A stretch of 58,392 bases of DNA from a virus, in IMG/VR virus record IMGVR_UViG_3300005618_000003, positions 1-58,392 of that record, one strand, 5' to 3'. Positions 1-58,392 of this stretch are shown here, one piece after another. A program made the translations under genes and the position numbers. Position 1 is the first letter of the stretch; each line of letters starts with the position of its first letter. The notes below the pieces were generated by a model that had not been told where the DNA came from, made no database searches, and was given only the letters and a program-made list of their open reading frames with translations.

Positions 1-90
1 CGGACGTTCTGGAGCACCTAAAGCCCAGCGGGAAGCTGTTCTACGAGACGCAGCTTCGCAATCACGTACTCCCCTTTATCGGCCAGAAGT
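1..90. repeat. terminal direct repeat (circular overlap), left copy
   Basis: These 90 bases are identical to 58303-58392. Both copies carry the same stretch of integrase coding sequence, and joining them restores one uninterrupted reading frame. This is what an assembler leaves at the ends of a circular or circularly permuted molecule, so the unique genome is 58,302 bp. A true 90-bp physical terminal repeat inside a coding gene is much less likely. Confidence 0.95.
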
Positions 91-902
91 CCTTACGGGA
101 TGTGTCACTGGCGCATGTGCAGGACATCGTGAACCAGCGGAGCAAAACGCACTCGCCCAGGTCGGTGGAGTGTATCTGCATCACCATTCAGGGGATCTTC
201 AAGCGAGCTCGACAACTGGATTATTACAGCGGCCCTATGCCTACGGACGGAATACGGCGGCCGCAGGTGACGGAAATCCCGGCGAAGGCTCTATCGTGGT
301 CGCAAGTAGAGGAATTGGCTGCGATCCTGCCGGAGCCATGTGCGACCCTGATTCTGTTTCTGACGGTGACGGGGCTGCGAATCGGGGAGGCTTGCGGGCT
401 CCGCTGGGAGCATGTGAATCTCACGGACAAGCCGCAGGCGATGGGGAACGAAACACTGGAGCCTCTGACTGTGGCCGTTCGGGAGAATTGGGTGATGGGC
501 AGAAGGCAGACACCCAAGAGCCTCAAGAGCCGGCGGGAGGTTCCGATACCTCCCTGGATGGCTGTGCGACTTGCGAGCTTTTTGGCGGATGCGACATCGC
601 GCGGCAACCTCCAGGAACATGCTGTTTTTGCGAATGGGAGGGGATCGGCCCCTATCGACCATCACAACCTGATAAAGCGAGTTCTGAAGCCAGCGGCCAA
701 TACGCTGGGCCTAGGGTGGATCGGCTGGCACAGCTTCAGGCGGTCCAATGCGTCGATCGCGGAGCGGTTAGGGTTGACGGTCGCCCAGCGGCAGATGATT
801 CTCGGCCACACGGACCCGCGGGTAACGATGCGATACAGCGCCAAGGACTTGGCCGGCGCCAGGGAGATGCTGGCGACTATCACTCCCACGGCTATTCAAT
901 AG
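1..902 (+). CDS. int: Tyrosine integrase, C-terminal three quarters (continues from 58002)
   Basis: Site-specific recombinase of the phage integrase (tyrosine recombinase) family, expected to integrate the phage at attB. The frame enters from the right end of the window: the complete protein runs 58002-58302 then 1-902, 400 residues. Visible catalytic residues, in whole-protein numbering, are R227 (in TGLRIGEACGLRW), H344 and R347 (WHSFRR), H370 (LGHTDPR) and the nucleophile Y379 (VTMRYS). Position in the family and the complete catalytic set suggest an active enzyme. The stop TAG at 900-902 lies only 40 bases before a tRNA-like sequence that is probably attP, the usual int-attP neighbourhood. 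No clear excisionase was recognised; the small DNA-binding protein ending at 57947 is a candidate. Confidence 0.95.
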   Translation, partial: DVLEHLKPSGKLFYETQLRNHVLPFIGQKSLRDVSLAHVQDIVNQRSKTHSPRSVECICITIQGIFKRARQLDYYSGPMPTDGIRRPQVTEIPAKALSWSQVEELAAILPEPCATLILFLTVTGLRIGEACGLRWEHVNLTDKPQAMGNETLEPLTVAVRENWVMGRRQTPKSLKSRREVPIPPWMAVRLASFLADATSRGNLQEHAVFANGRGSAPIDHHNLIKRVLKPAANTLGLGWIGWHSFRRSNASIAERLGLTVAQRQMILGHTDPRVTMRYSAKDLAGAREMLATITPTAIQ

Positions 903-941
903 CGGGCGAGTTTTGCCACACGATTGCCACCGGTCCGGTTG

Positions 942-1018
942 ATTGGCGGGGGTTTCAGGACTATGCACTCCGATTTGTAATCAGAGGGTCGGGGGTTCAA
1001 TTCCCTCCGCCAGCTCCA
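942..1018 (+). other. putative attP: 3' part of a tRNA-Thr(TGT) gene with degenerate 5' half
   Basis: From about 966 to 1018 the sequence folds like the 3' part of a tRNA. It has an anticodon loop TTTGTAA (anticodon TGT, Thr) with a mostly paired stem, a five-base variable loop, a T arm with a GGGGG/CCCTC stem around TTCAATT, an acceptor strand CGCCAGC, discriminator T, and CCA at 1016-1018. Bases 942-948 can pair with most of the acceptor strand, and the spacing fits a full 77-nt tRNA. The D-arm region, however, has no proper stem, and one anticodon-stem pair is C.A, so a functional tRNA is unlikely. Integrases commonly use tRNA 3' ends as attachment sites, and this lies directly after int. 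I infer that the core is roughly 961-1018. Confidence 0.75.
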
Positions 1019-1024
1019 ATTCTA

Positions 1025-1062
1025 AAGGGCTTATCTGGGACAATACCTCCCGATGAGCCCTT
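1025..1062. other. inverted repeat beside attP
   Basis: Arms 1025-1040 and 1048-1062 are complementary apart from one mismatch and one extra base, around a seven-base loop. The + strand 3' flank is A-rich rather than T-rich, so this is not a convincing terminator for int. It could be an integrase arm site, a bidirectional terminator, or a structure flanking the attachment core. Confidence 0.5.
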
Positions 1063-1158
1063 AAAAACCCTCCGCCAACTGCAAAACACTGAAAGTTTTG
1101 CCCACCAGTTGCCATTTGGCTTCCCCGCCCTTCCGCCCCCGGTTTCAGGAGCACGCCA

Positions 1159-1899
1159 GTGAAGCCGCTCTGCATCGATTTGTTCTGTGGTCTTGGCGGC
1201 TGGTCTGAAGGCTTCCTTGCCGAAGGCTACGACTGCATTGGCTTCGACATCGAGCGCCACGACTACGGCACTGGCGGGTATCCGGGCCAACTTGTCTTAC
1301 AGGATGTTCTGACGCTCCACGGCTCGCAGTTCCGCGATGCTGCGGTGATTGTGGCGTCGCCGCCGTGCCAGGCGTACAGCTACCGCGCAATGCCCTGGAA
1401 ACGCGCCAAGGCGCTGCCACCACCGAGCAATGAACTGTTTGAGGCGTGCTTCAGGATTCAGCGGGAAGCCGGCGGGGTTCCGTTGGTAGTTGAGAATGTA
1501 GCCGGCGCGCAGCGCTGGGTCGGACGCGCACAGTGGAGGTTCGGAAGATACTACCTTTGGGGAGACATCCCGGCCTTGATGCCGCCGGGCCGCGTTCTGA
1601 AAGTGGCCGGCTTTAACTTCCACCAGCACGAAAAGACCGGCAAGGGAGGCAGCTTCCAATCTGCGAGCGTGAAGCAGCGCGCGCACAAGGGCTGCAGAAC
1701 GCATGACCTCCACTTGGGCGAGAACTCCAACGTCGGCCGCAAAGCCGCCTCTGCCCAGATAGCCAAGATCCCGCTCCCGCTCAGCCAGCACATTGCAAGA
1801 GTGTTTAAGCCTACCGCCCCATCGGACTGCCCCGCTGCATTGGCTTCCAGCAAAGATCCCGGCCCGGACACCTTGTCGTTTCCTGGGGGTTGCGTTTGA
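1159..1899 (+). CDS. C5-cytosine DNA methyltransferase
   Basis: Predicted to methylate cytosine C5 in DNA using SAM. The N-terminus has the family motif I DLFCGLGGWSEGF (residues 7-19), the catalytic Pro-Cys motif SPPCQAYS (Cys70) and an ENV motif (112-114). At 246 residues it is shorter than typical bacterial enzymes and the target-recognition part looks compact, as in many phage versions. The start is GTG at 1159, seven bases after an AGGAG ribosome-binding site. The last 25 residues are low in family character and resemble the tail of the product of 3639-4022 (ASSxxxxxxD), suggesting a shared gene-end module. It overlaps the next methyltransferase gene. The role is probably protection of phage DNA from host restriction; the specificity is unknown. 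Confidence 0.85.
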   Translation: MKPLCIDLFCGLGGWSEGFLAEGYDCIGFDIERHDYGTGGYPGQLVLQDVLTLHGSQFRDAAVIVASPPCQAYSYRAMPWKRAKALPPPSNELFEACFRIQREAGGVPLVVENVAGAQRWVGRAQWRFGRYYLWGDIPALMPPGRVLKVAGFNFHQHEKTGKGGSFQSASVKQRAHKGCRTHDLHLGENSNVGRKAASAQIAKIPLPLSQHIARVFKPTAPSDCPAALASSKDPGPDTLSFPGGCV

Positions 1900-2909
1900 A
1901 CTTTCACATCCATCTGGGCGATGCGTTGACGGTGCTCCGTTCGATGCCGGATTCGTCGGTGAATTGCTGCATCACAAGCCCGCCGTATTGGGGCTTGCGG
2001 GATTACGGCGTGAGTGGGCAGCTTGGTCTTGAGCGAACGCCAGCGGAGTATATCGCTGCGATGGTAGCTGTATTCGGGGAGGTTCGGCGCGTGCTGCGGG
2101 ACGATGGAACTCTGTGGCTGAACCTCGGGGACTCCTATACCAGCGGAGGCCGCCAAGGGCACGGCACGCGAGTCGGCTTCAGGCAGTCAAGTAACCGCGG
2201 CGCGAACGATGAGACCTCCTGTGAAAGTGCACCTAACCCGCCTGGGTTGAAACCCAAAGACCTCTGCGGAATCCCATGGCGCGTAGCGTTCGCCCTTCAG
2301 GAGGCCGGTTGGTGGCTGCGATGCGATGTCATTTGGAGCAAGCCCAACCCGATGCCAGAGAGCGTCACGGATCGGCCGACAAAATCTCACGAATACCTTT
2401 TTCTCCTAACGAAGTCTCAAAAGTATCACTACGATTCCGATGCCATCAAAGAGCCGGGTGTTTTCGCGGGCCCGAACGGCCGTTCTAAATCTCCGCACGC
2501 GCAAGGCTTCGCCCGCAGAGACAAGATCGAGGAGCGGGTTCGGCAGGACAAGCAGCGCGGCCACGGTCGCCGGCACGCAGGGTTTAACGAGCGGTGGGAC
2601 AAGATGACCACCGAGGAGCAGTGCGCAGTGATGCGCAATAAACGCTCCGTGTGGACGTTCGCCACGCTGCCCGCTCCAGAGGCGCACTTCGCAACCTTCC
2701 CGCTAGAGTTGCCGGAGACCTGCCTCAGGGCCGGCTGTCCCGCCGGCGGTACGGTTTTGGATCCGTTCGCGGGGGCCGGCACGACCGGGCTGGCATGCTT
2801 GAAGCAAAATCGAAACTTCGTCGGCATTGAACTGAATCCGAAGTACATCGACATCGCGTATAGTCGAGCGCGGAAATACTATCCGCTCCTCATGGAGGCG
2901 ACCGCATGA
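1890..2909 (+). CDS. DNA N6-adenine/N4-cytosine methyltransferase (beta class)
   Basis: SAM-dependent amino-methyltransferase acting on DNA. The catalytic motif IV, TSPPYWG, comes first (about residues 29-35) and the SAM-binding motif, DPFAGAGTTG, comes near the C-terminus. This is the beta-class order, as in CcrM-like and DNA_methylase_4 proteins. The WSKPNPMPES segment is also typical of the group. The possible starts are TTG at 1890 or, more naturally, TTG at 1896, which gives a TTGA overlap with the preceding stop and good spacing from the GGGGG at 1885-1889. Together with the C5 enzyme upstream it forms a two-gene DNA-modification cassette next to the attachment site. Confidence 0.88.
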   Translation: MRLNFHIHLGDALTVLRSMPDSSVNCCITSPPYWGLRDYGVSGQLGLERTPAEYIAAMVAVFGEVRRVLRDDGTLWLNLGDSYTSGGRQGHGTRVGFRQSSNRGANDETSCESAPNPPGLKPKDLCGIPWRVAFALQEAGWWLRCDVIWSKPNPMPESVTDRPTKSHEYLFLLTKSQKYHYDSDAIKEPGVFAGPNGRSKSPHAQGFARRDKIEERVRQDKQRGHGRRHAGFNERWDKMTTEEQCAVMRNKRSVWTFATLPAPEAHFATFPLELPETCLRAGCPAGGTVLDPFAGAGTTGLACLKQNRNFVGIELNPKYIDIAYSRARKYYPLLMEATA

Positions 2910-3025
2910 AAACCAATGGTCTGCACCCTGAAAGCGGCGCGGTATCCGCAGCCCCAGACGTTGGTGGAAGCGAAAACAAAATCACTCAGCGGGCAGGCGT
3001 ATCGGGCGATTCGGAGGGTAAATGA
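2906..3025 (+). CDS. 39-residue hypothetical protein, ATGA-coupled
   Basis: A short frame starts with an ATGA overlap on the methyltransferase stop and ends with another ATGA overlap at 3022, the coupling style used throughout this genome. The product is hydrophilic, with HPES near the N-terminus and GGSENK at residues 21-26. The same HPEN-spacer-GGSENK pattern is encoded at 3571-3642. No function is recognised. The frame could be a gene-boundary linker rather than a functional protein. Confidence 0.4.
   Translation: MKTNGLHPESGAVSAAPDVGGSENKITQRAGVSGDSEGK
2963..2980 (+). repeat. 18-bp direct repeat, copy 1
   Basis: The 18 bases at 2963-2980 recur exactly at 3613-3630. About 40 bases before each copy there is a shared TGCACCCTGAAA. 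The first part of the module also appears, degenerate, near 4258-4275. These repeated blocks sit at gene ends and could be recombination-prone linkers. Confidence 0.8.
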
Positions 3026-3168
3026 GCCAATATGTTGGCCGTCCGGCGGAGTCTTTCGCGTCCCACTCTGGGGCGTTTTTAGGAGCACACCTGTGGATGC
3101 TGGGTTACGTACCAGCCCCACCTACCACGGTGGACGCCCCGCTTACGCAGAGTGGCGCACGTCGGGGA
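3026..3168 (+). other. gap with only weak coding signals
   Basis: Two overlapping + strand frames cross this stretch. One starts at ATG 3022; the other could start at GTG 3092 after an AGGAG motif at 3080-3084 and would give a 28-residue peptide ending at 3179. Neither resembles a known protein, and both run into the better supported minus-strand gene that ends at 3169. I see no clear promoter or RNA here. Confidence 0.4.
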
Positions 3169-3423
3169 TCAATACGTGAAAGTCTTTCGGGCTTTGGCTA
3201 CGGCCTTCTGCGCTTTCGAGAGTTGATAGATGTGCGGGGTGGACCAATCGTCCCGCGCATCGGTGCGGCCTCCATCGTCCCACTGAATGTAAACCAGCGG
3301 CGGCGGTGCGGTCGGACGCGATTCACGAAGATCAATTACGTATCCTTCGCAGATAGGATCGCCGCTCTTGTACCACTTAACTCGGGTCCCATGCGGGAGC
3401 GCCATCAATTCTTCTACGGTCAT
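3169..3423 (-). CDS. 84-residue hypothetical protein on the minus strand
   Basis: It has a strong AGGAGA ribosome-binding site seven bases before ATG and a TAAAAT -10-like hexamer 36 bases upstream of the start, so it seems to have its own promoter against the surrounding + strand operon. The product begins MTVEELMALPHGTRVKW and contains VYIQWDDGG and a basic, alanine-rich C-terminus (SKAQKAVAKARK). It looks like a small soluble beta-rich protein such as an SH3-like fold, but no family is recognised. The longer overlapping + strand frame 3022-3642 is probably its shadow. Its opposite orientation suggests expression independent of the early operon, perhaps in the lysogen. Confidence 0.65.
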   Translation of the reverse strand: MTVEELMALPHGTRVKWYKSGDPICEGYVIDLRESRPTAPPPLVYIQWDDGGRTDARDDWSTPHIYQLSKAQKAVAKARKTFTY

Positions 3424-3435
3424 TTGCTTTCTCCT

Positions 3436-3465
3436 GATCGTTGGTTACGATCTAAGACCATTTTA
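3436..3465 (-). promoter_or_regulatory. promoter and 5'-UTR hairpin of the 3169-3423 gene
   Basis: On the minus strand, a TAAAAT hexamer (3460-3465) is followed by a perfect inverted repeat GATCGT/ACGATC (3436-3441 and 3447-3452, five-base loop) and then the ribosome-binding site. The -35 region is weak. The inverted repeat lies between the presumed start of transcription and the ribosome-binding site, so it could be an operator or an mRNA hairpin. Confidence 0.45.
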
Positions 3466-3570
3466 CCACACTCACTTTTTGAAATACGCGAAAATGCCCG
3501 TATTCATTGGTCTAGCTGGCGTAGTTGCAACGCGAAAATAAATTGCTTGACAAGATTTTCGACTAGTGGC

Positions 3571-3642
3571 GTGCACCCTGAAAACGACCCATCGACGCCT
3601 CCACAAAACTCCGGTGGAAGCGAAAACAAAGGGGCCAAATGA
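3571..3642 (+). CDS. possible 23-residue leader-like peptide
   Basis: A GTG-started frame encodes HPENDPSTPPQ and GGSENK and ends in an ATGA overlap with the next gene at 3639. It carries the second copy of the 18-bp repeat (3613-3630). A perfect TTGACA lies at 3547-3552, but no good -10 hexamer follows at proper spacing. The peptide shares its pattern with the product of 2906-3025. It may be a remnant of a gene end rather than an independent gene. Confidence 0.3.
   Translation: MHPENDPSTPPQNSGGSENKGAK
3613..3630 (+). repeat. 18-bp direct repeat, copy 2
   Basis: Exact second copy of the 18 bases at 2963-2980. It again precedes a gene start by a few bases, here the ATG at 3639. Confidence 0.8.
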
Positions 3643-4022
3643 AAGAGCAAATGAACCAGGGCGTGAGCCGGTCGGAGTGCGAGACGATCATCAATCGCGG
3701 TTATGTGACTGAAATGCGTCTCGCCCGCTATTGTCTGGCACTCCTGGACGAATGCGAGAACCTGAGGCGGGATAAAGAGCGGCTGGATTGGCTGGAGAAA
3801 AACCTAGCCCTTCAAATCTCTCACGTCAAATTGGATAAGGACTTAACGCAAATAGGTGTGGAAATAATATTCGGTCCTACGGGAGCAATGGTCGAGCAAG
3901 ATACACTCCGCGAAGCCATCGACGCCGCAATCTCGGAGAATGCCGCAAATGCGCCGGATTCGTCGGCTTCCAGCGAAGTTGATCGGGAACAGGACTCATC
4001 GGTTTCAGGAGCAGGCCAATGA
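3639..4022 (+). CDS. phage early protein, hypothetical (127 aa)
   Basis: The N-terminal half is helical and charged (LLDECENLRRDKERLDWLEKN) and is followed by a short beta segment and LREAIDAAI. This RLDWLEK...REAIDAA pattern is frequent in small phage early proteins of unknown function. The start at 3639 overlaps the end of the preceding short frame by ATGA. The last 30 residues are Ser/Asp-rich and resemble the tail of the C5 methyltransferase. Before the next gene there is a TTTCAGGAGCA ribosome-binding block nearly identical to the one at 1144-1154. Confidence 0.65.
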   Translation: MKEQMNQGVSRSECETIINRGYVTEMRLARYCLALLDECENLRRDKERLDWLEKNLALQISHVKLDKDLTQIGVEIIFGPTGAMVEQDTLREAIDAAISENAANAPDSSASSEVDREQDSSVSGAGQ

Positions 4023-4519
4023 ACGAAGAACTGTACTATATCCAGCACGTCAAGTTCGTCGGCAACTGTATGTTGTTCTGGCGTCCCAATGGATGCGGCT
4101 ACACGGTTGACCTTGACGACGCATGGAAAGTCTCAAAGCAATTCGCGCTGAATATCTGCAAAAGCAGGCCAGAGGAAGATTTCCCGAGACTCGCAACGCT
4201 AGTTGATTCGTTAGCCAAACGGCATGTAGACGTACAACACTTTCCGCGCAACATAAGGTCTGCACCTGAAAACGGCGCGGAATCCAACGCTCAAACGCCC
4301 GCTGGACAGCCAACGCAATTGCAGAGAGAGCGTGAACTATCAGATCAACTCGTGGATGCGCTGAAGAACTCGCAACCATTCGTCTACGTCACGGAACACG
4401 CGGCGCGCCTTGATATTCTGGACGAAATCAAGGCCGCACTCTCCGCCCACATCGCAATGAGGAGCGACCCTGCGTTGGCTGCGAAGGGGAAGACGGAAGA
4501 GGAGAAAGCGCCGGCGTGA
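4019..4519 (+). CDS. hypothetical protein (166 aa)
   Basis: Begins with an ATGA overlap. The N-terminal 60 residues (YYIQHVKFVGNCMLFWRPNGCGYTVDLDDAWKVS) look like a small folded domain known from other phage early genes: a display or cofactor-free protein with a YxxDLxxAW motif. A Gln/Glu-rich middle and a helical C-terminus follow. It contains the partial gene-boundary repeat (PENGAES). It ends just before the strong promoter at 4606, so it closes the first early gene group. Confidence 0.6.
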   Translation: MNEELYYIQHVKFVGNCMLFWRPNGCGYTVDLDDAWKVSKQFALNICKSRPEEDFPRLATLVDSLAKRHVDVQHFPRNIRSAPENGAESNAQTPAGQPTQLQRERELSDQLVDALKNSQPFVYVTEHAARLDILDEIKAALSAHIAMRSDPALAAKGKTEEEKAPA

Positions 4520-4605
4520 TGCGATCACCGGAAGGTCATTTTATGGGCCGTGGAGAGGCGTTAGGTCGCTGGTTGCCGCTTATGCTCGGCTGGGGAATTA
4601 TATAC

Positions 4606-4634
4606 TTGACTCCCGTACGGGAATAATCTACAAT
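4606..4634 (+). promoter_or_regulatory. strong sigma-70-type promoter with embedded palindromic operator
   Basis: TTGACT (4606-4611), a 17-bp spacer and TACAAT (4629-4634) form an almost consensus promoter. The spacer contains the perfect 12-bp palindrome TCCCGTACGGGA (4611-4622), which extends imperfectly to 16 bp. A dimeric repressor bound there would block RNA polymerase. ATG at 4642 starts seven bases after the -10 box, so the transcript is expected to be leaderless. Confidence 0.8.
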
Positions 4635-4641
4635 GGTTGAC

Positions 4642-4845
4642 ATGGACACCCCTTACACCCAAAGAAGTTTGCCTGAGATTCAGGCCGAAATCGACGCCTA
4701 TGAAGAGAACATGTCTCACGATCATTTGCCGCCACGATATGACGCACTGGTTGCATTTCGCAACAGTCCGCTCCGATGCTCCTGTAACCCGTTTGCGTGG
4801 AATCGCGAACTCAGCCGCCTGATGTGCCCGGTTCATGGAGCGTAG
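4642..4845 (+). CDS. small early protein (67 aa), leaderless start
   Basis: First gene behind the strong promoter. A longer frame begins at ATG 4633, but that codon overlaps the -10 box, so ATG 4642 is the sensible start. The product (MDTPYTQRSLPEIQAEIDAYEENM...) is acidic in its first half, with a helical segment. It ends with a Cys-containing region CSCNPFAWN...MCPVHGA that could bind a metal (CSC...CPVH). No family is recognised. Its place at the head of the operon and under the palindrome makes it a candidate immediate-early gene. Confidence 0.6.
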   Translation: MDTPYTQRSLPEIQAEIDAYEENMSHDHLPPRYDALVAFRNSPLRCSCNPFAWNRELSRLMCPVHGA

Positions 4846-4848
4846 AAC

Positions 4849-5121
4849 ATGAGATCCCATATTCACAAAATCGAAGAGTTTATCTCGGACGAACTGGAGA
4901 CTCGCCAGACCTCGTTTTTGCCTGGGCCGGATAAGCAGGAAGACGGATATATTGGCTCCGCCGCGAAGGCCTTGGAGTCCGTTCAATCTGTTTCCAAGGT
5001 GCAAGCCGATCTCATTAACGCCCTCAAGGAAGCTCGCTCCCTCATGCCGCTTGGCACAAAGGTCCGCGCCGAATGGATGGAGCGCGCTGGTAAGGCCATA
5101 TCCGAAGCGGAGGGCCGCTAG
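4849..5121 (+). CDS. hypothetical protein (90 aa)
   Basis: Starts at ATG 4849, three bases after the preceding stop. The product is a mostly helical, soluble protein (IHKIEEFISDELETRQ ... ALKEARSLMPLGTKVRAEWMERAGKAISEAEG). No function is recognised. Its TAG stop directly abuts the ATG of the transposase-like gene, so the two are in one transcript. Confidence 0.6.
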   Translation: MRSHIHKIEEFISDELETRQTSFLPGPDKQEDGYIGSAAKALESVQSVSKVQADLINALKEARSLMPLGTKVRAEWMERAGKAISEAEGR

Positions 5122-6051
5122 ATGTCCAAGTCCACCATCAGCACTTTCAAACTGTTTGAGACGTTCCCCGATGAAGCCACGGCGCGGGAATACCTCGAAG
5201 GCCGCTTGTGGCCGAATGGCGTCGTCTGCCCTAACTGCAAGGGCACTGACCGAATCACTACCCGCAAGGCCGCTGGATTTTACCGCTGCAACGCCTGCGG
5301 GGATTTCGACTTCACTGTTCGCACCGGAACCATTTTCGAGCGGTCGCACATCCCGCTTCACAAGTGGGTTTATGCGATGTACTTGCTCGTTACGGCGCGC
5401 AAGGGTATTTCCTCGATGCAGCTTGCCAAGGAAATCGGCGTCACGCAAAAGAGCGCATGGTTCATGCTCTCGCGTCTCCGTGAGGCTTGCGGCAACGATT
5501 CGGACATTGAGAAGTTGCGCGGCGTCATCGAAATTGACGAGGCCTTTTTCGGCGGCAAGGAAAAGAACAAGCACAAGAATAAGAAGCTGAATGTCGGCAG
5601 TGGATCGGCTGGCAAGACTGCCGTTTTGGGCATTCGTCAGCGCGGTGGCGAAACTCGTGGAATGGTCATTGCCGACCGGACGCTGCATACCATTCAGCAG
5701 CAAATCCACAAGCACGTAGAAGTTGGCAGCACGATCTACACCGATGAAGGTGTCGCCTACCAAGACTTGAACGGGCTGTTCTTCCGCGCTGCCAGCGTGA
5801 CGCACAGCGCCGGAGAATACGCACGTGGCCCTGTCAACACCAATTCGATAGAGAGCGTCTGGGCTGTGCTCAAGCGCGGTGTTTATGGCGTCTACCATCA
5901 AGTTTCTGCGAAGCATCTCGACCGCTACGTCCAAGAGTTCGCGTTCCGCCTGAACCAAGGAAACGTGGCGCGCCACACGTTTGAGCGGTTGGATTCGTTT
6001 GTTGACGCCATCAAAGGCAAGCGCCTCACGTACGCGAGGTTGACCGCATGA
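5122..6051 (+). CDS. IS1595-family (ISXO2-like) transposase, embedded in the operon
   Basis: Domains in order: an N-terminal zinc ribbon (C36, C39, C56, C59), a helix-turn-helix-like segment (GISSMQLAKEIGVTQKSAW, about 95-113) and a DDE core with D139 (IEIDEAFFGG), D208 (YTDEG) and E244 (NSIESVWAVLKRG). The length of 309 residues matches intact IS1595-group transposases and all catalytic residues are present. Unusually, its start directly abuts the previous stop and its stop overlaps the next start by ATGA. I found no flanking inverted repeats in the tight neighbouring coding sequence. It may therefore be a domesticated phage gene rather than a recent insertion; the alternative is an old insertion with decayed ends. 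Confidence 0.9.
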   Translation: MSKSTISTFKLFETFPDEATAREYLEGRLWPNGVVCPNCKGTDRITTRKAAGFYRCNACGDFDFTVRTGTIFERSHIPLHKWVYAMYLLVTARKGISSMQLAKEIGVTQKSAWFMLSRLREACGNDSDIEKLRGVIEIDEAFFGGKEKNKHKNKKLNVGSGSAGKTAVLGIRQRGGETRGMVIADRTLHTIQQQIHKHVEVGSTIYTDEGVAYQDLNGLFFRAASVTHSAGEYARGPVNTNSIESVWAVLKRGVYGVYHQVSAKHLDRYVQEFAFRLNQGNVARHTFERLDSFVDAIKGKRLTYARLTA

Positions 6052-6239
6052 ACGAGCCGATAAAAGCCTGTCCATTTTGCGGGCGCATGGCTCGCCTGAT
6101 TGAGACTTCCGAGCCGTCGAATCGCGGCGGCTTTTGCGTTGAATGTCATTCCTGCCACGCCCGCGGGCCGGTAGTGTTTGGGATAAAGACTGATGCGAGA
6201 CCCATAGCGGTAGCGGCATGGAACAGGAGAGCATCGTGA
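6048..6239 (+). CDS. Lar-like zinc-ribbon protein
   Basis: A 63-residue protein with two CxxC pairs (ACPFCG and CVECHSC) and the ending AVAAWNRR, the layout of the Lar / restriction-alleviation-like small phage proteins. Lar of the Rac prophage modulates a type I restriction-modification enzyme; whether this copy does so is unknown. It starts with an ATGA overlap on the transposase stop. Short zinc ribbons of this type are common in phage early operons. Confidence 0.75.
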   Translation: MNEPIKACPFCGRMARLIETSEPSNRGGFCVECHSCHARGPVVFGIKTDARPIAVAAWNRRAS

Positions 6240-6508
6240 GCGCTAACCCCTGCCCGCACTGCGGTTCATCATCCAAGCTGCATCCAGTGGACGCTAAGGC
6301 GTGCGCTCGTTTCGGAGCCGAAGTTATGGCACCGCAGAGCATTGAATATCTTGCGCGAATTGAATACGAAGCCCAAGTGAAATGCGTTGACGAAGGCGGC
6401 GAGTTCCTGGGAACTATGTTGCCCTGGTCAACTGTTTCAGAGACGCACAAGGAAATCGCCAGAGCGGGCATACGCGCAGTTCTGGAAGCACTGGGGAACG
6501 CATTATGA
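6236..6508 (+). CDS. small CxxC-containing protein (90 aa)
   Basis: Starts best at GTG 6236, in a GTGA overlap and preceded by AGGAGA; an in-frame ATG at 6218 is less likely. The N-terminus CPHCGSSSKLHP is a zinc knuckle as in Lar-like proteins, but the remainder (Glu-rich, IARAGIRAVLEALG) is helical. The function is unknown. It probably acts in the same early group as its Lar-like neighbour. Confidence 0.65.
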   Translation: MSANPCPHCGSSSKLHPVDAKACARFGAEVMAPQSIEYLARIEYEAQVKCVDEGGEFLGTMLPWSTVSETHKEIARAGIRAVLEALGNAL

Positions 6509-6786
6509 GTCGCGGCCACACATGTCCACCTGGACCATTCGGAGCGTGGACTCATGGACTGTGGCGGCATGAGCACCAGCCTTGGTGCCCGGAGAATCCA
6601 AATCGAATTTCTGAAACACAGGGAGATCGTATGAGCAGACCATCTGGCTATTACTGGGTCCAGCACAGGGGCGATTGGAAGCCTGCTGAGTGGAGCGGTC
6701 GAGGCTACTGGAGCCTGATCGGTTATGACGGCCCCGTCGATGAAAGCGAAATTGACACCGTTGGAGAGGAAATAAGCCACGCATGA
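6505..6786 (+). CDS. small phage protein with GYYWV...W module
   Basis: The ATGA overlap supports a start at 6505, but the recognisable phage module (SGYYWVQHRGDWKPAEW ... GYWSLIGYD) begins at ATG 6631, which has its own GGGAG-type ribosome-binding site. The true product may therefore be only 51 residues, with 6505-6630 holding a separate Cys/His-rich peptide (HTCPPGPFGAW...HEHQPWC). The module occurs widely in phage early operons without a known role. Confidence 0.6.
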   Translation: MSRGHTCPPGPFGAWTHGLWRHEHQPWCPENPNRISETQGDRMSRPSGYYWVQHRGDWKPAEWSGRGYWSLIGYDGPVDESEIDTVGEEISHA

Positions 6787-6905
6787 AAACCCCTCCAGAA
6801 CTCGACCGGATAACCGATGCGGTGCTGGCATATAAACCAAAACCGAAGACAAAAGCGGCAAAGCGCCGGAAGCGAAAGAGGTTGCGCGATGCCAGGAAAG
6901 GCTAA
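6783..6905 (+). CDS. 40-residue basic peptide (KPKTKAAKRRKRKR)
   Basis: ATGA-coupled short gene. The first half is a helix (PELDRITDAVLAYKP) and the second half is almost all Lys, Arg and Ala. Similar short VLAYKPKPK-type tails occur in other phage proteins. Nucleic-acid binding is likely from charge alone. No function is known. Confidence 0.6.
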   Translation: MKTPPELDRITDAVLAYKPKPKTKAAKRRKRKRLRDARKG

Positions 6906-6913
6906 AGGGAGTC

Positions 6914-7159
6914 ATGTATATAATTCCCCTCGGCTGGGGATGGGGCGACACGCTGATCGAAGCTTTGCGTCTCATGATCCGCTTCTGTGAATCCGAGGCG
7001 GCGAAGAATTTGGAGTTGGCGGCAAAGTTCCTGCGCGATCCATCGATTCAGAATGTCGAGGCGCCGGAACTCTACTGGCATAACGTCAAACTCGCGCAGA
7101 AGTGGGGCGAGAAGCGTGCGGTACTGGTTGAGGCCGCGGCGAAGTTGAAGCAGTTGTAA
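6914..7159 (+). CDS. hypothetical protein (81 aa)
   Basis: ATG 6914 follows AAGGGAG. The start is hydrophobic (MYIIPLGWGWGDTL) and the rest is a helical, charged protein (KNLELAAKFLRDPSIQNVEAPELYWHNVKLAQKWGEKRAVLVEAAAKLKQL). No family is recognised. The codon use and length look genuine, and it fits the spacing of the operon. Confidence 0.6.
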   Translation: MYIIPLGWGWGDTLIEALRLMIRFCESEAAKNLELAAKFLRDPSIQNVEAPELYWHNVKLAQKWGEKRAVLVEAAAKLKQL

Positions 7160-7190
7160 CGGGACTTGGTTTGGGGTTGGAGGGGTGAGG

Positions 7191-7748
7191 ATGTCAGTTG
7201 GAATTTTGAAACCGGGGACGGCGATCCCCACCGCATTTAAGGGAATAACGTACCGATCGCGGCTAGAAGCAAACGTCGCTCAGTTTCTATATGACCTGGG
7301 GCTCAAATTCGAATATGAGTCTGATTCGTTCCTGATCGACGGCTCGCATTACGCTCCCGATTTCTACCTGCCAGATGTAGATCGGTACGTGGAAGTGCGC
7401 GGCTATGTTACTGAGACCTCGGAAGCGATTTTGGAGGGCTTCGCGAAGCAGAGGGGCGATCTATTCGTATTTTACTCAGACAAGGCCGAGCACCTCGAAT
7501 ATCTACGCGATCAGGACGAGGTTTTCAGATGGGGACTGACTGCCACGATCTGCGACGATAGCCACGCCAGTTTAGCCACCCTGGGGCGTTCCCTGCGTGG
7601 CGATGGCTCCCCGTGCTGGTTTTGCCGAACCTACGGCCACGATAATTACCGGCATTTGGCGCAAATGGAAGTTGTGATGCGTTCCGGGGTGCCTGTCCTA
7701 GTTACGGAGGTCGGGAAGACGATCCAGGGTTTGGATTCCAGGGGATGA
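7191..7748 (+). CDS. PD-(D/E)XK-type nuclease
   Basis: The 186-residue protein has the hallmarks of a restriction-endonuclease-like fold: YRSRLEANVAQFLYDLGLKFEYES (Glu in the first helix), YAPDFYLPD (catalytic Asp) and YVEVRGY (ExK-like Glu-Val-Arg). This arrangement resembles DUF1064, Vsr-like and MmcB-like nucleases. The third catalytic residue is Arg where Lys is usual, so activity is uncertain. ATG 7191 is preferred because of the GGAGGGGTGAGG ribosome-binding stretch; GTG 7185 lies within it. It overlaps the next gene by ATGA. A role in phage replication or in degrading host DNA is inferred. Confidence 0.7.
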   Translation: MSVGILKPGTAIPTAFKGITYRSRLEANVAQFLYDLGLKFEYESDSFLIDGSHYAPDFYLPDVDRYVEVRGYVTETSEAILEGFAKQRGDLFVFYSDKAEHLEYLRDQDEVFRWGLTATICDDSHASLATLGRSLRGDGSPCWFCRTYGHDNYRHLAQMEVVMRSGVPVLVTEVGKTIQGLDSRG

Positions 7749-8587
7749 AGAAGCCAAGTCTGCAGTTCTATCCAGGGGACTGGCGGAAGGACCCCTCGGT
7801 AAATTGCCTGTCCCTGGCTGCGCGCGGGCTGTGGTTTGAAATGCTGATACTTATGCATGAGTCTCCGCGGCGCGGCTACCTCGCCCTCAACGCGCAACAA
7901 TTGGCGCGGTCAGTCGGCGCCAGTTTGGCGGAAACGCGCCTCCGGCTGAAGGAACTCGAAAACGCCCAGACCTATTCGGTTGACGGCGAGGGGATGATCT
8001 TCAACCGCCGGATGGTGCGGGATGAGGAAATCTCAGAGGTGCGGTCCAGAGCCGGTAAGTCTGGGGCTGAAAATAGATGGCAAAACGATAGCAAACCAGA
8101 TAGCAAAAATAAAACTTTGCCACATCCCTATGAAGGTGAAGTAGAAGTAGAAACTGAAGTTGAAAAACTCAAAGAACCCGAGGTCGAAGAAATTTTTGCT
8201 GAACTCTCAGCGCTCTACATTTCCGCCGGGTTGCCAATCCCGCCAAAACACAAACAACTATGCATCCAGTTGATTTTAAGTATCCCGGAAGGTAAGCGCA
8301 CCTGGGTTGCCCGTTACGTGAGGCACATGCTGAAAAGTGGCCGATGGAGCTCGGCCGCCAAGACCAAGAGCCTAAAGAATCTGCTTATTGACGGCGATTG
8401 GGAAGTCCCGATAATCGAGCGGGCCGTAGGCGCCAGCAGTCCCGATTCCCGCCGGCAGAACGCCGCGGAACGCGACAAGCAGGCCTTCGAGAAAAGCTAC
8501 GAGGAATGGCTGCAATCCAACCCCGGCAAGACTCGCGACGACTACGTTGACTGGAGCCTCGAACAGGCTTCGAGGATGACGGCATGA
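7745..8587 (+). CDS. DUF1376-like replication protein (putative helicase loader or initiator)
   Basis: The N-terminal domain PSLQFYPGDWRKDPSVNCLSLAARGLWFEMLILMHESP is the signature of the DUF1376 / replisome-organiser-like winged-helix domain found at the start of many phage replication proteins. A Lys/Glu-rich linker (about residues 115-150) and a C-terminal helical region with a typical loader-like ending (EWLQSNPGKTRDDYVDW) follow. It probably binds the phage origin or recruits the host helicase. No separate helicase or polymerase gene is seen, so the phage must rely on host replication machinery. A single-strand annealing pathway is encoded at 52738-54185. Confidence 0.7.
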   Translation: MKKPSLQFYPGDWRKDPSVNCLSLAARGLWFEMLILMHESPRRGYLALNAQQLARSVGASLAETRLRLKELENAQTYSVDGEGMIFNRRMVRDEEISEVRSRAGKSGAENRWQNDSKPDSKNKTLPHPYEGEVEVETEVEKLKEPEVEEIFAELSALYISAGLPIPPKHKQLCIQLILSIPEGKRTWVARYVRHMLKSGRWSSAAKTKSLKNLLIDGDWEVPIIERAVGASSPDSRRQNAAERDKQAFEKSYEEWLQSNPGKTRDDYVDWSLEQASRMTA

Positions 8588-8769
8588 CCGACCTCCTGAA
8601 CGCATTTCCGCAGTACGCCGACTGTATGCTATGTTCCGACCGCGGCATCGTCGACCACACCGGCCGCTTTGAATTCTGCCTCTGCCCAGCCGGCCAACGT
8701 CGCGCCCTAACCGACCCTACCGCCTGCCATTCCGCGAACGAGGCTCGCGTGAAGATTGGAGCGGCATAG
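8584..8769 (+). CDS. small cysteine-rich protein, DnaJ-like zinc knuckle
   Basis: A 61-residue protein with CMLCSDRGIV and FCLCPAGQR, i.e. two CxxC or CxC pairs followed by Gly, as in DnaJ zinc-finger repeats. It is ATGA-coupled to the replication gene, which fits an accessory role in replication. The function is inferred only from position and zinc-binding pattern. Confidence 0.6.
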   Translation: MTDLLNAFPQYADCMLCSDRGIVDHTGRFEFCLCPAGQRRALTDPTACHSANEARVKIGAA

Positions 8770-8772
8770 ATC

Positions 8773-9306
8773 GTGAAAATACCATTCCCGGAGAACATCG
8801 ATCCGCAGAATAATGTGATCGCGTTCAAGCGTCCGAAGCGCGAAGAAAGCGGAACAATCAAGCCCGTAAGTAAGACCTACGAATCTTGTAAGCACGAGTC
8901 TGTTTATGTCGACGAAGGCAAGCGCGAGGTTACGTGCCAGGCCTGCAAGGCGATCCTAGACGCATTTCAAGTGTTGTATGAAATGGCGCTCAAGCAGCGG
9001 CGTTGGTTGCGGGAACTAGACGAGTGGGAAGCGCGGCGCGACTCAATGCTGTCCCACCGCTATGACGAGCAGTGGGCAAAGGAAAAGGCAGAGATAAGCT
9101 CGCCACCTACCGACCCAGAGACGCTACTGGTTTGGGAAACTTTCCGAGATTATTTTAAGGGGAAATTCGTAGCGATGTATTCTCGCAAAATGCGCCTACG
9201 AAACGGCCCACAGTGGTATGGCCGCTCCAATTATGGGGGCACGGTTTCTTTCGAATATGCGCGCCAGCAACTTGTCCAAAAACTGATAACACCGAGCGGC
9301 AAGTGA
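8773..9306 (+). CDS. phage protein with zinc-ribbon domain (177 aa)
   Basis: GTG start at 8773. Residues 39-65 (SCKHESVYVDEGKREVTCQACKAILD) form a C-x-H...CxxC zinc ribbon that is followed by long helices rich in Arg, Trp and Glu. This ribbon-plus-helix layout recurs in phage replication regions. The Arg-rich C-terminus suggests nucleic-acid contact. No enzyme motif is visible. Confidence 0.6.
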   Translation: MKIPFPENIDPQNNVIAFKRPKREESGTIKPVSKTYESCKHESVYVDEGKREVTCQACKAILDAFQVLYEMALKQRRWLRELDEWEARRDSMLSHRYDEQWAKEKAEISSPPTDPETLLVWETFRDYFKGKFVAMYSRKMRLRNGPQWYGRSNYGGTVSFEYARQQLVQKLITPSGK

Positions 9307-9307
9307 C

Positions 9308-9532
9308 ATGGCCGCCGCCCTCCAACTCATGCGAGTAACCAGGAACCCAGCCGAAGATCCGCAGCCCGGCGACGAGTTCCGTGTGCCCGGCGGCTTCCCA
9401 CGCAAGATAGTAGCCCGCGAACCCAACCGCGTGCGCGTGGAGTACGGGGATCGACGGATATGGCTGCGGCTGGACGTGTGGCGGCGGAAGTGCGCGGTGA
9501 AGGAGATTGTGCCGATGGGGCAGCGTTCATGA
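9308..9532 (+). CDS. hypothetical protein (74 aa)
   Basis: One base after the preceding stop. A small basic beta-rich protein (DEFRVPGGFPRKIVAREPNRVRVEYGDRRIWLRLDVWRRK) resembling an SH3- or KOW-like fold. It overlaps the next start by ATGA. No function is assigned. Confidence 0.55.
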   Translation: MAAALQLMRVTRNPAEDPQPGDEFRVPGGFPRKIVAREPNRVRVEYGDRRIWLRLDVWRRKCAVKEIVPMGQRS

Positions 9533-10143
9533 AGGCACCATTCCCTTGGTTCGGCGGCAAGTCTCGCGTGGCGCATCTCGTTTGGGATCGCTTCGGCAAT
9601 GTGCCGAATTATGTCGAGCCGTTCTTTGGCAGCGGGGCCGTGCTTCTAGACCGTCCGCACGCTCCGCATACCGAAACGATAAATATGCGGGAACTGGCCG
9701 AACGCCTCAGGCGCGTTCGGGTCTGTTGTGGAAACTGGGACCGTATCTGCGGCCCTTCGCCAACCATCAAGCATGGCATCACGGGTGTTTTCCTCGATCC
9801 ACCTTATGCGGACGCAGCCGACCGCACTCAGGATCTATACGCCGCCGATTATGGCGACGTCGCGCACGCTGTGCGCTCCTGGGCGGTGGAGTGGTGAAAC
9901 CACCGGGACATGCGCATCGCGCTCTGTGGCTACGACGGCGAGCACGCTATGCCCGATTCTTGGGAGTGCGTAGAATGGAAGGCACGCGGTGGCTACGGTT
10001 CGCAGGGCGACGGGCGCGGGCGCGATAATGCCGGACGTGAGCGCATCTGGTTCTCGCCGCACTGCCTGAAGCCCAAGCAGGGATTATTTTCAGAACTCAT
10101 GGACGCCGAGGCCAGCGTGCCACGTGGAACATTCCGGCGGTAA
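9529..10143 (+). pseudogene. decayed Dam-like (D12 class) DNA adenine methyltransferase
   Basis: The frame begins with the D12-class motif PFPWFGGKS and has EPFFGSGAVLL (SAM binding) and FLDPPY (catalytic DPPY). It then meets a TGA stop at 9895-9897. The same frame continues after the stop with RIALCGYDGEH...WECVEWKARGGYGSQG...ERIWFSPHC, the usual C-terminus of these phage enzymes. In addition the middle is too short: ETIN joins directly to MRELAERLRRVRVCC, where intact relatives, as I recall them, have more than 100 residues including target recognition. So there is one large in-frame deletion plus a nonsense codon. The product is most likely inactive unless the 123-residue N-terminal fragment kept another role. 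Confidence 0.8.
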
Positions 10144-10284
10144 ATTGTTCTTGACAAACGCGCTCGTTTATAGCAACCTTCTATCCCAACAGGACAATTT
10201 CATCCCAATACCGCCGGACCAGCGGCGCAGAAGGCAAGCACTAGCACCCCACTGGGTATTTTTCCGCGCAACTTTTACGCTCAA
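10144..10284 (+). other. intergenic gap with an isolated TTGACA
   Basis: About 140 bases without a convincing gene. A perfect -35 hexamer TTGACA lies at 10151-10156, but no good -10 hexamer follows at 16-18 bp. The 65-residue frame crossing here has no protein-like character. It may be a weak or activator-dependent promoter for the following small genes. Confidence 0.35.
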
Positions 10285-10683
10285 ATGGCCCTACTCGCAG
10301 CATCCAGAATCCCCAACCTGATCGCATTCGCACTGCAAGCCCTCGGCCCGTTGCCGTCGTCCAGCTACACGCTGAAGATTATCGACCAAGCCGGGAAAGA
10401 CTGGAAAACAGTTTCGGCAGATGAAGCGATCGCGTTAGCGAACAAAGGCCAGATTATCGGCAAGGGCTCGGAATCTCGGCTGAAGTACGGCATTTTGGCG
10501 GCGGATTATTTCGACGCCCAACTGACGATCGAAGAAGCAAAAGCGCCACCCATTGCCCGCAAGAAACACATTTCGCTGGATATTCCCATCGCGGAAGCCA
10601 ACTTCACCGTAAAGCACGTAAATGAGCCAACCGGCCAATACTTCGAACACCGCAATGACGTTTGCTTCACATACCACCGTTAG
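10285..10683 (+). CDS. hypothetical protein (132 aa)
   Basis: The protein has a hydrophobic N-terminus and a central segment KDWKTVSADEAIALANKGQIIGKGSESRLKYGILAAD that looks like a small alpha/beta domain. No Shine-Dalgarno sequence is visible before ATG 10285, so an internal start is possible. No family is recognised. Confidence 0.45.
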   Translation: MALLAASRIPNLIAFALQALGPLPSSSYTLKIIDQAGKDWKTVSADEAIALANKGQIIGKGSESRLKYGILAADYFDAQLTIEEAKAPPIARKKHISLDIPIAEANFTVKHVNEPTGQYFEHRNDVCFTYHR

Positions 10684-10690
10684 AAGCGGA

Positions 10691-10867
10691 ATGAGCGACC
10701 ACGCCTTCGCCATCGCCTTGAAGGAAGAATACAAGTCATTGCGCTGCTTGCACAAACCGCGATTGGCTCCGTTCGAATACGCTGGCGCAATCCGCTACGG
10801 GTCGGTGCGGTCGTTGAAGTTCGAGTTCCCGGAGATGGTTGCGATGGAAAGCGCGGAAGCGGCGTGA
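10691..10867 (+). CDS. hypothetical protein (58 aa)
   Basis: A short basic protein (MSDHAFAIALKEEYKSLRCLHKPRLAPFEYAGAIRYGSVRSLKFEFPEM...). The same frame is open from ATG 10622, but ATG 10691 avoids a long overlap with the preceding gene. It couples to the next gene by a GTGA overlap. The function is unknown. Confidence 0.5.
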   Translation: MSDHAFAIALKEEYKSLRCLHKPRLAPFEYAGAIRYGSVRSLKFEFPEMVAMESAEAA

Positions 10868-11106
10868 AGGATTTAGCCGAAGCAGAATGGAACCGCCGCG
10901 ACCTGTACGCTCGGAAATTGTATCGCACCCTTGCTGATACCGTCATCTACTGCGGCCCAACCGACGGCCCGTACTTCCCGGCAGAGCAACCCGGCATTGT
11001 GGAGCGCATCGGCGAACGGATAAGCGTGCGTTATCCCTGGGGGTTGCATTATTTTGCGGCGGAGAATTTGAAGGTGGTCGGGAAGGCGATGAGGGCGGCG
11101 GCGTGA
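10864..11106 (+). CDS. hypothetical protein (80 aa)
   Basis: GTGA-coupled gene. The N-terminus is helical, then VIYCGPTDGPYFPAEQPGIVERIGERISVRYPWGLHYFAAENLKVV forms a likely beta-barrel-like module, a sort seen in small phage proteins. No function can be assigned. Confidence 0.55.
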   Translation: MKDLAEAEWNRRDLYARKLYRTLADTVIYCGPTDGPYFPAEQPGIVERIGERISVRYPWGLHYFAAENLKVVGKAMRAAA

Positions 11107-11168
11107 GCTGCGATTCGCCAATTCTAGCGTTGCTCTACATCTTGGCCTACTGCATTTTATGGAGATAA
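11103..11168 (+). CDS. 21-residue hydrophobic peptide
   Basis: GTGA-coupled very short frame with one hydrophobic stretch (ILALLYILAYCILW). Its end overlaps the next small membrane-protein gene. It could be a translation-coupling leader or a minute membrane peptide. Confidence 0.3.
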   Translation: MSCDSPILALLYILAYCILWR

Positions 11169-11242
11169 TCGGCTATGCACTGCTGGCATTATGCGGCTGC
11201 CTGATTGTGTGGTACTTTGCGCGACCGAAGGCGAAGAGATGA
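11159..11242 (+). CDS. 27-residue single-span membrane peptide
   Basis: One transmembrane helix (IIGYALLALCGCLIVWYFA) followed by a basic tail (RPKAKR), giving an N-out/C-in topology prediction. It overlaps its neighbours by a few bases on both sides, consistent with translational coupling. The function is unknown. Confidence 0.45.
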   Translation: MEIIGYALLALCGCLIVWYFARPKAKR

Positions 11243-11331
11243 GCACGCTAAACATTTTCGTCTGGTTATTTGGCGGTTGGAGCTTCGGATTTCTGCTGGC
11301 ACATTCGCTGTTTAGATTCTTCGGAAAGTGA
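11239..11331 (+). CDS. 30-residue single-span membrane peptide
   Basis: ATGA overlap with the previous peptide and GTGA overlap with the HNH gene. One hydrophobic helix (FVWLFGGWSFGFLLAHSLF) spans most of it. With 11159-11242 it forms a pair of mini membrane proteins directly before the packaging module. Confidence 0.45.
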   Translation: MSTLNIFVWLFGGWSFGFLLAHSLFRFFGK

Positions 11332-11714
11332 AGCCTTGCTCCGAGCCGAATTGTCCAGAACTCCTAGAGATCGGCCGACCATCTAAATGCAAGAAGCACA
11401 CAGCGGAACGCAAGCGCGGAAAGCCGGGTAGAATTGGTCGCAGCGCCGGCGGCTACGATGCGGCTTGGAATCGCCTTCGCCAAATGAAGCTGGCCGCAAA
11501 TCCGTGGTGTGAAATCAAGAATCTATGCCGGGAATCTCCGTTGATATTGCAGGTGGCGACCGAAGTGGATCACATCGAACCGATAGCGAAGCATCCTGAG
11601 TTGCGGCTCGTGTGGTCCAACCTACAGAGCGCGTGTCGCCCTTGCCACTCCGCCAAGACGCTTAATGAATTGAGACGACCGGCAAATAATACCGGGGCCG
11701 TAGTAGATCCTTGA
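11328..11714 (+). CDS. HNH endonuclease (packaging-associated)
   Basis: A 128-residue protein beginning with a Cys-rich strand (CSEPNCPELLEIGRPSKCKKH) and ending in the HNH core TEVDHIEPIAKH...NLQSACRPCHSAKT. The H-N-H residues and CxxC zinc ligands are present. HNH proteins encoded next to the terminase genes of HK97-like phages help the large terminase cleave concatemers during packaging. The location immediately before terS supports that role. The start is GTG 11328, in a GTGA overlap. Confidence 0.88.
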   Translation: MKPCSEPNCPELLEIGRPSKCKKHTAERKRGKPGRIGRSAGGYDAAWNRLRQMKLAANPWCEIKNLCRESPLILQVATEVDHIEPIAKHPELRLVWSNLQSACRPCHSAKTLNELRRPANNTGAVVDP

Positions 11715-11780
11715 AAGTTTGGCACCCCGCAGCGCTGGCGCAGCCACGCGCGCAAATCGTCAAAATGAAAAAGTTTGAAA

Positions 11781-12254
11781 ATGGCTAGACCTCCAACCCC
11801 TATATCCGTCAAGCGCTTAAAAGGGGATACCCGCCAGCGCGGGGCCAAGAAATTCGAGGAGTCTCTCCGTGGAACTTGGGAGCCGAAGCGCGGGCGCCCC
11901 AAATTTCCGGTCGGCTTGCTATTCAGCGCCATAGCCGGTGAAGATGCTTCTGCCGCTGCAACGCGAAAATCCCGACTTGCGCTTGCTCGCGCTCACTGGA
12001 AGTACGTCGCTGACCAATTGGAGCCGGAAGGCAAGTTGGCGCTGGTGGATGAGGGCATTCTGACCGGGCTGTCCCTCAGCTACGCCCTAATGATCGAGAC
12101 CGGCCGCGATGGCAATACCGCAGCCTACGATAAGGCCGTCCAGCGTTACATGCAGGCCGCCGACCGGATGGGGCTGAGCGAGTCCGCGCGCGTCCGCATC
12201 CCCGGCAAGGGCCAGGAAGCCAGCGACCCGATGATGGCCGAGATGTGTGGCTGA
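11781..12254 (+). CDS. terS: terminase small subunit, P27 family
   Basis: Binds the packaging initiation site and recruits the large terminase. The protein has the P27-family start MARPPTPISVKRLKGDTRQRG and a helical C-terminal half ending in YMQAADRMGLSESARVRI, both characteristic. ATG 11781 is used; TTG 11775 is in frame. It overlaps terL by eight bases, as usual for the pair. Confidence 0.88.
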   Translation: MARPPTPISVKRLKGDTRQRGAKKFEESLRGTWEPKRGRPKFPVGLLFSAIAGEDASAAATRKSRLALARAHWKYVADQLEPEGKLALVDEGILTGLSLSYALMIETGRDGNTAAYDKAVQRYMQAADRMGLSESARVRIPGKGQEASDPMMAEMCG

Positions 12255-13890
12255 CAAGAAACTCGATCTTTGTGCATTCTGCGATGCGCCGACGTGGTGT
12301 TACTCAAGCCCAAAGGGGCCAATGTGCGGCGCTTGCAGGATCGAGAAGTTTTTCGATAAGGTTCTTTTCGCGCCCCTCGGCTTCCGGCTGCTCAATTGGC
12401 AAAGACATGACCTCCGGAAGATCTACGGCAATGTTGACGTCGACCGCGGCATCCGTCGATACAAACGCGCCTACGTTGAAGTCCCCAAAAAGAACGGCAA
12501 GAGCTTCCTGCTCGGCGGACTCCCGATCTACCACCTGCTCATTGAAGGCGAAGAATTGAATAATCCGGAAGCATACGGCGCGGCCTCAGCGAAGGACCAG
12601 GCCTCCATCGTGTATCGAGCGGCGACACGCCTAATTGAGGGCAACCAGCACCTGAAAGACCGCCTGAAGGTGCTTCCGAGCACCCGGAGGATCGTCCGCA
12701 AGGACGGACACGGTTTTTATTCGGTGCTTTCGGCCGACGGTGACCTGCAGGACGGCATCGAACCCTCACTGGGGCTGCTCGACGAGCTCCACCGTTTCAA
12801 GACCGCCAAGGCCAAAACGTTGCGCGACGTCATCATTTCGGGAACGATTGCGCGTCCGGAGTCGCTAATCTTTGAAATCACCACGGCAGGCGACGTCTAC
12901 GATTCTCCGATCTGCTGGTCGGAGCATGAATACGCCCGCCAGGTGATCGCCGGCAGCCTTAAGTCAGACACGTTCTACCCAGCGATCTATGCCGCGAACG
13001 AAGAGCGGCTGAAATCAGACCCAGAATACTGGAAGTCGCGCCAGTTCCGGGTCGACGCCAACCCCTCACATGAGGATAACGGCGGATTCCTGAAAGATGA
13101 GCAGATCAAGGCCATCTGTGATGAGGCGCTCGATAAGCCGGCAGAGCAAGCGTCGTACCAGCGCTACCACGGTAACGTATGGGGCCAGAAGGTCGACCGC
13201 TGGATGCCTTCAGACGCTTGGCTGGCGTGCGGAAAGCCTTTGCGGCCATTGATCGACAGGGACTGCTATCTCGGGGTCGATCTGTCGTCCACAACCGCCA
13301 TGACGGGCCTCGTAGCCGTGTTTCCGGCCGCTGACGGCACGCTCGATGTGCTTTCGAATGTCTGGATACCCGAAGGCCGGCAGTCTCAGATCCAAAAGCG
13401 TGTCCACCAGAACCTAGCCGAATGGGTAGGCGGCGGGTTCTTGGAGACCACGCCTGGGCCGGTTATCAATTACGACGTCATCCGGAAACGCATCGACGCC
13501 TTGTCCGCTGTCTACAAGGTAAAGGAAATCTGTTACGACCCCTGGAACGCCTCGCAGTTCATTCAGCAGCTCGTCGACGCTGGATACCGGTGCATTGAGA
13601 TCCGACAGGGCCCCCCGACGCTCTCCGGAGCGATGAAGTACCTGATGGATAAGACGCTCGAGGGCAAGCTCAGGCACGGAAACCATCCGGTGATGAACTG
13701 GCACATGGACTGCGTGACGGCTCGGGCCGATGCCAATGGCAACATCGCGCCAGACCGCGGGCGGCTGGAGAGCGAAGGCAAGCGAATCGATCTCGCGTCT
13801 GCTCTCGTCACGGCGCTCGCCCGTTATATCCGGATAGCTGGTGCCGAATCCGCATACGCCAAGCTCGACGCCGATCAAATCGCCATCTAA
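12247..13890 (+). CDS. terL: terminase large subunit
   Basis: ATP-driven packaging motor and nuclease. The N-terminal ATPase has a Walker A-like VPKKNGKSFLLGG (about residues 79-91) and a Walker B GLLDELHRF. The C-terminal nuclease domain shows YLGVDLSSTTAMTGLVAVF and later conserved acidic positions (CYDPWNASQF). The length of 547 residues is normal for the HK97-like / Terminase_1 family. A Cys pair near the N-terminus (CAFC...CGAC) is an added zinc knuckle seen in some members. The start is GTG 12247. Confidence 0.95.
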   Translation: MADKKLDLCAFCDAPTWCYSSPKGPMCGACRIEKFFDKVLFAPLGFRLLNWQRHDLRKIYGNVDVDRGIRRYKRAYVEVPKKNGKSFLLGGLPIYHLLIEGEELNNPEAYGAASAKDQASIVYRAATRLIEGNQHLKDRLKVLPSTRRIVRKDGHGFYSVLSADGDLQDGIEPSLGLLDELHRFKTAKAKTLRDVIISGTIARPESLIFEITTAGDVYDSPICWSEHEYARQVIAGSLKSDTFYPAIYAANEERLKSDPEYWKSRQFRVDANPSHEDNGGFLKDEQIKAICDEALDKPAEQASYQRYHGNVWGQKVDRWMPSDAWLACGKPLRPLIDRDCYLGVDLSSTTAMTGLVAVFPAADGTLDVLSNVWIPEGRQSQIQKRVHQNLAEWVGGGFLETTPGPVINYDVIRKRIDALSAVYKVKEICYDPWNASQFIQQLVDAGYRCIEIRQGPPTLSGAMKYLMDKTLEGKLRHGNHPVMNWHMDCVTARADANGNIAPDRGRLESEGKRIDLASALVTALARYIRIAGAESAYAKLDADQIAI

Positions 13891-13893
13891 ATC

Positions 13894-15306
13894 GTGATTA
13901 CAGAAGCTCTACTAACCGCGCTTGACCGCGCGGAATCGCCGACTGCTGTCAAGATGCTGGTGCGCGGCCTGGAATTGGTCAGCGGGACTCGCACGGCGCA
14001 TCTGCTTGGCCTCAAGAGCTTCAATATCGGAGATTTCTCCACAACGGACCCGCTCGGAACCGACTGGTATACCCTACACGGTTTCAATAAAATCGCCAAC
14101 GCGCTGTATGGGTACTCCAGTTACACCGGGCGGTCAATTTCGTTCGATGCCGTGCTCGAAAGTTCATGCGTTTACGCCTGCGTCAAGATCATAGCGGAAG
14201 ATATCGGGGCGACGCCGCAATACTTGCTGAGGCGCACGCAAGACAGAACCTACTCTAACCCAGCCTACGATCATTCGCTATACGAAGTGCTAGAGACCAT
14301 GCCCAATCCGGACATGAACTCATCGTCTTTCAAGGAATGCCTCACTGTCTCCGCGCTGCTGGCGAAGGATGGGTACGCGCGGATCGATCGCGACTCAAGG
14401 GGCGAGGTATTGTACCTGTGGCCGCTGATGCCGGGGTCGGTGCGGCGCGACAAGAACAAATACGGGCGTCCATTCTTCATCTGGAAGGACGGCAACGCTC
14501 CGGAAGTCACACTCGAAGCGAATCAAGTCTTCAATGTCCCCGGATTCTCGCTTAATGGCACCGGCGGCGATGACGTCTTGCGGCGGGCCCGCCACGTATT
14601 CGGGCTGACTCTCGCCACGCAGGAGTATCCGGGCCGGTTCTTTGCGAACGATGCCACTCCGGGGCTAATGTTGCAGCGGCCGGCGGGGTCGGTCGAGTTG
14701 ATGCCGGACAAGATCGCCGCGATCAAGCTCGCGTGGCGCAAGTGGCACCAGGGGGCGGCTCGCGCTCATGAGCCCGCCATTCTGCAGGACGGCATGGTTC
14801 CCATCCGGCTGGACCCGGATCACACCAAACTGCAACTGATCGAGCAACGGCAGTTCCAGGTTATCGAAATCTGCCGACTGTTCCGGATGCAACCGCACAA
14901 ACTCGCGGCCCTTGAGCGTTCGACGAACAACAATATCGAGCACCAATCCATCGAGTATGTCCGCGACACCTTCATGCCGGTGGCGACGCGTTGGAATCAG
15001 TCGGCGAGCCGGTGCTTGCTCAGTCCGGCTGACCGCGCTGGAGGCCTTTATACCGAATTTGACTATGACCGCCTGCTGCGCGGCGATTTCATAAGCCAAG
15101 CGACAGCCTGGGCAATGCTGCAGGGCAAGGGCGACATGACACAGAACGAAGTGCGCAGAATTCTCAAACTCCCGCCGGCGCCAGGCGGAGACGAACTCCG
15201 GGTCGACATGAACACGGAAGCGGTGGCGCAAGTGGCCGCGAGCATCGTGGCGAAGCAGAAACAGACACAGCTTGAGCTGATCGAAGGGGGTCGTCATGCG
15301 AAATAA
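13894..15306 (+). CDS. portal protein, HK97 family
   Basis: Forms the dodecameric channel at one capsid vertex through which DNA is packaged. The 470-residue length and segments such as VYACVKIIAEDIGATPQYLLRR, HSLYEVLETMPNP, LLAKDGYARIDRD, IPGF-like NVPGFSLNG and RLFRMQPHKLAALERSTNNNIEHQ are typical of HK97-type portals. GTG 13894 follows terL by three bases. The C-terminal Gln/Glu-rich end overlaps the next frame. Confidence 0.93.
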   Translation: MITEALLTALDRAESPTAVKMLVRGLELVSGTRTAHLLGLKSFNIGDFSTTDPLGTDWYTLHGFNKIANALYGYSSYTGRSISFDAVLESSCVYACVKIIAEDIGATPQYLLRRTQDRTYSNPAYDHSLYEVLETMPNPDMNSSSFKECLTVSALLAKDGYARIDRDSRGEVLYLWPLMPGSVRRDKNKYGRPFFIWKDGNAPEVTLEANQVFNVPGFSLNGTGGDDVLRRARHVFGLTLATQEYPGRFFANDATPGLMLQRPAGSVELMPDKIAAIKLAWRKWHQGAARAHEPAILQDGMVPIRLDPDHTKLQLIEQRQFQVIEICRLFRMQPHKLAALERSTNNNIEHQSIEYVRDTFMPVATRWNQSASRCLLSPADRAGGLYTEFDYDRLLRGDFISQATAWAMLQGKGDMTQNEVRRILKLPPAPGGDELRVDMNTEAVAQVAASIVAKQKQTQLELIEGGRHAK

Positions 15307-15319
15307 GGAGCTAAAACCC

Positions 15320-16282
15320 ATGAAAACGCCGCTGCAGGCCAAGCATCTCGATCTTCCACTGGAAATCAAGCAAGTAAACGACGACGGGAGCTTTACCGGC
15401 GATCTGTCGGTCTACGATTTCATCGATTACGGTGGCGATGTCACGCAAAAGGGCTGCTTCACCAAGACATTGCAGGAATCGGGCGGGAAAATCCCCATGC
15501 TCGCCTTTCACGACATGTCACGGCCAATCGGCGTCATGGAATTGACCGACGGCGAATCATCGCTCGAAGCGAAGGGCTACTTGAACATGGATTTGCCCGA
15601 CGCGAAGCAAGTTCTCTCGACGATGCGTTTTAATATGCGCCACGGCATAAAAACTGGCCTATCGATGGGCTATATCACAGTGAAAGACGCCATAAAGAGC
15701 GGAATTCGCTTCCTGCAAGAGGTGAAGTTGCTCGAAGGCTCTGTCGTGACGCTCGCGCAAAACGTAATGTGCGCCGTTACCGAGGTAAAAAGCGCATCGA
15801 CTTCCCCGGAACGCAAGGATTTCGCCGCAGAACTCGAAGAAACGCAGGTTTACGACCTGTTTTATCAGGTCTGCTCGGCCCTTTATTCGGAACTCGCCAA
15901 CTCGGTTTACATGGCAGACGAGCAAGCGGCGGCCGAAGATGGCGTCAAAAAGGCGCTTGCGGACGCCGAAAACGCCTTCCTGGACTTCGTAAATCGCTAT
16001 TTTTCGCTGAAATCGACTGAAAACACCGCCGAATACATGAATTTTCCCGAGACTCGCGTCGCACAAAAGATGCTGATGGATCTCGAAACCCGCGTTAAGG
16101 CACTCCTTGCCAAATCTGGCGCCACTTCAACGGAAGCCGGCGCAGATGATGCAGGAGCCGCCACTCAACCGAACGAGCCGGGAGACTCCCACTCGAACGA
16201 GCTTACCGCTGAACAGAAAGCAGTGGTTCGCAATTTCGTAAAGGAGAGTTTCAATGGAAATTCAAGAACTTCTAACGCCTGA
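15320..16282 (+). CDS. prohead maturation protease, HK97 (S78) family
   Basis: Cleaves the scaffold and the N-terminal arm of the capsid protein during head maturation. The N-terminal domain shows GDVTQKGCFTKTL, the catalytic His in MLAFHDMSRPIG and the catalytic Ser in KTGLSMGYI. The C-terminal 130 residues are acidic and helical, suitable as scaffold. ATG 15320 has an ideal AGGAG eight bases upstream, so it is preferred over ATG 15296. The gene overlaps the capsid gene start. Confidence 0.9.
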   Translation: MKTPLQAKHLDLPLEIKQVNDDGSFTGDLSVYDFIDYGGDVTQKGCFTKTLQESGGKIPMLAFHDMSRPIGVMELTDGESSLEAKGYLNMDLPDAKQVLSTMRFNMRHGIKTGLSMGYITVKDAIKSGIRFLQEVKLLEGSVVTLAQNVMCAVTEVKSASTSPERKDFAAELEETQVYDLFYQVCSALYSELANSVYMADEQAAAEDGVKKALADAENAFLDFVNRYFSLKSTENTAEYMNFPETRVAQKMLMDLETRVKALLAKSGATSTEAGADDAGAATQPNEPGDSHSNELTAEQKAVVRNFVKESFNGNSRTSNA

Positions 16283-17459
16283 GCTGAAGGCGGCCATCGG
16301 CGAGCAGTTGGCGACCGAGCGAAAGGCCTGGGAGGCTGCGATTAAGGGCCTTGAAGGCAGCACTGCGACAGGCGCGGCCGAAACCAAAGTCGCGTATGAG
16401 GCATTGGTGAAGCGCATCGACGGCATCCAGGCCTTGATGGGCAAGGCCGAAGCCGAATCGATGAAGCAGGAAGTTAGCATGTCGCGGCGCTTCTTCGACA
16501 GCGAGTCGCTGAAGGAATTCAAGGGCCGCGCGAAGCACAAGGGCGGCACTTCCTTCCGGCACGAAGGCAGCATTTGGGAAGGATGGGGCCTTGGCAAGAA
16601 AGACATCACCGAGAGCACCATCACCGCGCCCAGCGTTGGGCTCTCGACCCGGTTGCCGGATTGGGTATTCGCCGGCGTCCGTCAGTTGCGCGTTCGCGAT
16701 CTGATCCGCAGCGTGCCGGTTTCTCAGGGCGCCGTGAACTTCGTGAAGGAGAACACCTTCACTAATGCGGCCTATCCCCAAACGGAAGCCGCGGCTAAGG
16801 CCCACACTGCTCTGACTTTCACCGTGGCGCAGGCCGTGGTGCAAACTCTGGCCCATTACATCAAGGCCTCTCGGCAGGCCCTCGATGACATCGGCCAGAT
16901 GCAGGCCTCGATCGACTTTAAGTTGCTGGTCGGATTGAAGGACGAAGAGGATTTCGAACTGCTCCGCGGGGACGGGACCGGTTCGCACCTTACCGGTCTG
17001 ATGGTCGGCGGAACGGCCTTCGATACCACCAAGAACGTTTCCGCGACCGACAATATCGCCGACACCTTGTCGGAAGCACTGGAGCAGATCGAAGCCGCGA
17101 ACCACACCGCGACGGGCATCGTTCTGAACCCCGTCAACTGGCGCCAAATGACCCGCATCAAGGACTCAAACAAGCGGTATCTCCTGGGCGGCCCCGGCCT
17201 GCTGCAGGAGCCTCGCTTGTGGGGTCTACCGGTTGCCGTTACCACCGCCATGCCGACCGACAAGTTCCTCGTCGGCGACTTTATGCGCGGCTGCGAGATT
17301 TACGACCGCATGGAATCCGTCATCGACATCTCTACCGAGAACGAAGATGACTTCATCAAGAACATGGTCACGATCCGCGCTGAAGAGCGCATAGCCCTCG
17401 CCCAGTTCCGTAGCGACTACTTCGTCTACGGCTACCTGGACGGCGTTGCTCACATCTAA
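16254..17459 (+). CDS. major capsid protein, HK97 fold
   Basis: The 401-residue protein has an N-terminal coiled, cleavable segment (about residues 1-105) and then the HK97-like body with LPDWVFAGVRQLRVRDLIRSVPVSQGAVNFVKENTF, LLRGDGTGSHLTGLM, IVLNPVNWRQMTRIKDS and RAEERIALAQFRSDYFVYG. These are strong capsid signatures. Gene order portal-protease-capsid agrees. An AAGGAG ribosome-binding site precedes ATG 16254. Confidence 0.95.
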   Translation: MEIQELLTPELKAAIGEQLATERKAWEAAIKGLEGSTATGAAETKVAYEALVKRIDGIQALMGKAEAESMKQEVSMSRRFFDSESLKEFKGRAKHKGGTSFRHEGSIWEGWGLGKKDITESTITAPSVGLSTRLPDWVFAGVRQLRVRDLIRSVPVSQGAVNFVKENTFTNAAYPQTEAAAKAHTALTFTVAQAVVQTLAHYIKASRQALDDIGQMQASIDFKLLVGLKDEEDFELLRGDGTGSHLTGLMVGGTAFDTTKNVSATDNIADTLSEALEQIEAANHTATGIVLNPVNWRQMTRIKDSNKRYLLGGPGLLQEPRLWGLPVAVTTAMPTDKFLVGDFMRGCEIYDRMESVIDISTENEDDFIKNMVTIRAEERIALAQFRSDYFVYGYLDGVAHI

Positions 17460-17500
17460 GCCCTGATTCTCCCGGCCCGCAGACCAGCCTCCGTGACCCC

Positions 17501-18181
17501 ATGAAGCCATACGACGATCCCATCGAAATTACGGGACCAGATCGTGAGCCAGTGACGGTCGCGGAGGCTGCTCTTTCGACGCGCGTAAGCGGAAACGCCG
17601 AAGACGATCTATTCGCAATATACATCCCTGCCGCCAGGCGAAACGTCGAGAGGGCGACCGGCCGTACAGCCTATCAGAAGACGCTCGAATGGGCACTGGA
17701 CTACTGGAATGGAGTTCCGGCGGCTTGGGTAGGTCAGAGCTCACAGCCGGGCTCTGGGAACTATGTTCCGTTGATGCGGCACATTGAGCTCCCGCGGGCC
17801 ACGCCGCTCATTGCAATTGAGTCAGTAAAGTACACCGATTCGGACGGCAACGAGACGACGTGGGACCCAACACAGTATGTCGTCGATACCTATTCTCTAC
17901 CGGGGCGGCTGGTGTTGGGATTCAATCAAACATGGCCGTCTTTCACTCCGGCCGCGGCGAACGCCATCAAGATCCGTTATACGGCCGGAACCCAATATAT
18001 CTATCCGGACAGCATAGATCCGGACTTTCGAACTCTCGTCCTGCTTCTAGTTGGAACGCTGTATGCCAATCGTGAAAGCGAGATACCGGTCGACAACCTC
18101 GCAAAGCAACTGCTCAAACTTCCACTGTTCAGCAATATGGTGCAGTCCCTGCGGGTAGTTCACGAGTATTCCGATCAATGA
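17501..18181 (+). CDS. head-tail connector protein, gp6-like
   Basis: Predicted adaptor binding under the portal. The protein has the helical N-terminus of gp6/DNA-packaging adaptors (VTVAEAALSTRVSGNAEDDLFAIYIPAARRNVERATGR), a beta middle and a helical C-terminus (DPDFRTLVLLLVGTLYANRE). At 226 residues it is somewhat long for the family. It ends in an ATGA overlap with the deacetylase gene, so the unusual glycan cassette is translationally coupled to a structural gene. Confidence 0.8.
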   Translation: MKPYDDPIEITGPDREPVTVAEAALSTRVSGNAEDDLFAIYIPAARRNVERATGRTAYQKTLEWALDYWNGVPAAWVGQSSQPGSGNYVPLMRHIELPRATPLIAIESVKYTDSDGNETTWDPTQYVVDTYSLPGRLVLGFNQTWPSFTPAAANAIKIRYTAGTQYIYPDSIDPDFRTLVLLLVGTLYANRESEIPVDNLAKQLLKLPLFSNMVQSLRVVHEYSDQ

Positions 18182-18723
18182 ACCTGTTTTTTAGCCCACA
18201 TTGCGATGACGAGTCGCTTTTTGGCTGTTTCACGATTCAGCGCGAAAATCCGCTCGTGGTGGTCGTTTTCGATGGGCGCATTCAGCAGAAACGCGGCTTG
18301 CCGGTGACGGCGCAGGACCGGCGTAACGAAACCATCTTTGCGCTGCAGGAAATTGGCGCGCTGGCGCTGTTCATGGGCTACTCCGACGCTGACGACGACC
18401 CGCCGAGCCTAAAAGACAACATTCGAGCCTTGATTGAGCGCCACAAACCAGAAAAAGTGTGGGCGCCCGCCATTGAGAAAGACGGGCACGTTCAGCATAA
18501 CCTCGTCGGGCGACTGGTGGCCGAGGCGTTTCCGGCAACACAGGGCTATCTGACATATACGCGAACAGGCGGGAAGTCAACCAACGGCAAGCCCGTTCCA
18601 ATCGAGCCGGGGATGATCCAGCGGAAATTGCGGGCACTGGCCTGCTACACCTCTCAGATCGATATTGTTGCGAATTGCCGCGAGCACTTCCTGCGGGATC
18701 TCAAAGAATATTATGCTGCGTGA
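18178..18723 (+). CDS. PIG-L/LmbE-like sugar N-deacetylase
   Basis: Zinc-dependent deacetylase of the GlcNAc-PI deacetylase family. The metal motif appears as SPHCDDESLFG (PHxDDE, residues 7-12), with the second ligand segment GHVQHNLVG (HxxH). About 181 residues, slightly short for the family, but the fold-defining pieces are present. Members remove acetyl from N-acetyl sugars such as GlcNAc. It is the first gene of a cassette of methyl- and glycosyltransferases placed inside the head-tail operon, so a role in making a modified sugar is inferred. Confidence 0.85.
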   Translation: MNLFFSPHCDDESLFGCFTIQRENPLVVVVFDGRIQQKRGLPVTAQDRRNETIFALQEIGALALFMGYSDADDDPPSLKDNIRALIERHKPEKVWAPAIEKDGHVQHNLVGRLVAEAFPATQGYLTYTRTGGKSTNGKPVPIEPGMIQRKLRALACYTSQIDIVANCREHFLRDLKEYYAA

Positions 18724-19306
18724 GTTAACGGCAAAGGATCAGCACGAGCTTAGTTTCTGGCGGCGCGAGGGAGCAAGGGAAATGCCTGAGCATCGCAGGA
18801 CGCTCTTGGCGTACATGGAATGGTTCGGAGTGCGGGCAGCGGATAGCGTTTTGGAGGTTGGCATAGGGCCGGGCGGAGGAATCATTCCACATCTCCCGGC
18901 GCGCCGCAAGGTGGCGCTCGACCCGCTGATATCCGAATACGTGAAGGATTGCGGACTGATTCTCCTGCCTGGGATCGAGTATGCGACATCGCGCTTTGAG
19001 GATTGGCAAACTGAAGAGACATTCGATGCGATAGTTTCCACCAATACTATCGACCACGGCGAGTTGGGATTTCACATTATGCCGCGGTTCCGTTCCCTAC
19101 TCAAGCCCGGCGGCCGACTGTATCTGCATGTTCATCTGCGCCCAGAGGAGCTATTAAACACCGGCCACGACCACAGCCTCACGGTCGAGCAGCTCGACGA
19201 AGCGCTGATCGGCTCCGGCTTGAACGAACTGCGACGTGAGGTTCTGCCGGCGGATCTAGACGGCTGGCCGTGCCCGACGCTGATGGGGGTTTGGGAAGCT
19301 GCGTGA
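18713..19306 (+). CDS. class I SAM-dependent methyltransferase
   Basis: Shows the Rossmann SAM-binding motif VLEVGIGPGGGIIPHL, an acidic strand (VALDPL), DAIVSTNTIDHGELGFHIMPRFRSLLKPGGRLYLHVHL (motifs post-I to III) and a C-terminal beta region. The RSLLKPGGRL pattern is typical of Methyltransf_11/23 enzymes that often act on sugars or small molecules. ATG 18713 overlaps the deacetylase end by 11 bases. The substrate is unknown; the context suggests a glycan. Confidence 0.85.
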   Translation: MLRELTAKDQHELSFWRREGAREMPEHRRTLLAYMEWFGVRAADSVLEVGIGPGGGIIPHLPARRKVALDPLISEYVKDCGLILLPGIEYATSRFEDWQTEETFDAIVSTNTIDHGELGFHIMPRFRSLLKPGGRLYLHVHLRPEELLNTGHDHSLTVEQLDEALIGSGLNELRREVLPADLDGWPCPTLMGVWEAA

Positions 19307-19761
19307 CGGTTCGGGAACTTGAACGAAACTCCATTCGAGCGTTCATGGAAGAGAATCGCGAATACCTGAAGGGCCGCGTGCTCGACTTCGGCGCCGGTAA
19401 GCAGCCATATCGCGACCTGGTTGAAGGCGAGTATGTGCCCTTTGAGCCGGGCGGGAAGATCGAGTCGCCATTCGATGCGGTGATGTCCAATCAGGTGATT
19501 CAGTATTTGCCCAATCCGCTGGCACAGATCCGGCAATTCCGAACGGATTTCCTGAAGCGAGGCGGCTATCTGGTGATGACGGGGCCGACGAACTGGGAAG
19601 AGATCGAAAAAACCGATCTATTCCGCTTCACCGTTTTCGGCATAAAGTTTCTTGTTCGGCAGGCTGGATTCGAAGTGTTGAAAGCGAAGTCGCGGGCGCG
19701 GATCGACGCGGACGGATTTGATCTGTCGCTGGGGTGGGGCGTGGTGGCGGTGAAGTCGTGA
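19303..19761 (+). CDS. class I SAM-dependent methyltransferase-like protein
   Basis: Starts at GTG 19303 (GTGA overlap). LKGRVLDFGAGKQPYRDLV is a SAM-binding motif I, and FDAVMSNQVIQYLPNPLAQIRQFRTDFLKRGGYLVMTGPTNW follows. It is compact (152 residues) and lacks a full strand between motifs I and II, so it may be a minimal enzyme. A paralogous relation to the gene before it is possible. The substrate is unknown. Confidence 0.78.
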   Translation: MTVRELERNSIRAFMEENREYLKGRVLDFGAGKQPYRDLVEGEYVPFEPGGKIESPFDAVMSNQVIQYLPNPLAQIRQFRTDFLKRGGYLVMTGPTNWEEIEKTDLFRFTVFGIKFLVRQAGFEVLKAKSRARIDADGFDLSLGWGVVAVKS

Positions 19762-20318
19762 AGACCGCCAATATCACCGCCGTCGCGGTAACGCGCGGCG
19801 GATATGACATCTCGGAAGTAGTCGAGTCGCTGAAGGGCTTCGGCGAAGTGATCGTCCAGGACAATTCCAAAGGCCAAGACTACAAGGTTTGGGGCCGCTA
19901 CCTACCTGGGCGCGCGCCTAAATTCCCAGTGATGTACGTCCAGGACGATGATTGCATTGTCGATTCCCAGGGCATCTGCAACTGCTACGGCCCCGGCGTC
20001 GTGTCTCTGAACTGGAGTAAGAACCATCGTGAAGTGAACGCGAATATCTATCGAGGCGGCATGGCCCCGGTCGGCTGGGGTGCGGTCTTCGATGCCGATC
20101 TCCGCCGAGTGCTCGACGGCTGGGAGCGCGACGATCTGTTCTTGCGGGAATGCGACAGGGTGTTCACGGCGCTCAATAAGATCAACGCCGTCGAAGTTCC
20201 AATGCGGCATTTGCCCCGCGCGAACGACCGTGATCGCATGTGGCGCGAACCTCGCCATCTGGAAGATATGGAAGCGATCCGCCAACGGATTCAGCAGGTG
20301 AAGAAAAAGGCAGCATGA
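19758..20318 (+). CDS. GT-A fold glycosyltransferase-like protein
   Basis: GTGA overlap at 19758. The N-terminus reads NITAVAVTRGGYDISEVVESLKGFGEVIVQDNS, a Rossmann-like beta-alpha unit as in GT2 enzymes. VMYVQDDDCIVDSQG supplies a DxD-type metal motif, and a W-rich acceptor side (GMAPVGWGAVFDADL) with an acidic pair (ERDDLFLREC) follows. These are GT-A features. The donor and acceptor sugars cannot be read from the sequence. Confidence 0.75.
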   Translation: MKTANITAVAVTRGGYDISEVVESLKGFGEVIVQDNSKGQDYKVWGRYLPGRAPKFPVMYVQDDDCIVDSQGICNCYGPGVVSLNWSKNHREVNANIYRGGMAPVGWGAVFDADLRRVLDGWERDDLFLRECDRVFTALNKINAVEVPMRHLPRANDRDRMWREPRHLEDMEAIRQRIQQVKKKAA

Positions 20319-20551
20319 GCAAACTGAATTACACCTACGACGCTGAGCGCGACGTGCTCACCGTCGAGGGTATCCATTACGCGGGCGACATGTTCCGCGA
20401 GTTCGGCATCCGCGAGACGCACCCTTCGCGGCTACTCAGGATTGTGAACCGCGCGGGTGTCCTTGAGTTAAAGGTTGCGCACGATCCGGACTTGGCTATC
20501 AGGTTCGAGCAAGCGGTTAATCAGCCGCGAAACGGACATCGCCTCATCTGA
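20315..20551 (+). CDS. hypothetical protein (78 aa)
   Basis: Starts at ATG 20315 (ATGA overlap). The product SKLNYTYDAERDVLTVEGIHYAGDMFREFG...LRIVNRAGVLELKVAHDP is beta-rich and acidic. No family is recognised. It sits within the glycan cassette without enzyme motifs. Confidence 0.6.
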   Translation: MSKLNYTYDAERDVLTVEGIHYAGDMFREFGIRETHPSRLLRIVNRAGVLELKVAHDPDLAIRFEQAVNQPRNGHRLI

Positions 20552-20570
20552 GTTGAACTCCTGGCCTTCC

Positions 20571-20753
20571 ATGATTAAGAAATTCTACACCCGCCTTTTC
20601 GAGAGCGGCCTGTCGGGGCGCGTCGAGGCAGTGCAGGCGCGGGATTGGCTGGCAAGGAATGTCGAGGTCGGACGCGGAACAGCGGGGCGCGGCGTGGTAA
20701 TGCAGGATTGGCGAGTACAGGCAAGGATAGCCGGGTTGGAGCACGGTCAGTAG
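20571..20753 (+). CDS. hypothetical protein (60 aa) running into G-rich tract
   Basis: The first 17 residues (MIKKFYTRLFESGLSGR) look like a true phage protein start. The remainder is low in protein character and encoded by the beginning of a G-rich, repetitive stretch. The frame could be a short leader to the untranslated element that follows. The function is unknown. Confidence 0.4.
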   Translation: MIKKFYTRLFESGLSGRVEAVQARDWLARNVEVGRGTAGRGVVMQDWRVQARIAGLEHGQ

Positions 20754-20860
20754 GGGCGTGGGCTGGTGATGCAGGCGTGGCAAGACGCGAAGGCGTCCGA
20801 CTTGCGTGGGCGCGGAATGGCAAGGTAAGCCAGGATTCGGAACGGGATGGTTTGGTTTGG
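20640..20860 (+). repeat. G-rich degenerate tandem tract
   Basis: Over about 220 bases the + strand is dominated by purine-rich words such as GGCAAGG, GGCGTGG, GGATTGG and GGTTTGGTTTGG, with irregular spacing. The open frames here give low-complexity translations. The strand bias resembles G-rich intergenic tracts that I remember from other phages but whose role is not established. It ends in a hairpin terminator at 20862. The tract may be an RNA with G-quartet or structural potential, or a DNA signal. Confidence 0.6.
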
Positions 20861-20861
20861 T

Positions 20862-20890
20862 GGGCGTCGAGAAATCGACGCCCTTTCTAT
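20862..20890 (+). terminator. rho-independent terminator
   Basis: A perfect nine-base stem (20862-20870 with 20875-20883) with a GAAA tetraloop is followed by TTTCTATT. It lies at the end of the G-rich tract and ten bases before a ribosome-near region of the next glycosyltransferase gene, so it could attenuate transcription into the downstream part of the glycan cassette. Confidence 0.85.
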
Positions 20891-20898
20891 TGGGCGAA

Positions 20899-21630
20899 AT
20901 GATCGATCTACTTTTTGTAAGCCATAACAGGTTGCGATTCACGCAAGCCTCAGTCGAGTGTCTTTTGCAAAACACGCAATGGGACAAGGTCAGATTGATT
21001 AGAATTCACGACGACAGCTCCTCGGACGGAACGGCGGAGTTTCTTTCGAGTGTCGAGTGGCCTGTTCCGCGGGAGTTCCGTTGGAGGCCGATCGGCGGAC
21101 CCGTTGCGGCGATGAACAAATTCATCCGCGAATCGCAGGACGAGGGATCTCCAATACTGGCCAAAATCGACAATGACGTGCTGCTGCCGAAGGGTTGGCT
21201 GGGCGACTGCTACCGCGTCATGAACCAACAGCCGGAAGTCGATCTGCTGGGCATCGAATGCACCAACGATTTCCCGGAGCCCGCGCCGTTCTTCCGCCAG
21301 TATCAGCGCGCATCGCATATCGGCGGCATTGGGTTGTTCCGGCGACGGGTGTTTGAGAAGTTCGGTTTGCCGGTTGCCGAGGGGCGCCAGGGCTTTACGC
21401 AGTTCCAAACGAGGCACGAGCAGATTGTGAGCGGCTGGCTGTCGCCATCCTTGCCGGTCGCGCTGCTCGATCACCTCCCAATGGAGCCGTGGCGATCGCT
21501 GTCGGAGGAATACATCGCTAAGGGTTGGCAGCGCCGGGGCTGGGGCGAGGGCGACGTGCAGTATTACTCGCAAAAGTCTGTGGCGCTATGGGAGTGGTGG
21601 AGCGGAGCTAAGGCCGAGCAGGCGGCATGA
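20899..21630 (+). CDS. glycosyltransferase family 2
   Basis: ATG 20899 follows the terminator. The protein begins IDLLFVSHNRLRFTQASVECLL and continues with RIHDDSSSDGTAEFLS (GT2 nucleotide-binding Asp pair), AKIDNDVLLPKGW (DxD-type motif) and LLGIECTNDF. It ends with a long acceptor-binding region containing GGIGLFRRRVFEKFG. The 243-residue length is usual for a soluble GT2 enzyme. Open upstream extension codons at 20806 lie in the G-rich tract and are rejected. It likely transfers a sugar from a nucleotide donor; the acceptor is unknown. Confidence 0.85.
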   Translation: MIDLLFVSHNRLRFTQASVECLLQNTQWDKVRLIRIHDDSSSDGTAEFLSSVEWPVPREFRWRPIGGPVAAMNKFIRESQDEGSPILAKIDNDVLLPKGWLGDCYRVMNQQPEVDLLGIECTNDFPEPAPFFRQYQRASHIGGIGLFRRRVFEKFGLPVAEGRQGFTQFQTRHEQIVSGWLSPSLPVALLDHLPMEPWRSLSEEYIAKGWQRRGWGEGDVQYYSQKSVALWEWWSGAKAEQAA

Positions 21631-21752
21631 ATCTTGATGGGCCGGACAATTGGCTCGCCAAACTCTGTGGATGGTTCTTCGTCCGCGACTATTTCTGGAT
21701 CGCGACTCGTCTCGCGGATTTGTACGGACTCATTTACGGCCCTAGGTGCTGA
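21627..21752 (+). CDS. 41-residue aromatic-rich peptide
   Basis: ATGA-coupled to the glycosyltransferase. The product MNLDGPDNWLAKLCGWFFVRDYFWIATRLADLYG... is rich in Trp, Phe and Tyr and could be membrane-associated. No family is recognised. Confidence 0.4.
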   Translation: MNLDGPDNWLAKLCGWFFVRDYFWIATRLADLYGLIYGPRC

Positions 21753-21782
21753 TTTCCACCATCACGCGGCGCTAAGGTCGGC

Positions 21783-21816
21783 GCAACGGTTAGTGGAGGG
21801 ACTAACCTGCGGTTGC
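21783..21816 (+). other. hairpin in the 21753-21888 gap
   Basis: A perfect seven-base stem GGTTAGT/ACTAACC (21788-21794 with 21801-21807) has a GGAGGG loop and an outer GCAAC/GTTGC extension separated by a four-base bulge. No T-run follows, so it is not an obvious terminator. The loop resembles a Shine-Dalgarno sequence, which would allow RNA regulation. Nothing else was seen in this 136-base gap. Confidence 0.45.
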
Positions 21817-21888
21817 CCGCCATACCCGAATTACCGGATATGTCCAAAAGTTAATCCCTCGGTACGCAACCCAAGCATTATCGCATAA

Positions 21889-22539
21889 ATGCTAGTAAGT
21901 GCCATTATCCCGACAAGGGCAAGGCCGCACTTCGCCCATCGTGCACTGGATTGCGCGCTGCGGCAAGCCTGCGGGGATTACGGCTTGGAAGTTCACATTC
22001 TCGATGATCTCGACGCGCCGAGCTTCTTTAACGCACCGGATTTTAACGGCGTTCACTACCACATTTCGGAGCGCCGTATGAGCATTGGCGAGAAGCGCAA
22101 CAGGCTATGCGAGCTGGCGAGCGGCGACATTATCGCAACTTTCGACGACGACGATTACAGCGCGCCAGGCCGCATCAATGACCAGTTGGAGCGATTGATG
22201 TCGTCGGGAGCGATGCTTACCGGCTACAACGAAATGCTGTTCGAAACGGAAGATGGCGAGTGCTGGTTGCGTACTGGCGAAAAGGATCATGTCATCGGAA
22301 CTTCGATGATGTACCGCCGCGAATTCTGGAAGGCTAACCCCTTCCCCTCCGGTGCTGGTCGCTCCATCGATTTCGTCGGTGAGGACACGGTGTTTCTATC
22401 CGCCGCTCGTCGAATCCACAGCGTTGCCGCCGTTCCAGCCGGCGAGATGATGCTGGCTCGCATCCACGGCGGCAACACGATCACCAAGAAGCCGGTTGAG
22501 GGGCACGGCTGGAAGCGAATTGAGAGGCAAGCGGCATGA
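21889..22539 (+). CDS. glycosyltransferase family 2
   Basis: Begins MLVSAIIPTRARPHFAHRALDCAL, with HILDDLDAPSFF and the metal motif ATFDDDDYSAPGRINDQLERL (DxD). The C-terminal part carries GTSMMYRREFWKANPFP and the conserved FVGEDTVFLSAA (the ED acceptor-base motif of GT2). All major GT2 elements are present in 216 residues. No clear ribosome-binding site precedes ATG 21889. It is coupled to the next gene by ATGA. Confidence 0.88.
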   Translation: MLVSAIIPTRARPHFAHRALDCALRQACGDYGLEVHILDDLDAPSFFNAPDFNGVHYHISERRMSIGEKRNRLCELASGDIIATFDDDDYSAPGRINDQLERLMSSGAMLTGYNEMLFETEDGECWLRTGEKDHVIGTSMMYRREFWKANPFPSGAGRSIDFVGEDTVFLSAARRIHSVAAVPAGEMMLARIHGGNTITKKPVEGHGWKRIERQAA

Positions 22540-22784
22540 TTAAGGGCTACAAAAACAAGATGCAAGCTCAGCCCGCGAATAAAGCGGCGGAGGCAACTTT
22601 CGGCGAGGGCTGCTTAGAAGCGTGCCATTGCGTCGTGTGTGATCCCGACTTCGGCACTCGCGGCGTCACTCATTTTATCGACAGCCATCACGTTACACCG
22701 AAGGGCATATTCTTCATCGGCGATAACGCAGAAAAAGACGCCGATGGGAAATGGCATTTCAAAGATCCGAGCGTTTACGTATGA
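22536..22784 (+). CDS. hypothetical protein (82 aa)
   Basis: ATGA overlaps on both sides place it firmly in the cassette. The product contains CLEACHCVVCDPDFGTRGVTHFIDSHHVTPKG, i.e. a CxxxCxCxxC cluster and several His, so metal binding is possible. No family is recognised. Confidence 0.6.
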   Translation: MIKGYKNKMQAQPANKAAEATFGEGCLEACHCVVCDPDFGTRGVTHFIDSHHVTPKGIFFIGDNAEKDADGKWHFKDPSVYV

Positions 22785-23431
22785 ACATCGCCTGCATCAT
22801 CCCCTCAAAGAACCCACAGAACCTAGCCGTGAGCGTCGGAGCCGTCAAGACGCTAGACCCGTCGGTGCGCATCATCATCGTGGACGACGGGCTGGGCGCG
22901 CTCAAAACCGATTGCACGGTGGTTCCGGGGATCAAGCCATTCGTGTTTTCGCGCAACGTCAATATGGGCATTAAGGCGGCTGGCGAAGTTGACGGAGTGG
23001 TGATCCTGAACGACGACGCGGTATTGAAAACGGCTGGTGGATTTACAACCCTTGCCAATACGGCGGCGCTCCGTCCCGAGTATGGGCTAATCGCATCGAC
23101 GACGAACAACGTCGGGAATCGCAACCAACTTCTGAAGGACGTAGGATTGCGCGATGAGCCGCGGATGGTGTGTTTTATCTGCACATACATTCCGCGTTCG
23201 ACGCTTGATGTCGTGGGCTTACTCGACGAGCGATTCACGGCTTATGGATTCGACGACGACGACTACTGCTTGCGGGCCCGCAGGGCTGGGCTGAAGATCG
23301 GCATCCATGACGGATGCTTCGTGGATCATGCGAGCCTCAAGAGCAGCTTCCGCAGCGAAACCCACGCAGACCTAGGCGCTGGCGCAAGGATCTTCCGAGA
23401 GAAGTGGGGCGCGGATAATCACGCGCTTTAA
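22781..23431 (+). CDS. glycosyltransferase family 2
   Basis: Starts at ATG 22781 (ATGA overlap). NIACIIPSKNPQNLAVSVGAV and VRIIIVDDGLGAL form the N-terminal GT2 unit; GVVILNDDAVLKTAGGF is the DxD-like site; FTAYGFDDDDYCLRARRAGLKIGIHDGCFVDHAS is the characteristic GT2 acceptor motif with Asp string and His. At 216 residues it is full-length for this compact class. It ends in a tail-to-tail overlap with the minus-strand gene at 23428. Confidence 0.88.
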   Translation: MNIACIIPSKNPQNLAVSVGAVKTLDPSVRIIIVDDGLGALKTDCTVVPGIKPFVFSRNVNMGIKAAGEVDGVVILNDDAVLKTAGGFTTLANTAALRPEYGLIASTTNNVGNRNQLLKDVGLRDEPRMVCFICTYIPRSTLDVVGLLDERFTAYGFDDDDYCLRARRAGLKIGIHDGCFVDHASLKSSFRSETHADLGAGARIFREKWGADNHAL

Positions 23432-23715
23432 GCAAAGAGTCGCGATCTCTTAAGATATTGCGGATATGTCGAATAGTGCAGCATTCTAATATAGCCACGG
23501 AAAATAACACTCCCCTTCGATGCTTCTGGAGCGCCCGTGGCCAAGAATTCTCCAACCCATCCGCCCTTCAGTGAAAACCGTATAGCTATGCCCTCAAGCT
23601 CAGGGATGGCAACTCTTTTGAACTCGGCGGAACTTACTTGCGCTCTAGATATGGCGTTAGTTCGCTGAGCGGTAAACGGATCATCCTCTAGCAGCCTGCC
23701 TATCAGATAGGTCAT
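23428..23715 (-). CDS. 95-residue protein on the minus strand, leaderless-type start
   Basis: This frame fills a 300-base gap in which the + strand has no gene. The frame is open further upstream, but ATG 23715 lies exactly seven bases after a TATACT hexamer, so a leaderless transcript is likely. The product (MTYLIGRLLEDDPFTAQRTNAISRAQ...) has a helical N-terminus and a beta-rich, aromatic C-terminus. No family is recognised. Orientation against the late operon suggests separate expression, for example in the prophage state. Confidence 0.5.
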   Translation of the reverse strand: MTYLIGRLLEDDPFTAQRTNAISRAQVSSAEFKRVAIPELEGIAIRFSLKGGWVGEFLATGAPEASKGSVIFRGYIRMLHYSTYPQYLKRSRLFA

Positions 23716-23722
23716 GCAAAAC

Positions 23723-23728
23723 AGTATA
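23723..23728 (-). promoter_or_regulatory. -10 element (TATACT) for the 23428-23715 gene
   Basis: On the minus strand TATACT is followed by seven bases and ATG. The -35 region is weak. The same -10 to ATG spacing is seen at 4629-4642 (+) and 37424-37439 (-). Immediately beyond it starts the divergent glycosyltransferase gene at 23734. Confidence 0.45.
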
Positions 23729-23733
23729 AAGCA

Positions 23734-24468
23734 ATGACATTTTCCGCGATGCTCCGCGTAAAAAACGAAGCCCGTTGGATCGAGCGCGTTATCCGCTCGC
23801 TTCAGCCTCTCTGCGAGCGCATCTTCGTTTTCGACGACCACAGCGAGGACAACACAGCCGAAATCTGCGAGTCGCTTGATTGCAGGGTCTACCGCTCGCC
23901 CTTCACTGGCGTAAATGAGGCGCGCGACAAGAACTACCTGCTTCAGCACGTTTGGCATGAGGTCAACCCCCAGACACGCGGGGCGGACTCGCAGCACTGG
24001 ATTGTATCCGTGGATGGTGACGAAGAACTGGAGCCGAACGGCCCGCAGTTGATAAAGCAGGCCATCATGCCGGGGATTCATGCGCTCACATTGAAGATCG
24101 TCTACTTGTGGGACAAGCCGGACCAGATCCGCACGGATGGCATTTACGGCAAGTTCACCCGAGGCTCGGTGTTCCGCATGGTCTCTCCGTTCCATGCCTT
24201 TCGCTCTACGGATGGCAAGGCAAACTTCCACTGCGGATCGGTGCCGAAGGAACTGCTCGGTCAAGTGCGCGCCTGCAATGCGCGGCTGTTTCACTACGGC
24301 TATCTGGAGCGCGAGGACCGAATTAGGAAATACGCCTGGTACAACAAACTTGACCCCCGCAACCGCGCCGAAGATTTTTATTTCCACATGGTTCAGGGCG
24401 ATATACCTGAGATTCCAGCAGACAGGAAGCTACGCCACGCCGGACCGCTTGAACTGGTGCCGTTATGA
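23734..24468 (+). CDS. glycosyltransferase family 2 (WaaE/KdtX-like)
   Basis: The N-terminus MTFSAMLRVKNEARWIERVIRSLQPLCERIFVFDDHSEDNTAEIC is the classic start of the GT2 subgroup that includes lipopolysaccharide core beta-glycosyltransferases. WIVSVDGDEELEPNG supplies the DxDEE motif, and the C-terminal region has HYGYLEREDRIRKYAWYNKLDP, a His/Arg motif seen in the subgroup. At 244 residues it looks complete. It is the last gene of the cassette and ends in an ATGA overlap with the head-tail adaptor gene, so the cassette is welded into the structural operon at both ends. Confidence 0.9.
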   Translation: MTFSAMLRVKNEARWIERVIRSLQPLCERIFVFDDHSEDNTAEICESLDCRVYRSPFTGVNEARDKNYLLQHVWHEVNPQTRGADSQHWIVSVDGDEELEPNGPQLIKQAIMPGIHALTLKIVYLWDKPDQIRTDGIYGKFTRGSVFRMVSPFHAFRSTDGKANFHCGSVPKELLGQVRACNARLFHYGYLEREDRIRKYAWYNKLDPRNRAEDFYFHMVQGDIPEIPADRKLRHAGPLELVPL

Positions 24469-24794
24469 GAGCGGGCCGCCTCGATACCATTTTCGATATC
24501 GAGAAGCCGATCAAAACGCAAACAGCCTCAGGCGCAGTTTTAATCACATGGGAAACTTTCGCAACTGGGATATGGGGCTACTTCTTCGCGGTCGACGCCG
24601 TCGAGAAATACAATCCCGAAACCGGGTTCCTCAAAGAGTCGCAGTACATGCTGGAAATCCGGCCGCTGGACGGGTTGACCGTGGACATGCGGCTGGTTAT
24701 TAGACCGGGAAGGTACATCTATATTCTCGCAATTAATGATCTTGGGTTCCGTGACCGCATCGTCATGAAGATTCGCGAAGGCCTGAACGACTAA
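24465..24794 (+). CDS. head-tail adaptor (head closure) protein
   Basis: A 109-residue beta-barrel-type protein beginning MRAGRLDTIFDIEKPIKTQTASGAVLITWETF and containing RPGRYIYILAINDLGFRDRIVMKIREG, the pattern of phage head-tail adaptor / SPP1 gp16-like proteins. It closes the head after packaging. In related phages this gene directly follows the gp6-like connector; here the glycan cassette separates them. Confidence 0.8.
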   Translation: MRAGRLDTIFDIEKPIKTQTASGAVLITWETFATGIWGYFFAVDAVEKYNPETGFLKESQYMLEIRPLDGLTVDMRLVIRPGRYIYILAINDLGFRDRIVMKIREGLND

Positions 24795-25231
24795 TGACGA
24801 TTTCGGAGGCCGTTCGGACCTACATCCTGGCGCAGACTTCGTTTTCCAATCTCGTTTCCACGCGGCTCTATCCCGAGCGCGCAGGCCAGGGCCTCACCTC
24901 CGACTTCCAGCAGGAGTTGGAGACGCCGTACGTCACTTATCACCTTGAACTTCGCGACGCAGCGCCGACGCAGAACGGGCCGACGCTCATTATCGAAGCC
25001 ACCTTCGCGTTCATCGTTGTTTCGCGCGATTACGACGAGGTCTTTGAGGTAGCCGAAATCTTGCGAGCCATCATGACGGACTTCAAGGGTGTCATGGGCG
25101 GAGCCAGCGGAATCCAGATTGAAGCCGTGACCTGGGCAGAAACCGTCGGCGGCCACATATCGGCAAAAGCCGCACAGGCAGGGCTGTTCGGAGCCCTCGC
25201 AGAGTTCGAAGTTCTGTACATCCCGCAGTAA
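24794..25231 (+). CDS. tail completion protein, DUF3168-like
   Basis: A 145-residue protein with an N-terminal helix (ISEAVRTYILAQTSFSNLV), RLYPERAGQG, TPYVTYHLE, a central beta segment (IIEATFAFIVVSRDYDEVFEVAEILRAIM) and a final strand. This is the layout of DUF3168 tail terminators. Position between head adaptor and tail tube agrees. It probably caps the tail tube. Confidence 0.75.
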   Translation: MTISEAVRTYILAQTSFSNLVSTRLYPERAGQGLTSDFQQELETPYVTYHLELRDAAPTQNGPTLIIEATFAFIVVSRDYDEVFEVAEILRAIMTDFKGVMGGASGIQIEAVTWAETVGGHISAKAAQAGLFGALAEFEVLYIPQ

Positions 25232-25276
25232 GCATTTTCTCAGCAATCCCCATTCGCAGACCAAAGGAGCATCACC

Positions 25277-25699
25277 ATGAGCACAACCGCGTTTTCATCG
25301 CAGGGCAGTCAGTTGCAAGTCTACATTTCCACAACGTATACCCTTGTGCCTGCCATTGTGGGAATAAATATCCCCAAGGTGGACCCAATTTTCGATGACA
25401 TTACCAACCTCGATTCGACCGGCGGGTTCGGCGAGCGCGTCATCGTCGGAAAGAACTTTTTCACAGATACCTACGAAATGATCTGGAACCCGCACAACTA
25501 TGTGCACCGGTTCCTTGAGGACGCTTCGCTCGACCAGTCCGTTCAGGCATTCCAAATCATCGCTTCGGACGGCAACAGCGGAGGCGCGACGTATCAGTTC
25601 TCGGCATACGTCGGGTTCCAGGGCAAACTCGCCATCAAAAAGGCCGGCCGTGCTTCCATGATCCTGAACGGCACCGGCGCACTGTCGCGAGTCAACTAG
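25277..25699 (+). CDS. major tail protein (tail tube)
   Basis: Preceded by AAAGGAG. The 140-residue protein starts STTAFSSQGSQLQVYI and shows IPKVDPIFDDITNLDSTGGFGERVIVGKNFFTDTYEMIWNPHNYVHRFLEDA and a C-terminal GKLAIKKAGRASMILNGTGALSRV, as in compact siphovirus tail-tube proteins. Its position before the chaperone pair and tape measure is canonical. Confidence 0.8.
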   Translation: MSTTAFSSQGSQLQVYISTTYTLVPAIVGINIPKVDPIFDDITNLDSTGGFGERVIVGKNFFTDTYEMIWNPHNYVHRFLEDASLDQSVQAFQIIASDGNSGGATYQFSAYVGFQGKLAIKKAGRASMILNGTGALSRVN

Positions 25700-25700
25700 C

Positions 25701-26105
25701 GTGATCGCCAGAAACACACCGGTCCCGGTCAGTTGTCTCGACAAGCCGCGTTCGCTGCTTTTTTCGCTGAACGCGGCGGCCATTGTGAAGCAGGAGACGG
25801 GCGAAAACCCTCTGTCCTGGAATCAAGAGGGCTGGGCCTCGCTTGCGAAATCGGCCCTTGGCGATGCGGAGCCACAGAAGTTTATAGCGGTCCTGCGCGC
25901 CATGCTACTCCACGAGGACTCGGCATTGACTGCCTCGCAAGTCGGGGAAATGCTTACATCGCTTCCGCAGATGCGGGAGATATTCGCGGCAATGGCCCAG
26001 GCTTATATGCAGTTTGTCGGGCCTATCACAGAGGTCGGAGATAGTGAAGACCCTTCGAGGGCCCAGACCCCGACGAGCTCTGGGCAATTGGTCGCTACGA
26101 CCTAG
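25701..26105 (+). CDS. tail assembly chaperone (G-like product)
   Basis: GTG start one base after the tail-tube stop. The 134-residue protein has a small beta N-terminus (SLLFSLNAAAIVKQETGEN) and a helical rest, with a Ser/Thr-rich C-terminal extension after residue 113. This is the gpG-like product; a -1 shift near its end yields the longer GT product (see 26048-26347). Such chaperones coat the tape measure during tail assembly. Confidence 0.75.
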   Translation: MIARNTPVPVSCLDKPRSLLFSLNAAAIVKQETGENPLSWNQEGWASLAKSALGDAEPQKFIAVLRAMLLHEDSALTASQVGEMLTSLPQMREIFAAMAQAYMQFVGPITEVGDSEDPSRAQTPTSSGQLVATT

Positions 26106-26347
26106 GGCTTACCGAAGCCGAAGTAAGCCGAATCTCCCTGTACGACCTCGGGCTGCTTTTGGATCGTCAAAAGGCCAAACTTCGCTTCGAGGCAAGCCTT
26201 CACGGTATGGAGATTCCAGAAGCCCCGGCCCCGTTCATGACGGCCGACGAGATGATTCGCCGCTTTGACCATCTAGCAGAACTATCCAATGGCCAGAGCA
26301 CAACTCCTCGGGGCGAAGGAACTAGCGGCACAGTTCCAGAAACTTGA
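26048..26347 (+). CDS. tail assembly chaperone T-domain, reached by -1 frameshift
   Basis: In the -1 frame relative to the G-like gene, an open frame from 26048 encodes PDELWAIGRYDLGLTEAEVSRISLYDLGLLLDRQKAKLRFEASLHG and more. It is well protein-like and lacks a natural start, as expected for a T-domain. The frames overlap from 26048 to 26102, so the shift must occur there. No in-phase canonical heptamer XXXYYYZ is present. The C-run at 26068-26071 (ACC CCG codons) is the best non-canonical candidate. Its position before the tape measure supports the GT interpretation. Confidence 0.7.
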   Translation, partial: RPFEGPDPDELWAIGRYDLGLTEAEVSRISLYDLGLLLDRQKAKLRFEASLHGMEIPEAPAPFMTADEMIRRFDHLAELSNGQSTTPRGEGTSGTVPET

Positions 26348-26702
26348 TGCCGAAACTGCGACCACGTATGTCTCTGAAGCACTATTGGCCGGTGCCGAGG
26401 TCATCCGCGAATCCATCCTCCGAAAGATGTGGTTTCGAACAGGGTTCCTTGTGCAGCAGTTGGGTTCAATCGAGACCGTCGAGAAGGATCGCGAGCGGGT
26501 TTTGATGACACTCAGCATTGGGTCAGATGGGTTTTACTGGCGATTCCTGGAAAAGGGGACGCACTGGCGCAGCGGATCAAGGGCTGGCCAGGTGAAGTTA
26601 TTGCCACACCCGCGGCTCAAGCAGGCCTTTACAAACCGCCGCACTACCGCAACGCAAACCGTTCGAGACACCTTCCGCGATTACATGCTGGGCTTTGAAT
26701 AA
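26289..26702 (+). CDS. HK97 gp10-like tail/neck protein
   Basis: A 137-residue protein with LLGAKELAAQFQKLDAETATTYVSEALLAGAEVIRESIL and FLEKGTHWRSGSRAGQVKLLPHPRLKQAFT, the arrangement of HK97 gp10-like proteins (N-terminal helix, FxExGT motif, PFLRPA-like end). These act at the head-tail joint. Its location after the chaperone pair rather than before the tail-tube gene is unusual. Confidence 0.75.
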   Translation: MARAQLLGAKELAAQFQKLDAETATTYVSEALLAGAEVIRESILRKMWFRTGFLVQQLGSIETVEKDRERVLMTLSIGSDGFYWRFLEKGTHWRSGSRAGQVKLLPHPRLKQAFTNRRTTATQTVRDTFRDYMLGFE

Positions 26703-29700
26703 ATGAGCACCAACGCATCACCGCTCTCATCTCTAATCGTCAAATTCCTTGCAGATTCAACCGATTTGCATGAAGGGATCAAGGGGCTAAGCGAGCAACT
26801 TGGCGAGGTTGGCGAGCACTTCGAGATCGGGCATATCACCGAAGCGTTCGCGGAGATCGCCGCGGCCGCCGGGATCGCTACCGGCTCCTTCGAAATCGCC
26901 AAGGAAGCGCTCCAGGCCTTTTCGAAGGCGGAAGATGTACAGACGAGCTTCGAGCTGCTCACCGGCAGCTCGGAGCAAGCAAAAGACGCATTCGAGGGCT
27001 TGAAGGAAACCGCCATTGCCATCGCTGTTCCGTTCGAAAAGTTGCTCGATGTCTCGCAGCGCCTCGCCCCACAGTTTGGAGTAGGCACGCAGCAACTTGA
27101 GGACGTGCTGCAAGCGGCCGGCGACGCCGCGGCAGCCACGGGCCGCGATTTCGACTCGATCGCCACTGGGCTGGACCGCATCGCTATCACGGGCCAGGTG
27201 AGCACGCGTCAACTTGTGCAGTTTGGCGTATCAGTCAGCGACATAGCCCAAACGATGGGAGTCTCGATAGCGGAAGCGACCGAGTTACTCAAGAAGAACG
27301 GCCAAAGCGCACAGGCCGACGTTGAAGCGGTCGTGGCGACCATCGAGCAGAAGTTCGGAGGCGCCGCCGAGGCCATCGCGCAGAACCTTTCCGGACAGTT
27401 TACGAACCTCAAGACGGAACTCGGGTTCATCTCCGAAGACCTGGGAGCCGCCCTCGCGCCATTGGCGGAAGGTCTGATTGCTGGCTTCCAGGATCTGGAG
27501 CCAACGTTAAAGGGAATCGCCGAGGGCGTGAAGCCAGCGGCGGCTGGCTTCGAGCAATTAGCGAGCGCGATCGGCTCCCTTGTGCCGGACTTTGTGAAGA
27601 TCGTCGCCAGCGGCCCGTCAATGGTGGCGCTCGGAACGGCGGTAGGGTTCACCGCTCAGGCCGGGAAGATTCTCGTCGACGTCCTCCACGCGGCGGTGAT
27701 CGAAACAGTCGACTTTGTTTCAAGCCTAAACCCTTTTGGGGACGGCCTTAAACACCTAACCGACGACTTCAATCAAGCTGGCGTCGCGATCACGAAGGAC
27801 TTCGCTGGGTTTGGTGATATCGCCAAACTTGGACAGCAGGCAGCAGACTCTCTGCGCGAGACCACCGTTCCCGTCAAGTTCGATACTGCTGGAGCAACCG
27901 CACATGCAGCCGCAATCTATGGACTGTCCGACGCCTTCAAGGATCTCGGGGTCAAGACCGCACCCACCCAAGCCGAACTGGACAAGTTAGCCAATGCCCT
28001 AGAATTCGTCCAGCGCCAATACGAAGCCGGGCTGATCCCGCTCTCGACCTACGATGCAGCCGTAGGCGACTTCACCAAGAAGATGACGCAGTTGAATGGT
28101 GCGTTCATCCCGCAAGGGCCAATAGACGAACTTGGCGAAGCGCTCAAAAAGGCTGGCATCAAGAACGCTGGTGATGAACTGGAGCAGTTGCAGCGCAACG
28201 TAGCGGCCACCGGGGCGGCTTTCGAAATCGGCAGGGGCCCGGCTTCCGACTATGCCGATGCAATTAAGAAACTTGAGGACTTCACCCAGAAGAACAGCAC
28301 CGAGGGGCTTATTGGTCTTGGCAATCAACTAGAGATTGTCGGAGAGCAATTCAGGCTCGGTAAAGTCGGCGGCGAAGAGCTTGCCGGGGCCCTGGATAAT
28401 CTGGTTCAGGCGGGACCAGCTTTCCAGGACTCAATACTCAAGCAGGATGATGCTATCGGCCATCTAGTTATCACGATGGCCAACGTTGGGCACGAAGTCC
28501 CGACTGTCGATCAGGTACTCCGTAGCTTTGGAGTTGAAACTGCGGACGGTGTAACCAGCCACATTGCGCAACTACAGCACGCGCTCGATTCGGCAAGCGC
28601 TGCCATGAGGACCGGCGTTCCCGGCGCGGCCTTAGCTGCTCAACTAGCCCTCCAGGCGCTAAGGACTGAAGAGCAGAAGTTGAGCCAAACGTCGCTCGAC
28701 GTAAAGATCCTCGGCATACCGGATCTTCAGGCGCTCAGGGACCGCGTTACCGACGTCGGTAAAGCGTATCAGGATTTGGCGAGCAAGGGTTTGCTTACCG
28801 TTACAACTGCACTTGAAGCGAATATTGTCCAGCAGAGGGCGAATATCGATCTTGCCGTGCAGGAGGGCAAAGACACCACCGACCTGCGAATTCAACTTGA
28901 TGCGACAACGGAATCGCTAAAAAGGCAGACGCTAGGGTTCTCCGATCTGGCAGCGTCACTCAAGGGGACATCGCTTAGCGGCCTCGATACCGTTTTCCAT
29001 GATCTGCTTTTTAATATCTCAGGCGTTGCCGATGCCTTCAAAAAGCTCGGCGAATCGATAGTGGACACAGTCGTCAACAGGATCATTAAAGATGCCTTTT
29101 CGCCGCTGCTCGATTCGCTCGACAGTGTGATCGCGAAAGGTGTTGCGGCACTTGAAAAAGTTGCCGGGATCGGCGTTAGCAGCATCCCCACCCCCGGAGT
29201 CGGAAGCGGAGGCGTAAAAATCCCTGGCATTCCAGGCATCGGCGGCGATCCTGGCGGATTGCCGGGGGTCGGCGACGCTCCGGGTATCGATCTGGCCGAT
29301 GGCGGAGGCGCGGGATCATCAAGTCTTGGCCTTGCCTCATCATTCTCATCTTTCCTCGGGGCAGCAGGCGCAATCGGCGGCGTGGTTAGCGCCATCAGCG
29401 GCATTATCGGAAACTTCCAGAACGCGCGGCAGGAGGGATCACTCAATGCCATCGAGAGCAATACGCGCGTCGGTGCATTGTACTGCCTCGGCGCTCTTCG
29501 GGAACTGGAAGGGCACACTAGCTTCTATGGCAAATCTCTATTCCCTGAGTTGAAGGGCATTCTCGACTGGCAAGGCTATATCGTTAACTCGATCACCGCG
29601 CTGGGAAGCATAAATCTTAGTGCCCTACCAGGGCAGATTGCTACTGCGCTGACGCCGGTCTTAAAACCTGGCTCATCGGGGGCTCCGATCAATATCAATA

Positions 29701-29780
29701 TCTACGGGGCGACGGACCCGGCGGCAACGGCTGATTCGGTAGCGACGATGCTCAAGACGCTGTCGCCGGTCTTCACGTAA
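26703..29780 (+). CDS. tail tape measure protein
   Basis: A 1025-residue protein directly after the chaperone region. Long Ala/Gln-rich helices dominate, with a tape-measure-like N-terminal domain (TSFELLTGSSEQAKDAFEGLKETAIAIAVPFEKLLDVSQRLAPQFG), a hydrophobic stretch around ALGTAVGFTAQAGKILVDVL, and a Gly/Pro-rich region near 820-870 (GVGSGGVKIPGIPGIGGDPGG). The C-terminal end is hydrophobic. Its length suggests a tail of roughly 150 nm using the usual one-residue to 0.15-nm rule. Confidence 0.9.
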   Translation: MSTNASPLSSLIVKFLADSTDLHEGIKGLSEQLGEVGEHFEIGHITEAFAEIAAAAGIATGSFEIAKEALQAFSKAEDVQTSFELLTGSSEQAKDAFEGLKETAIAIAVPFEKLLDVSQRLAPQFGVGTQQLEDVLQAAGDAAAATGRDFDSIATGLDRIAITGQVSTRQLVQFGVSVSDIAQTMGVSIAEATELLKKNGQSAQADVEAVVATIEQKFGGAAEAIAQNLSGQFTNLKTELGFISEDLGAALAPLAEGLIAGFQDLEPTLKGIAEGVKPAAAGFEQLASAIGSLVPDFVKIVASGPSMVALGTAVGFTAQAGKILVDVLHAAVIETVDFVSSLNPFGDGLKHLTDDFNQAGVAITKDFAGFGDIAKLGQQAADSLRETTVPVKFDTAGATAHAAAIYGLSDAFKDLGVKTAPTQAELDKLANALEFVQRQYEAGLIPLSTYDAAVGDFTKKMTQLNGAFIPQGPIDELGEALKKAGIKNAGDELEQLQRNVAATGAAFEIGRGPASDYADAIKKLEDFTQKNSTEGLIGLGNQLEIVGEQFRLGKVGGEELAGALDNLVQAGPAFQDSILKQDDAIGHLVITMANVGHEVPTVDQVLRSFGVETADGVTSHIAQLQHALDSASAAMRTGVPGAALAAQLALQALRTEEQKLSQTSLDVKILGIPDLQALRDRVTDVGKAYQDLASKGLLTVTTALEANIVQQRANIDLAVQEGKDTTDLRIQLDATTESLKRQTLGFSDLAASLKGTSLSGLDTVFHDLLFNISGVADAFKKLGESIVDTVVNRIIKDAFSPLLDSLDSVIAKGVAALEKVAGIGVSSIPTPGVGSGGVKIPGIPGIGGDPGGLPGVGDAPGIDLADGGGAGSSSLGLASSFSSFLGAAGAIGGVVSAISGIIGNFQNARQEGSLNAIESNTRVGALYCLGALRELEGHTSFYGKSLFPELKGILDWQGYIVNSITALGSINLSALPGQIATALTPVLKPGSSGAPININIYGATDPAATADSVATMLKTLSPVFT

Positions 29781-32032
29781 TGGCCGTAACGCTCAAAATC
29801 AATGGTACGAATAGGAACTCGCACTGCATAACGTCTAAACCGACGTTCTCTTTGCCGCTGCAGGGGCAGAGAGGATCTTCCACTTTCACGCTGAAGGCGC
29901 TCGCGGGAGACAGCTATGCGCCAAGCGAGGGGAATGCCGTGGAGTGGCTGGACGACGGCGTTTCCGTTTTTCAGGGGACCATCGACACATACACCAAGAA
30001 ACCCATCGGCTTGACGGGTGGCTTCTATTACCAAGTCACCGCCGTAACGCTTGAGCAGCGACTCGATAAACGTTTCGTGACTCGCTCTTTCGCTGCGGGG
30101 CTGACGACGGGAGCCATTGTCGCAGACATCCTGGGGAACGAGGCCGCGACGGAGAGCATTTCGGCTGGCAATATTTCGGCCGGGATAACTCTTTCGTCGG
30201 CTAAACTTTACGACCATGCCAGGATTTCAGATGTCTTTACGGATTTGGCGGGTCTCAATTCGGACTTCATTTGGTATATCAAGGACGGTGCGTTAAATTT
30301 CGAGGTTCGCACCACCACCGCGGCACCATTCACTGTCAGTGACGCCGATCTGTTGCGCCAAGGGAACCCGGCCACTTCATTCTCAAGATCTGAATATCGG
30401 AATCGCCAACATGTCAAGATTAGCGAAACCAACCTTGTTGCGAACCGCGAGCAATTTTTGGGTGATGGGGCCACTTCGTCGTTCACCCTAGCAAACGCTA
30501 TACGGGAAATTGTCGGCATAAGCCTAACCAACGCCGTTTCGTCCGCAGCAGCGGGCACGTTTACGGGGAACCCATCTCCGAACGATTATGTGATCGTCGG
30601 AGACCATACCTACATTTTCAAATCGAGCACGGCGGACCCCTTCAATATCGGGGACATGTCTTTGAATTTCGCCTTCTCCTTCACGGTATTCGTTCTGATC
30701 GGGGCGACCGCTGCGGACACAGCAGCCAATCTCGTATCCGCCGTGAACGGCGGGTCCGGCAGAGGCGAGGTTTATTCGCAATATGCGGTAGCGAATACGA
30801 TCGCATCGCTCTCGCTAGTTAGCCTGACGCTTACCGTTACTGGCCTCCCTGGAGCGAATTCGAACGGGCTAAATCTGCAGGCGAGTTCCGCATCGTTCTC
30901 ATGGGCTGGTTCCGCTGCGGGCGGGTCGGACGGAGGACTGGCGACGCAGACCTTCAGCGAGTCGAGTCAGGCCGGGACCGGGAACTATCAATGGACCTAC
31001 GACGCCGGCGGCAATACGATCACGCTAGCGGCGGGAGCGCTCCCGCCCCCGACCGGGGAAACGGTTCTCGTCCAATATAAGCCGGTTGGGTTCGGTGTCG
31101 TGACCGTCGACGATCCAGTTGAGATTGCCACTCGCGCACTAGCGGAACAGGGGTCCGGGATTTACGAGAATATTGCTATCCGCGAAGACCTCTTGACGGT
31201 CGACGAGGGAGCGGCGGCCGCTCAGGCGCTGCTAGATTCCTATGGCCAAATTGCTCAACGGATTCCATTCTCGACGGATACTTTTGGCCTCCTGCCTGGC
31301 CAGCTCGTAACAATCAATTCCACCAAGCTCGGCATCAATGGAAACTTTTTGATTCAGTCGGTCGATGGCGTGGCTGTTGGGCCGAATCATTTCAGGCAGC
31401 ATTTCCGATATAACGTCATTGCCGTTACCGGGACAAAGCCGCAGACATCAGTCGGTTTCTTCAATGCGTTGGCCAACGCCTCCGGACCCTCCGGGGCTGT
31501 TTCAAATACCGGGAGTGGAGGCACCGGTACGACTGTGGAAAACAAAGTTCCAGGCGTGGCCGGAGACGATGCGCAGATCGGCTGGGAGCTCAACTTTGGA
31601 ATCGATGACGATACCGTCGGAACCGACGTTATCTCAAAATTTGCGCCATTCAAAGGAGACGGGCAGGCCTATACCGGCTATGTGACGATTGATCGCCTCG
31701 GAACGACGGAAACGGTCATCGATGCCCTGTTCAGCGCAGATAAAGGCGCGACATGGAACTCGCTATTCGGGCCCAACGATGGCGACAAGATTGTAATCCC
31801 CGCGGCATTTGGGGATCAGGATGTTAATTTCGACGCCAACCCGCGAGTGCGCGAAATAACCAACTTCGCCGAGAACGCAATAAAAAAAGGCTGGATCGCG
31901 CGGCTTGACGTGCTGCAAAGCGGCGGCGCGACCGGCATTGAAATCTACTTACGCGGCAAGCCCTCTGGCGTTCGCGGAACTCAACTGACTTATGCCGGGC
32001 CCGGCATCTACATGATCCCGCTCCTGCCCTAA
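29780..32032 (+). CDS. distal tail / baseplate hub-like protein
   Basis: A 750-residue protein that overlaps the tape measure stop by one base. The first 200 residues (AVTLKINGTNR...PTFSLPLQGQRGSSTFTLKALAGDSYAPSEGNAVEWLDDGVSVFQGTIDTYTKK) resemble the beta-sandwich start of distal tail or hub proteins. The middle includes ANREQFLGDGATSSFTLANA and several Gly/Ser-rich domains. The C-terminal 130 residues form another beta domain. Position supports a tail-tip role. No enzymatic motif is visible. Confidence 0.7.
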   Translation: MAVTLKINGTNRNSHCITSKPTFSLPLQGQRGSSTFTLKALAGDSYAPSEGNAVEWLDDGVSVFQGTIDTYTKKPIGLTGGFYYQVTAVTLEQRLDKRFVTRSFAAGLTTGAIVADILGNEAATESISAGNISAGITLSSAKLYDHARISDVFTDLAGLNSDFIWYIKDGALNFEVRTTTAAPFTVSDADLLRQGNPATSFSRSEYRNRQHVKISETNLVANREQFLGDGATSSFTLANAIREIVGISLTNAVSSAAAGTFTGNPSPNDYVIVGDHTYIFKSSTADPFNIGDMSLNFAFSFTVFVLIGATAADTAANLVSAVNGGSGRGEVYSQYAVANTIASLSLVSLTLTVTGLPGANSNGLNLQASSASFSWAGSAAGGSDGGLATQTFSESSQAGTGNYQWTYDAGGNTITLAAGALPPPTGETVLVQYKPVGFGVVTVDDPVEIATRALAEQGSGIYENIAIREDLLTVDEGAAAAQALLDSYGQIAQRIPFSTDTFGLLPGQLVTINSTKLGINGNFLIQSVDGVAVGPNHFRQHFRYNVIAVTGTKPQTSVGFFNALANASGPSGAVSNTGSGGTGTTVENKVPGVAGDDAQIGWELNFGIDDDTVGTDVISKFAPFKGDGQAYTGYVTIDRLGTTETVIDALFSADKGATWNSLFGPNDGDKIVIPAAFGDQDVNFDANPRVREITNFAENAIKKGWIARLDVLQSGGATGIEIYLRGKPSGVRGTQLTYAGPGIYMIPLLP

Positions 32033-32041
32033 AAGGAAAAC

Positions 32042-32506
32042 ATGGCACTGACCAGCTATACGATTTACGACGCTGCGCGATCCATTCACACCTTCGTTTC
32101 CCAGATCATCAGCGGCAAGGAAGCAGCAGGGCACTGGCTGAGGCCGGTTCCGGAAGGTGGACTTTCGGCATATCGAAACCTCGATCTCAAGCAAACGGGG
32201 CAGGTCGTGAAGGCGTCTCCGGGCCAGTTATACGGGGGCATCGTATTCAATCACGCCTGGATCTATCCGGACAGCTCTGGCGCTATTCGGTATCTCAAAA
32301 TCTACGACAAGGCGACGGCAGCGACCAGCAGCGACACTCCGGTGCTTACTATCCCGCTTGAGCAGTCCGAGGCGCCGCTCGACTTCACGGTCTACGGAAT
32401 CGCTTTCGCATCCGGCATCAGTGTTCGTGCGACCACGGGTCAAGCGGACGCCGACGCGACTGACCCGAATACCGGCGATGTGCTCGTGAATCTCTTCTAC
32501 GCTTGA
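32042..32506 (+). CDS. small tail-tip or virion protein (154 aa)
   Basis: AAAGGAAAAC precedes ATG 32042. A beta-rich protein (IVFNHAWIYPDSSGAIRYLKIYDKATAATSSDTPVLTIPLEQSEAPLDFTVYGIAFASGISVRATTG). The final fold resembles small phage decoration or tail modules. It is TTGA-coupled to the next gene. The function is inferred from position only. Confidence 0.55.
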   Translation: MALTSYTIYDAARSIHTFVSQIISGKEAAGHWLRPVPEGGLSAYRNLDLKQTGQVVKASPGQLYGGIVFNHAWIYPDSSGAIRYLKIYDKATAATSSDTPVLTIPLEQSEAPLDFTVYGIAFASGISVRATTGQADADATDPNTGDVLVNLFYA

Positions 32507-33996
32507 CCCGCCGCACTCTACTTCAGGCGCTCGCGAGCGCGTTATTCATGCCAACGACTACAACTCTATTCCCCGATTCGCCTCTCGGTTACGCCTTCGC
32601 TATCAATGGATTCGGCGGGGAGAACGGTTTTGAATACAGCGGCCACCACTACACGGTCTTAGTAAACAACGGTGATGACGTAATCAATTCCGCCATGCGG
32701 TATAGGGTGTTTGAGGATGCAACGACAATTTTAGACGCTGCTGGTTCTCCTACCCCGTCTAACCACCCAACCCCTGCGTGGTGTGTTGCGCGTGACGGTG
32801 CCACAATTTTTGTCATTGAAACTTTCAGCACTGGAGTTTATGGCACCGACGGGACAGAATTCAATATCCACGTCTACACCTTTGACTTAGTGAGCAAGAC
32901 GTGGACCTCGGGACCTACCACTTTTGCCATACCTGTCCGGTCTCAGTATCGAGGAGGCACGACTTTACCTACTGGTGGAGAAGATCAATGCAACCTAAAG
33001 CTGGTTGTGCGCGGCACTAACGACTATATCCTGATGTACTCCGGCCCACTCGACCATACGGGAGGACGCCACCTTGCGCGTCAGTACTACGTCACTTTCG
33101 ACGGCAGTACGTTTGGAACGCCCGTGATGTTGCCTATCCAGACGAGCGGGACTTTTGTGGGCAATTCTCCGTTTGGGTTTAGCGGCCCATACTACCTAGG
33201 AGCAGGAAGTATCGGGCTGGATTCTGCTGGCAGATGTTATTTCTTTGCCCAGAACAATCAATACGGCGGCAATGGTCAATCTATTGTCCTTTGGACATTG
33301 ACTTCGGGTAACGTTTTGAGTGCGGCGCAACTTGTTAATGATCCTCTGGATGGGCTTTATTACAGTGACGTCCAAGGGCAAGTCAGTAATGCTCTCGTTT
33401 ATACCCCAACGGGCGGCGAAACCATTGCTATCGCGGGAGAGTTTTACGAAGGTACTGGGACAAGTTGCACGCAGCGCGTTTATTACGCTTCGGTCGGGGA
33501 CACCCCTACTTTCGCCTACACGGTTGCCATTGCGGGTAATGATACGCAGGGGTCAGGAAGCGGTGGCGGATACGCAAATGCCACCAATACCGACATGCCT
33601 ACCTCGGATAATTCGGATTGGAATACGCAAACGATGGCCCTGGTTTATGACGCGACAGCGGCTCAGGTCATGTTGGTTTGGTGTGCCACCGTTGGCGATG
33701 GCCCAACGGGTAACTCGCAAGGACATTTTGTAGCGAGAACTTCTCCTGGTAATTCGTGGTCTTGGTCGGGCACCACTGAGTTATTTGCTTCTCCGCCGAT
33801 GCGTTGGATTAACAATCGAAGCCAGATTGCGACAGCAGCAGGCATGGTACATGCCTATTCAACCTCAACGGGCGTAGCGGTCATTGGTTGTAGTTTGAAC
33901 GAATCGGCTCAGTTCTGGATATCCAGTTCCCGCAAGAACAACTACTGCTCCGCTGGCGGCCCAATGGTCGGCCGTGGCAGTTACGCCAGTTGCTGA
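32503..33996 (+). CDS. putative receptor-binding / beta-propeller-like tail protein
   Basis: A 497-residue protein starting TTG 32503. After a hydrophobic N-terminus (RRTLLQALASALFM, signal-like) it is a long series of beta blades rich in Gly, Tyr, Ser and Thr, with recurring FVIETFSTGVYG-, YFFAQNNQYGGNG- and AQVMLVWCATVGDG-like segments. Such repeats fit a propeller or sialidase-like binding domain. Codon use is slightly richer in AT than its neighbours, as often seen for receptor-binding proteins acquired by transfer. The specificity is unknown. Confidence 0.55.
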   Translation: MTRRTLLQALASALFMPTTTTLFPDSPLGYAFAINGFGGENGFEYSGHHYTVLVNNGDDVINSAMRYRVFEDATTILDAAGSPTPSNHPTPAWCVARDGATIFVIETFSTGVYGTDGTEFNIHVYTFDLVSKTWTSGPTTFAIPVRSQYRGGTTLPTGGEDQCNLKLVVRGTNDYILMYSGPLDHTGGRHLARQYYVTFDGSTFGTPVMLPIQTSGTFVGNSPFGFSGPYYLGAGSIGLDSAGRCYFFAQNNQYGGNGQSIVLWTLTSGNVLSAAQLVNDPLDGLYYSDVQGQVSNALVYTPTGGETIAIAGEFYEGTGTSCTQRVYYASVGDTPTFAYTVAIAGNDTQGSGSGGGYANATNTDMPTSDNSDWNTQTMALVYDATAAQVMLVWCATVGDGPTGNSQGHFVARTSPGNSWSWSGTTELFASPPMRWINNRSQIATAAGMVHAYSTSTGVAVIGCSLNESAQFWISSSRKNNYCSAGGPMVGRGSYASC

Positions 33997-34559
33997 TGAC
34001 CCGCCCCGAAGCCATAACCCGAATGTGCGAAGCCGCTATTGCCACCGAGAAGGCAACCGGATGCCCAGCGGAATTGCTAGTGGCTCAGTGTGCGCTCGAA
34101 AGCGATTGGCTTCGAGCCGCACCAGGGAACAATTGCTTCGGTTTCAAAAATTACCCAGGATCGTTCGGCCGCCAACTTCTCAAGACTCACGAACAGTTCA
34201 CCGATCAAGAAGCCGCTGCCTTTGCCGTTGCCGATCCACTTCGATCGATTCAGAAGGTAACGCCCGAGCAAGCCAACGGCGGCAAAAGCCTCTATGCGGT
34301 CACGGATTGGTTCGCCACCTTCCCGAGCCTCGAAGCGTGTTTCGCGAAGCGTGCGCAGCGCTGGAACGCGGGCGCGGGTCTGCCGTGGGTGAAGGCGTTC
34401 AACGTGAACCGCGATTACGCGGCAATGTTTGCTGAGATGGCAAAGAGTTATTCGACCTCTGACCCGCACGGCTACGCGAACGCACTCATGGCGCGGTTGA
34501 AGTTGCCGGAAGTCCAGGAAGCGCTCGCGAAAGCTAGGGCGCCACAGATCCCCACATGA
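33996..34559 (+). CDS. endolysin, glucosaminidase (FlgJ-like) domain
   Basis: Predicted peptidoglycan hydrolase. The protein contains CPAELLVAQCALESDWLRAAPGNNCFGFKN, with the catalytic Glu in a QCALESxW context, typical of glucosaminidase-family lysozymes such as FlgJ and AcmA. VTDWFATFPSLEACFAKRAQRW and DPHGYANALMARLKL follow. ATG 33996 overlaps the preceding stop by one base; TTG 33990 is in frame. No signal peptide is seen, so release needs a holin; several candidate holins lie at 38134-39429. Confidence 0.88.
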   Translation: MTRPEAITRMCEAAIATEKATGCPAELLVAQCALESDWLRAAPGNNCFGFKNYPGSFGRQLLKTHEQFTDQEAAAFAVADPLRSIQKVTPEQANGGKSLYAVTDWFATFPSLEACFAKRAQRWNAGAGLPWVKAFNVNRDYAAMFAEMAKSYSTSDPHGYANALMARLKLPEVQEALAKARAPQIPT

Positions 34560-35251
34560 AAATTCTAGCAGCCATCTTGTTTCTCGCCAGGGCCTTCGGA
34601 CAGCAACCGATAGGAGCGTCTCTAAACGCCACGGTCGCTAGCGGGCAATCCAGCCTCACGCTGACAGCCCCCGCAAACGCGGTAGTCGGAAGTTTCTTGC
34701 TGGCGGAAGTCTGCACCTCCGGGGGCAAGTCGCCGGGCGTTGCGCCTCCGCTTTCATGGGTTATCGTGATCGAGATACCGTCAACGCAAACCTTTACGTG
34801 GTGTGGAGTCTACGCGCATCGCCTACTGGATGGCGAACATTCCTTTACCTGGAGCTCTATTCCGGTTCTTAGTTTAATCGGGGCTATTGCTGCGTTCTCC
34901 GGCGTTGACTCTAATAACCCGATTCAAGCCGTGGCCCATGCCGAATCTTTCCAGATTGAGGTCCCTGTCACGTCTCCCGGCCTGATGGCGCTGTTCTACT
35001 TCTCCGACTGGTGGGACGTCGGAAACTACAATGCCGTTCCAGCAGCGGTAACAAGCGGGGGATCAATAAGCAGCAATGACACTTCGCTGTGGGTGGGCTG
35101 GATGCCGGTTCAGGCGGGCACGGTTACGACGTGGCTCAACTCATCCTATTCGCTAGGTGAAGCTATTGCGGTTGTGCTCAACCCGGCTTCGGTGATAACG
35201 CCTCCACCGCCGTGCAACAAAAAGAATCCAAGGGCGTGCCACGGGCAATAG
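34556..35251 (+). CDS. exported protein (231 aa) of unknown function
   Basis: ATGA-coupled to the endolysin. The N-terminal MKILAAILFLARAFGQQ is a signal peptide with a probable cleavage near residue 16. The rest is beta-rich (GASLNATVASGQSSLTLTAPANAVVGSFLLAEVCTSGG) and resembles a phage Ig-like or exported adhesion domain. It ends with a Cys- and Pro-containing tail. It may be displayed on or released into the cell envelope. Confidence 0.65.
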   Translation: MKILAAILFLARAFGQQPIGASLNATVASGQSSLTLTAPANAVVGSFLLAEVCTSGGKSPGVAPPLSWVIVIEIPSTQTFTWCGVYAHRLLDGEHSFTWSSIPVLSLIGAIAAFSGVDSNNPIQAVAHAESFQIEVPVTSPGLMALFYFSDWWDVGNYNAVPAAVTSGGSISSNDTSLWVGWMPVQAGTVTTWLNSSYSLGEAIAVVLNPASVITPPPPCNKKNPRACHGQ

Positions 35252-35709
35252 TGGGGCACTCGAACCAAGTGATCGACTACGACCGCATCTGCCGGATAGC
35301 AAAGTTCTATTCGCTGCACCTCCCGCCGCGGATTGACTGGCGCGATCTTGCGCAAGAATCGGCGCTCGGCGTATTGCAAGGCCGCATGGTTTTCAAGTGG
35401 GCAATGACGGACTTACTCAGGCGCGACAGCCTAATTGGCGTGGCGTATCGAAAGCACTACAGCCAATGTTTCCGCAGAGTACCGATGCAGGATTCTATCC
35501 GCATTGCCGCCCCAAACCAGCATGTCATCCTGACGCGGCTACAGCACCAAATAGACGCGCTGCCTTCTGCTCACCGCCGTGTTCTGCGTATGCGCTATTG
35601 GGAGGGCATGCATAATTCTGAGATAGCAAGTCAGTTTGGCGTCAACCCATCGCGAATCGCGCAAATCCACACCGCCGCCATCCAGAAACTGAGGGAGTCC
35701 ATTCAATGA
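35212..35709 (+). CDS. phage-encoded RNA polymerase sigma factor
   Basis: A 165-residue protein, GTG 35212. The N-terminal half has region-2-like sequence (YDRICRIAKFYSLHLPPRIDWRDLAQESALGVLQGRM...DLLRRDSLIGVAYRKHYSQC). The C-terminal half is a clear region 4: LPSAHRRVLRMRYWEGMHNSEIASQFGVNPSRIAQIHTAAIQKLRESI, with helix-turn-helix HNSEIASQFGVNPSRIAQIHTAAI. It looks like a compact FliA/ECF-type sigma factor. Placed between two exported-protein genes in the late region, it may direct late or cassette promoters. The first 14 codons overlap the upstream gene. Confidence 0.8.
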   Translation: MQQKESKGVPRAIVGHSNQVIDYDRICRIAKFYSLHLPPRIDWRDLAQESALGVLQGRMVFKWAMTDLLRRDSLIGVAYRKHYSQCFRRVPMQDSIRIAAPNQHVILTRLQHQIDALPSAHRRVLRMRYWEGMHNSEIASQFGVNPSRIAQIHTAAIQKLRESIQ

Positions 35710-36422
35710 AGAAACTTGTTGCCATTTTAGCGCTGGCTGGAACGATCACCTTTGCCCAGCAGATCGACGTCACGATCGGTGGCTCGACGGTTCATTTCAA
35801 GAAACTCCCGAAGTCCACCATCACATTCGGATTCTCGACAGGCCCAGCGGTTTCGATCAGCACCTCGCGGATGCCCCCCGCGGCTGTCCAGTTCGACATC
35901 CTGTATCCGGCTAGCGTGACGGCATTGACGGTTACCGCGGGTCCGGCTGCGACGGCGGCCGGGAAGACCGTCGCGTGCAACTTGGTTTCCGCCGGCGATA
36001 CGCGCTGCATTGTTTCGGCAGCGAATCAGAACCTCATTCTAAACGGCGTCGTCGCCAACATTGCGGCCACCGCCAACGCGGCATCCACGCTGACGCTTTC
36101 GGGCGCCGTGGCGTCCGGCGTCGGCGGTGCAGGCTTGACCACGGTCATTTCGCAGGCCACGGCTACTGTATCCCCAGCCCTTGCGATCCAGGGCACCATC
36201 TGCGTTATCCCGCCCTATGATTCAGGCAACGGCGACCCAGTGGGCACCTACAGCATTGAGCCGGGAGAATCTACCAATTGCACCGCGACGCTCAACCAGG
36301 TCGCGCCTACCGGCGGGTACACGGGAACCATTTCAGCGAGCGCCGCCGGCTTGATGCTTCCGGCCTCGACAGTGATTGCCGCTGGGCAAACGTCCGCGCA
36401 GTTCACAGTGACGGGCCAGTAA
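35706..36422 (+). CDS. exported protein with cohesin-like and Ig-like modules
   Basis: Signal peptide MKKLVAILALAGTITFA. Residues 20-150 (VSISTSRMPPAAVQFDILYPASVTALTVTAG...GKTVACNLVSAGDTRCIVSAANQNLILNGVVANI) have the beta pattern of cohesin-like domains. The last 55 residues (NCTATLNQVAPTGGYTGTISASAAGLMLPASTVIAAGQTSAQFTVTG) form an Ig-like module that also ends the protein at 44861-45340. ATGA-coupled to the sigma factor. Possibly a surface or adhesion protein. Confidence 0.65.
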   Translation: MKKLVAILALAGTITFAQQIDVTIGGSTVHFKKLPKSTITFGFSTGPAVSISTSRMPPAAVQFDILYPASVTALTVTAGPAATAAGKTVACNLVSAGDTRCIVSAANQNLILNGVVANIAATANAASTLTLSGAVASGVGGAGLTTVISQATATVSPALAIQGTICVIPPYDSGNGDPVGTYSIEPGESTNCTATLNQVAPTGGYTGTISASAAGLMLPASTVIAAGQTSAQFTVTGQ

Positions 36423-36450
36423 TCGAATTCCAACCCACAGGAGAACATCA

Positions 36451-36642
36451 ATGGATTACTTCGAACAACAGATAAGGGACATCGTCAAGCCGATCTTGGC
36501 ACAGCAGATAGACTTTTCGATCTACCCTCCCGGCACGGCAGACGACATAGCCGGTAAATTGGCTCATGCCCTGCGGAACGAATCAATTGTCCAGTCAACG
36601 GGCATTGGCGGTCGCACCGAATATCAGGAATCAGCGCGATAA
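36451..36642 (+). CDS. hypothetical protein (63 aa)
   Basis: Preceded by AGGAG. A short helical protein (DYFEQQIRDIVKPILAQQIDFSIYPPGTADDIAGKLAHALRNE). No family is recognised. It is followed after seven bases by the next gene with its own AAGGAG. Confidence 0.55.
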   Translation: MDYFEQQIRDIVKPILAQQIDFSIYPPGTADDIAGKLAHALRNESIVQSTGIGGRTEYQESAR

Positions 36643-36649
36643 AGGAGCA

Positions 36650-37102
36650 ATGATGATCCGAACCGATTGGTTGAAATATCCCTACTACGAGGTCATTGAT
36701 CCGGGTTGGGTGGACGTGCCGCAGCCAGCAGGCAAGACTACCAGAATGGCATCCGTGGAATACGATATGTCGGAAACCATCTCGCAGGACATCCGTGGGC
36801 GTCGTAAATTCCTGTTAGCGCCCGCCGATATCGACCCGTGCGATCGCACTCCAGCCGCCGTTCGCACCCGCCTGATCGATTACGCAAAGAGCCTCACGCA
36901 TTACACCTATTCGCCGTATATCATGCCGCCAGAGTGGGACCCTGAAGAGGCAGGCAACCGCTACGCCAAAATCCTATTCGACACGCTGAAGAACATCCCA
37001 GTCAACCCCAACGACCCCGGAACCAATAACGTATACGACGCTTGGATTGATGGAACCGGCCATTTGTACGGTGGCTGGGGTCCTGGGATGCGGCCAGCCT
37101 AG
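36650..37102 (+). CDS. hypothetical protein (150 aa)
   Basis: ATG 36650 with a good AAGGAG. A soluble protein with WLKYPYYEVIDPGWVDVPQP, IRGRRKFLLAPADIDPCDRTPAAVRTRLIDYAKSLTHYTYSPYIMPPEWDPEEA and a Gly-rich end (GTGHLYGGWGPGM). No family is recognised. The longer open frame from 36566 is unlikely because it lacks a ribosome-binding site. Confidence 0.6.
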   Translation: MMIRTDWLKYPYYEVIDPGWVDVPQPAGKTTRMASVEYDMSETISQDIRGRRKFLLAPADIDPCDRTPAAVRTRLIDYAKSLTHYTYSPYIMPPEWDPEEAGNRYAKILFDTLKNIPVNPNDPGTNNVYDAWIDGTGHLYGGWGPGMRPA

Positions 37103-37111
37103 AAATTGATT

Positions 37112-37141
37112 CGGCTGGAGTAGCGAATGCCGCTCCAGCCG
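37112..37141. terminator. hairpin after 37102, possible terminator
   Basis: A perfect nine-base stem CGGCTGGAG/CTCCAGCCG with a 12-base loop lies ten bases after the stop of the preceding gene. No T-run follows on the + strand, so termination would need another factor. It marks the start of the 37103-37460 gap. The rest of that gap holds only the minus-strand gene 37274-37426. Confidence 0.5.
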
Positions 37142-37273
37142 TGGAGGATAGGTAAGTTTCCAATCTTCTCGGGCCAGCTTTCGCCTCCCGATACGCAATT
37201 GGATTATATATCAAAACGAATTGGAAAGCGGCGGTCGGCGTGCCTTCCGAGCAGACCGTCCGCCGCTCCTCCG

Positions 37274-37426
37274 CTAGCGGGTCAAGACACTTTCAGGATA
37301 GCGTAATCGATTCGCCTTGCGGATTTTCATTTCCGCGCGGTAGGCGATGAAAGAAAAAATCCAAGCTCCTAGCAGGATCACTATTTCCGCCGCGTGAAGG
37401 GCATCCCGCCACAGCCAATGTCTCAT
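37274..37426 (-). CDS. 50-residue single-span membrane protein, leaderless-type, minus strand
   Basis: The frame sits in a gap of the + strand operon. The product MRHWLWRDALHAAEIVILLGAWIFSFIAYRAEMKIRKANRLRYPESV has one clear transmembrane helix (about 14-30) and a basic C-terminal tail. TAGAAT on the minus strand lies exactly seven bases before ATG, so the transcript may be leaderless. The longer minus frame up to 37642 is a shadow. Perhaps a lysogenic-state membrane protein. Confidence 0.5.
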   Translation of the reverse strand: MRHWLWRDALHAAEIVILLGAWIFSFIAYRAEMKIRKANRLRYPESVLTR

Positions 37427-37433
37427 AAGGCCG

Positions 37434-37439
37434 ATTCTA
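37434..37439 (-). promoter_or_regulatory. -10 element (TAGAAT) for the 37274-37426 gene
   Basis: TAGAAT followed by seven bases and ATG on the minus strand. The -35 region is T-rich but weak. It shares the leaderless geometry with two other genes in this genome. Confidence 0.4.
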
Positions 37440-37460
37440 TCAAAAACCAAAAGGTAAAAC

Positions 37461-37904
37461 ATGCAACCACGCAAACTAATTCTGCTTTTCGCTCTCATCC
37501 TGCCAATCACCTTAACCTCCTGCGGCGGGAGCAACCCAGTAACGGTGGGCACGCCCGCGCCGGTGAACAGCCCGCAGACGCAGGTCCTGAACGTCACCAA
37601 GACGCTAGCGGACTCGATCAACGCGGCGGTGAAAACGGCCATCGCACTTCAGGGCCAAGGCACGATCAGCGTGGCCGATACTCAGACGGTTGTCACCTGG
37701 GCGAAAGCGTCTGCCATTCTCGACGATCAAATCGCAACCGAACTAGGATCGGCTGACGCATGGACACTCCAAAAGAAAAAGATCGTGGCCTCCCTCGCTG
37801 GTTTCAAGTTGCCGCAGGTTACATCAAACCCGACGCTCCAATTGGCCTTGCAGCAAGTATTGGTGCTGGTTCAGCAGATCCAATTGCAGGTGACGGCCCA
37901 ATGA
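37461..37904 (+). CDS. small lipoprotein (147 aa)
   Basis: Signal peptide with lipobox LTSCGGS, so Cys21 is the predicted lipidation site. Mature part: a Pro/Thr-rich linker and then long amphipathic helices (TLADSINAAVKTAIALQGQ ... LQLALQQVLVLVQQIQLQVTA). A lipoprotein with a helical body next to holin candidates could be an outer-membrane spanin-like partner, but that is speculative. AAGG precedes ATG 37461. Confidence 0.7.
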   Translation: MQPRKLILLFALILPITLTSCGGSNPVTVGTPAPVNSPQTQVLNVTKTLADSINAAVKTAIALQGQGTISVADTQTVVTWAKASAILDDQIATELGSADAWTLQKKKIVASLAGFKLPQVTSNPTLQLALQQVLVLVQQIQLQVTAQ

Positions 37905-38131
37905 CTCCCGCGCCGCCACCCGTATCTAGTAACGTGCTCGGCTGGATCAACCTAGCCATCGCGCTCGAACCCGCTTTAGTCCCGCTGATAAAAGACATCG
38001 CGGGGCTGTTCAAGTCACATCCGCAACTGACGCCGGACATGATTATGGCGATGGTCAGCGCAGTGCATGCGACGAACGCCGACACGCTCACGACCATCGC
38101 GGCGTGGGAAGCGGCGCACCCGGCAGGCTAA
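37901..38131 (+). CDS. hypothetical protein (76 aa)
   Basis: ATG 37901 in an ATGA overlap; the longer frame from 37760 is a shadow. The product MTPAPPPVSSNVLGWINLAIALEPALVPLIKDIAGLF...AMVSAVHATNADTLTTIAAWEAA is weakly hydrophobic and helical. It could be a membrane-peripheral phage protein. No function is recognised. Confidence 0.55.
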   Translation: MTPAPPPVSSNVLGWINLAIALEPALVPLIKDIAGLFKSHPQLTPDMIMAMVSAVHATNADTLTTIAAWEAAHPAG

Positions 38132-38133
38132 CT

Positions 38134-38436
38134 ATGGATCAGCAATCCCTACCGCCGCGCACTACGATACAGCAGGATCTAACCGTAGCCGGTCAGCGCC
38201 GCGTCAATCTCATCTGGGAATATACCCAGGCCGTGATTGCCGTGATCCTCGTCGGAGCGACTGCGGCAGCGGCGCTGAAGTTGGTGTTCCAGCCAGCAGG
38301 TAGCCAGGAAGTTCCCACAATTCTGGCGGGATTATGCGGGATGGTAGTCGGTTCATATTTCCAAAGAACCAATCACATGAACATCGGTGGTGTCGGAGCT
38401 AAGCCAACCGATCAAGAGCCATACATCGGGCGTTAA
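38134..38436 (+). CDS. two-span membrane protein, holin candidate
   Basis: ATG 38134. The 100-residue protein has a polar N-terminus, a transmembrane helix (YTQAVIAVILVGATAAAALKLVF), a short loop and a second helix (TILAGLCGMVVGSYF), with a polar C-terminal tail. Size and topology fit a class II holin. It is one of four small membrane proteins in this lysis-like area. Confidence 0.6.
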   Translation: MDQQSLPPRTTIQQDLTVAGQRRVNLIWEYTQAVIAVILVGATAAAALKLVFQPAGSQEVPTILAGLCGMVVGSYFQRTNHMNIGGVGAKPTDQEPYIGR

Positions 38437-38469
38437 AAAAAAGAGAATTTCAAAAAGGAGATTTCAGAA

Positions 38470-38640
38470 ATGGACACATCGATTTTGTTTTGGGTTTTGA
38501 TGATAATTTGGGCGCTGTTTTATGGCGTCGGCTATCGCTTCCCGGATCAGCCGTGGGCGCGTGGCGGAGGTTATTTCCTGACCTTCGTTCTGTTCGTAAT
38601 AATCGGCTGGAAACTTTTCGGCCCGCCAGTGCATGGGTAA
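38470..38640 (+). CDS. 56-residue two-span membrane protein
   Basis: A strong AAGGAG lies ten bases before ATG 38470. The product MDTSILFWVLMIIWALFYGVGYRFPDQPWARGGGYFLTFVLFVIIGWKLFGP... has two transmembrane helices joined by a short loop. It could be a holin or antiholin. The C-terminus is short and uncharged. Confidence 0.6.
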   Translation: MDTSILFWVLMIIWALFYGVGYRFPDQPWARGGGYFLTFVLFVIIGWKLFGPPVHG

Positions 38641-38643
38641 GCA

Positions 38644-39000
38644 ATGCGCCCCACCATGCTTCCATTTGGCTTTGGAGAACTCGACTGGGGAGACTGGGTT
38701 CACGGCGTCATTGCTGCTTTTCTTGGCGGCGGCGCATCGGCATTTTCAGCCGGCGTGGCCAACGTCCTCAACCATCCGACGCACGGGATTTGGAACGCCG
38801 AGTTTTGGAGCGAAGTCTCCACTACGTTTGTTATCGCTGGGCTGATTGCCCTGATGGCGTTCCTCCGCACAAAGCCCGCTCCAGATAAGAAAGTGGTTGT
38901 TACTACCACTCAGACGCTGGAGCAGGGGCCGCCTATCACCAAAACCACCGTGGTCGAAACGCACACGGAACCTATCAGACCCAAATCGCCCGATGCCTAA
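38644..39000 (+). CDS. membrane protein, holin-like (118 aa)
   Basis: The N-terminal GELDWGDWVHGVIAAFLGGGASAFSAGVANVL is a typical phage holin/antiholin-like start, and a second helix FVIAGLIALMAFLRT follows. The C-terminal third is polar and Thr-rich. Similar proteins lie in lysis modules of many siphoviruses. The stop overlaps the next ATG by eight bases. Confidence 0.65.
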   Translation: MRPTMLPFGFGELDWGDWVHGVIAAFLGGGASAFSAGVANVLNHPTHGIWNAEFWSEVSTTFVIAGLIALMAFLRTKPAPDKKVVVTTTQTLEQGPPITKTTVVETHTEPIRPKSPDA

Positions 39001-39183
39001 CTTCACGCCCCATCCCGAACCTGAGCCAGAGCCGGACCCGATACCGGGAAACGCGAAGCCGTAGTTTGGTGGACGCCATGCACGAACTGCGGATGGAACG
39101 AATCATGGCGGGAACGTCCAGTCCCATGCACTCTTTGCGGCGGCTGCGGATTCGTCGAAATCCTGCGCTATCAGACCAAATAA
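38993..39183 (+). CDS. zinc-ribbon protein made by programmed -1 frameshift (candidate)
   Basis: The 0 frame begins at ATG 38993 and encodes a Pro/Glu-rich peptide (HPEPEPEPDPIPGN...) that stops at 39062-39064. At 39046-39052 lies GGGAAAC, in the correct phase for -1 slippage (G GGA AAC). In the -1 frame the sequence continues to TAA at 39181-39183 and encodes REAVVWWTPCTNCGWNES...PCTLCGGCGFVE, a CxxC...CxxC zinc ribbon that has no start codon of its own. Six bases after the heptamer, 39059-39068 and 39083-39092 can form a ten-pair stem (two G.U pairs). The product would be 63 residues. The function is unknown. Confidence 0.6.
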
Positions 39184-39201
39184 CTCCTTCGGAGATTATC
39201 C

Positions 39202-39429
39202 ATGCCAGAGCGTCCAACCCACGAAGATTGGAAACCCGACGTTCTCAGCCAGTTAATAATCAAGGTCGAATCCCAACAGCGCCAGATTAACGAACTACGC
39301 GAGAAATGCGTCACCAAGGAAGATATCGCGCCCATTAAGGCCATCGCCTATGGGATTGTAGCCGTGTTCATGACCGCCGTCCTGATGACAATCGCAGCGA
39401 TGGCAATGAAAGGTAGGATCGCGCCATGA
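39202..39429 (+). CDS. XhlA-like membrane protein (75 aa)
   Basis: ATG 39202 with GGAG upstream. A polar, coiled-coil-like N-terminus (LSQLIIKVESQQRQINELREKCVTKEDI) is followed by a C-terminal transmembrane helix (IAYGIVAVFMTAVLMTIAAMAM). This layout matches the haemolysin XhlA group of phage lysis proteins. It is coupled to the next gene by ATGA. Confidence 0.65.
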   Translation: MPERPTHEDWKPDVLSQLIIKVESQQRQINELREKCVTKEDIAPIKAIAYGIVAVFMTAVLMTIAAMAMKGRIAP

Positions 39430-39995
39430 CCAAACCAATGGAGGCGGTTAACTATGCTGCGATCGGATCACTGATATTCTGCGCCGTGTTTGTGCTGATG
39501 CTCGGTTTCTGGATGGCCTACCCCTATGACGTGATGCGCGTCAACAGCCTGACGGTTTTAGGGCCAAATGTCGAGATTGAAGCCGCGACCACCGGTCACC
39601 CGGCGGTGTTCGGCCCACAGGTTGAAGCAGGCGAATATCTGGAATACATTCTTGATTACTGCAAGGCCAAGCAATATGAAAACTTGCGCGCCAGCGTTCA
39701 CCTTAGCTTCCGCGATGGGGTGACTTACAATCTGCCAGTTGAAAGCGGTCCCCTGTCGTCCGGTTGCAGGCGCGAATATTTTATTTTGAAAGTTCCAGCC
39801 ATCCCCGAGGGCAAGTATCACCTGGAAATGCTGCGGGAATATCCAGTGAATCGCCTGCGAACAATTGAAGTGAGCGCTATCAGCCAAGTGTTCAAGGTAT
39901 CAGCCGCACGCCGGTTTACAGAAATGCTGAAGAAGCAATTGCCATCAGTGATCCACGAACCGGCGATCCGCGAAGAGATTCAAAAAATTCCGTAA
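39426..39995 (+). CDS. membrane-anchored hypothetical protein (189 aa)
   Basis: N-terminal transmembrane helix (AAIGSLIFCAVFVLMLGFWMAY) and then an outside or inside beta-rich domain (VNSLTVLGPNVEIEAATTGHPAVFGPQVEAGEYLEYILDYC) and helices. The Cys pair (YCKAK, SGCRR) may form a disulfide if periplasmic. No family is recognised. It may act in lysis or superinfection exclusion. Confidence 0.55.
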   Translation: MTKPMEAVNYAAIGSLIFCAVFVLMLGFWMAYPYDVMRVNSLTVLGPNVEIEAATTGHPAVFGPQVEAGEYLEYILDYCKAKQYENLRASVHLSFRDGVTYNLPVESGPLSSGCRREYFILKVPAIPEGKYHLEMLREYPVNRLRTIEVSAISQVFKVSAARRFTEMLKKQLPSVIHEPAIREEIQKIP

Positions 39996-40018
39996 CTCCG
40001 CTAGACCAAGGACCATAA

Positions 40019-42973
40019 ATGGCCGACGTTAAAATCAGCGCACTATCCCCGTCCGTTGCACTGAGCGGCACTGAAGTTGTGCCTATCGTCCAAGGCGGGA
40101 GCACGGTCAGAACGACGGCGCAGGATATCGCGGATCTCGCCGGAGCGCCGTTGTCAGCGGCTCTGTCGGTTCTGTCTTTGGCTGTGTCGGTAGCGGAGGC
40201 GCACGCCGCTATCGCTTCTGCCGCTGCCACTTCTGCCGATAGCCACGCCGACGCTGTTTCCGCAGCGATGAGCGTGCTGTCGGTGGCTGTTTCTGTGCGG
40301 GATGCCGCACTTTCGGGTAGGGTCGATGTCGCTTCGGCGCTGGCTGGTGCGGCCGATCTCCACGCTGGTACTGCCTCGGCGGCCGCAACCTCGGCGGATG
40401 CCCACGCCTCGAACGCTAGCGCCGCAGTTTCCATCCTTTCTCTCGCGGTATCGGTTGCCGCTGCTCACGCGGACGCCGCGAGTGCCGCAGCCACGGGCGC
40501 CGACAATCACGCGGCCTTGGCCTCAGCCGCCGTGTCCGTGCTATCGCTTGCGGTATCCGTTGCTGAATTACATGCCGCCACAGCCAGCGCGGCGGCCACT
40601 AGCGCAGATAGTCACGCAGCGACGGCATCCGCAGCAGCTACATCCGCCGACGCCCACGCGGATACCGTCTCCAAGGCGGTAAGCTCGCTCTCGATCGCGA
40701 TGTCGGTTCGCGATGCGGCACTATCCACCAGGATCGACGGGGTGACGGGCGGGGGCGGTAGCGTTGCTTCTGCGGCGTTCCAATCGGAAATCTCCAATCG
40801 CATATCGGCGGATTCGGTTCTTTCAGCCCTGATATCGGCCTTGTCGGTAGCGGTAAGCGTCAGGGATGCCGCACTTTCGACGCGGATTGACGGAGTTGGC
40901 GGGAGTACAAGCGCCACTTCAGCTAAGATCGCAACCGCCTCAGCAGCGGCGACCAGTGCGGACGCACACGCGGCCACGGCTTCAGCCGCAGCTACGAGCG
41001 CCGACGGGCACGCCGCAGCAGCCTCGGCGGCAGTCTCGGTGCTCTCCCTAGCCGTCTCAGTTGCAGCAGCAGCGGCCAGTACGGCGTCAGCCGCCGCGAC
41101 CAGCGCGGATGCCCACGCAGCCGCCGCCAGTGCGGCTGTGTCCGTTCTTTCGCTAGCAGTGTCGGTAAGGGACGCCGCTCTCTCGGCCCGCATCGATACG
41201 GCGTCGGCGCTAGGAACGACGGCTGATACCCATGCCAATACCGCCAGCGCGGCGGCAACGTCAGCAGATGCCCACGCCGCCACGGCAAGTGCCGCTGTCA
41301 GCGTTTTATCGCTCGCGGTCTCGGTAGCGGATGCCCACGCCTCCACGGCTTCGGCGGCGGCCACTTCGGCAGATAGCCATGCAGCCGCTGCGAGCGCAGC
41401 CGTCAGCGTTCTATCTCTCGCCGTCTCCGTGGTTGCAGCCGCGGCGTCAACAGCTAGCGCGGCAGCGACAAGCGCCGATGCGCATGCGCAAGCAGCTTCG
41501 GCGGCGGTTTCGGTCTTGTCGGTGGCGATGAGCGTGCTATCTGTAGCCGTCTCGGTGCGGGATGCTGCGCTGTCCAGTCGTATCGACACTGCTTCGGCTC
41601 TGGGCACGACCGCCGATACACACGCAAATACTGCCAGCGTTGCCGCCTCGGTGGCCGACGCTCACGCCAGCGCAGCGTCTGCCGCGATCTCCGTTCTGTC
41701 TTTGGCCGTTTCCGTAGCCGCCGCTCAGGCAAGTACCGCATCAGCAGCAGCGACTTCAGCGGATGCACATGCTGCGGCGGCATCGGCTGCGGTAAGTGTC
41801 CTCTCATTGGCGGTGTCCGTCGCGGCGGCCCAAGCCTCTACTGCCAGCGCTGCGGCGACCAGTGCGGACGCTCACGCTCAGGCGGTGTCCGTGCTCGTCA
41901 GTTCCCATTCGCTGTTAATCTCCACCGCGGACGCCCATGCATCCACCGCGAGCGCCGCAGCTACATCGGCAGATGGGCATGCGGCTACGGCTAGTGCTGC
42001 CGCTACATCGGCTGACGCACATGCAGCCGTTGCTAGCGCGGCGGTTTCGGTGCTTTCGTTAGCCGTCTCGGTAGTTGCCGCCAATCTGAGCAATCTAACG
42101 TCGTCCCACAATGCTCTATCGAACACCGTCTCCTCGATGGGGGCTCCAAATCTTGACGCTCTCTCTAACGCCGTATCCGTTCTCTCGCAGGCTGTCAGCG
42201 TTCTCTCGCAGGCGATGTCGGCGATGTCGACTGCTCTTTCGGATGCCATCTCCGTCGGGAACAATACCGCGAGCGTTCTTTCCGGCCTGATCTCGGTAGC
42301 CAGCGCCGCGGCGACTTCGGCTGACGCCCACGCGTCGGCTGCGAGTGCGGCCGTTTCGGTCCTCTCTTTGGCCGTATCCGTGGCAGCCGCCCAGGCGTCG
42401 ACGGCATCCGCAGCCGCTACCAGCGTAGACGCCAGAGTAAACACCATCAGCCAGCAAGTCTCCGTTCTCTCGCAGGCGATGTCAGTAATTTCCGCCGGTC
42501 TCGGGACAGTGCAGATGAAGGTCGTCGGGAACGTGCAGGGCGTTTCGTCCACGGCGGCGACGGGCGTCAAGATCAGCGGCCTCAGTATCTCGGTCGCAGC
42601 CAATGGCGTTTATCAACTCGAAGCCAGAATCCTATTCAGCACGTCCGGCACTGCGAACTTCTACGGCTTCGGGATGTCGACTTCGGCGGCAACGTTCGGC
42701 CCGGTGGGCGGGATGTGGATGGCGGCAACGTCAATTATCAACAATACACTTACCTCCGCCGGACTCGTGGTTGGCAACTTCAATGCCGTGAACTCGCCGC
42801 AACTATCCGCGCTGGCCGGAACGACTGGCGTAGCGACGCAAGCAAAAATGGAGGGCGTTGCCGTTATCAGTTCGGCGGGCGGGACGATTCGCCTCAAGGC
42901 CCGCACCTCGGTTACCACCTTTACCTTAAACATCATGAAGGGCTCCTACTTCAGGGCCTACAAGATCGGATGA
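40019..42973 (+). CDS. long Ser/Ala-rich heptad-repeat fibre protein
   Basis: A 984-residue protein. The first 40 residues (ADVKISALSPSVALSGTEVVPIVQGGSTVRTTAQDIADLAG) resemble the attachment domain of phage tail fibres. About residues 45-820 are dozens of degenerate repeats of the type SVLSLAVSVA-x-AHAxTASAAATSADAHAA: alternating seven-residue patterns of hydrophobic and Ser/Ala residues with regular Asp and His. They are predicted to form a very long coiled-coil or trimeric helix. The last 150 residues (GTVQMKVVGNVQGVSSTAATGVKISGLSISVAANG ... KGSYFRAYKIG) are a beta-rich tip domain. The high Ser content offers many possible sites for glycosylation by the enzyme encoded next. Confidence 0.8.
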   Translation: MADVKISALSPSVALSGTEVVPIVQGGSTVRTTAQDIADLAGAPLSAALSVLSLAVSVAEAHAAIASAAATSADSHADAVSAAMSVLSVAVSVRDAALSGRVDVASALAGAADLHAGTASAAATSADAHASNASAAVSILSLAVSVAAAHADAASAAATGADNHAALASAAVSVLSLAVSVAELHAATASAAATSADSHAATASAAATSADAHADTVSKAVSSLSIAMSVRDAALSTRIDGVTGGGGSVASAAFQSEISNRISADSVLSALISALSVAVSVRDAALSTRIDGVGGSTSATSAKIATASAAATSADAHAATASAAATSADGHAAAASAAVSVLSLAVSVAAAAASTASAAATSADAHAAAASAAVSVLSLAVSVRDAALSARIDTASALGTTADTHANTASAAATSADAHAATASAAVSVLSLAVSVADAHASTASAAATSADSHAAAASAAVSVLSLAVSVVAAAASTASAAATSADAHAQAASAAVSVLSVAMSVLSVAVSVRDAALSSRIDTASALGTTADTHANTASVAASVADAHASAASAAISVLSLAVSVAAAQASTASAAATSADAHAAAASAAVSVLSLAVSVAAAQASTASAAATSADAHAQAVSVLVSSHSLLISTADAHASTASAAATSADGHAATASAAATSADAHAAVASAAVSVLSLAVSVVAANLSNLTSSHNALSNTVSSMGAPNLDALSNAVSVLSQAVSVLSQAMSAMSTALSDAISVGNNTASVLSGLISVASAAATSADAHASAASAAVSVLSLAVSVAAAQASTASAAATSVDARVNTISQQVSVLSQAMSVISAGLGTVQMKVVGNVQGVSSTAATGVKISGLSISVAANGVYQLEARILFSTSGTANFYGFGMSTSAATFGPVGGMWMAATSIINNTLTSAGLVVGNFNAVNSPQLSALAGTTGVATQAKMEGVAVISSAGGTIRLKARTSVTTFTLNIMKGSYFRAYKIG

Positions 42974-42974
42974 T

Positions 42975-44864
42975 ATGGCCGCACTCGCCGAAACTCCTAT
43001 AGATATTTCCGTCCCGCAGAAGGTCACCTATTGCGTGGAGCCTTGGCTTAGAGACTTGCAGATCCAACTCGCCCTTCAGCGCGGTCTTCCCTACCTGGAA
43101 CCATGCCCTGACAAACGAACTGATCCAGTAGCCATAGTCTGCTTCGGCCCGAGCCTCAATGATACGTGGGAGCAGTTGCGCGACTTCAAATACATCATCA
43201 CTTGCTCGGGTGCCCATAAATTCCTAGTGGATCGCGGCGTCATCCCGACGTGGCACTGCGAGGTGGACCCTCGCCCACATAAAGTCCAGCTCATCGGGGC
43301 GCCGCACAAAGACGTCGAATATATCATCGCCGCAGCTTGCCATCCAAAGGTATTCGATCACCTCGCCGACTTCAAGGTGACGCTCTGGCACATATTCGAC
43401 AATGCTGCGGAAGGCCAGCGGATTCTGCCTCCCGGAGCATGGGCGCTAACGGGCGGGTCGTCGGTCGGTCTTCGCGCAATGCACATCGCGCGGTTCATCG
43501 GATTTACTGACCTCCATATCTTTGGGATGGACGGCAACGAAGGCAAGACTGGGAAGCACGCAGACATTCATCCCAATCAGCCAAAGGGGTCTAGTCCCGT
43601 CGCTTACGAAGGACGAACGTTCAGGAGCACGCCAGCCTTGGCTGAATGCGCGCGGCAGACGTTCCATGAAATAGACGCACTGTCGGATGTAAAGGCCACC
43701 TTCTACGGGGAAGGGCTCGTTCAGGAGATGGCTAAGAACTACACCCGGAAAACTGTCGGCAAGAAAAGCGACATCGCTTTTTCCAAGCCGCATTTGATAA
43801 GCGCGGAATACATCGAAATGAACCGGCGCTTGCACCAGGAGGAGCCGACATACGGGATCAACGCCGCTAAGTACGTCGATGTCGTTCGCAAACTATCGGA
43901 AGCGCTCAAGACAACCTCGATCCTGGATTATGGCTGCGGAAAAGGGATGCTTGGCCAAGGCCTACCCTTCCCGATCTGGGAGTACGACCCCGCGATCCCA
44001 GGCAAGGAGCAAACCCCGAAGCCGGCCGACATCGTGTGTTGTCTCGATGTCCTGGAGCACATCGAGCCGGAGCGTTTAGACTTCGTGCTCGACGACCTTC
44101 GCCGATGCGTGAAGCAGGTTGGGTTCTTTGTGATCTCGCAAGGCGCGGCAAAGAAGCAATATCCCAACGGCAAGAACACGCATCTGATTCAGGAAGGCAC
44201 TGGCTGGTGGCGCAAGCGTCTCGAACGGTTCTTTAAGATCGGCAGCATCAAAAGCATCCTGATCGCCCCTAAAGAAACGGCATGGGATCACGTCGATCAT
44301 TGCGAATTGCAGGTGATGGTGGGACCCAAGCCGGTAAGCCAGAAGGCAATAAGGCGCTGGCATGTGCTCGAATTTCTCGCCAAGAAACACGGCTGGACGA
44401 AAGGCGTCGAGGTCGGGGTGAAGGAAGGCTTCACCCTGCTGCATCTTCTCGGGACGTGCCCCAATCTCCACATGACCGGCGTCGACCTATTCGAGCCGCG
44501 TCCTGGTCTCGAATCGGAAGGCGGCGAGTCTCACATTGACTCGCAACTACCGGAGCACGAGGCACGTTTACGCAAGATGCTCGCCGAGCAATACCCAGAG
44601 CGCAGCCGACTGATAAAGGGCGCATCGATCGAGACCGCAGCGCAGTTCGAAGATGGCTCGCTCGATATGGTTTTTATCGATGCTGACCACCGAGAGGAAG
44701 CGGTCCTCGCCGACATCGCGGCATGGCGTCCGAAGATCCGACCGGGCGGTATGCTCACCGGCCACGACGCACAAGACAAGTTCCCCGGCGTACTCGCGGC
44801 GATTAACGCGGCGTGTCCTGGCTGGAAGCAGTATGACGATTCCGTTTGGAGTTTCCAACTATGA
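42975..44864 (+). CDS. three-domain enzyme: Maf/DUF115-like, methyltransferase, methyltransferase
   Basis: A 629-residue fusion. Residues 50-255 resemble the MAF/DUF115 domain (IVCFGPSLNDTWEQLRD, WHCEVDPRPHK, TGGSSVGLRAMHIARFIGFTDLHIFGMDG), known in motility accessory factors that attach nonulosonic sugars to flagellin Ser/Thr and in MptE-type enzymes. Residues 315-440 form a class I methyltransferase (ILDYGCGKGMLG, IVCCLDVLEHIE). Residues 455-629 form a second one of the Methyltransf_24 type (GVEVGVKEGFTLLHLL, MVFIDADHREEAVLADIAAWRPKIRPGGMLTGHD). It lies one base after the serine-rich fibre gene. I infer that it modifies the fibre or a sugar on it. Confidence 0.78.
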   Translation: MAALAETPIDISVPQKVTYCVEPWLRDLQIQLALQRGLPYLEPCPDKRTDPVAIVCFGPSLNDTWEQLRDFKYIITCSGAHKFLVDRGVIPTWHCEVDPRPHKVQLIGAPHKDVEYIIAAACHPKVFDHLADFKVTLWHIFDNAAEGQRILPPGAWALTGGSSVGLRAMHIARFIGFTDLHIFGMDGNEGKTGKHADIHPNQPKGSSPVAYEGRTFRSTPALAECARQTFHEIDALSDVKATFYGEGLVQEMAKNYTRKTVGKKSDIAFSKPHLISAEYIEMNRRLHQEEPTYGINAAKYVDVVRKLSEALKTTSILDYGCGKGMLGQGLPFPIWEYDPAIPGKEQTPKPADIVCCLDVLEHIEPERLDFVLDDLRRCVKQVGFFVISQGAAKKQYPNGKNTHLIQEGTGWWRKRLERFFKIGSIKSILIAPKETAWDHVDHCELQVMVGPKPVSQKAIRRWHVLEFLAKKHGWTKGVEVGVKEGFTLLHLLGTCPNLHMTGVDLFEPRPGLESEGGESHIDSQLPEHEARLRKMLAEQYPERSRLIKGASIETAAQFEDGSLDMVFIDADHREEAVLADIAAWRPKIRPGGMLTGHDAQDKFPGVLAAINAACPGWKQYDDSVWSFQL

Positions 44865-45340
44865 AAAACAGTACCAACGATCTTTCGCAACAACCAGCAG
44901 TTATTTCAACTTCAAAGGAGATAACTGTTGCGTCTGTAGATAACATGGTTCCCGGTTCCCGTGCGCGAAAGAGAACCGGGGGAACTCATCAGCGTTGGCT
45001 GGCGAAGCGGCGGAAGGCTGGCCGAGCCAGCGCAAAGGCGCATTCCATGTTTGCGATTTCCTACAAGCGGTTAGGGGTTTCAACTCTGGGCCTCATGTTG
45101 GTGGCTACGATGTGGGGTGTTCCGCCCACCGCTAAAATAAAAAACCTCACATGCACTTCGCCATTAATAATCGCCTATCCGCCATTTCCTGGGCAGACTG
45201 GAGTCTGTACCCTAACTTTAACCAAGGCCGCACCCGCCGGCGGGATGTCCTTTAATATTACGGCTCCGGGGGCAACTGTTTCAGCAATCGTAACGGTTCC
45301 GCAGGGCGCGACTTCAACCCAGTTTCAGATCATCGGCTAG
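44861..45340 (+). CDS. membrane-anchored protein with Ig-like module
   Basis: ATG 44861 (ATGA overlap). The first 60 residues are polar and basic (RARKRTGGTHQRWLAKRRKAGRASAKAH), followed by one hydrophobic segment (GVSTLGLMLVATMWGVPP). The C-terminus (CTLTLTKAAPAGGMSFNITAPGATVSAIVTVPQGATSTQFQIIG) matches the Ig-like end of the product of 35706-36422. The two proteins therefore share a surface-type module. The function is unknown. Confidence 0.6.
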   Translation: MKNSTNDLSQQPAVISTSKEITVASVDNMVPGSRARKRTGGTHQRWLAKRRKAGRASAKAHSMFAISYKRLGVSTLGLMLVATMWGVPPTAKIKNLTCTSPLIIAYPPFPGQTGVCTLTLTKAAPAGGMSFNITAPGATVSAIVTVPQGATSTQFQIIG

Positions 45341-45349
45341 GAGAAATGA

Positions 45350-45721
45350 ATGGCGCGACAAATCATCATCCTTGAAAACCAAATCCCAGGACGTGGCGCG
45401 ACGGACCCGATTTCCTATCGCTATGCCTTCTGGTTGTCGGTTCCTACGGCCCGACAACCATTTGTCGCCAATGCCACGGCTGCGAGCAATGTGAAGGACG
45501 CAACAGCGGGAGAACTTTCCGCGATTCAGTCAGGCGCGATTAAAGAACTGGTCGGCGTTTTTTCCGCGGCTCCCGGAACCACTATTGGGCAACTCGAAAG
45601 TTATCTTGCCGCCCAATTTGCAGCCGCTCAGTCTGCCTTTAATTCATCCTCTCAGAATCCGTGGGATCACTATGGAACGACCTGGGACGGAACAACCTGG
45701 ACCCTGGTAACGGTGGCTTAA
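45350..45721 (+). CDS. probable virion protein (123 aa)
   Basis: AGGAGA precedes ATG 45350. A protein with IIILENQIPGRGATDPISYRYAFWLSVP and an Ala-rich helix followed by WDHYGTTWDGTTWTLVTVA. The repeated TTWDGTTW resembles short carbohydrate-binding or tail-end motifs. No family is recognised. Confidence 0.55.
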   Translation: MARQIIILENQIPGRGATDPISYRYAFWLSVPTARQPFVANATAASNVKDATAGELSAIQSGAIKELVGVFSAAPGTTIGQLESYLAAQFAAAQSAFNSSSQNPWDHYGTTWDGTTWTLVTVA

Positions 45722-45722
45722 T

Positions 45723-46208
45723 ATGGCGCAAGTAATCACATCTCAACTCTATGGAACCAAGACGAACTTCACAATCACCGCGAGCAGCTTGGCTGCCTCG
45801 GCGACCGTCGGACGCCAAGCTACCGTCATCGACAACACGGTAAATAATGCGCTTGACGCCCAAGTTCAGGGAACATTGACCGTCGGCAGCGTTAGCGGGA
45901 ATCAGCAGATTTTATTTTTCGTTGCTGGCAGTTTTGATGGGGGCACCACCTACTCCCTCGGGAATGGGGCAAACGTGATCGGCGCCTCCGATGCCGCCTT
46001 TACGCGGGTCGATCCATCGGGTAAGGCGCCTGCATATGTGCTTCCGGTTACGACATCGAGCGTCGCCTATACGTTCGACTTCTCGGTCGCTCAGATGTTC
46101 GGCGGCTCCATGCCCGACCACTGGACGATCTGCGTGTTCAACGATTCGGGCGCATCGTTGACTGCGTTCAGTGCTTGGTACAAAGAGATCAGAGCGCAAA
46201 GCAACTAA
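45723..46208 (+). CDS. probable virion or decoration protein (161 aa)
   Basis: One base after the preceding stop. Beta-rich Ser/Thr/Gly-rich sequence (VQGTLTVGSVSGNQQILFFVAGSFDGGTTYSLGNGANVIGASDAAFTRVDPSGKAPAYVLPVTTSSVAYTFDFSVAQMFGG), similar in style to phage decoration proteins of the late region. It ends with WYKEIRAQSN. No enzymatic motif is visible. Confidence 0.55.
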   Translation: MAQVITSQLYGTKTNFTITASSLAASATVGRQATVIDNTVNNALDAQVQGTLTVGSVSGNQQILFFVAGSFDGGTTYSLGNGANVIGASDAAFTRVDPSGKAPAYVLPVTTSSVAYTFDFSVAQMFGGSMPDHWTICVFNDSGASLTAFSAWYKEIRAQSN

Positions 46209-46215
46209 GCCGAAG

Positions 46216-47001
46216 ATGTCTATTATTTTATATCCCAAACGGAGCAATGGGAAGCCCTGTTCGGGTGCTCAACTGAACCGTGGGCATAATTTAGCCGCCA
46301 ATTTAGTTGGGTGCTGGTTGTTTAACGAGCAGGGCGGAGCATTGTATGATCTGGTCGGCGGGGGGGATGCTTACTTAACCGGATCATATTCCAGGGTCGC
46401 AAGCCCAGACAATTCGGCGGTTCTATTCGATGGCAGCAGCGGCATCGCGAGCATTCCTCGCCACTCTCCATTTATATTCGGCGTGAAAGATTTCACGCTT
46501 GAGGTTATTTTTATTTCACAATCGACGGCGACCGGGTCCTGGATAGCCAAGGACGGCCCTTCTAGCCGAGGATGGTTATTTCGGACGGCTGGATCGGCAG
46601 TATCATTCACGCCCATCTTGGGCGGCACTAGCCTGACGGGAATAGCCGCGCTCTCGGCGGGGAAAAGATATCACGTTGTCGTGACGCGAACCTCTAGCGG
46701 ACTAACGAGCTATATAAACGGAAAATTCGACAAGTTTCAGAGTGGCGGCGCTACTGACTTTACGGCAGCGACGGCGGACTTGACGATTGGAGGAAACGCC
46801 AATCTCGACAGCTATGTAAACTCCTCTATTTCTCTCGCTAGGGTTTGGAATGGGCGGGCTCTGCGGCCCTCTGAGATAAGTCAATTGTATTCCGATCCCT
46901 ATTGCCTTGTGCAGCCACAATCGCCGCAAGATCGGTACTGGCAGAGCGTTACCATAACCCCTCGAAAGTTTTTTCTCCTAACCAATGTCCGCAGACCTTA
47001 G
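46216..47001 (+). CDS. LamG/concanavalin-A-like lectin protein
   Basis: ATG 46216; the longer upstream frame overlaps the previous gene and is rejected. The 261-residue product shows the LamG/ConA-type series LVGCWLFNEQGGALYDLVGGGDAYLTGSYSRVASPDNSAVLFDGSSGIASIPRHSPFIFGVKDFTLEVIFIS...TSYINGKFDKFQSG...LTIGGNANLDSYVNSSISLARVWNGRALRPSEISQLYSDPY. Such domains bind sugars, so the protein is probably a tail-end or side-fibre receptor binder. It overlaps the next glycosyltransferase start. Confidence 0.8.
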   Translation: MSIILYPKRSNGKPCSGAQLNRGHNLAANLVGCWLFNEQGGALYDLVGGGDAYLTGSYSRVASPDNSAVLFDGSSGIASIPRHSPFIFGVKDFTLEVIFISQSTATGSWIAKDGPSSRGWLFRTAGSAVSFTPILGGTSLTGIAALSAGKRYHVVVTRTSSGLTSYINGKFDKFQSGGATDFTAATADLTIGGNANLDSYVNSSISLARVWNGRALRPSEISQLYSDPYCLVQPQSPQDRYWQSVTITPRKFFLLTNVRRP

Positions 47002-47773
47002 TGTCATCTGCTGGCGTTGGGGCACACGCTACGGCGTCGAGTGCGTAAACCGCTTGCGCTCCATGCTGGCGCGGCATCTGCACATCGAGCACCGGTTGTT
47101 CTGCATCACAGACGATCCCAGCGGCCTAGATTACGGCATTACGGCGATCCCGATCTGGCCCGCGAACGGCTTAGGCCGCTGCCGGAGATTACGAATCTTC
47201 GATGAATCCATGCGCGGGATTTTTGGCGACCGGATGTTGCAACTCGACATCGATTGCGTGATCGTGAACGACATCACGCCGCTGGTGGATCGGCAAGACC
47301 CGTTTGTGATCTGGCGATCGGTGCCTGAGTTGAAATACCTTCGCAGCAAATCGGTCCTGAAGCCGAACCCGGAGAACGGGCTTGGCGCATACAACACTTC
47401 GATGGTCCTGATGAACACCGGAATCCTGCCGGGGATTTGGCCGGACTATCTCGCGGACCAAGCGGGAGTCGAGGAGGCCGCCAAGAAGGCGGGCCTCTGG
47501 ACTTCGCTATTCAGGACGGTTCCAGGCAAGCCCACGACAGTTGAGTCGCTGAAACCTGGCGACGACGACCAAGCCGTTATTTCGCTCTACGCCCGCAAGC
47601 TCGATCCGCCAACTTGGCTAGAGCGCGACGGGATCTACAAAGTTGGCCGCCGCGGATTCGCCGACAGGTCGAAGCTACCGGACAACGCGCGGATTGTGTT
47701 CTTCAACGGAAGCATCAAAGGGAATCAGCCTGGGGAGCAAGCGCCGGAGTGGGTGCGCGAACATTGGCGCTAG
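46985..47773 (+). CDS. glycosyltransferase, GT8-like
   Basis: A 262-residue protein with LSVICWRWGTRYGVECVNRLRSMLARHL (nucleotide-binding unit), DRMLQLDIDCVIVNDITPLVDR (DxD motif) and YNTSMVLMNTGILPGIWPDY. The C-terminal DDDQAVISLYARKL and IVFFNGSIKGNQPG (His-Gly-like end) follow the GT8-type plan. It is placed between the lectin-like protein and a second GT8-like enzyme. The donor is unknown. Confidence 0.8.
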   Translation: MSADLSVICWRWGTRYGVECVNRLRSMLARHLHIEHRLFCITDDPSGLDYGITAIPIWPANGLGRCRRLRIFDESMRGIFGDRMLQLDIDCVIVNDITPLVDRQDPFVIWRSVPELKYLRSKSVLKPNPENGLGAYNTSMVLMNTGILPGIWPDYLADQAGVEEAAKKAGLWTSLFRTVPGKPTTVESLKPGDDDQAVISLYARKLDPPTWLERDGIYKVGRRGFADRSKLPDNARIVFFNGSIKGNQPGEQAPEWVREHWR

Positions 47774-48003
47774 TTCTCGATGTGGATGGAGCGCGACGGA
47801 TGGCGATGGTCTAGATGCTCGGGGCCTTTTCGTCCGCCCAGCCAGTACCACGTTCCACGGCAATCCCGGCGACACCTGCAAGCACAGCGCGCCAAGGCGT
47901 GCAGCGCCCACGCCGTCGGATAAATAAATAAGCTGAGTTTCGCGAACGATCTCACAAACGCCTTAAATTCTGGCGTCTCTTTCCATTTCTCTCTCCATCT
48001 CAT
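47770..48003 (-). CDS. 77-residue protein on the minus strand, leaderless-type
   Basis: Occupies a 228-base gap between two + strand glycosyltransferase genes. The product MRWREKWKETPEFKAFVRSFAKLSLFIYPTAWALHALARCACRCRRDCRGTWYWLGGRKG has one hydrophobic segment followed by a Cys/Arg-rich cluster. A TATATT hexamer ends six bases before ATG 48003, so transcription may begin at or next to the start codon. Stops overlap convergently at its end. Possibly a prophage-expressed membrane protein. Confidence 0.45.
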   Translation of the reverse strand: MRWREKWKETPEFKAFVRSFAKLSLFIYPTAWALHALARCACRCRRDCRGTWYWLGGRKGPEHLDHRHPSRSIHIEN

Positions 48004-48778
48004 GCTCCAAATATACCTTGGTTACGATTCCCGCGAGCCACTTGCTTACCACGTTCTTGCTCACTCGATCATGCAGCGCGCCAGCCGTCCTGTCAGCATA
48101 ACGCCGCTGATCCAGCCGCAACTTCGGGCGTGCGGACTCTATACCCGCGAGCGCGGCGCAACGGAATCGACCGAGTTTTCGCTGACGCGGTTCCTGGTGC
48201 CGCATCTGTCTGGCTATGAGGGCACGTCGCTATTCCTCGATTCGGATATGCTGTGTCTCGCGGACATCTGCGATTTGGAGTTCGAAGTCGCCAAGGCACG
48301 AATCGCCGGCCATCGGACGGAGCAAGTAGGGAGCGTCAAGAATGGGCACATCTACGTGCCCAATCTCGTGGAGCGCCACGAGTCGCCTGCCGTCTGGGTC
48401 TGCAAGCACGATTACACGCCGCTGTCCGGCGACAAGTTCCTCGGCCAACAGCAAACTGCGTATCCCCGCAAGAACTGGTCGAGCCTCATGCTGTTCGATA
48501 ACGCGAAGTGCAAGGCACTCACGCCGCAATACGTGAACACGGCCAGCGGGCTCGACCTCCACCGCTTCAACTGGGTGCCGGATGAGCAGGTTGGCTGCTT
48601 GCCGCTCGAATGGAACTGGTTAATCGGAGAATATCCGGCGCGGCCGGACGCTAATTGCTATCACTATACCCGCGGAGGGCCGTGGTTCGCCGAATACGCC
48701 GGGTCCGACCATGCCGACCTGTGGTTCGCTGAGCGAGATGCGATGATGGGCGCAAATGCCAACATACATTCTCACTGA
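48002..48778 (+). CDS. glycosyltransferase, GT8-like
   Basis: ATG 48002. MLQIYLGYDSREPLAYHVLAHSIMQRASRPVSITPL is the characteristic GT8-type N-terminus for enzymes that use UDP-sugars; TSLFLDSDMLCLADI supplies the DxD site; SSLMLFDNAKCKALTPQYVNTASGLDLHRFNWVPDEQVGCLPLEWNWLIGEYP and an HYTRGGPWF segment (HxxGxxKPW-like) complete the fold. The length of 258 residues is right. Activity is likely, but the acceptor is unknown. Confidence 0.85.
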   Translation: MLQIYLGYDSREPLAYHVLAHSIMQRASRPVSITPLIQPQLRACGLYTRERGATESTEFSLTRFLVPHLSGYEGTSLFLDSDMLCLADICDLEFEVAKARIAGHRTEQVGSVKNGHIYVPNLVERHESPAVWVCKHDYTPLSGDKFLGQQQTAYPRKNWSSLMLFDNAKCKALTPQYVNTASGLDLHRFNWVPDEQVGCLPLEWNWLIGEYPARPDANCYHYTRGGPWFAEYAGSDHADLWFAERDAMMGANANIHSH

Positions 48779-48959
48779 GGACGGCCTTAACCTAACCACC
48801 GAGCTCGGCGATCTGCTCATCATTGAGCGGGCCGACGGCATCGACGTGGATACAACTTCGGTGCGTTCGCTGAGCACGCGGCGCACGGTGACATCGCTCT
48901 CGCCAGCGTTAACCGTTGGATCACTCACTGGCTCGCGGACAGTCCTGCACATCGCATAA
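48756..48959 (+). CDS. small virion-type protein (67 aa)
   Basis: Overlaps the end of the glycosyltransferase gene by 23 bases. The product (MPTYILTEDGLNLTTELGDLLIIERADGIDVDTTSVRSLSTRRTVTSLSPALTVGSLTGSRTVLHIA) is beta-rich, similar to short tail-tip proteins that precede baseplate genes. The function is unknown. Confidence 0.5.
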   Translation: MPTYILTEDGLNLTTELGDLLIIERADGIDVDTTSVRSLSTRRTVTSLSPALTVGSLTGSRTVLHIA

Positions 48960-48968
48960 GGGGGAATC

Positions 48969-49286
48969 ATGGCGCAAGAAGAACTGGTTGAAGGCTGGAC
49001 CGATCCAATCACGCAGCAGCTATTGAACGACGGCGCGGCTGTCAATTTGGCGGGCTGCTCCGTGGCGCTCCTGCTCTATGATGCCAACGGCCGCGCGATT
49101 TCCCACACCGGAAGCGCAACAATCCTAGAGGCGGCGACCGGCAAAGTGAAGTTCGAACCCGGCGCCAGCGACTTGGTTGCGTCCAAGTCCCCGCTGCGAG
49201 TGCGCTGGAAGGTCACCGATGGCGCGGATGAGGTTTCCTACTTCCCGAACGCTTCGGCCGACGTCTGGATCGTGCGCAAGCCCTAG
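48969..49286 (+). CDS. baseplate upper protein-like (BppU N-terminal type)
   Basis: GGGGGAATC precedes ATG 48969. The 105-residue protein LVEGWTDPITQQLLNDGAAVNLAGCSVALLLYDANGRAISHTGSATILEAATGKVKFEPGASDLVASKSPLRVRWKVTDGADEVSYFPNASADVWIV follows the BppU N-terminal Ig-like pattern (xxLxDxDGxPIDLTGaxv...G.v.y.p...dl). It is the last gene of the + strand late operon. The minus-strand gene that ends at 49287 meets it tail to tail. Confidence 0.65.
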   Translation: MAQEELVEGWTDPITQQLLNDGAAVNLAGCSVALLLYDANGRAISHTGSATILEAATGKVKFEPGASDLVASKSPLRVRWKVTDGADEVSYFPNASADVWIVRKP

Positions 49287-49772
49287 TCACTTCAGCGCTA
49301 GCGCCATGTTCTCCAGAATCGTGCTCTCTAGTAATCCATTGCTCTGAAACGCCATCCAGCCGCTATCACCGAAACTCTCGCGCGGATTCTTGTAGCCTGA
49401 GTATTCCATCTGCACGGTCACTGTGCATGACCCGCCCCCATCCACCGCCGTTAATGTCCCGCCGTTCACCCTGAACAGCGAGTACATCCCGCCCGGCCTG
49501 CCCTGCTTCAATGTCACCTGATCCATTGAGCGCGTGAGCGCCAGCAGCGAGCCGCGCTGGTCGCCTCGCGTATAGCGGAGCCGCATGAACCCGCCGGCGC
49601 GATCGCTCGATTCCGGCACCAGGGCGTTCTTGGCGATGACTGGTACTATCCGCGCCCATACCGCATCACAGGACACCGGGTAGGTTTTGGTGTTCGGATA
49701 CGTCGGTTCCGGCTTCTTGTCGGCGAGTAGGTTGCCAACCGCGAGCGCCGCGATGCAAAAGCTGCGTTTCAT
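49287..49772 (-). CDS. exported hypothetical protein, minus strand
   Basis: A perfect AGGAGG lies four bases before ATG 49772. The N-terminus MKRSFCIAALAVGNLLADKK is a signal peptide with possible cleavage near residue 18. The mature protein is small and beta-rich (DAVWARIVPVIAKNALVPESSDRAGGFMRLRYTRGDQRGSLLALTRSMDQVTLKQGRPGGMYSLF...GGGSCTVTVQMEYSGY). Opposite to the late operon and next to the regulator gene at 49872, with two palindromes in its upstream region, it is a good candidate for a lysogenic-conversion gene. Confidence 0.75.
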   Translation of the reverse strand: MKRSFCIAALAVGNLLADKKPEPTYPNTKTYPVSCDAVWARIVPVIAKNALVPESSDRAGGFMRLRYTRGDQRGSLLALTRSMDQVTLKQGRPGGMYSLFRVNGGTLTAVDGGGSCTVTVQMEYSGYKNPRESFGDSGWMAFQSNGLLESTILENMALALK

Positions 49773-49789
49773 GTTTCCTCCTGAATCAT

Positions 49790-49807
49790 TGTTCTGAATT
49801 CAGAACA
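49790..49807. promoter_or_regulatory. 18-bp perfect palindrome upstream of the 49287-49772 gene
   Basis: TGTTCTGAATTCAGAACA is an 18-bp perfect palindrome 17 bases upstream of the ATG and next to the ribosome-binding site on the minus strand. The GTTC...GAAC ends recall dimeric repressor operators such as LexA-type boxes, but the spacing does not match the published consensus boxes that I know. It probably controls the minus-strand exported-protein gene. Confidence 0.7.
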
Positions 49808-49813
49808 TTTCAC

Positions 49814-49824
49814 GTACCAGGTAC
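49814..49824. promoter_or_regulatory. GTACCAGGTAC inverted repeat
   Basis: A second dyad, five-base arms around a central A, only seven bases from the 18-bp palindrome. It could be another operator half of the same control region. The neighbouring sequence has no strong promoter hexamers. Confidence 0.45.
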
Positions 49825-49871
49825 TGCCTTAAGTCCGACTTGGTGGTATATTTTCACGCCACCCCGACCAC

Positions 49872-50243
49872 TCATGTGCCATGTTTGCGCGACTGAGGCG
49901 CTCGCGATTCGATAGCCTCGACGAAGTTCTCAAGGTTGACAGTGATTCCCGCCGCGTCTTTCTTCGTTCCCTCGTTTAGGATGAACTCCAGCATTTTAAG
50001 TTCGGCATCATGCCTTCTCTTTCGCCCCGTGGGGGCAGAAACGGCCTCTTGAGATCCGGCCGTAAGCGCACGCCGCCACAGCTCGTCGAGAAGGACCCAA
50101 ATAGGCGTTGCCTTAGGCTCCTGATTCCCAGACCGCAATTGATCGTCTTCCCGGCGCCTCTGCTCAGCCAGAAGCCACAGATGGAGATCTTTGGAAAGTC
50201 TAACCGGACCTTTTTTCTTTTTCTTTTCAGTCGCTTCTGTCAT
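49872..50243 (-). CDS. putative ribbon-helix-helix-type regulator
   Basis: A 123-residue protein. After a Lys-rich start (EATEKKKKKGPVRLSKDLHLWLLAEQRRREDD) there is a beta-strand and two helices (ATPIWVLLDELWRRALTAG) that resemble a ribbon-helix-helix DNA-binding unit, followed by a helical C-terminus that could dimerise (HDAELKMLEFILNEGTKKDAAGITVNLENFVEAIESRAP). It is divergent from a clear RHH gene at 50309. A 12-bp palindrome (50243-50254) overlaps its start codon. The most economical reading is the lysogeny repressor or an autoregulated partner. Confidence 0.55.
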   Translation of the reverse strand: MTEATEKKKKKGPVRLSKDLHLWLLAEQRRREDDQLRSGNQEPKATPIWVLLDELWRRALTAGSQEAVSAPTGRKRRHDAELKMLEFILNEGTKKDAAGITVNLENFVEAIESRAPQSRKHGT

Positions 50244-50300
50244 TTAGGCCTAAAAAGTGTAGTCAGGTAGTTGACTACGTGTAGCCAAGTAGTCCATAAT
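50243..50300. promoter_or_regulatory. divergent control region with operators and + strand promoter
   Basis: The 65-base gap between two divergent regulator genes holds a perfect 12-bp palindrome TTTAGGCCTAAA (50243-50254) and GTAGT-TG-ACTAC (50269-50280), with further GTAG/AGTAG/TAGTC copies around. On the + strand, TTGACT (50271-50276), an 18-bp spacer and CATAAT (50295-50300) form a good promoter that overlaps these repeats. ATG 50309 starts eight bases after the -10 box, so that transcript is nearly leaderless. Minus-strand promoter elements are weak. The layout resembles a phage genetic switch. Confidence 0.7.
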
Positions 50301-50308
50301 CGTCCCAC

Positions 50309-50488
50309 ATGGACAGAGACACGGTAACACAGTCAGAAAGCGAGATGGTGAAGACCACTGTCTCCATTGACCCGGACCTTCTGGAACGGGCCAAGATCGC
50401 AGCGATTGTTCATAAGACTTCGTTGCAGAAACTGTGTGCCGAAGGTCTTGAGATTCGCCTGAAGCAACTGGAGAAACAAGGACGGTAG
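50309..50488 (+). CDS. ribbon-helix-helix DNA-binding protein (59 aa)
   Basis: Short gene read directly from the sequence. After about 12 polar residues the product shows MVKTTVSIDPDLLERAKIAAIVHKTSLQKLCAEGLEIRLKQLEK: a strand (KTTVSID), helix A (PDLLERAKIAAIVH) and helix B (SLQKLCAEGLEIRLK), the CopG/Arc-type fold. ATG 50309 gives 59 residues; ATG 50345, preceded by GAAAGCGAG, would give 47 and start just before the fold. It heads the + strand early operon and is probably an autorepressor or Cro-like factor. Confidence 0.75.
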   Translation: MDRDTVTQSESEMVKTTVSIDPDLLERAKIAAIVHKTSLQKLCAEGLEIRLKQLEKQGR

Positions 50489-50490
50489 CG

Positions 50491-50778
50491 ATGGAACGCA
50501 AACCAGTTTTGGTTTCCATGGTTCGAAGCAGTAATGTGCTACGGATGCCGCCTCCGGTCAACGGCGACAAGCCCGATCCTCCTGATCCTGTTGCAAATAT
50601 GAGTTGCCGCCCCTGCCAGAAGATGCTGGATTCGTTCAGAAATCAGATCCTCAGCGCGGTACGTGCGCGCCGGAGCCATCGCAGCATCGCAGCACAGTAC
50701 GGTGTTTCCATTTACGACATTTGGGAGATCGTAGCGGACGAGTTGGTTGAGAGACGAGAGCGGAGGGAAGCTGCATGA
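50491..50778 (+). CDS. hypothetical protein with C-terminal helix-turn-helix-like segment
   Basis: Starts two bases after the RHH stop. The 95-residue protein has a Pro-rich middle (RMPPPVNGDKPDPPDPV), a CRPCQKM pair and a C-terminal segment ILSAVRARRSHRSIAAQYGVSIYDIWEIVADELVERRERR that resembles a transposase-type or sigma-like helix-turn-helix. It could be a transcriptional activator of the operon. ATGA-coupled to the next gene. Confidence 0.55.
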   Translation: MERKPVLVSMVRSSNVLRMPPPVNGDKPDPPDPVANMSCRPCQKMLDSFRNQILSAVRARRSHRSIAAQYGVSIYDIWEIVADELVERRERREAA

Positions 50779-51041
50779 AAAACAGGAAGCACAAAGATGT
50801 CGAACTTGGCTGCACCGCTAAAGACAAGGTGACTGGATTCACCGGTATTGTGGTCGCGCGATACCAAGAGTTTTGTCCAGAGTATGGCGTCGGGGAGTAT
50901 GGCTACTACTTACAATCTACACAACTCCGTGACGGGAAGCCGGGAGAAAAGCAATATTTCTCGGATAGCCGGGTTGAGTATGTAGATCGCGGGTTGATGC
51001 TCTCCGATTCAGCGATGCGCAAATTGAAAGGTGCAGCATGA
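50775..51041 (+). CDS. KOW/SH3-like small phage protein
   Basis: An 88-residue protein with VELGCTAKDKVTGFTGIVVARYQEF...YYLQSTQLRDGKPGEKQYFSDSRVEYVD. The GxxakDxvTGFxGivva pattern and the rYev end are recurrent in small phage early proteins of beta-barrel type. The function is unknown. ATGA overlaps flank it. Confidence 0.65.
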   Translation: MKNRKHKDVELGCTAKDKVTGFTGIVVARYQEFCPEYGVGEYGYYLQSTQLRDGKPGEKQYFSDSRVEYVDRGLMLSDSAMRKLKGAA

Positions 51042-51160
51042 CCTTCCTAATCAACGATCTCGCCCTGCTGACAATCATCGCCCTGGCGGATCACTACCGT
51101 TCCAAGTTGCAAATGCGGCACCGACAGTTCACTGAGGCGCTGAAAAGGTGGGTGGGGTAA
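51038..51160 (+). CDS. 40-residue peptide
   Basis: ATGA-coupled short gene; MTFLINDLALLTIIALADHYRSKLQMRHRQFTEALKRWVG has a hydrophobic helix followed by a basic helix. It may be membrane-peripheral. No family is known. Confidence 0.45.
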   Translation: MTFLINDLALLTIIALADHYRSKLQMRHRQFTEALKRWVG

Positions 51161-51372
51161 TGACCGAACTGAGGCGCTGGATATCTCGCGGCGATAACTA
51201 TCACTGGGATCACCCGGACGGTTCATTTATCGAATTGGAGGGTTGCGCACTGTCTCCTAGTAATGCGGATCGATATGTGTTGTACAACGGCGATTGCGCG
51301 CGGCTCGCCTCCGTTAGGACGCTTTCCGCTGCCGTGGTCAAGCACCAAGAACTCGCGGAGGTGAGCGCATGA
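51160..51372 (+). CDS. hypothetical protein (70 aa)
   Basis: ATG 51160 overlaps the preceding stop by one base. The product TELRRWISRGDNYHWDHPDGSFIELEGCALSPSNADRYVLYNGDCARLASVRTLSAAVVKHQELAEV looks like a small beta-alpha domain. No function is recognised. Confidence 0.55.
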   Translation: MTELRRWISRGDNYHWDHPDGSFIELEGCALSPSNADRYVLYNGDCARLASVRTLSAAVVKHQELAEVSA

Positions 51373-51446
51373 ACTGGCTCGAAGGCTTGCTGACAATGGT
51401 GCTGGTATTAACTTTGTTCTGGGGCTTTACGAGGCCGACGCGATGA
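51369..51446 (+). CDS. 25-residue single-span membrane peptide
   Basis: ATGA-coupled on both sides. One hydrophobic helix (GLLTMVLVLTLFWGF) with a short basic end (TRPTR). The function is unknown; with the following gene it repeats the mini membrane-protein pair seen at 11159-11331. Confidence 0.4.
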   Translation: MNWLEGLLTMVLVLTLFWGFTRPTR

Positions 51447-51583
51447 TCGACCCCTTCGTGGAGCAAATTTTGCAGGATGCCCGAGAGGACGGCAACGGCA
51501 GCGTGATCGCGGTCCTGGTGCTGATCGCGTTCTTTGTGGTTTGCGGCATTGCGTTTTGGGTGGCGAGCGGAGGGCGCGGGTGA
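51443..51583 (+). CDS. 46-residue single-span membrane protein
   Basis: ATGA-coupled. An acidic N-terminal helix (IDPFVEQILQDAREDGNGS) precedes a transmembrane helix (VIAVLVLIAFFVVCGIAFWVA). No function is known. Its end overlaps the next gene by GTGA. Confidence 0.5.
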   Translation: MIDPFVEQILQDAREDGNGSVIAVLVLIAFFVVCGIAFWVASGGRG

Positions 51584-51861
51584 GATCGGCAACCAAGCTG
51601 AAGATCGGAAAAGATCCCGATTACGTCGCGTGGCTGCATGACAAGCCCTGCGTGTGTTGCTGGCTCGCGTGGTTTCGCATGGGCAACCTGCGCGAAAAAC
51701 TGAACTGGGTCGAGGAGTATCTGTGGTGGGCCGGAGATCGAGCATTCGATCAACGCAGTAAGACTGAGGCCGCGCATGTTGCCGAGTACGAGCGCATGGC
51801 TGCCGGCTGCACGAAGCACGCGCTTGAACTTGAACGATACAGGATGGCGCACTTCGGATGA
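51580..51861 (+). CDS. hypothetical protein, HNH/DUF968-like N-terminus
   Basis: GTG 51580. The product begins RSATKLKIGKDPDYVAWLHDKPCVCCWLAW and later has QRSKTEAAHVAEYERMAAGCTKHALELERY. The PDYVAWLHDKPCVCC...TEAAHV pattern is typical of DUF968-like HNHc nucleases of phage recombination regions. The second half lacks the expected catalytic His/zinc set, so it appears truncated or degenerate. Confidence 0.5.
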   Translation: MRSATKLKIGKDPDYVAWLHDKPCVCCWLAWFRMGNLREKLNWVEEYLWWAGDRAFDQRSKTEAAHVAEYERMAAGCTKHALELERYRMAHFG

Positions 51862-52301
51862 CCCCATCCCGCCGCTTCAACCTCGGCCCCGACCGCTCCG
51901 GTAAAACCGTCGAGCGTTACATCGGCGTATTCATGGACCGCATGGAAGGCGCGGAGATGAGCTTCAAGGCGAAATCTGATCGCGCAGCAGCAAGGATCGC
52001 CGCCAGCTATCAAGTCCAACGCCGTGGAGCCTTCGAGTACCAAGCCTGCACGCTGGTTGGGCTGCTTAAATTTACTGACGGCTACTACTGGCGCGGCCTG
52101 GACAAGTCGCTGATCGAACGCCACTCGCCATTTATGCGCCAGTGTGCCGGGTGCCTGCAACGCAAGCCGAAGGCGTGGATGAAAGAGATAGCTGGCGAGT
52201 TGTTCTGCCGACTCTGCTTTCGCGGCCATGAATTCTTGAGCGTGGAGCTGGGGCCGCTTGTCCCGATCTACACGGAGTCTGAGATTGAGGTGGTCGCGTG
52301 A
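51858..52301 (+). CDS. zinc-finger protein (147 aa)
   Basis: ATGA overlap. The protein begins with SRRFNLGPDRSGKTVERYIGVFMDRMEGAE and contains CAGCLQRKPKAWMKEIAGELFCRLCF, a CxxC-x16-CxxC zinc module. The remainder is mixed alpha/beta. Possibly a DNA- or RNA-binding phage protein of the recombination operon. No family name can be given. Confidence 0.55.
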   Translation: MTPSRRFNLGPDRSGKTVERYIGVFMDRMEGAEMSFKAKSDRAAARIAASYQVQRRGAFEYQACTLVGLLKFTDGYYWRGLDKSLIERHSPFMRQCAGCLQRKPKAWMKEIAGELFCRLCFRGHEFLSVELGPLVPIYTESEIEVVA

Positions 52302-52561
52302 AATCCAGCACGATACTGACGCTCACAATCAAGCTCGACACCGCGAATCCGCGCGGCAGGAAGTTACTGAACGGCATCGCCGGAGCGATTGTCAAGGAAC
52401 TGAGCCACAAAGAGCGCGCGGAGTTGACCAAACAACTTGAGGCCGAACGAAAGAGGATCGGGCGAAAGGTCAATGAGGGCAAGCGCAACGCCCAACGCCG
52501 AAGGGCAGGCAAGGCGCGCAGCAAGCGGAGAGTTTACAGCGAAGAAATGGGAGTGAAATGA
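52298..52561 (+). CDS. basic coiled protein (87 aa)
   Basis: GTG 52298 overlap start. MKSSTILTLTIKLDTANPRGRKLLNGIAGAIVKELSHKERAELTKQLEAERKRIGRKVNEGKRNAQRRRAGKARSKRR: a hydrophobic strand, then helices and a strongly basic tail. Likely nucleic-acid associated. The function is unknown. Confidence 0.55.
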   Translation: MKSSTILTLTIKLDTANPRGRKLLNGIAGAIVKELSHKERAELTKQLEAERKRIGRKVNEGKRNAQRRRAGKARSKRRVYSEEMGVK

Positions 52562-52737
52562 ACGAAAAAAAAATACTGGTCTCGAAAGCCGCGCTGATTA
52601 CCATCCTGAAGTTGGCAGCTCCCGGTGCGCCAATTGACGAATCGGTCGCTGGCAGCGTGTTTGACTTGCTGGCGGATAGCCCGAATTACGTCGAGAAGCC
52701 GAAGCGTACCCGCAAGAGCAAGGGGGCGACTGCCTAA
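52558..52737 (+). CDS. 59-residue hypothetical protein
   Basis: ATGA overlap at 52558. The product NEKKILVSKAALITILKLAAPGAPIDESVAGSVFDLLADSPNYVEKPKRTRKSKGATA is a helical protein with a basic tail. It ends directly against the ERF gene, so it is in the recombination operon. No family is known. Confidence 0.55.
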   Translation: MNEKKILVSKAALITILKLAAPGAPIDESVAGSVFDLLADSPNYVEKPKRTRKSKGATA

Positions 52738-53469
52738 ATGTCTACCGCACTCGAAACCGTCAAGCCCGGCGAATTAGAACCGCAAGGCGAAGCCCGCAGC
52801 TTCCTGGATATGATCTCCCAGGCCGCTCGCGATCCCAACGTCCAGGTGGAGAAACTAGAACGCCTGATGGCCATGAAGGAGCGTTTCGACAAGACGCAGG
52901 CCGAGATTGCATTCTCGCTGGCAATGGCGCGACTCCAGCCGAAACTACCGCGCATTGAGAAGCATGGGCGCGTGATCGTTCAGAACGTCACTCGCAGCAC
53001 CTACGCCAAGATCGAGGACATCGACGCGGTTATCCGCCCGCTCTACTCCGAGGAGGGATTCTCGATCTCCTGGAACACGCGAGCCGCGAATGGCCCAGCG
53101 ACAACTGTTATCGGTGTCTTGCGGCACACTGGCGGCCACTCGGAATCATACGAGATCACGCTGGCGAACGACACTTCCGGCAGCAAGAACGCCACCCAGG
53201 GAAGCGGCTCGACCTTCCAGTACGGCAAGCGGTATCTGCTGTGCGGGATGTTCAACCTGATAACCATAGACGAGGATAACGACGGCCAAGGCGATGCGCT
53301 GACCGAGAAGCAGGCACGCGAGATAGAGGACTGGATTCAGCATGTCGGGCTGAACGAAGCGGGCAAAAAGAAGTTTCTCTCGCTGCTGAATGTTTCGACC
53401 GTTGGCGAAATCACCCAAGCCAATTTCTCGGTAGCCATGAACTTCCTTCGCGCCAAGGAACACAAGTGA
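52738..53469 (+). CDS. erf: ERF-family single-strand annealing recombinase
   Basis: Binds single-stranded DNA and anneals homologous strands, replacing Red-beta. The 243-residue protein has an ERF signature: FDKTQAEIAFSLAMARLQPKLPRIEKHGRVIVQNVTRSTYAKIEDIDAVIRPLYSEEGFSISWNTRAANG, then TGGHSESYEITLANDTSGSKNATQGSGSTFQYGKRYLLCGMFNLIT. A helical C-terminus follows. It is GTGA-coupled to the YqaJ exonuclease, the usual two-component recombination pair. Confidence 0.92.
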   Translation: MSTALETVKPGELEPQGEARSFLDMISQAARDPNVQVEKLERLMAMKERFDKTQAEIAFSLAMARLQPKLPRIEKHGRVIVQNVTRSTYAKIEDIDAVIRPLYSEEGFSISWNTRAANGPATTVIGVLRHTGGHSESYEITLANDTSGSKNATQGSGSTFQYGKRYLLCGMFNLITIDEDNDGQGDALTEKQAREIEDWIQHVGLNEAGKKKFLSLLNVSTVGEITQANFSVAMNFLRAKEHK

Positions 53470-54185
53470 TTATCCACGACTGTGTTCAAGGAACCTCGAA
53501 GTGGAGGCAACTCCGCATTGGTATGCCTACCGCCTCGGAGTTCGGGCGCATAGTCACGCCTGGGGGCAAGAAGAACGAGCCGAAGCCGAGCGACAGCCAA
53601 GAGCCATACATGCGCGAACTGCTAGCCGAACTCATCATGGGCCGCCCGCTCGAAGGGACGTCGATGCCCTGGATGGAGCGCGGCCATCTGCTAGAAGAAC
53701 AGGCAGCAGACTTCTACGGCTTCATCAAGGACGTTGAGCCGGAGGTCGTGGGGTTCGTAACGAATGATGAGCAGACCATCGGCGCCAGCCCGGATCGATT
53801 CATCGGCAAGGACGGAATGCTGGAGATCAAGTGTCCGAAGCCGGAAGTGCACGTTTCGTACTTCCTGTTTTCGGACATCGAACTGAAGTACAAGCCTCAG
53901 CTGCAGGGCCAGCTTTACGTGACCGGACGCCAGTGGGTTGACATCTGTTCGTTTCATCCAGAAATGCCGCCGGCCATCGTGCGCGTGACGCGGGATGAGG
54001 ACTTTATAAAGTTGCTCGATGTGGAGTTGCAGAAGTTTGTGGCGCGGCTAGCGGAGAAGCGCGCCGAACTGGATGCGCGCGGCCTACTGGCAAAGCCAGA
54101 AGTGGAGCGTGACCACAGCGGCGATTTCCTGAGCGATGCAGACGCGGAAATGATTGTGGCCGACCGATTCCCGGTATCGGCCTAG
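53466..54185 (+). CDS. YqaJ-like (lambda exonuclease-family) 5'-3' exonuclease
   Basis: Predicted to resect double-stranded ends so the annealing protein can act. The 239-residue protein begins IIHDCVQGTSKWRQLRIGMPTASEFGRIVTP, typical of YqaJ, with WMERGHLLEEQAADFY, GASPDRFIG (Asp), and LEIKCPKPEVHVSYF (E-x-K) catalytic residues, followed by QLQGQLYVTGRQWVDICSF. The PD-(D/E)XK motifs are all present, so it should be active. GTG 53466 overlaps the ERF stop. Confidence 0.92.
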   Translation: MIIHDCVQGTSKWRQLRIGMPTASEFGRIVTPGGKKNEPKPSDSQEPYMRELLAELIMGRPLEGTSMPWMERGHLLEEQAADFYGFIKDVEPEVVGFVTNDEQTIGASPDRFIGKDGMLEIKCPKPEVHVSYFLFSDIELKYKPQLQGQLYVTGRQWVDICSFHPEMPPAIVRVTRDEDFIKLLDVELQKFVARLAEKRAELDARGLLAKPEVERDHSGDFLSDADAEMIVADRFPVSA

Positions 54186-54190
54186 AGTTT

Positions 54191-54250
54191 CCGGGGCACT
54201 TCCTTGTGAAGCGGGTTCGTCCTCCGTCCCGCGTGCCCCGGTTTTGTTTT
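54191..54250 (+). terminator. strong rho-independent terminator after recombination genes
   Basis: CCGGGGCAC (54191-54199) pairs perfectly with GTGCCCCGG (54233-54241). An inner GCGGG/CCCGC stem (54211-54215 and 54228-54232) abuts it. The outer stem is followed by TTTTGTTTT (54242-54250). It separates the recombination operon from the small genes that follow. Confidence 0.85.
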
Positions 54251-54279
54251 GAGGATGGCTGGCGGCTAAAGGAGAAGCG

Positions 54280-54609
54280 ATGCAAAAAGACAAAAAAGGT
54301 AATCCATTTTCGACGCTCTTCGAACTCCTGGAGGATCTACTTACGGCCCATATCGACAATTCTCGATTGGACAAGATCATCGAGCAGAGCGCCGCGCTGC
54401 TCCAGGGGCAGGCCGATTCGAAAGCCGCACAGGAAACCATAGTCGCCCAACAGGCCATCATCCAGGCCGACATATTGTCCATCAAAGCATTCCTGGGCGT
54501 TCCCGACGTGCGCATTGGCGCAACTCAAGAGCAGGTCGATGCTCTCGGCGCTCGCCTACAGGGCGATGTCAAATCTGCTGAGCAGTTTGATGAAACGATT
54601 CCGAAGTAG
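54280..54609 (+). CDS. coiled-coil hypothetical protein (109 aa)
   Basis: AAAGGAG precedes ATG 54280. Almost entirely helical (STLFELLEDLLTAHIDNSRLDKIIEQSAALLQGQADSKAAQETIVAQQAIIQADILSIKAFLGV...EEQVDALGARLQGDV). Similar in style to the neighbouring small protein at 54639, so it may be an oligomeric helical phage protein. The function is unknown. Confidence 0.6.
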   Translation: MQKDKKGNPFSTLFELLEDLLTAHIDNSRLDKIIEQSAALLQGQADSKAAQETIVAQQAIIQADILSIKAFLGVPDVRIGATQEQVDALGARLQGDVKSAEQFDETIPK

Positions 54610-54638
54610 TAAACCCCACAGAACAAGGAGCACCACCC

Positions 54639-54878
54639 ATGACCATAGATGAAGTTAACGCCCAGGCTGATCTTCTCGAAGCGGCCCAGGTAAAAGCGTT
54701 TGCCGACGCAGGTAAGTACATCGCCGATCTCAAGGCCCAGGTTGCGTCCGGCGTGCCCGTGACCCAGGCGCAGCTCGATGCGCTCGGCGATCACCTGAAG
54801 TCCCTGACAACGGCGACGACAGAATTCGATATCAACAACACCGAGCCGGTAGCCGAGATTCCGCCTCCTACCGCCTAA
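54639..54878 (+). CDS. coiled-coil hypothetical protein (79 aa)
   Basis: AAGGAG precedes ATG 54639. The product TIDEVNAQADLLEAAQVKAFADAGKYIADLKAQVASGVPVTQAQLDALGDHLKSLTTATTEFD is a helical protein with the repeated V..TQ.QLDALG.xL motif also found in the preceding product (ATQEQVDALGARLQ). The two are probably paralogous small proteins. Confidence 0.6.
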   Translation: MTIDEVNAQADLLEAAQVKAFADAGKYIADLKAQVASGVPVTQAQLDALGDHLKSLTTATTEFDINNTEPVAEIPPPTA

Positions 54879-54919
54879 ATTTCGTTAGTTCCTGGCTCGG
54901 GATTGAGAGCACGTCCGGC

Positions 54920-55084
54920 TTGTTTCGCTGGTTTCTGTTCAGCGCCGAGATTGAAAGGCTCGGCCCTGAACGGTTCCGTTTGGCAGAGCGTCTCCTCCGA
55001 TCGCTACTGCATCAATTCACAGACGGGACCGTTGAGGGATTGGCTGATTGTTGGATCGGCAAGTTAGGGGATTGTTTCGGGTGA
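54920..55084 (+). CDS. possible 54-residue protein with TTG start
   Basis: An open frame in the gap before 55088 encodes FRWFLFSAEIERLGPERFRLAERLLRSLLHQFTDGTVEGLADCWIGKLGDCFG and ends three bases before the next ATG. The frame is open further upstream without a usual start codon, so TTG 54920 is the only plausible one. The composition is protein-like and coupling spacing fits, but there is no clear ribosome-binding site. Confidence 0.35.
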   Translation: MFRWFLFSAEIERLGPERFRLAERLLRSLLHQFTDGTVEGLADCWIGKLGDCFG

Positions 55085-55087
55085 AAT

Positions 55088-55546
55088 ATGACACATCTTG
55101 TAGTTAAAGAGGGCACGCTCGTTTATCGTTGGTTCGCTTGGTCGCTAGATGTCATTGAGCGATTCAGCGTGCGCGAGGACAACGAAACACCACCCGACTA
55201 TTTGGCAACAGGCACGAATCTCTGCCACATGATGCGTGTGCTTTTAGTTTGGGTGCCGCTAATCTTTTTGATTGAAACCGTCGGCGTTCTCGCGTCGCTA
55301 TACCTTTTGTTCGTATGGCCGATCAAGCGCGTGGGGTTGGAGTCTTTCATCTTCGACCTGTGCATAAGATTGGGCGTTGTCGGAATAGTCTCCCTAATAG
55401 TTTGGATATCCACCTGGCCGCGCGTTGTGGTTACGGAGACCGTCCAGCAAGGCATTCGTCTCACTGCTCTCTTTGGCGAGATGATCTTGGCTCAAAAGCG
55501 AAAAATTTGCCCGTTCGTAATGTTCGACCGCAAGGAGCAGGCATGA
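55088..55546 (+). CDS. two-span membrane protein (152 aa)
   Basis: Hydrophilic first 50 residues (VIERFSVREDNETPPDYLATGTNLCHMMRVLL) and two transmembrane helices (VWVPLIFLIETVGVLASLYLLFVW and LGVVGIVSLIVWIST). The VREDNxxPxxYxxxxTNLCHxxR segment recurs in phage and bacteriophage-like membrane proteins of unknown function. ATGA-coupled to the following exported protein. Confidence 0.6.
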   Translation: MTHLVVKEGTLVYRWFAWSLDVIERFSVREDNETPPDYLATGTNLCHMMRVLLVWVPLIFLIETVGVLASLYLLFVWPIKRVGLESFIFDLCIRLGVVGIVSLIVWISTWPRVVVTETVQQGIRLTALFGEMILAQKRKICPFVMFDRKEQA

Positions 55547-55869
55547 AGCGGTTGATTATCGCTGGTCCGTGGTGGATCTTGGTCGCCATTGTTGTTGGCG
55601 CGTGCTGCGCTTTGACTGAGTGCCGCTATGAGAACGTAACAGCATGGGAAGGGAATTGTTCGCCTAATCAAGTAAGCACTGATACTCAAGGCCAAATATA
55701 TCTTTCTCTGTCATGCCCTGGATTTCAATACTCGCGGTGGCCATTTTCCACCAGCGGCCCCATGGTGTCCAAAATGGCGGAGCATACCCTACCGCAATCG
55801 TTTTGGTGCAAGGTCACGCGCTCTGGTGATTCCACTTGCATCTTGCCGGAGCAATCGGAGAAGCGATGA
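55543..55869 (+). CDS. exported or membrane-anchored protein (108 aa)
   Basis: Starts at ATG 55543 (ATGA overlap, AAGGAG upstream). The N-terminus MKRLIIAGPWWILVAIVVGACCALTEC is a signal or anchor with a possible lipobox (GAC/CALTEC). The Cys-rich mature part (CRYENVTAWEGNCSPNQVS...YLSLSCPGFQY...FWCKVTRSGDSTCILP) has six or more Cys residues likely in disulfides outside the cytoplasm. The function is unknown. Confidence 0.6.
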   Translation: MKRLIIAGPWWILVAIVVGACCALTECRYENVTAWEGNCSPNQVSTDTQGQIYLSLSCPGFQYSRWPFSTSGPMVSKMAEHTLPQSFWCKVTRSGDSTCILPEQSEKR

Positions 55870-56096
55870 ACGCCCACAACACCGCCAAAGTCAGAGAACT
55901 AATCGAGAGTGCCCACAACCCGCACGAAGCCTGCGGGGAGATGTGGGAGCAGGCATGCCGAACGGCATTGTACTGGATGGGGAGCAGCGGTCACTACCAG
56001 CGTCAGGCGACGCTTCACCAGCGGCGCTCGCGGATCTGGGCGGCTGTGGCGGTGGGGCTGAGTGGGCTTGTGCTGGCTCTGGCGGTGTCCAGATGA
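55866..56096 (+). CDS. 76-residue protein with C-terminal membrane helix
   Basis: ATGA overlap. The first half is cytoplasmic and charged, with a Cys/Trp-rich segment (EACGEMWEQACRTALYWM); the C-terminal helix RIWAAVAVGLSGLVLALAVS is a tail anchor. No family is recognised. It is coupled to the following gene. Confidence 0.55.
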   Translation: MNAHNTAKVRELIESAHNPHEACGEMWEQACRTALYWMGSSGHYQRQATLHQRRSRIWAAVAVGLSGLVLALAVSR

Positions 56097-56446
56097 GTGA
56101 AACGAAGCACACCCCCGGCCCATGGACAGCTAGCGCCGACCATTTAATAACAGTCGGGACCTGTCTGCTTGGCTGGCAGATATGGGGCGCAAAGCGAATC
56201 TGCCTCACTGAGCGACAGAATGTAGGACTTGAACAGGAAGCGGCCAACGCCCGCCTGATCGCAGCCGCGCCTGACCATGCCATTGTGGCGCGTTTATTGA
56301 TCCAGGGCAAAGCTCGCTGGGAACCGTACACCAGCGAATTCTGCCTTAACGGGATGCGCTACAGCACATCGCTGGATGAGTTCGGAGTCCCGGTTCTGCA
56401 TTCGGTGCTTAGATCGGCCATCGCCCGAGCCGAGGAGCGTTCATGA
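56093..56446 (+). CDS. KHTPGPW-type phage protein (117 aa)
   Basis: Starts at ATG 56093 (ATGA overlap), although the open frame is longer. The product begins SETKHTPGPWTASADHLITVG and continues with EQEAANARLIAAAPDHAIVARLLIQGKARWE, the well-known pattern of a widespread small phage early protein (HTPGPW...NARLIAAAPDLLEAL). Its role has not been established. Confidence 0.75.
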   Translation: MSETKHTPGPWTASADHLITVGTCLLGWQIWGAKRICLTERQNVGLEQEAANARLIAAAPDHAIVARLLIQGKARWEPYTSEFCLNGMRYSTSLDEFGVPVLHSVLRSAIARAEERS

Positions 56447-56655
56447 TCCCCGGCTCCATCCTAATAATGCTCACCTGCTTAGCGGTTCTGGCCCTGATAG
56501 AGCCCAACTTCATGAAGTGGCTCTGTGCGCGGATGCTCGGCTGGGCACAGGCGTTCGAGGAGTTCAAGAAGGACCGGCGGGACGCCACCGCCTATTGGGA
56601 CAAGAAGTTAGGCGTGCAGAGCGGACAGTTGGTGCGCGAGGAGAGGGAAGCGTGA
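56443..56655 (+). CDS. 70-residue membrane protein
   Basis: One N-terminal transmembrane helix (GSILIMLTCLAVLALIEP) followed by a cytoplasmic charged helix (FEEFKKDRRDATAYWDKKLGVQS). ATGA overlap at the start and GTGA at the end. The function is unknown. Confidence 0.55.
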   Translation: MIPGSILIMLTCLAVLALIEPNFMKWLCARMLGWAQAFEEFKKDRRDATAYWDKKLGVQSGQLVREEREA

Positions 56656-56870
56656 GCAACGTCCATATCTACGTCGCTTCCTCCCAACCAGCCACGCGGT
56701 TCAAGGTTGACGTAGGATCTGTCAAACCATTCTGGGTGAAACGAGCAGCACGGTCTCTGGTTGGTTGCTGGTGCTGCCGTAAACGGCGATGGGCGAAGCA
56801 TGTTCGCGTCCAGGTCTACTACGACAGCATCCGCTATTGGTGCGCGCCGGGGCATGGGTGCAAAGCATGA
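56652..56870 (+). CDS. 72-residue Cys/Arg-rich protein
   Basis: GTG 56652. SNVHIYVASSQPATRFKVDVGSVKPFWVKRAARSLVGCWCCRKRRWAKHVRVQVYYDSIRYWCAPGHGCKA: a beta-like start, then CWCC and C...GHGC that may bind zinc. The longer frame from 56376 is a shadow of other genes. No family is recognised. Confidence 0.5.
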   Translation: MSNVHIYVASSQPATRFKVDVGSVKPFWVKRAARSLVGCWCCRKRRWAKHVRVQVYYDSIRYWCAPGHGCKA

Positions 56871-57256
56871 CAGCCACGCCGGGACGCTACACGCCCACCG
56901 AAGTCGCCGCCATGATGCGAATTCCAAAGCAGGGCCGCGTCCGCAATGTGGCACCGAGGACGGATAGAACTTACAACGGAATCGTTTACCACAGCAAGGC
57001 GGAGGCGCTGTACGCATTTGGGCTGGACGCGCTGAAGTCGGCGGGGGAGATCAAGGGTTGGGTGCGACAGGTTCCGTTTCCACTCCAAGTAAATGGCAAG
57101 CTGATCTGCAAGTTCGTGGTGGATTTCGTCGTTGCCGAGCATGAGCATGATGTGATCCACGAGGTTAAGGGATGGCAGAGCCCCGAGTACAAACTGCAAC
57201 TTAAATTATTCAAGGCACTATATCCAGACATGCCATACAAGTTGGTGAGAGCATGA
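56867..57256 (+). CDS. DUF1064-type nuclease (Holliday-junction resolvase-like)
   Basis: Start ATG 56867 (ATGA overlap). The 129-residue protein shows the DUF1064 pattern: YNGIVYHSKAEALYAFGLDALKSAGEIKGWVRQVPFPL (Glu), KFVVDFVV (Asp), VIHEVKGWQSPEYKLQLKLFKALYPDMPYKLVRA (ExK). DUF1064 proteins replace RusA-like resolvases in phages. The VHEVKG segment corresponds to the PD-(D/E)XK core, which is intact. It belongs functionally with ERF and YqaJ. Confidence 0.85.
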   Translation: MTATPGRYTPTEVAAMMRIPKQGRVRNVAPRTDRTYNGIVYHSKAEALYAFGLDALKSAGEIKGWVRQVPFPLQVNGKLICKFVVDFVVAEHEHDVIHEVKGWQSPEYKLQLKLFKALYPDMPYKLVRA

Positions 57257-57588
57257 CTCGCGACCCCATATTCTCCGATCTGGACCTCATGATAGCGCTG
57301 GGCTGGGGATCCGTCCCGCAACCGCTAATACCCGAGAACTGGCGCGACATACCGCGCGAAGTTCGCGAGCACGATCTAGCGCGAGTGCGGGCGGAAGAGT
57401 TGACTACGGAGAAAGAGCGAATCGCAGCGATCGAGCGGAGCAATGACCTAGTGTATCTGTCGCTGGCGGAGCAGGTGATGGCTAACAACCAAGCACGGCG
57501 GAAGCGCGGACGACCGAGGGTCAAGGTTAGCGAGGCGTGGCTGCAACTGGTAGCGGACAGGCAGAAACGACGGAGGAGATGCGCGTGA
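57253..57588 (+). CDS. hypothetical protein (111 aa)
   Basis: ATGA-coupled. The product DPIFSDLDLMIALGWGSVPQPLIPENWRDIPREVREHDLARVRAEELTTEKERIAAIERSNDLVYLSLAEQVMANNQARRKRGRPRVKVSEAWLQLVADRQKRRRR is acidic and helical, then basic with an AT-hook-like RKRGRPRVK. DNA binding through the RGRP core is likely. The gene is followed by a GTGA overlap. Confidence 0.6.
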   Translation: MTRDPIFSDLDLMIALGWGSVPQPLIPENWRDIPREVREHDLARVRAEELTTEKERIAAIERSNDLVYLSLAEQVMANNQARRKRGRPRVKVSEAWLQLVADRQKRRRRCA

Positions 57589-57947
57589 AAGCTATTTCCT
57601 GGACAGAGGCAATAGATATTCAGCAGAAGGCAAATGTCAGGGACAATCGGCCCGTCGATAGCCAACCCATAGCCGCAAACGCGGACCCTTTTACATCGCA
57701 CCTCGCTGGATTGGAAATCACCACCAGCGGTCAACGCACCTCAGAGAAGCGCAGAGTGCTCGAAGCGCTGAAACTGGAGCCTCTGTACATTACGTCGGCG
57801 GAGCTCGCGATCCGCACCGGCTTAGACCGTCATCTGGTAGCGCGGCGTCTGCCCGATCTGGCCGAGGATGGGTTGGTGGAGCGCTGTGCGGCGCGGAACT
57901 GCTCTGTTACGGGGCGGAAGGCGATCACATGGAGGGCGGCGCGGTGA
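57585..57947 (+). CDS. winged-helix-type DNA-binding protein (120 aa)
   Basis: GTG 57585 overlaps the preceding stop (ATG 57579 is also in frame). The C-terminal half TSEKRRVLEALKLEPLYITSAELAIRTGLDRHLVARRLPDLAEDGLVERCAARNCSVTGRKAITWRA is a clear winged helix with recognition helix RHLVARRLPDLAEDGLVER. The N-terminus is extended. It lies directly before int and could act as an excisionase-like or regulatory protein. Confidence 0.65.
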   Translation: MKAISWTEAIDIQQKANVRDNRPVDSQPIAANADPFTSHLAGLEITTSGQRTSEKRRVLEALKLEPLYITSAELAIRTGLDRHLVARRLPDLAEDGLVERCAARNCSVTGRKAITWRAAR

Positions 57948-58001
57948 AACAAATCCACTCGCCGGCGTTTGTGCAAAGTGCCAGAAACAAAGCTAGTATC
58001 A
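57948..58001 (+). other. short gap before int
   Basis: 54 bases with TTGTGC and TAGTAT words at unsuitable spacing. No strong promoter is visible, so int may be read from the upstream operon or from weak local signals. Confidence 0.35.
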
Positions 58002-58392
58002 ATGTTCGAGAAGTCGGAAATGGCACGCCGCCGCGGGCAACGCAAAGGGCATCTTCGCAAGCAAGGCGACCACTGGTATCTCACATACCGGGTGGACTCC
58101 CGGCTATTGGATTTTTCGACCGGCAAAGCGAAGCGAGAGCGCATAACGGTTCAGATCGGGGATGCGAAGGGTCCGAACCGAATCGACAAGCGCGAAGCAC
58201 AGCGGATTGCGTGGGACGAATATCTCTCGCGCCTGGACCAAGTGAGCATCCGTCCGGGCTCCGCAATGACGGTTCTGGAGTTTGTGAACCGCCGCTGGCG
58301 CCCGGACGTTCTGGAGCACCTAAAGCCCAGCGGGAAGCTGTTCTACGAGACGCAGCTTCGCAATCACGTACTCCCCTTTATCGGCCAGAAGT
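58002..58392 (+). CDS. int: Tyrosine integrase, N-terminal part (continues at position 91)
   Basis: ATG 58002 begins a frame that runs out of the right end; because 58303-58392 equals 1-90, it continues without interruption into 1-902. The N-terminal part contains MARRRGQRKGHLRKQ (second possible start at 58020), QGDHWYLTYRVD (the arm-binding AP2-like strand pattern) and a SAM-like N-terminal core-binding domain (PSGKLFYETQLRNHVLPFIG). The complete protein is 400 residues, normal for phage integrases. The AP2-like start resembles integrases that I remember from Acidobacteriota genomes. Confidence 0.9.
   Translation, partial: MFEKSEMARRRGQRKGHLRKQGDHWYLTYRVDSRLLDFSTGKAKRERITVQIGDAKGPNRIDKREAQRIAWDEYLSRLDQVSIRPGSAMTVLEFVNRRWRPDVLEHLKPSGKLFYETQLRNHVLPFIGQK
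58303..58392. repeat. terminal direct repeat (circular overlap), right copy
   Basis: Exact copy of bases 1-90. See the left copy for interpretation. Confidence 0.95.

Follow-up and report, generated by a model that had tools for sequence, protein, structure and literature searches.

Does a tailed phage decorate its own tail fibre with sugars and methyl groups? The question is raised by a locus in which the gene for a Ser-rich fibre is followed directly by a gene fusing a domain similar to the Maf glycosyltransferases with two methyltransferases. The original prediction, made from sequence alone, was that this pair forms a phage-encoded O-glycosylation-plus-methylation system acting on the fibre. 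The analysis reported here supports that prediction, with the substrate and the chemistry remaining matters of inference.

The window that we analysed is an entire viral contig of 58,392 bases. It encodes terminase, portal, prohead protease, capsid and tape-measure proteins, and therefore belongs to a tailed phage. The contig also carries tandem DNA methylase genes (C5-cytosine and N4/N6, positions 1159-2909), recombination genes ERF and YqaJ (52738-54185), and a GT2-type glycosyltransferase gene (23734-24468) in the stretch that separates the head genes from the tape-measure gene. DNA modification was considered as a role for the enzymes discussed below and rejected; the genome's own DNA methylases are far away. 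The features of interest are as follows, gene calls for all loci having been made with a simple longest-ORF caller.

40019-42973, + strand: Ser/Ala-rich heptad tail-fibre protein, 984 aa (ORF, codon and heptad analysis, head model)
Fibre residues 1-42 (approximate) of 984: N-terminal attachment region
Fibre residues 43-830 (approximate): coiled-coil shaft with repeats ASAAVSVLSLAVSV and ASAAATSADAHA
Fibre residues 831-984 (approximate): C-terminal TNF-like jelly-roll head, predicted
42975-44864, + strand: fusion enzyme of 629 aa, DUF115/MptE-like (Maf-like) domain followed by methyltransferases MT1 and MT2 (Pfam, AlphaFold2, Foldseek, 43 viral relatives)
43116-43532, + strand: DUF115/PF01973 core of the enzyme, putative protein O-glycosyltransferase domain (Pfam, profile, fold)
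43869-44195, + strand: MT1 (Methyltransf_23), core of the phage family and homologous to the methyltransferase of some bacterial flagellar loci
44406-44768, + strand: MT2 (Methyltransf_24), swapped for an FkbM methyltransferase in several relatives (Pfam)
46985-47773, + strand: second glycosyltransferase-like protein (PHROG 1962, E 1.5e-9), possibly a chain-extending enzyme, role inferred
48002-48778, + strand: GT8-like glycosyltransferase with invariant DxD (F-x-D-x-D) and H-Y-T-x-G-x-P

The fibre and its shaft peptide

The extent proposed for the pair, 40019-44864 with a single base between the genes, held exactly, the junction reading TGA-T-ATG from fibre stop to enzyme start. The proposed regular Ser heptads held too, and the 'hundreds of Ser' were slightly generous: the fibre contains 179 Ser, 75 Thr (254 Ser and Thr together) and 304 Ala. 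Distances between Ser residues in 35 fibres linked to the enzyme peak at 3, 4, 7, 11, 14, 18, 21 and 25, and in the shaft of the window fibre Ser makes up 46-48% of heptad positions b and e, with V, L or A at positions a and d. The N-terminal region is common to many other phage fibres. The C-terminal domain was modelled as a β jelly roll (AlphaFold2, pLDDT 82, pTM 0.74), and its nearest PDB structures are the TNF-like lectin PLTL and TNF-family ligands (E 3e-4 to 1e-3), so that it is predicted by the model to be a typical trimeric receptor-binding head. The fibre has no meaningful match in PHROGs or Pfam and none to any isolate phage record.

No DNA-level repeat was found in the fibre gene by Tandem Repeats Finder, and for this reason we analysed its codons. 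The 14-residue peptide ASAAVSVLSLAVSV is present eight times in the fibre and is encoded by eight distinct DNA sequences, whose median identity (0.67) is that expected from independent codon choice (0.665). Conserved Ser positions in the repeats are encoded by both TCN and AGY codons, at several positions. Of 32 linked fibres tested, most likewise have identical peptide repeats with near-random codons. Synonymous sites in the shaft repeats are thus largely saturated, and identity of the peptides in the face of random-level synonymous divergence indicates that selection holds the shaft peptide, its Ser residues included.

The fusion enzyme and its kinship with Maf

The proposed composition of the enzyme, a Maf/DUF115 domain and two methyltransferases, was borne out by Pfam, with all three domains above cut-off: MptE-like PF01973 (formerly DUF115/MAF_flag10) at residues 48-186 (68.2 bits, cut-off 34.6), Methyltransf_23 at residues 299-407, and Methyltransf_24 at residues 478-598. 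SAM motifs are kept in MT1 (LDYGCGKG) and in MT2 (VEVGVKEG and FIDADH). The AlphaFold2 model is confident over residues 1-450, which takes in MT1; MT2 rests on Pfam alone, with pLDDT below 50 and no alignment depth.

The enzyme was found in 43 viral loci, and in more after a further search. One of these proteins (L002) is identical or nearly identical to that of the window, and the others are 45-58% identical to it over DUF115 and MT1. Comparison of 31 enzyme sequences shows about fifty invariant positions, including the motifs GPSL, CSGA, HxEVDPRxHK, CHP, WH, GG and GMDG and the SAM site. The third part is variable. Among the relatives aligned, MT2 is peculiar to the window contig and its near-identical twin, which corrects the original prediction in this respect; its place is usually taken by an FkbM methyltransferase, or the protein ends before it. 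A 2OG-Fe(II) oxygenase-like domain is also frequent in the third part, with matches below the Pfam cut-off.

The DUF115 part has no match in 50,697 isolate phage records and no bacterial match among the genome matches, and of the 53 matches obtained in about 85,000 genomes of bacteria and archaea none shows the DUF115-methyltransferase fusion. The phage host could not be assigned, because DUF115 lacks a bacterial match and neither it nor the fibre has a match among isolate phages. Predicted MptE-like proteins of uncultured phages are present, without an assigned role, in the BFVD structure library.

Both predicted structure and sequence place the DUF115 domain closest to Maf, known from Magnetospirillum (5mu5), Clostridium botulinum (CbMaf) and Campylobacter (PseD/Maf), with which it shares the central PF01973 domain. 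The best Foldseek match of the enzyme model in PDB is Maf 5mu5 (E 8.7e-9), followed by methyltransferases, and 5mu5 is also the best PDB match of the phage-family profile (E 3.5e-7). Phage enzyme and Maf have in common the motifs G-x-GPSL, C(S/G)xA, giiP and GxD. On the acceptor side, however, the phage enzyme has EVDPR where the two Mafs compared have LLEN or EIER, and the longer phage motif HxEVDPRxHK is missing from both; the literature that we searched gives no account of the ligand residues of Maf. The Maf_flag10_N domain (PF20157) is absent from the window enzyme and from six relatives scanned, and the phage proteins carry C-terminal methyltransferases instead. The phage enzyme is not a member of the Maf family, since it lacks PF20157 and departs from Maf in one core motif; this qualifies the Maf/DUF115 label of the original prediction. 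The partners are also alike, in that Maf systems have a filament-like, Ser-rich, coiled-coil partner encoded nearby, though it is flagellin and not a phage fibre. Maf glycosites have no sequon and lie among residues that are small and apolar or hydrophobic (PMC11339370); likewise, hydrophobic residues surround the putative acceptor Ser of the fibres, Ser being preceded by V, I or L in 52% of cases in linked fibres and in 23% in other Ser-rich viral ORFs.

Two glycosyltransferases downstream, at 46985-47773 and 48002-48778, were not part of the original prediction and belong to the picture. A GT8-like gene directly follows the DUF115-methyltransferase gene in many relatives and lies within 6 kb in 23 of 51 loci. 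Invariant in this family are F78, D80, D82 and H-Y-T-x-G-x-P; the family profile matches WbbM and a GT8 chain, and PF01501 is matched below cut-off by one family member and above cut-off by an isolate homologue. Accessory domains in relatives (FkbM, 2OG-Fe(II) oxygenase, GT8 and PfkB kinase) are compatible with glycan tailoring. The PfkB-type carbohydrate kinase, downstream of the DUF115-methyltransferase gene at L035:9865-10719, might be a sugar-donor gene. In the window, a Laminin-G/ConA-lectin-like protein, probably a virion protein, is encoded at 46171-47001, between the fusion enzyme and the downstream glycosyltransferases.

The Pfam name of PF01973 comes from a pterin kinase, and MptE (6-hydroxymethylpterin diphosphokinase) shares Pfam family and fold with the phage domain; its partners and context, however, are different. 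A role in pterin metabolism was rejected on the profile, which points to Maf and not to MptE, and on the fold. A related alternative is that DUF115 modifies the fibre with a non-sugar, for example a diphosphate or phospho-linked group, and that the methyltransferases methylate protein. In its favour, PF01973 includes MptE, archaeal MptE 8sd5 is a fold match of the enzyme model (E 1.1e-5, weaker than 5mu5), and flagellin is directly methylated in some bacteria by FliB (PMC4875605). Against it, the phage-family profile recovers Maf in PDB and no MptE chain at E<=1, and glycosyltransferases accompany the enzyme. We consider this alternative very unlikely.

Homologues of the phage parts do occur in bacteria, for the MT1 domain and the GT8-like protein, and some of them stand in flagellar loci. 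The gene order in the bacterial locus L058 is GT8, MT1, flagellin (Flagellin_N and Flagellin_C), a short gene, FliD, another short gene, a true Maf (164 bits to PF20157) and then the beginning of another Maf-like gene. In L089 and L094, GT8 and MT1 are flanked by flgK/flgL-like genes on one side and fliD/fliC on the other, with TPR proteins present, and in L091 they are flanked by FliW and flagellin. Flagellar context is thus seen in 4 of 53 genome loci, a modest number, and all three phage parts occur together in L058. Flagellin glycosylation islands described in the literature include methyltransferases of the SAM and FkbM kinds, and also fusions of a glycosyltransferase with methyltransferase domains (PMC5109656, PMC4875605). 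The islands of Geobacillus and Enterobacteriaceae resemble the phage locus in grouping such enzymes and fusions with a filament gene; in contrast, the phage set is compact and viral, has the DUF115-methyltransferase fusion, and shows no sugar biosynthesis genes in the ORFs scanned.

Two further viral genomes have MT1 homologues in other settings. In the podovirus genome L342 (MW202512.1, 5800-11912), a major capsid gene, a TPR protein, MT1 and GT8 are close together, and the set resembles the TPR-GT8-MT1 sets of L089 and L094. In 'Tetraselmis viridis virus S20' (L340, NC_020840.1, 5700-11284), the MT1 homologue adjoins a gene annotated as alpha-2,3-sialyltransferase; a second such gene and several glycosyltransferases are nearby, and the set lies between the head genes and a head-closure gene.

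Pairing of the enzyme with Ser-rich fibres

Does the fibre accompany the enzyme in other phages? We collected 64 viral proteins with DUF115 and MT1, of which 53 could be tested for the nearest same-strand upstream gene of >=100 aa, counted as Ser-rich at 13% Ser or more. This gene is Ser-rich in 33 of the 53 loci, as against 0/34 for viral relatives with MT1 only (Fisher 3e-10) and 0/84 for viral GT8 relatives without DUF115 in the locus (Fisher 4e-18), both control sets being drawn from the same collections. Since sequences within one family are related, Fisher values are too optimistic and overstate certainty, and the clustered counts are the safer guide: 31/48 versus 0/28 (MT1 only) and 0/35 (GT8 only) at 70% identity, 20/35 versus 0/24 at 60% (p 2e-6), and 7/15 versus 0/14 at 50% (p 0.006), where counts are small. 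The pairing is not universal. Of 44 proteins with DUF115 first, 36 have a motif-bearing fibre somewhere upstream in the locus and 8 have none, and an immediately adjacent Ser-rich gene is absent in 12 of 45.

The fibres tell the same from the other side. As a control, we used 49 fibres that were retrieved via the N-terminal region of the window fibre and lack the enzyme in the available locus sequence. The shaft motif, scored as [VIL]S-x(1,2)-[VILA]S, has a median of 0.28 per 100 aa in these enzyme-less fibres and 3.73 in linked fibres (p 1.3e-12), and Ser content is 11% and 17%, respectively (p 4.5e-13). The N-terminal attachment regions of 29 complete linked fibres fall into at least seven groups, so that shaft, head and enzyme behave as one module to which various attachment ends can be fitted. 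The pairing of enzyme and fibre is far beyond chance, specific, and found in diverse phages; the presence of the pair in other phages, one of the checks proposed together with the original prediction, is strongly positive.

These counts bear on two further alternatives. The first is that the enzymes remodel a surface polysaccharide of the host, for superinfection exclusion or receptor change, the fibre gene being a mere neighbour, as such genes cluster near tail genes. Serotype-converting glycosyltransferases are a known phage trait, mentioned also in PMC12619734, and GT8 and MT1 families occur in the bacterial locus L073 with sulfotransferase-like and KdsB-like genes (named by eye). On the other hand, adjacency is seen only for proteins that bear DUF115 and only with a single kind of shaft, with none in the phage loci that have only MT1 or only GT8, and enzyme-less fibres of the same attachment type are without the shaft motif. 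On balance, this explanation appears unlikely.

The second is that the shaft is an ordinary Ala/Ser coiled coil without modification, and the pair a frozen accident inherited together. Ser/Ala heptads are known in phage side-tail fibres such as lambda Stf, and recombination could move enzyme and fibre together as a single unit. Yet the pair is still found where enzyme identity has dropped to about 45% and across at least seven fibre N-terminal groups, peptide repeats stay identical against saturated synonymous change, and the enzyme retains invariant catalytic-type motifs. We regard this possibility, too, as remote.

A sister clade of the enzyme has the reversed order MT1-DUF115, with GT8 upstream, lies near capsid-like genes, and is without the Ser-rich fibre. 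The reversed fusions are those of loci L218, L224, L235, L239, L242, L243, L244, L247 and L251; in the loci examined, the gene immediately upstream of the fusion is GT8-like, and several have a capsid-like gene a few genes beyond it. Perhaps this is a capsid-directed sister module, with virion modification extending beyond fibres, or its substrate is different altogether. Stand-alone DUF115 genes are also found shortly downstream of a capsid-like gene, at L028:6796-7806 and L110:10000-10863.

A putative fibre glycosylation cassette

The likely explanation, to which we would give a probability of roughly 0.7, is a phage-encoded glycosylation cassette by which the fibre is decorated with methylated sugars. 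Gene order, domains, fold kinship with Maf, co-occurrence, selection on the shaft peptide and the homologues in flagellin loci are shown; transfer, the Ser acceptor, the sugar, its donor, the order of steps and the benefit are inferred. In the infected cell, DUF115 would transfer an activated sugar from the host pool to exposed Ser (and Thr) of the newly made trimeric coiled-coil shaft, recognising Ser by a neighbouring V, I, L or A and not by a strict sequon. The sugar or sugars would then be O-methylated, and so capped, by the fused methyltransferases; extension of the glycan may fall to the two glycosyltransferases encoded downstream (GT8-like and PHROG-1962-like). The outcome would be a shaft coated with methyl-capped sugars and a jelly-roll receptor-binding head left uncoated; stiffness, protease protection and masking are candidate benefits. 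The cassette would thus do for a virus what a flagellin glycosylation island does for a bacterium, the fibre standing in for flagellin.

If it resembles Maf in this respect, the enzyme might use a CMP-nonulosonate as donor. Another host nucleotide sugar is just as likely, because the acceptor-side motif differs and no nucleotide-sugar biosynthesis genes were seen among about 30 window ORFs scanned with Pfam (not all ORFs were scanned). There are no mass-spectrometry or activity data to support the cassette, and Ser/Ala heptads are ordinary in coiled-coil fibres too.

Glycosylation of phage virions (capsid, tail tube) and of flagellin by Maf is known already. In mycobacteriophages, capsid and tail-tube subunits are modified at their C termini (Freeman et al. 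2023, cited in PMC12619734); this is likewise phage-encoded glycosylation of the phage's own virion proteins, but no fibre-shaft cassette is mentioned in the account of PMC12619734. What appears to be new is the putatively fibre-dedicated DUF115-methyltransferase fusion: we found no description of it in the literature searched, in keeping with the original impression of novelty, and nothing relevant on DUF115 with phage tail fibres or on MptE-like proteins with phages. A bolder reading, for and against which we would bet equally, sees here a widespread class of phage modules for O-glycosylation and methylation of fibre shafts (and possibly of capsids in the sister clade), sharing its evolution with bacterial flagellin glycosylation, in which shaft and enzyme co-evolve as an exchangeable unit.

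The hypothesis is testable with two genes, and the system would offer compact cytosolic enzymes of protein O-glycosylation with an in-built repetitive acceptor. A phage's choice of host cell rests on its tail fibres, as does the face that it presents to its surroundings. If the cassette works as proposed, the sequence of a fibre alone would not describe the virion surface, fibres expressed without the enzyme could be misfolded or inactive, and phages and flagella would share one way of coating their filaments.
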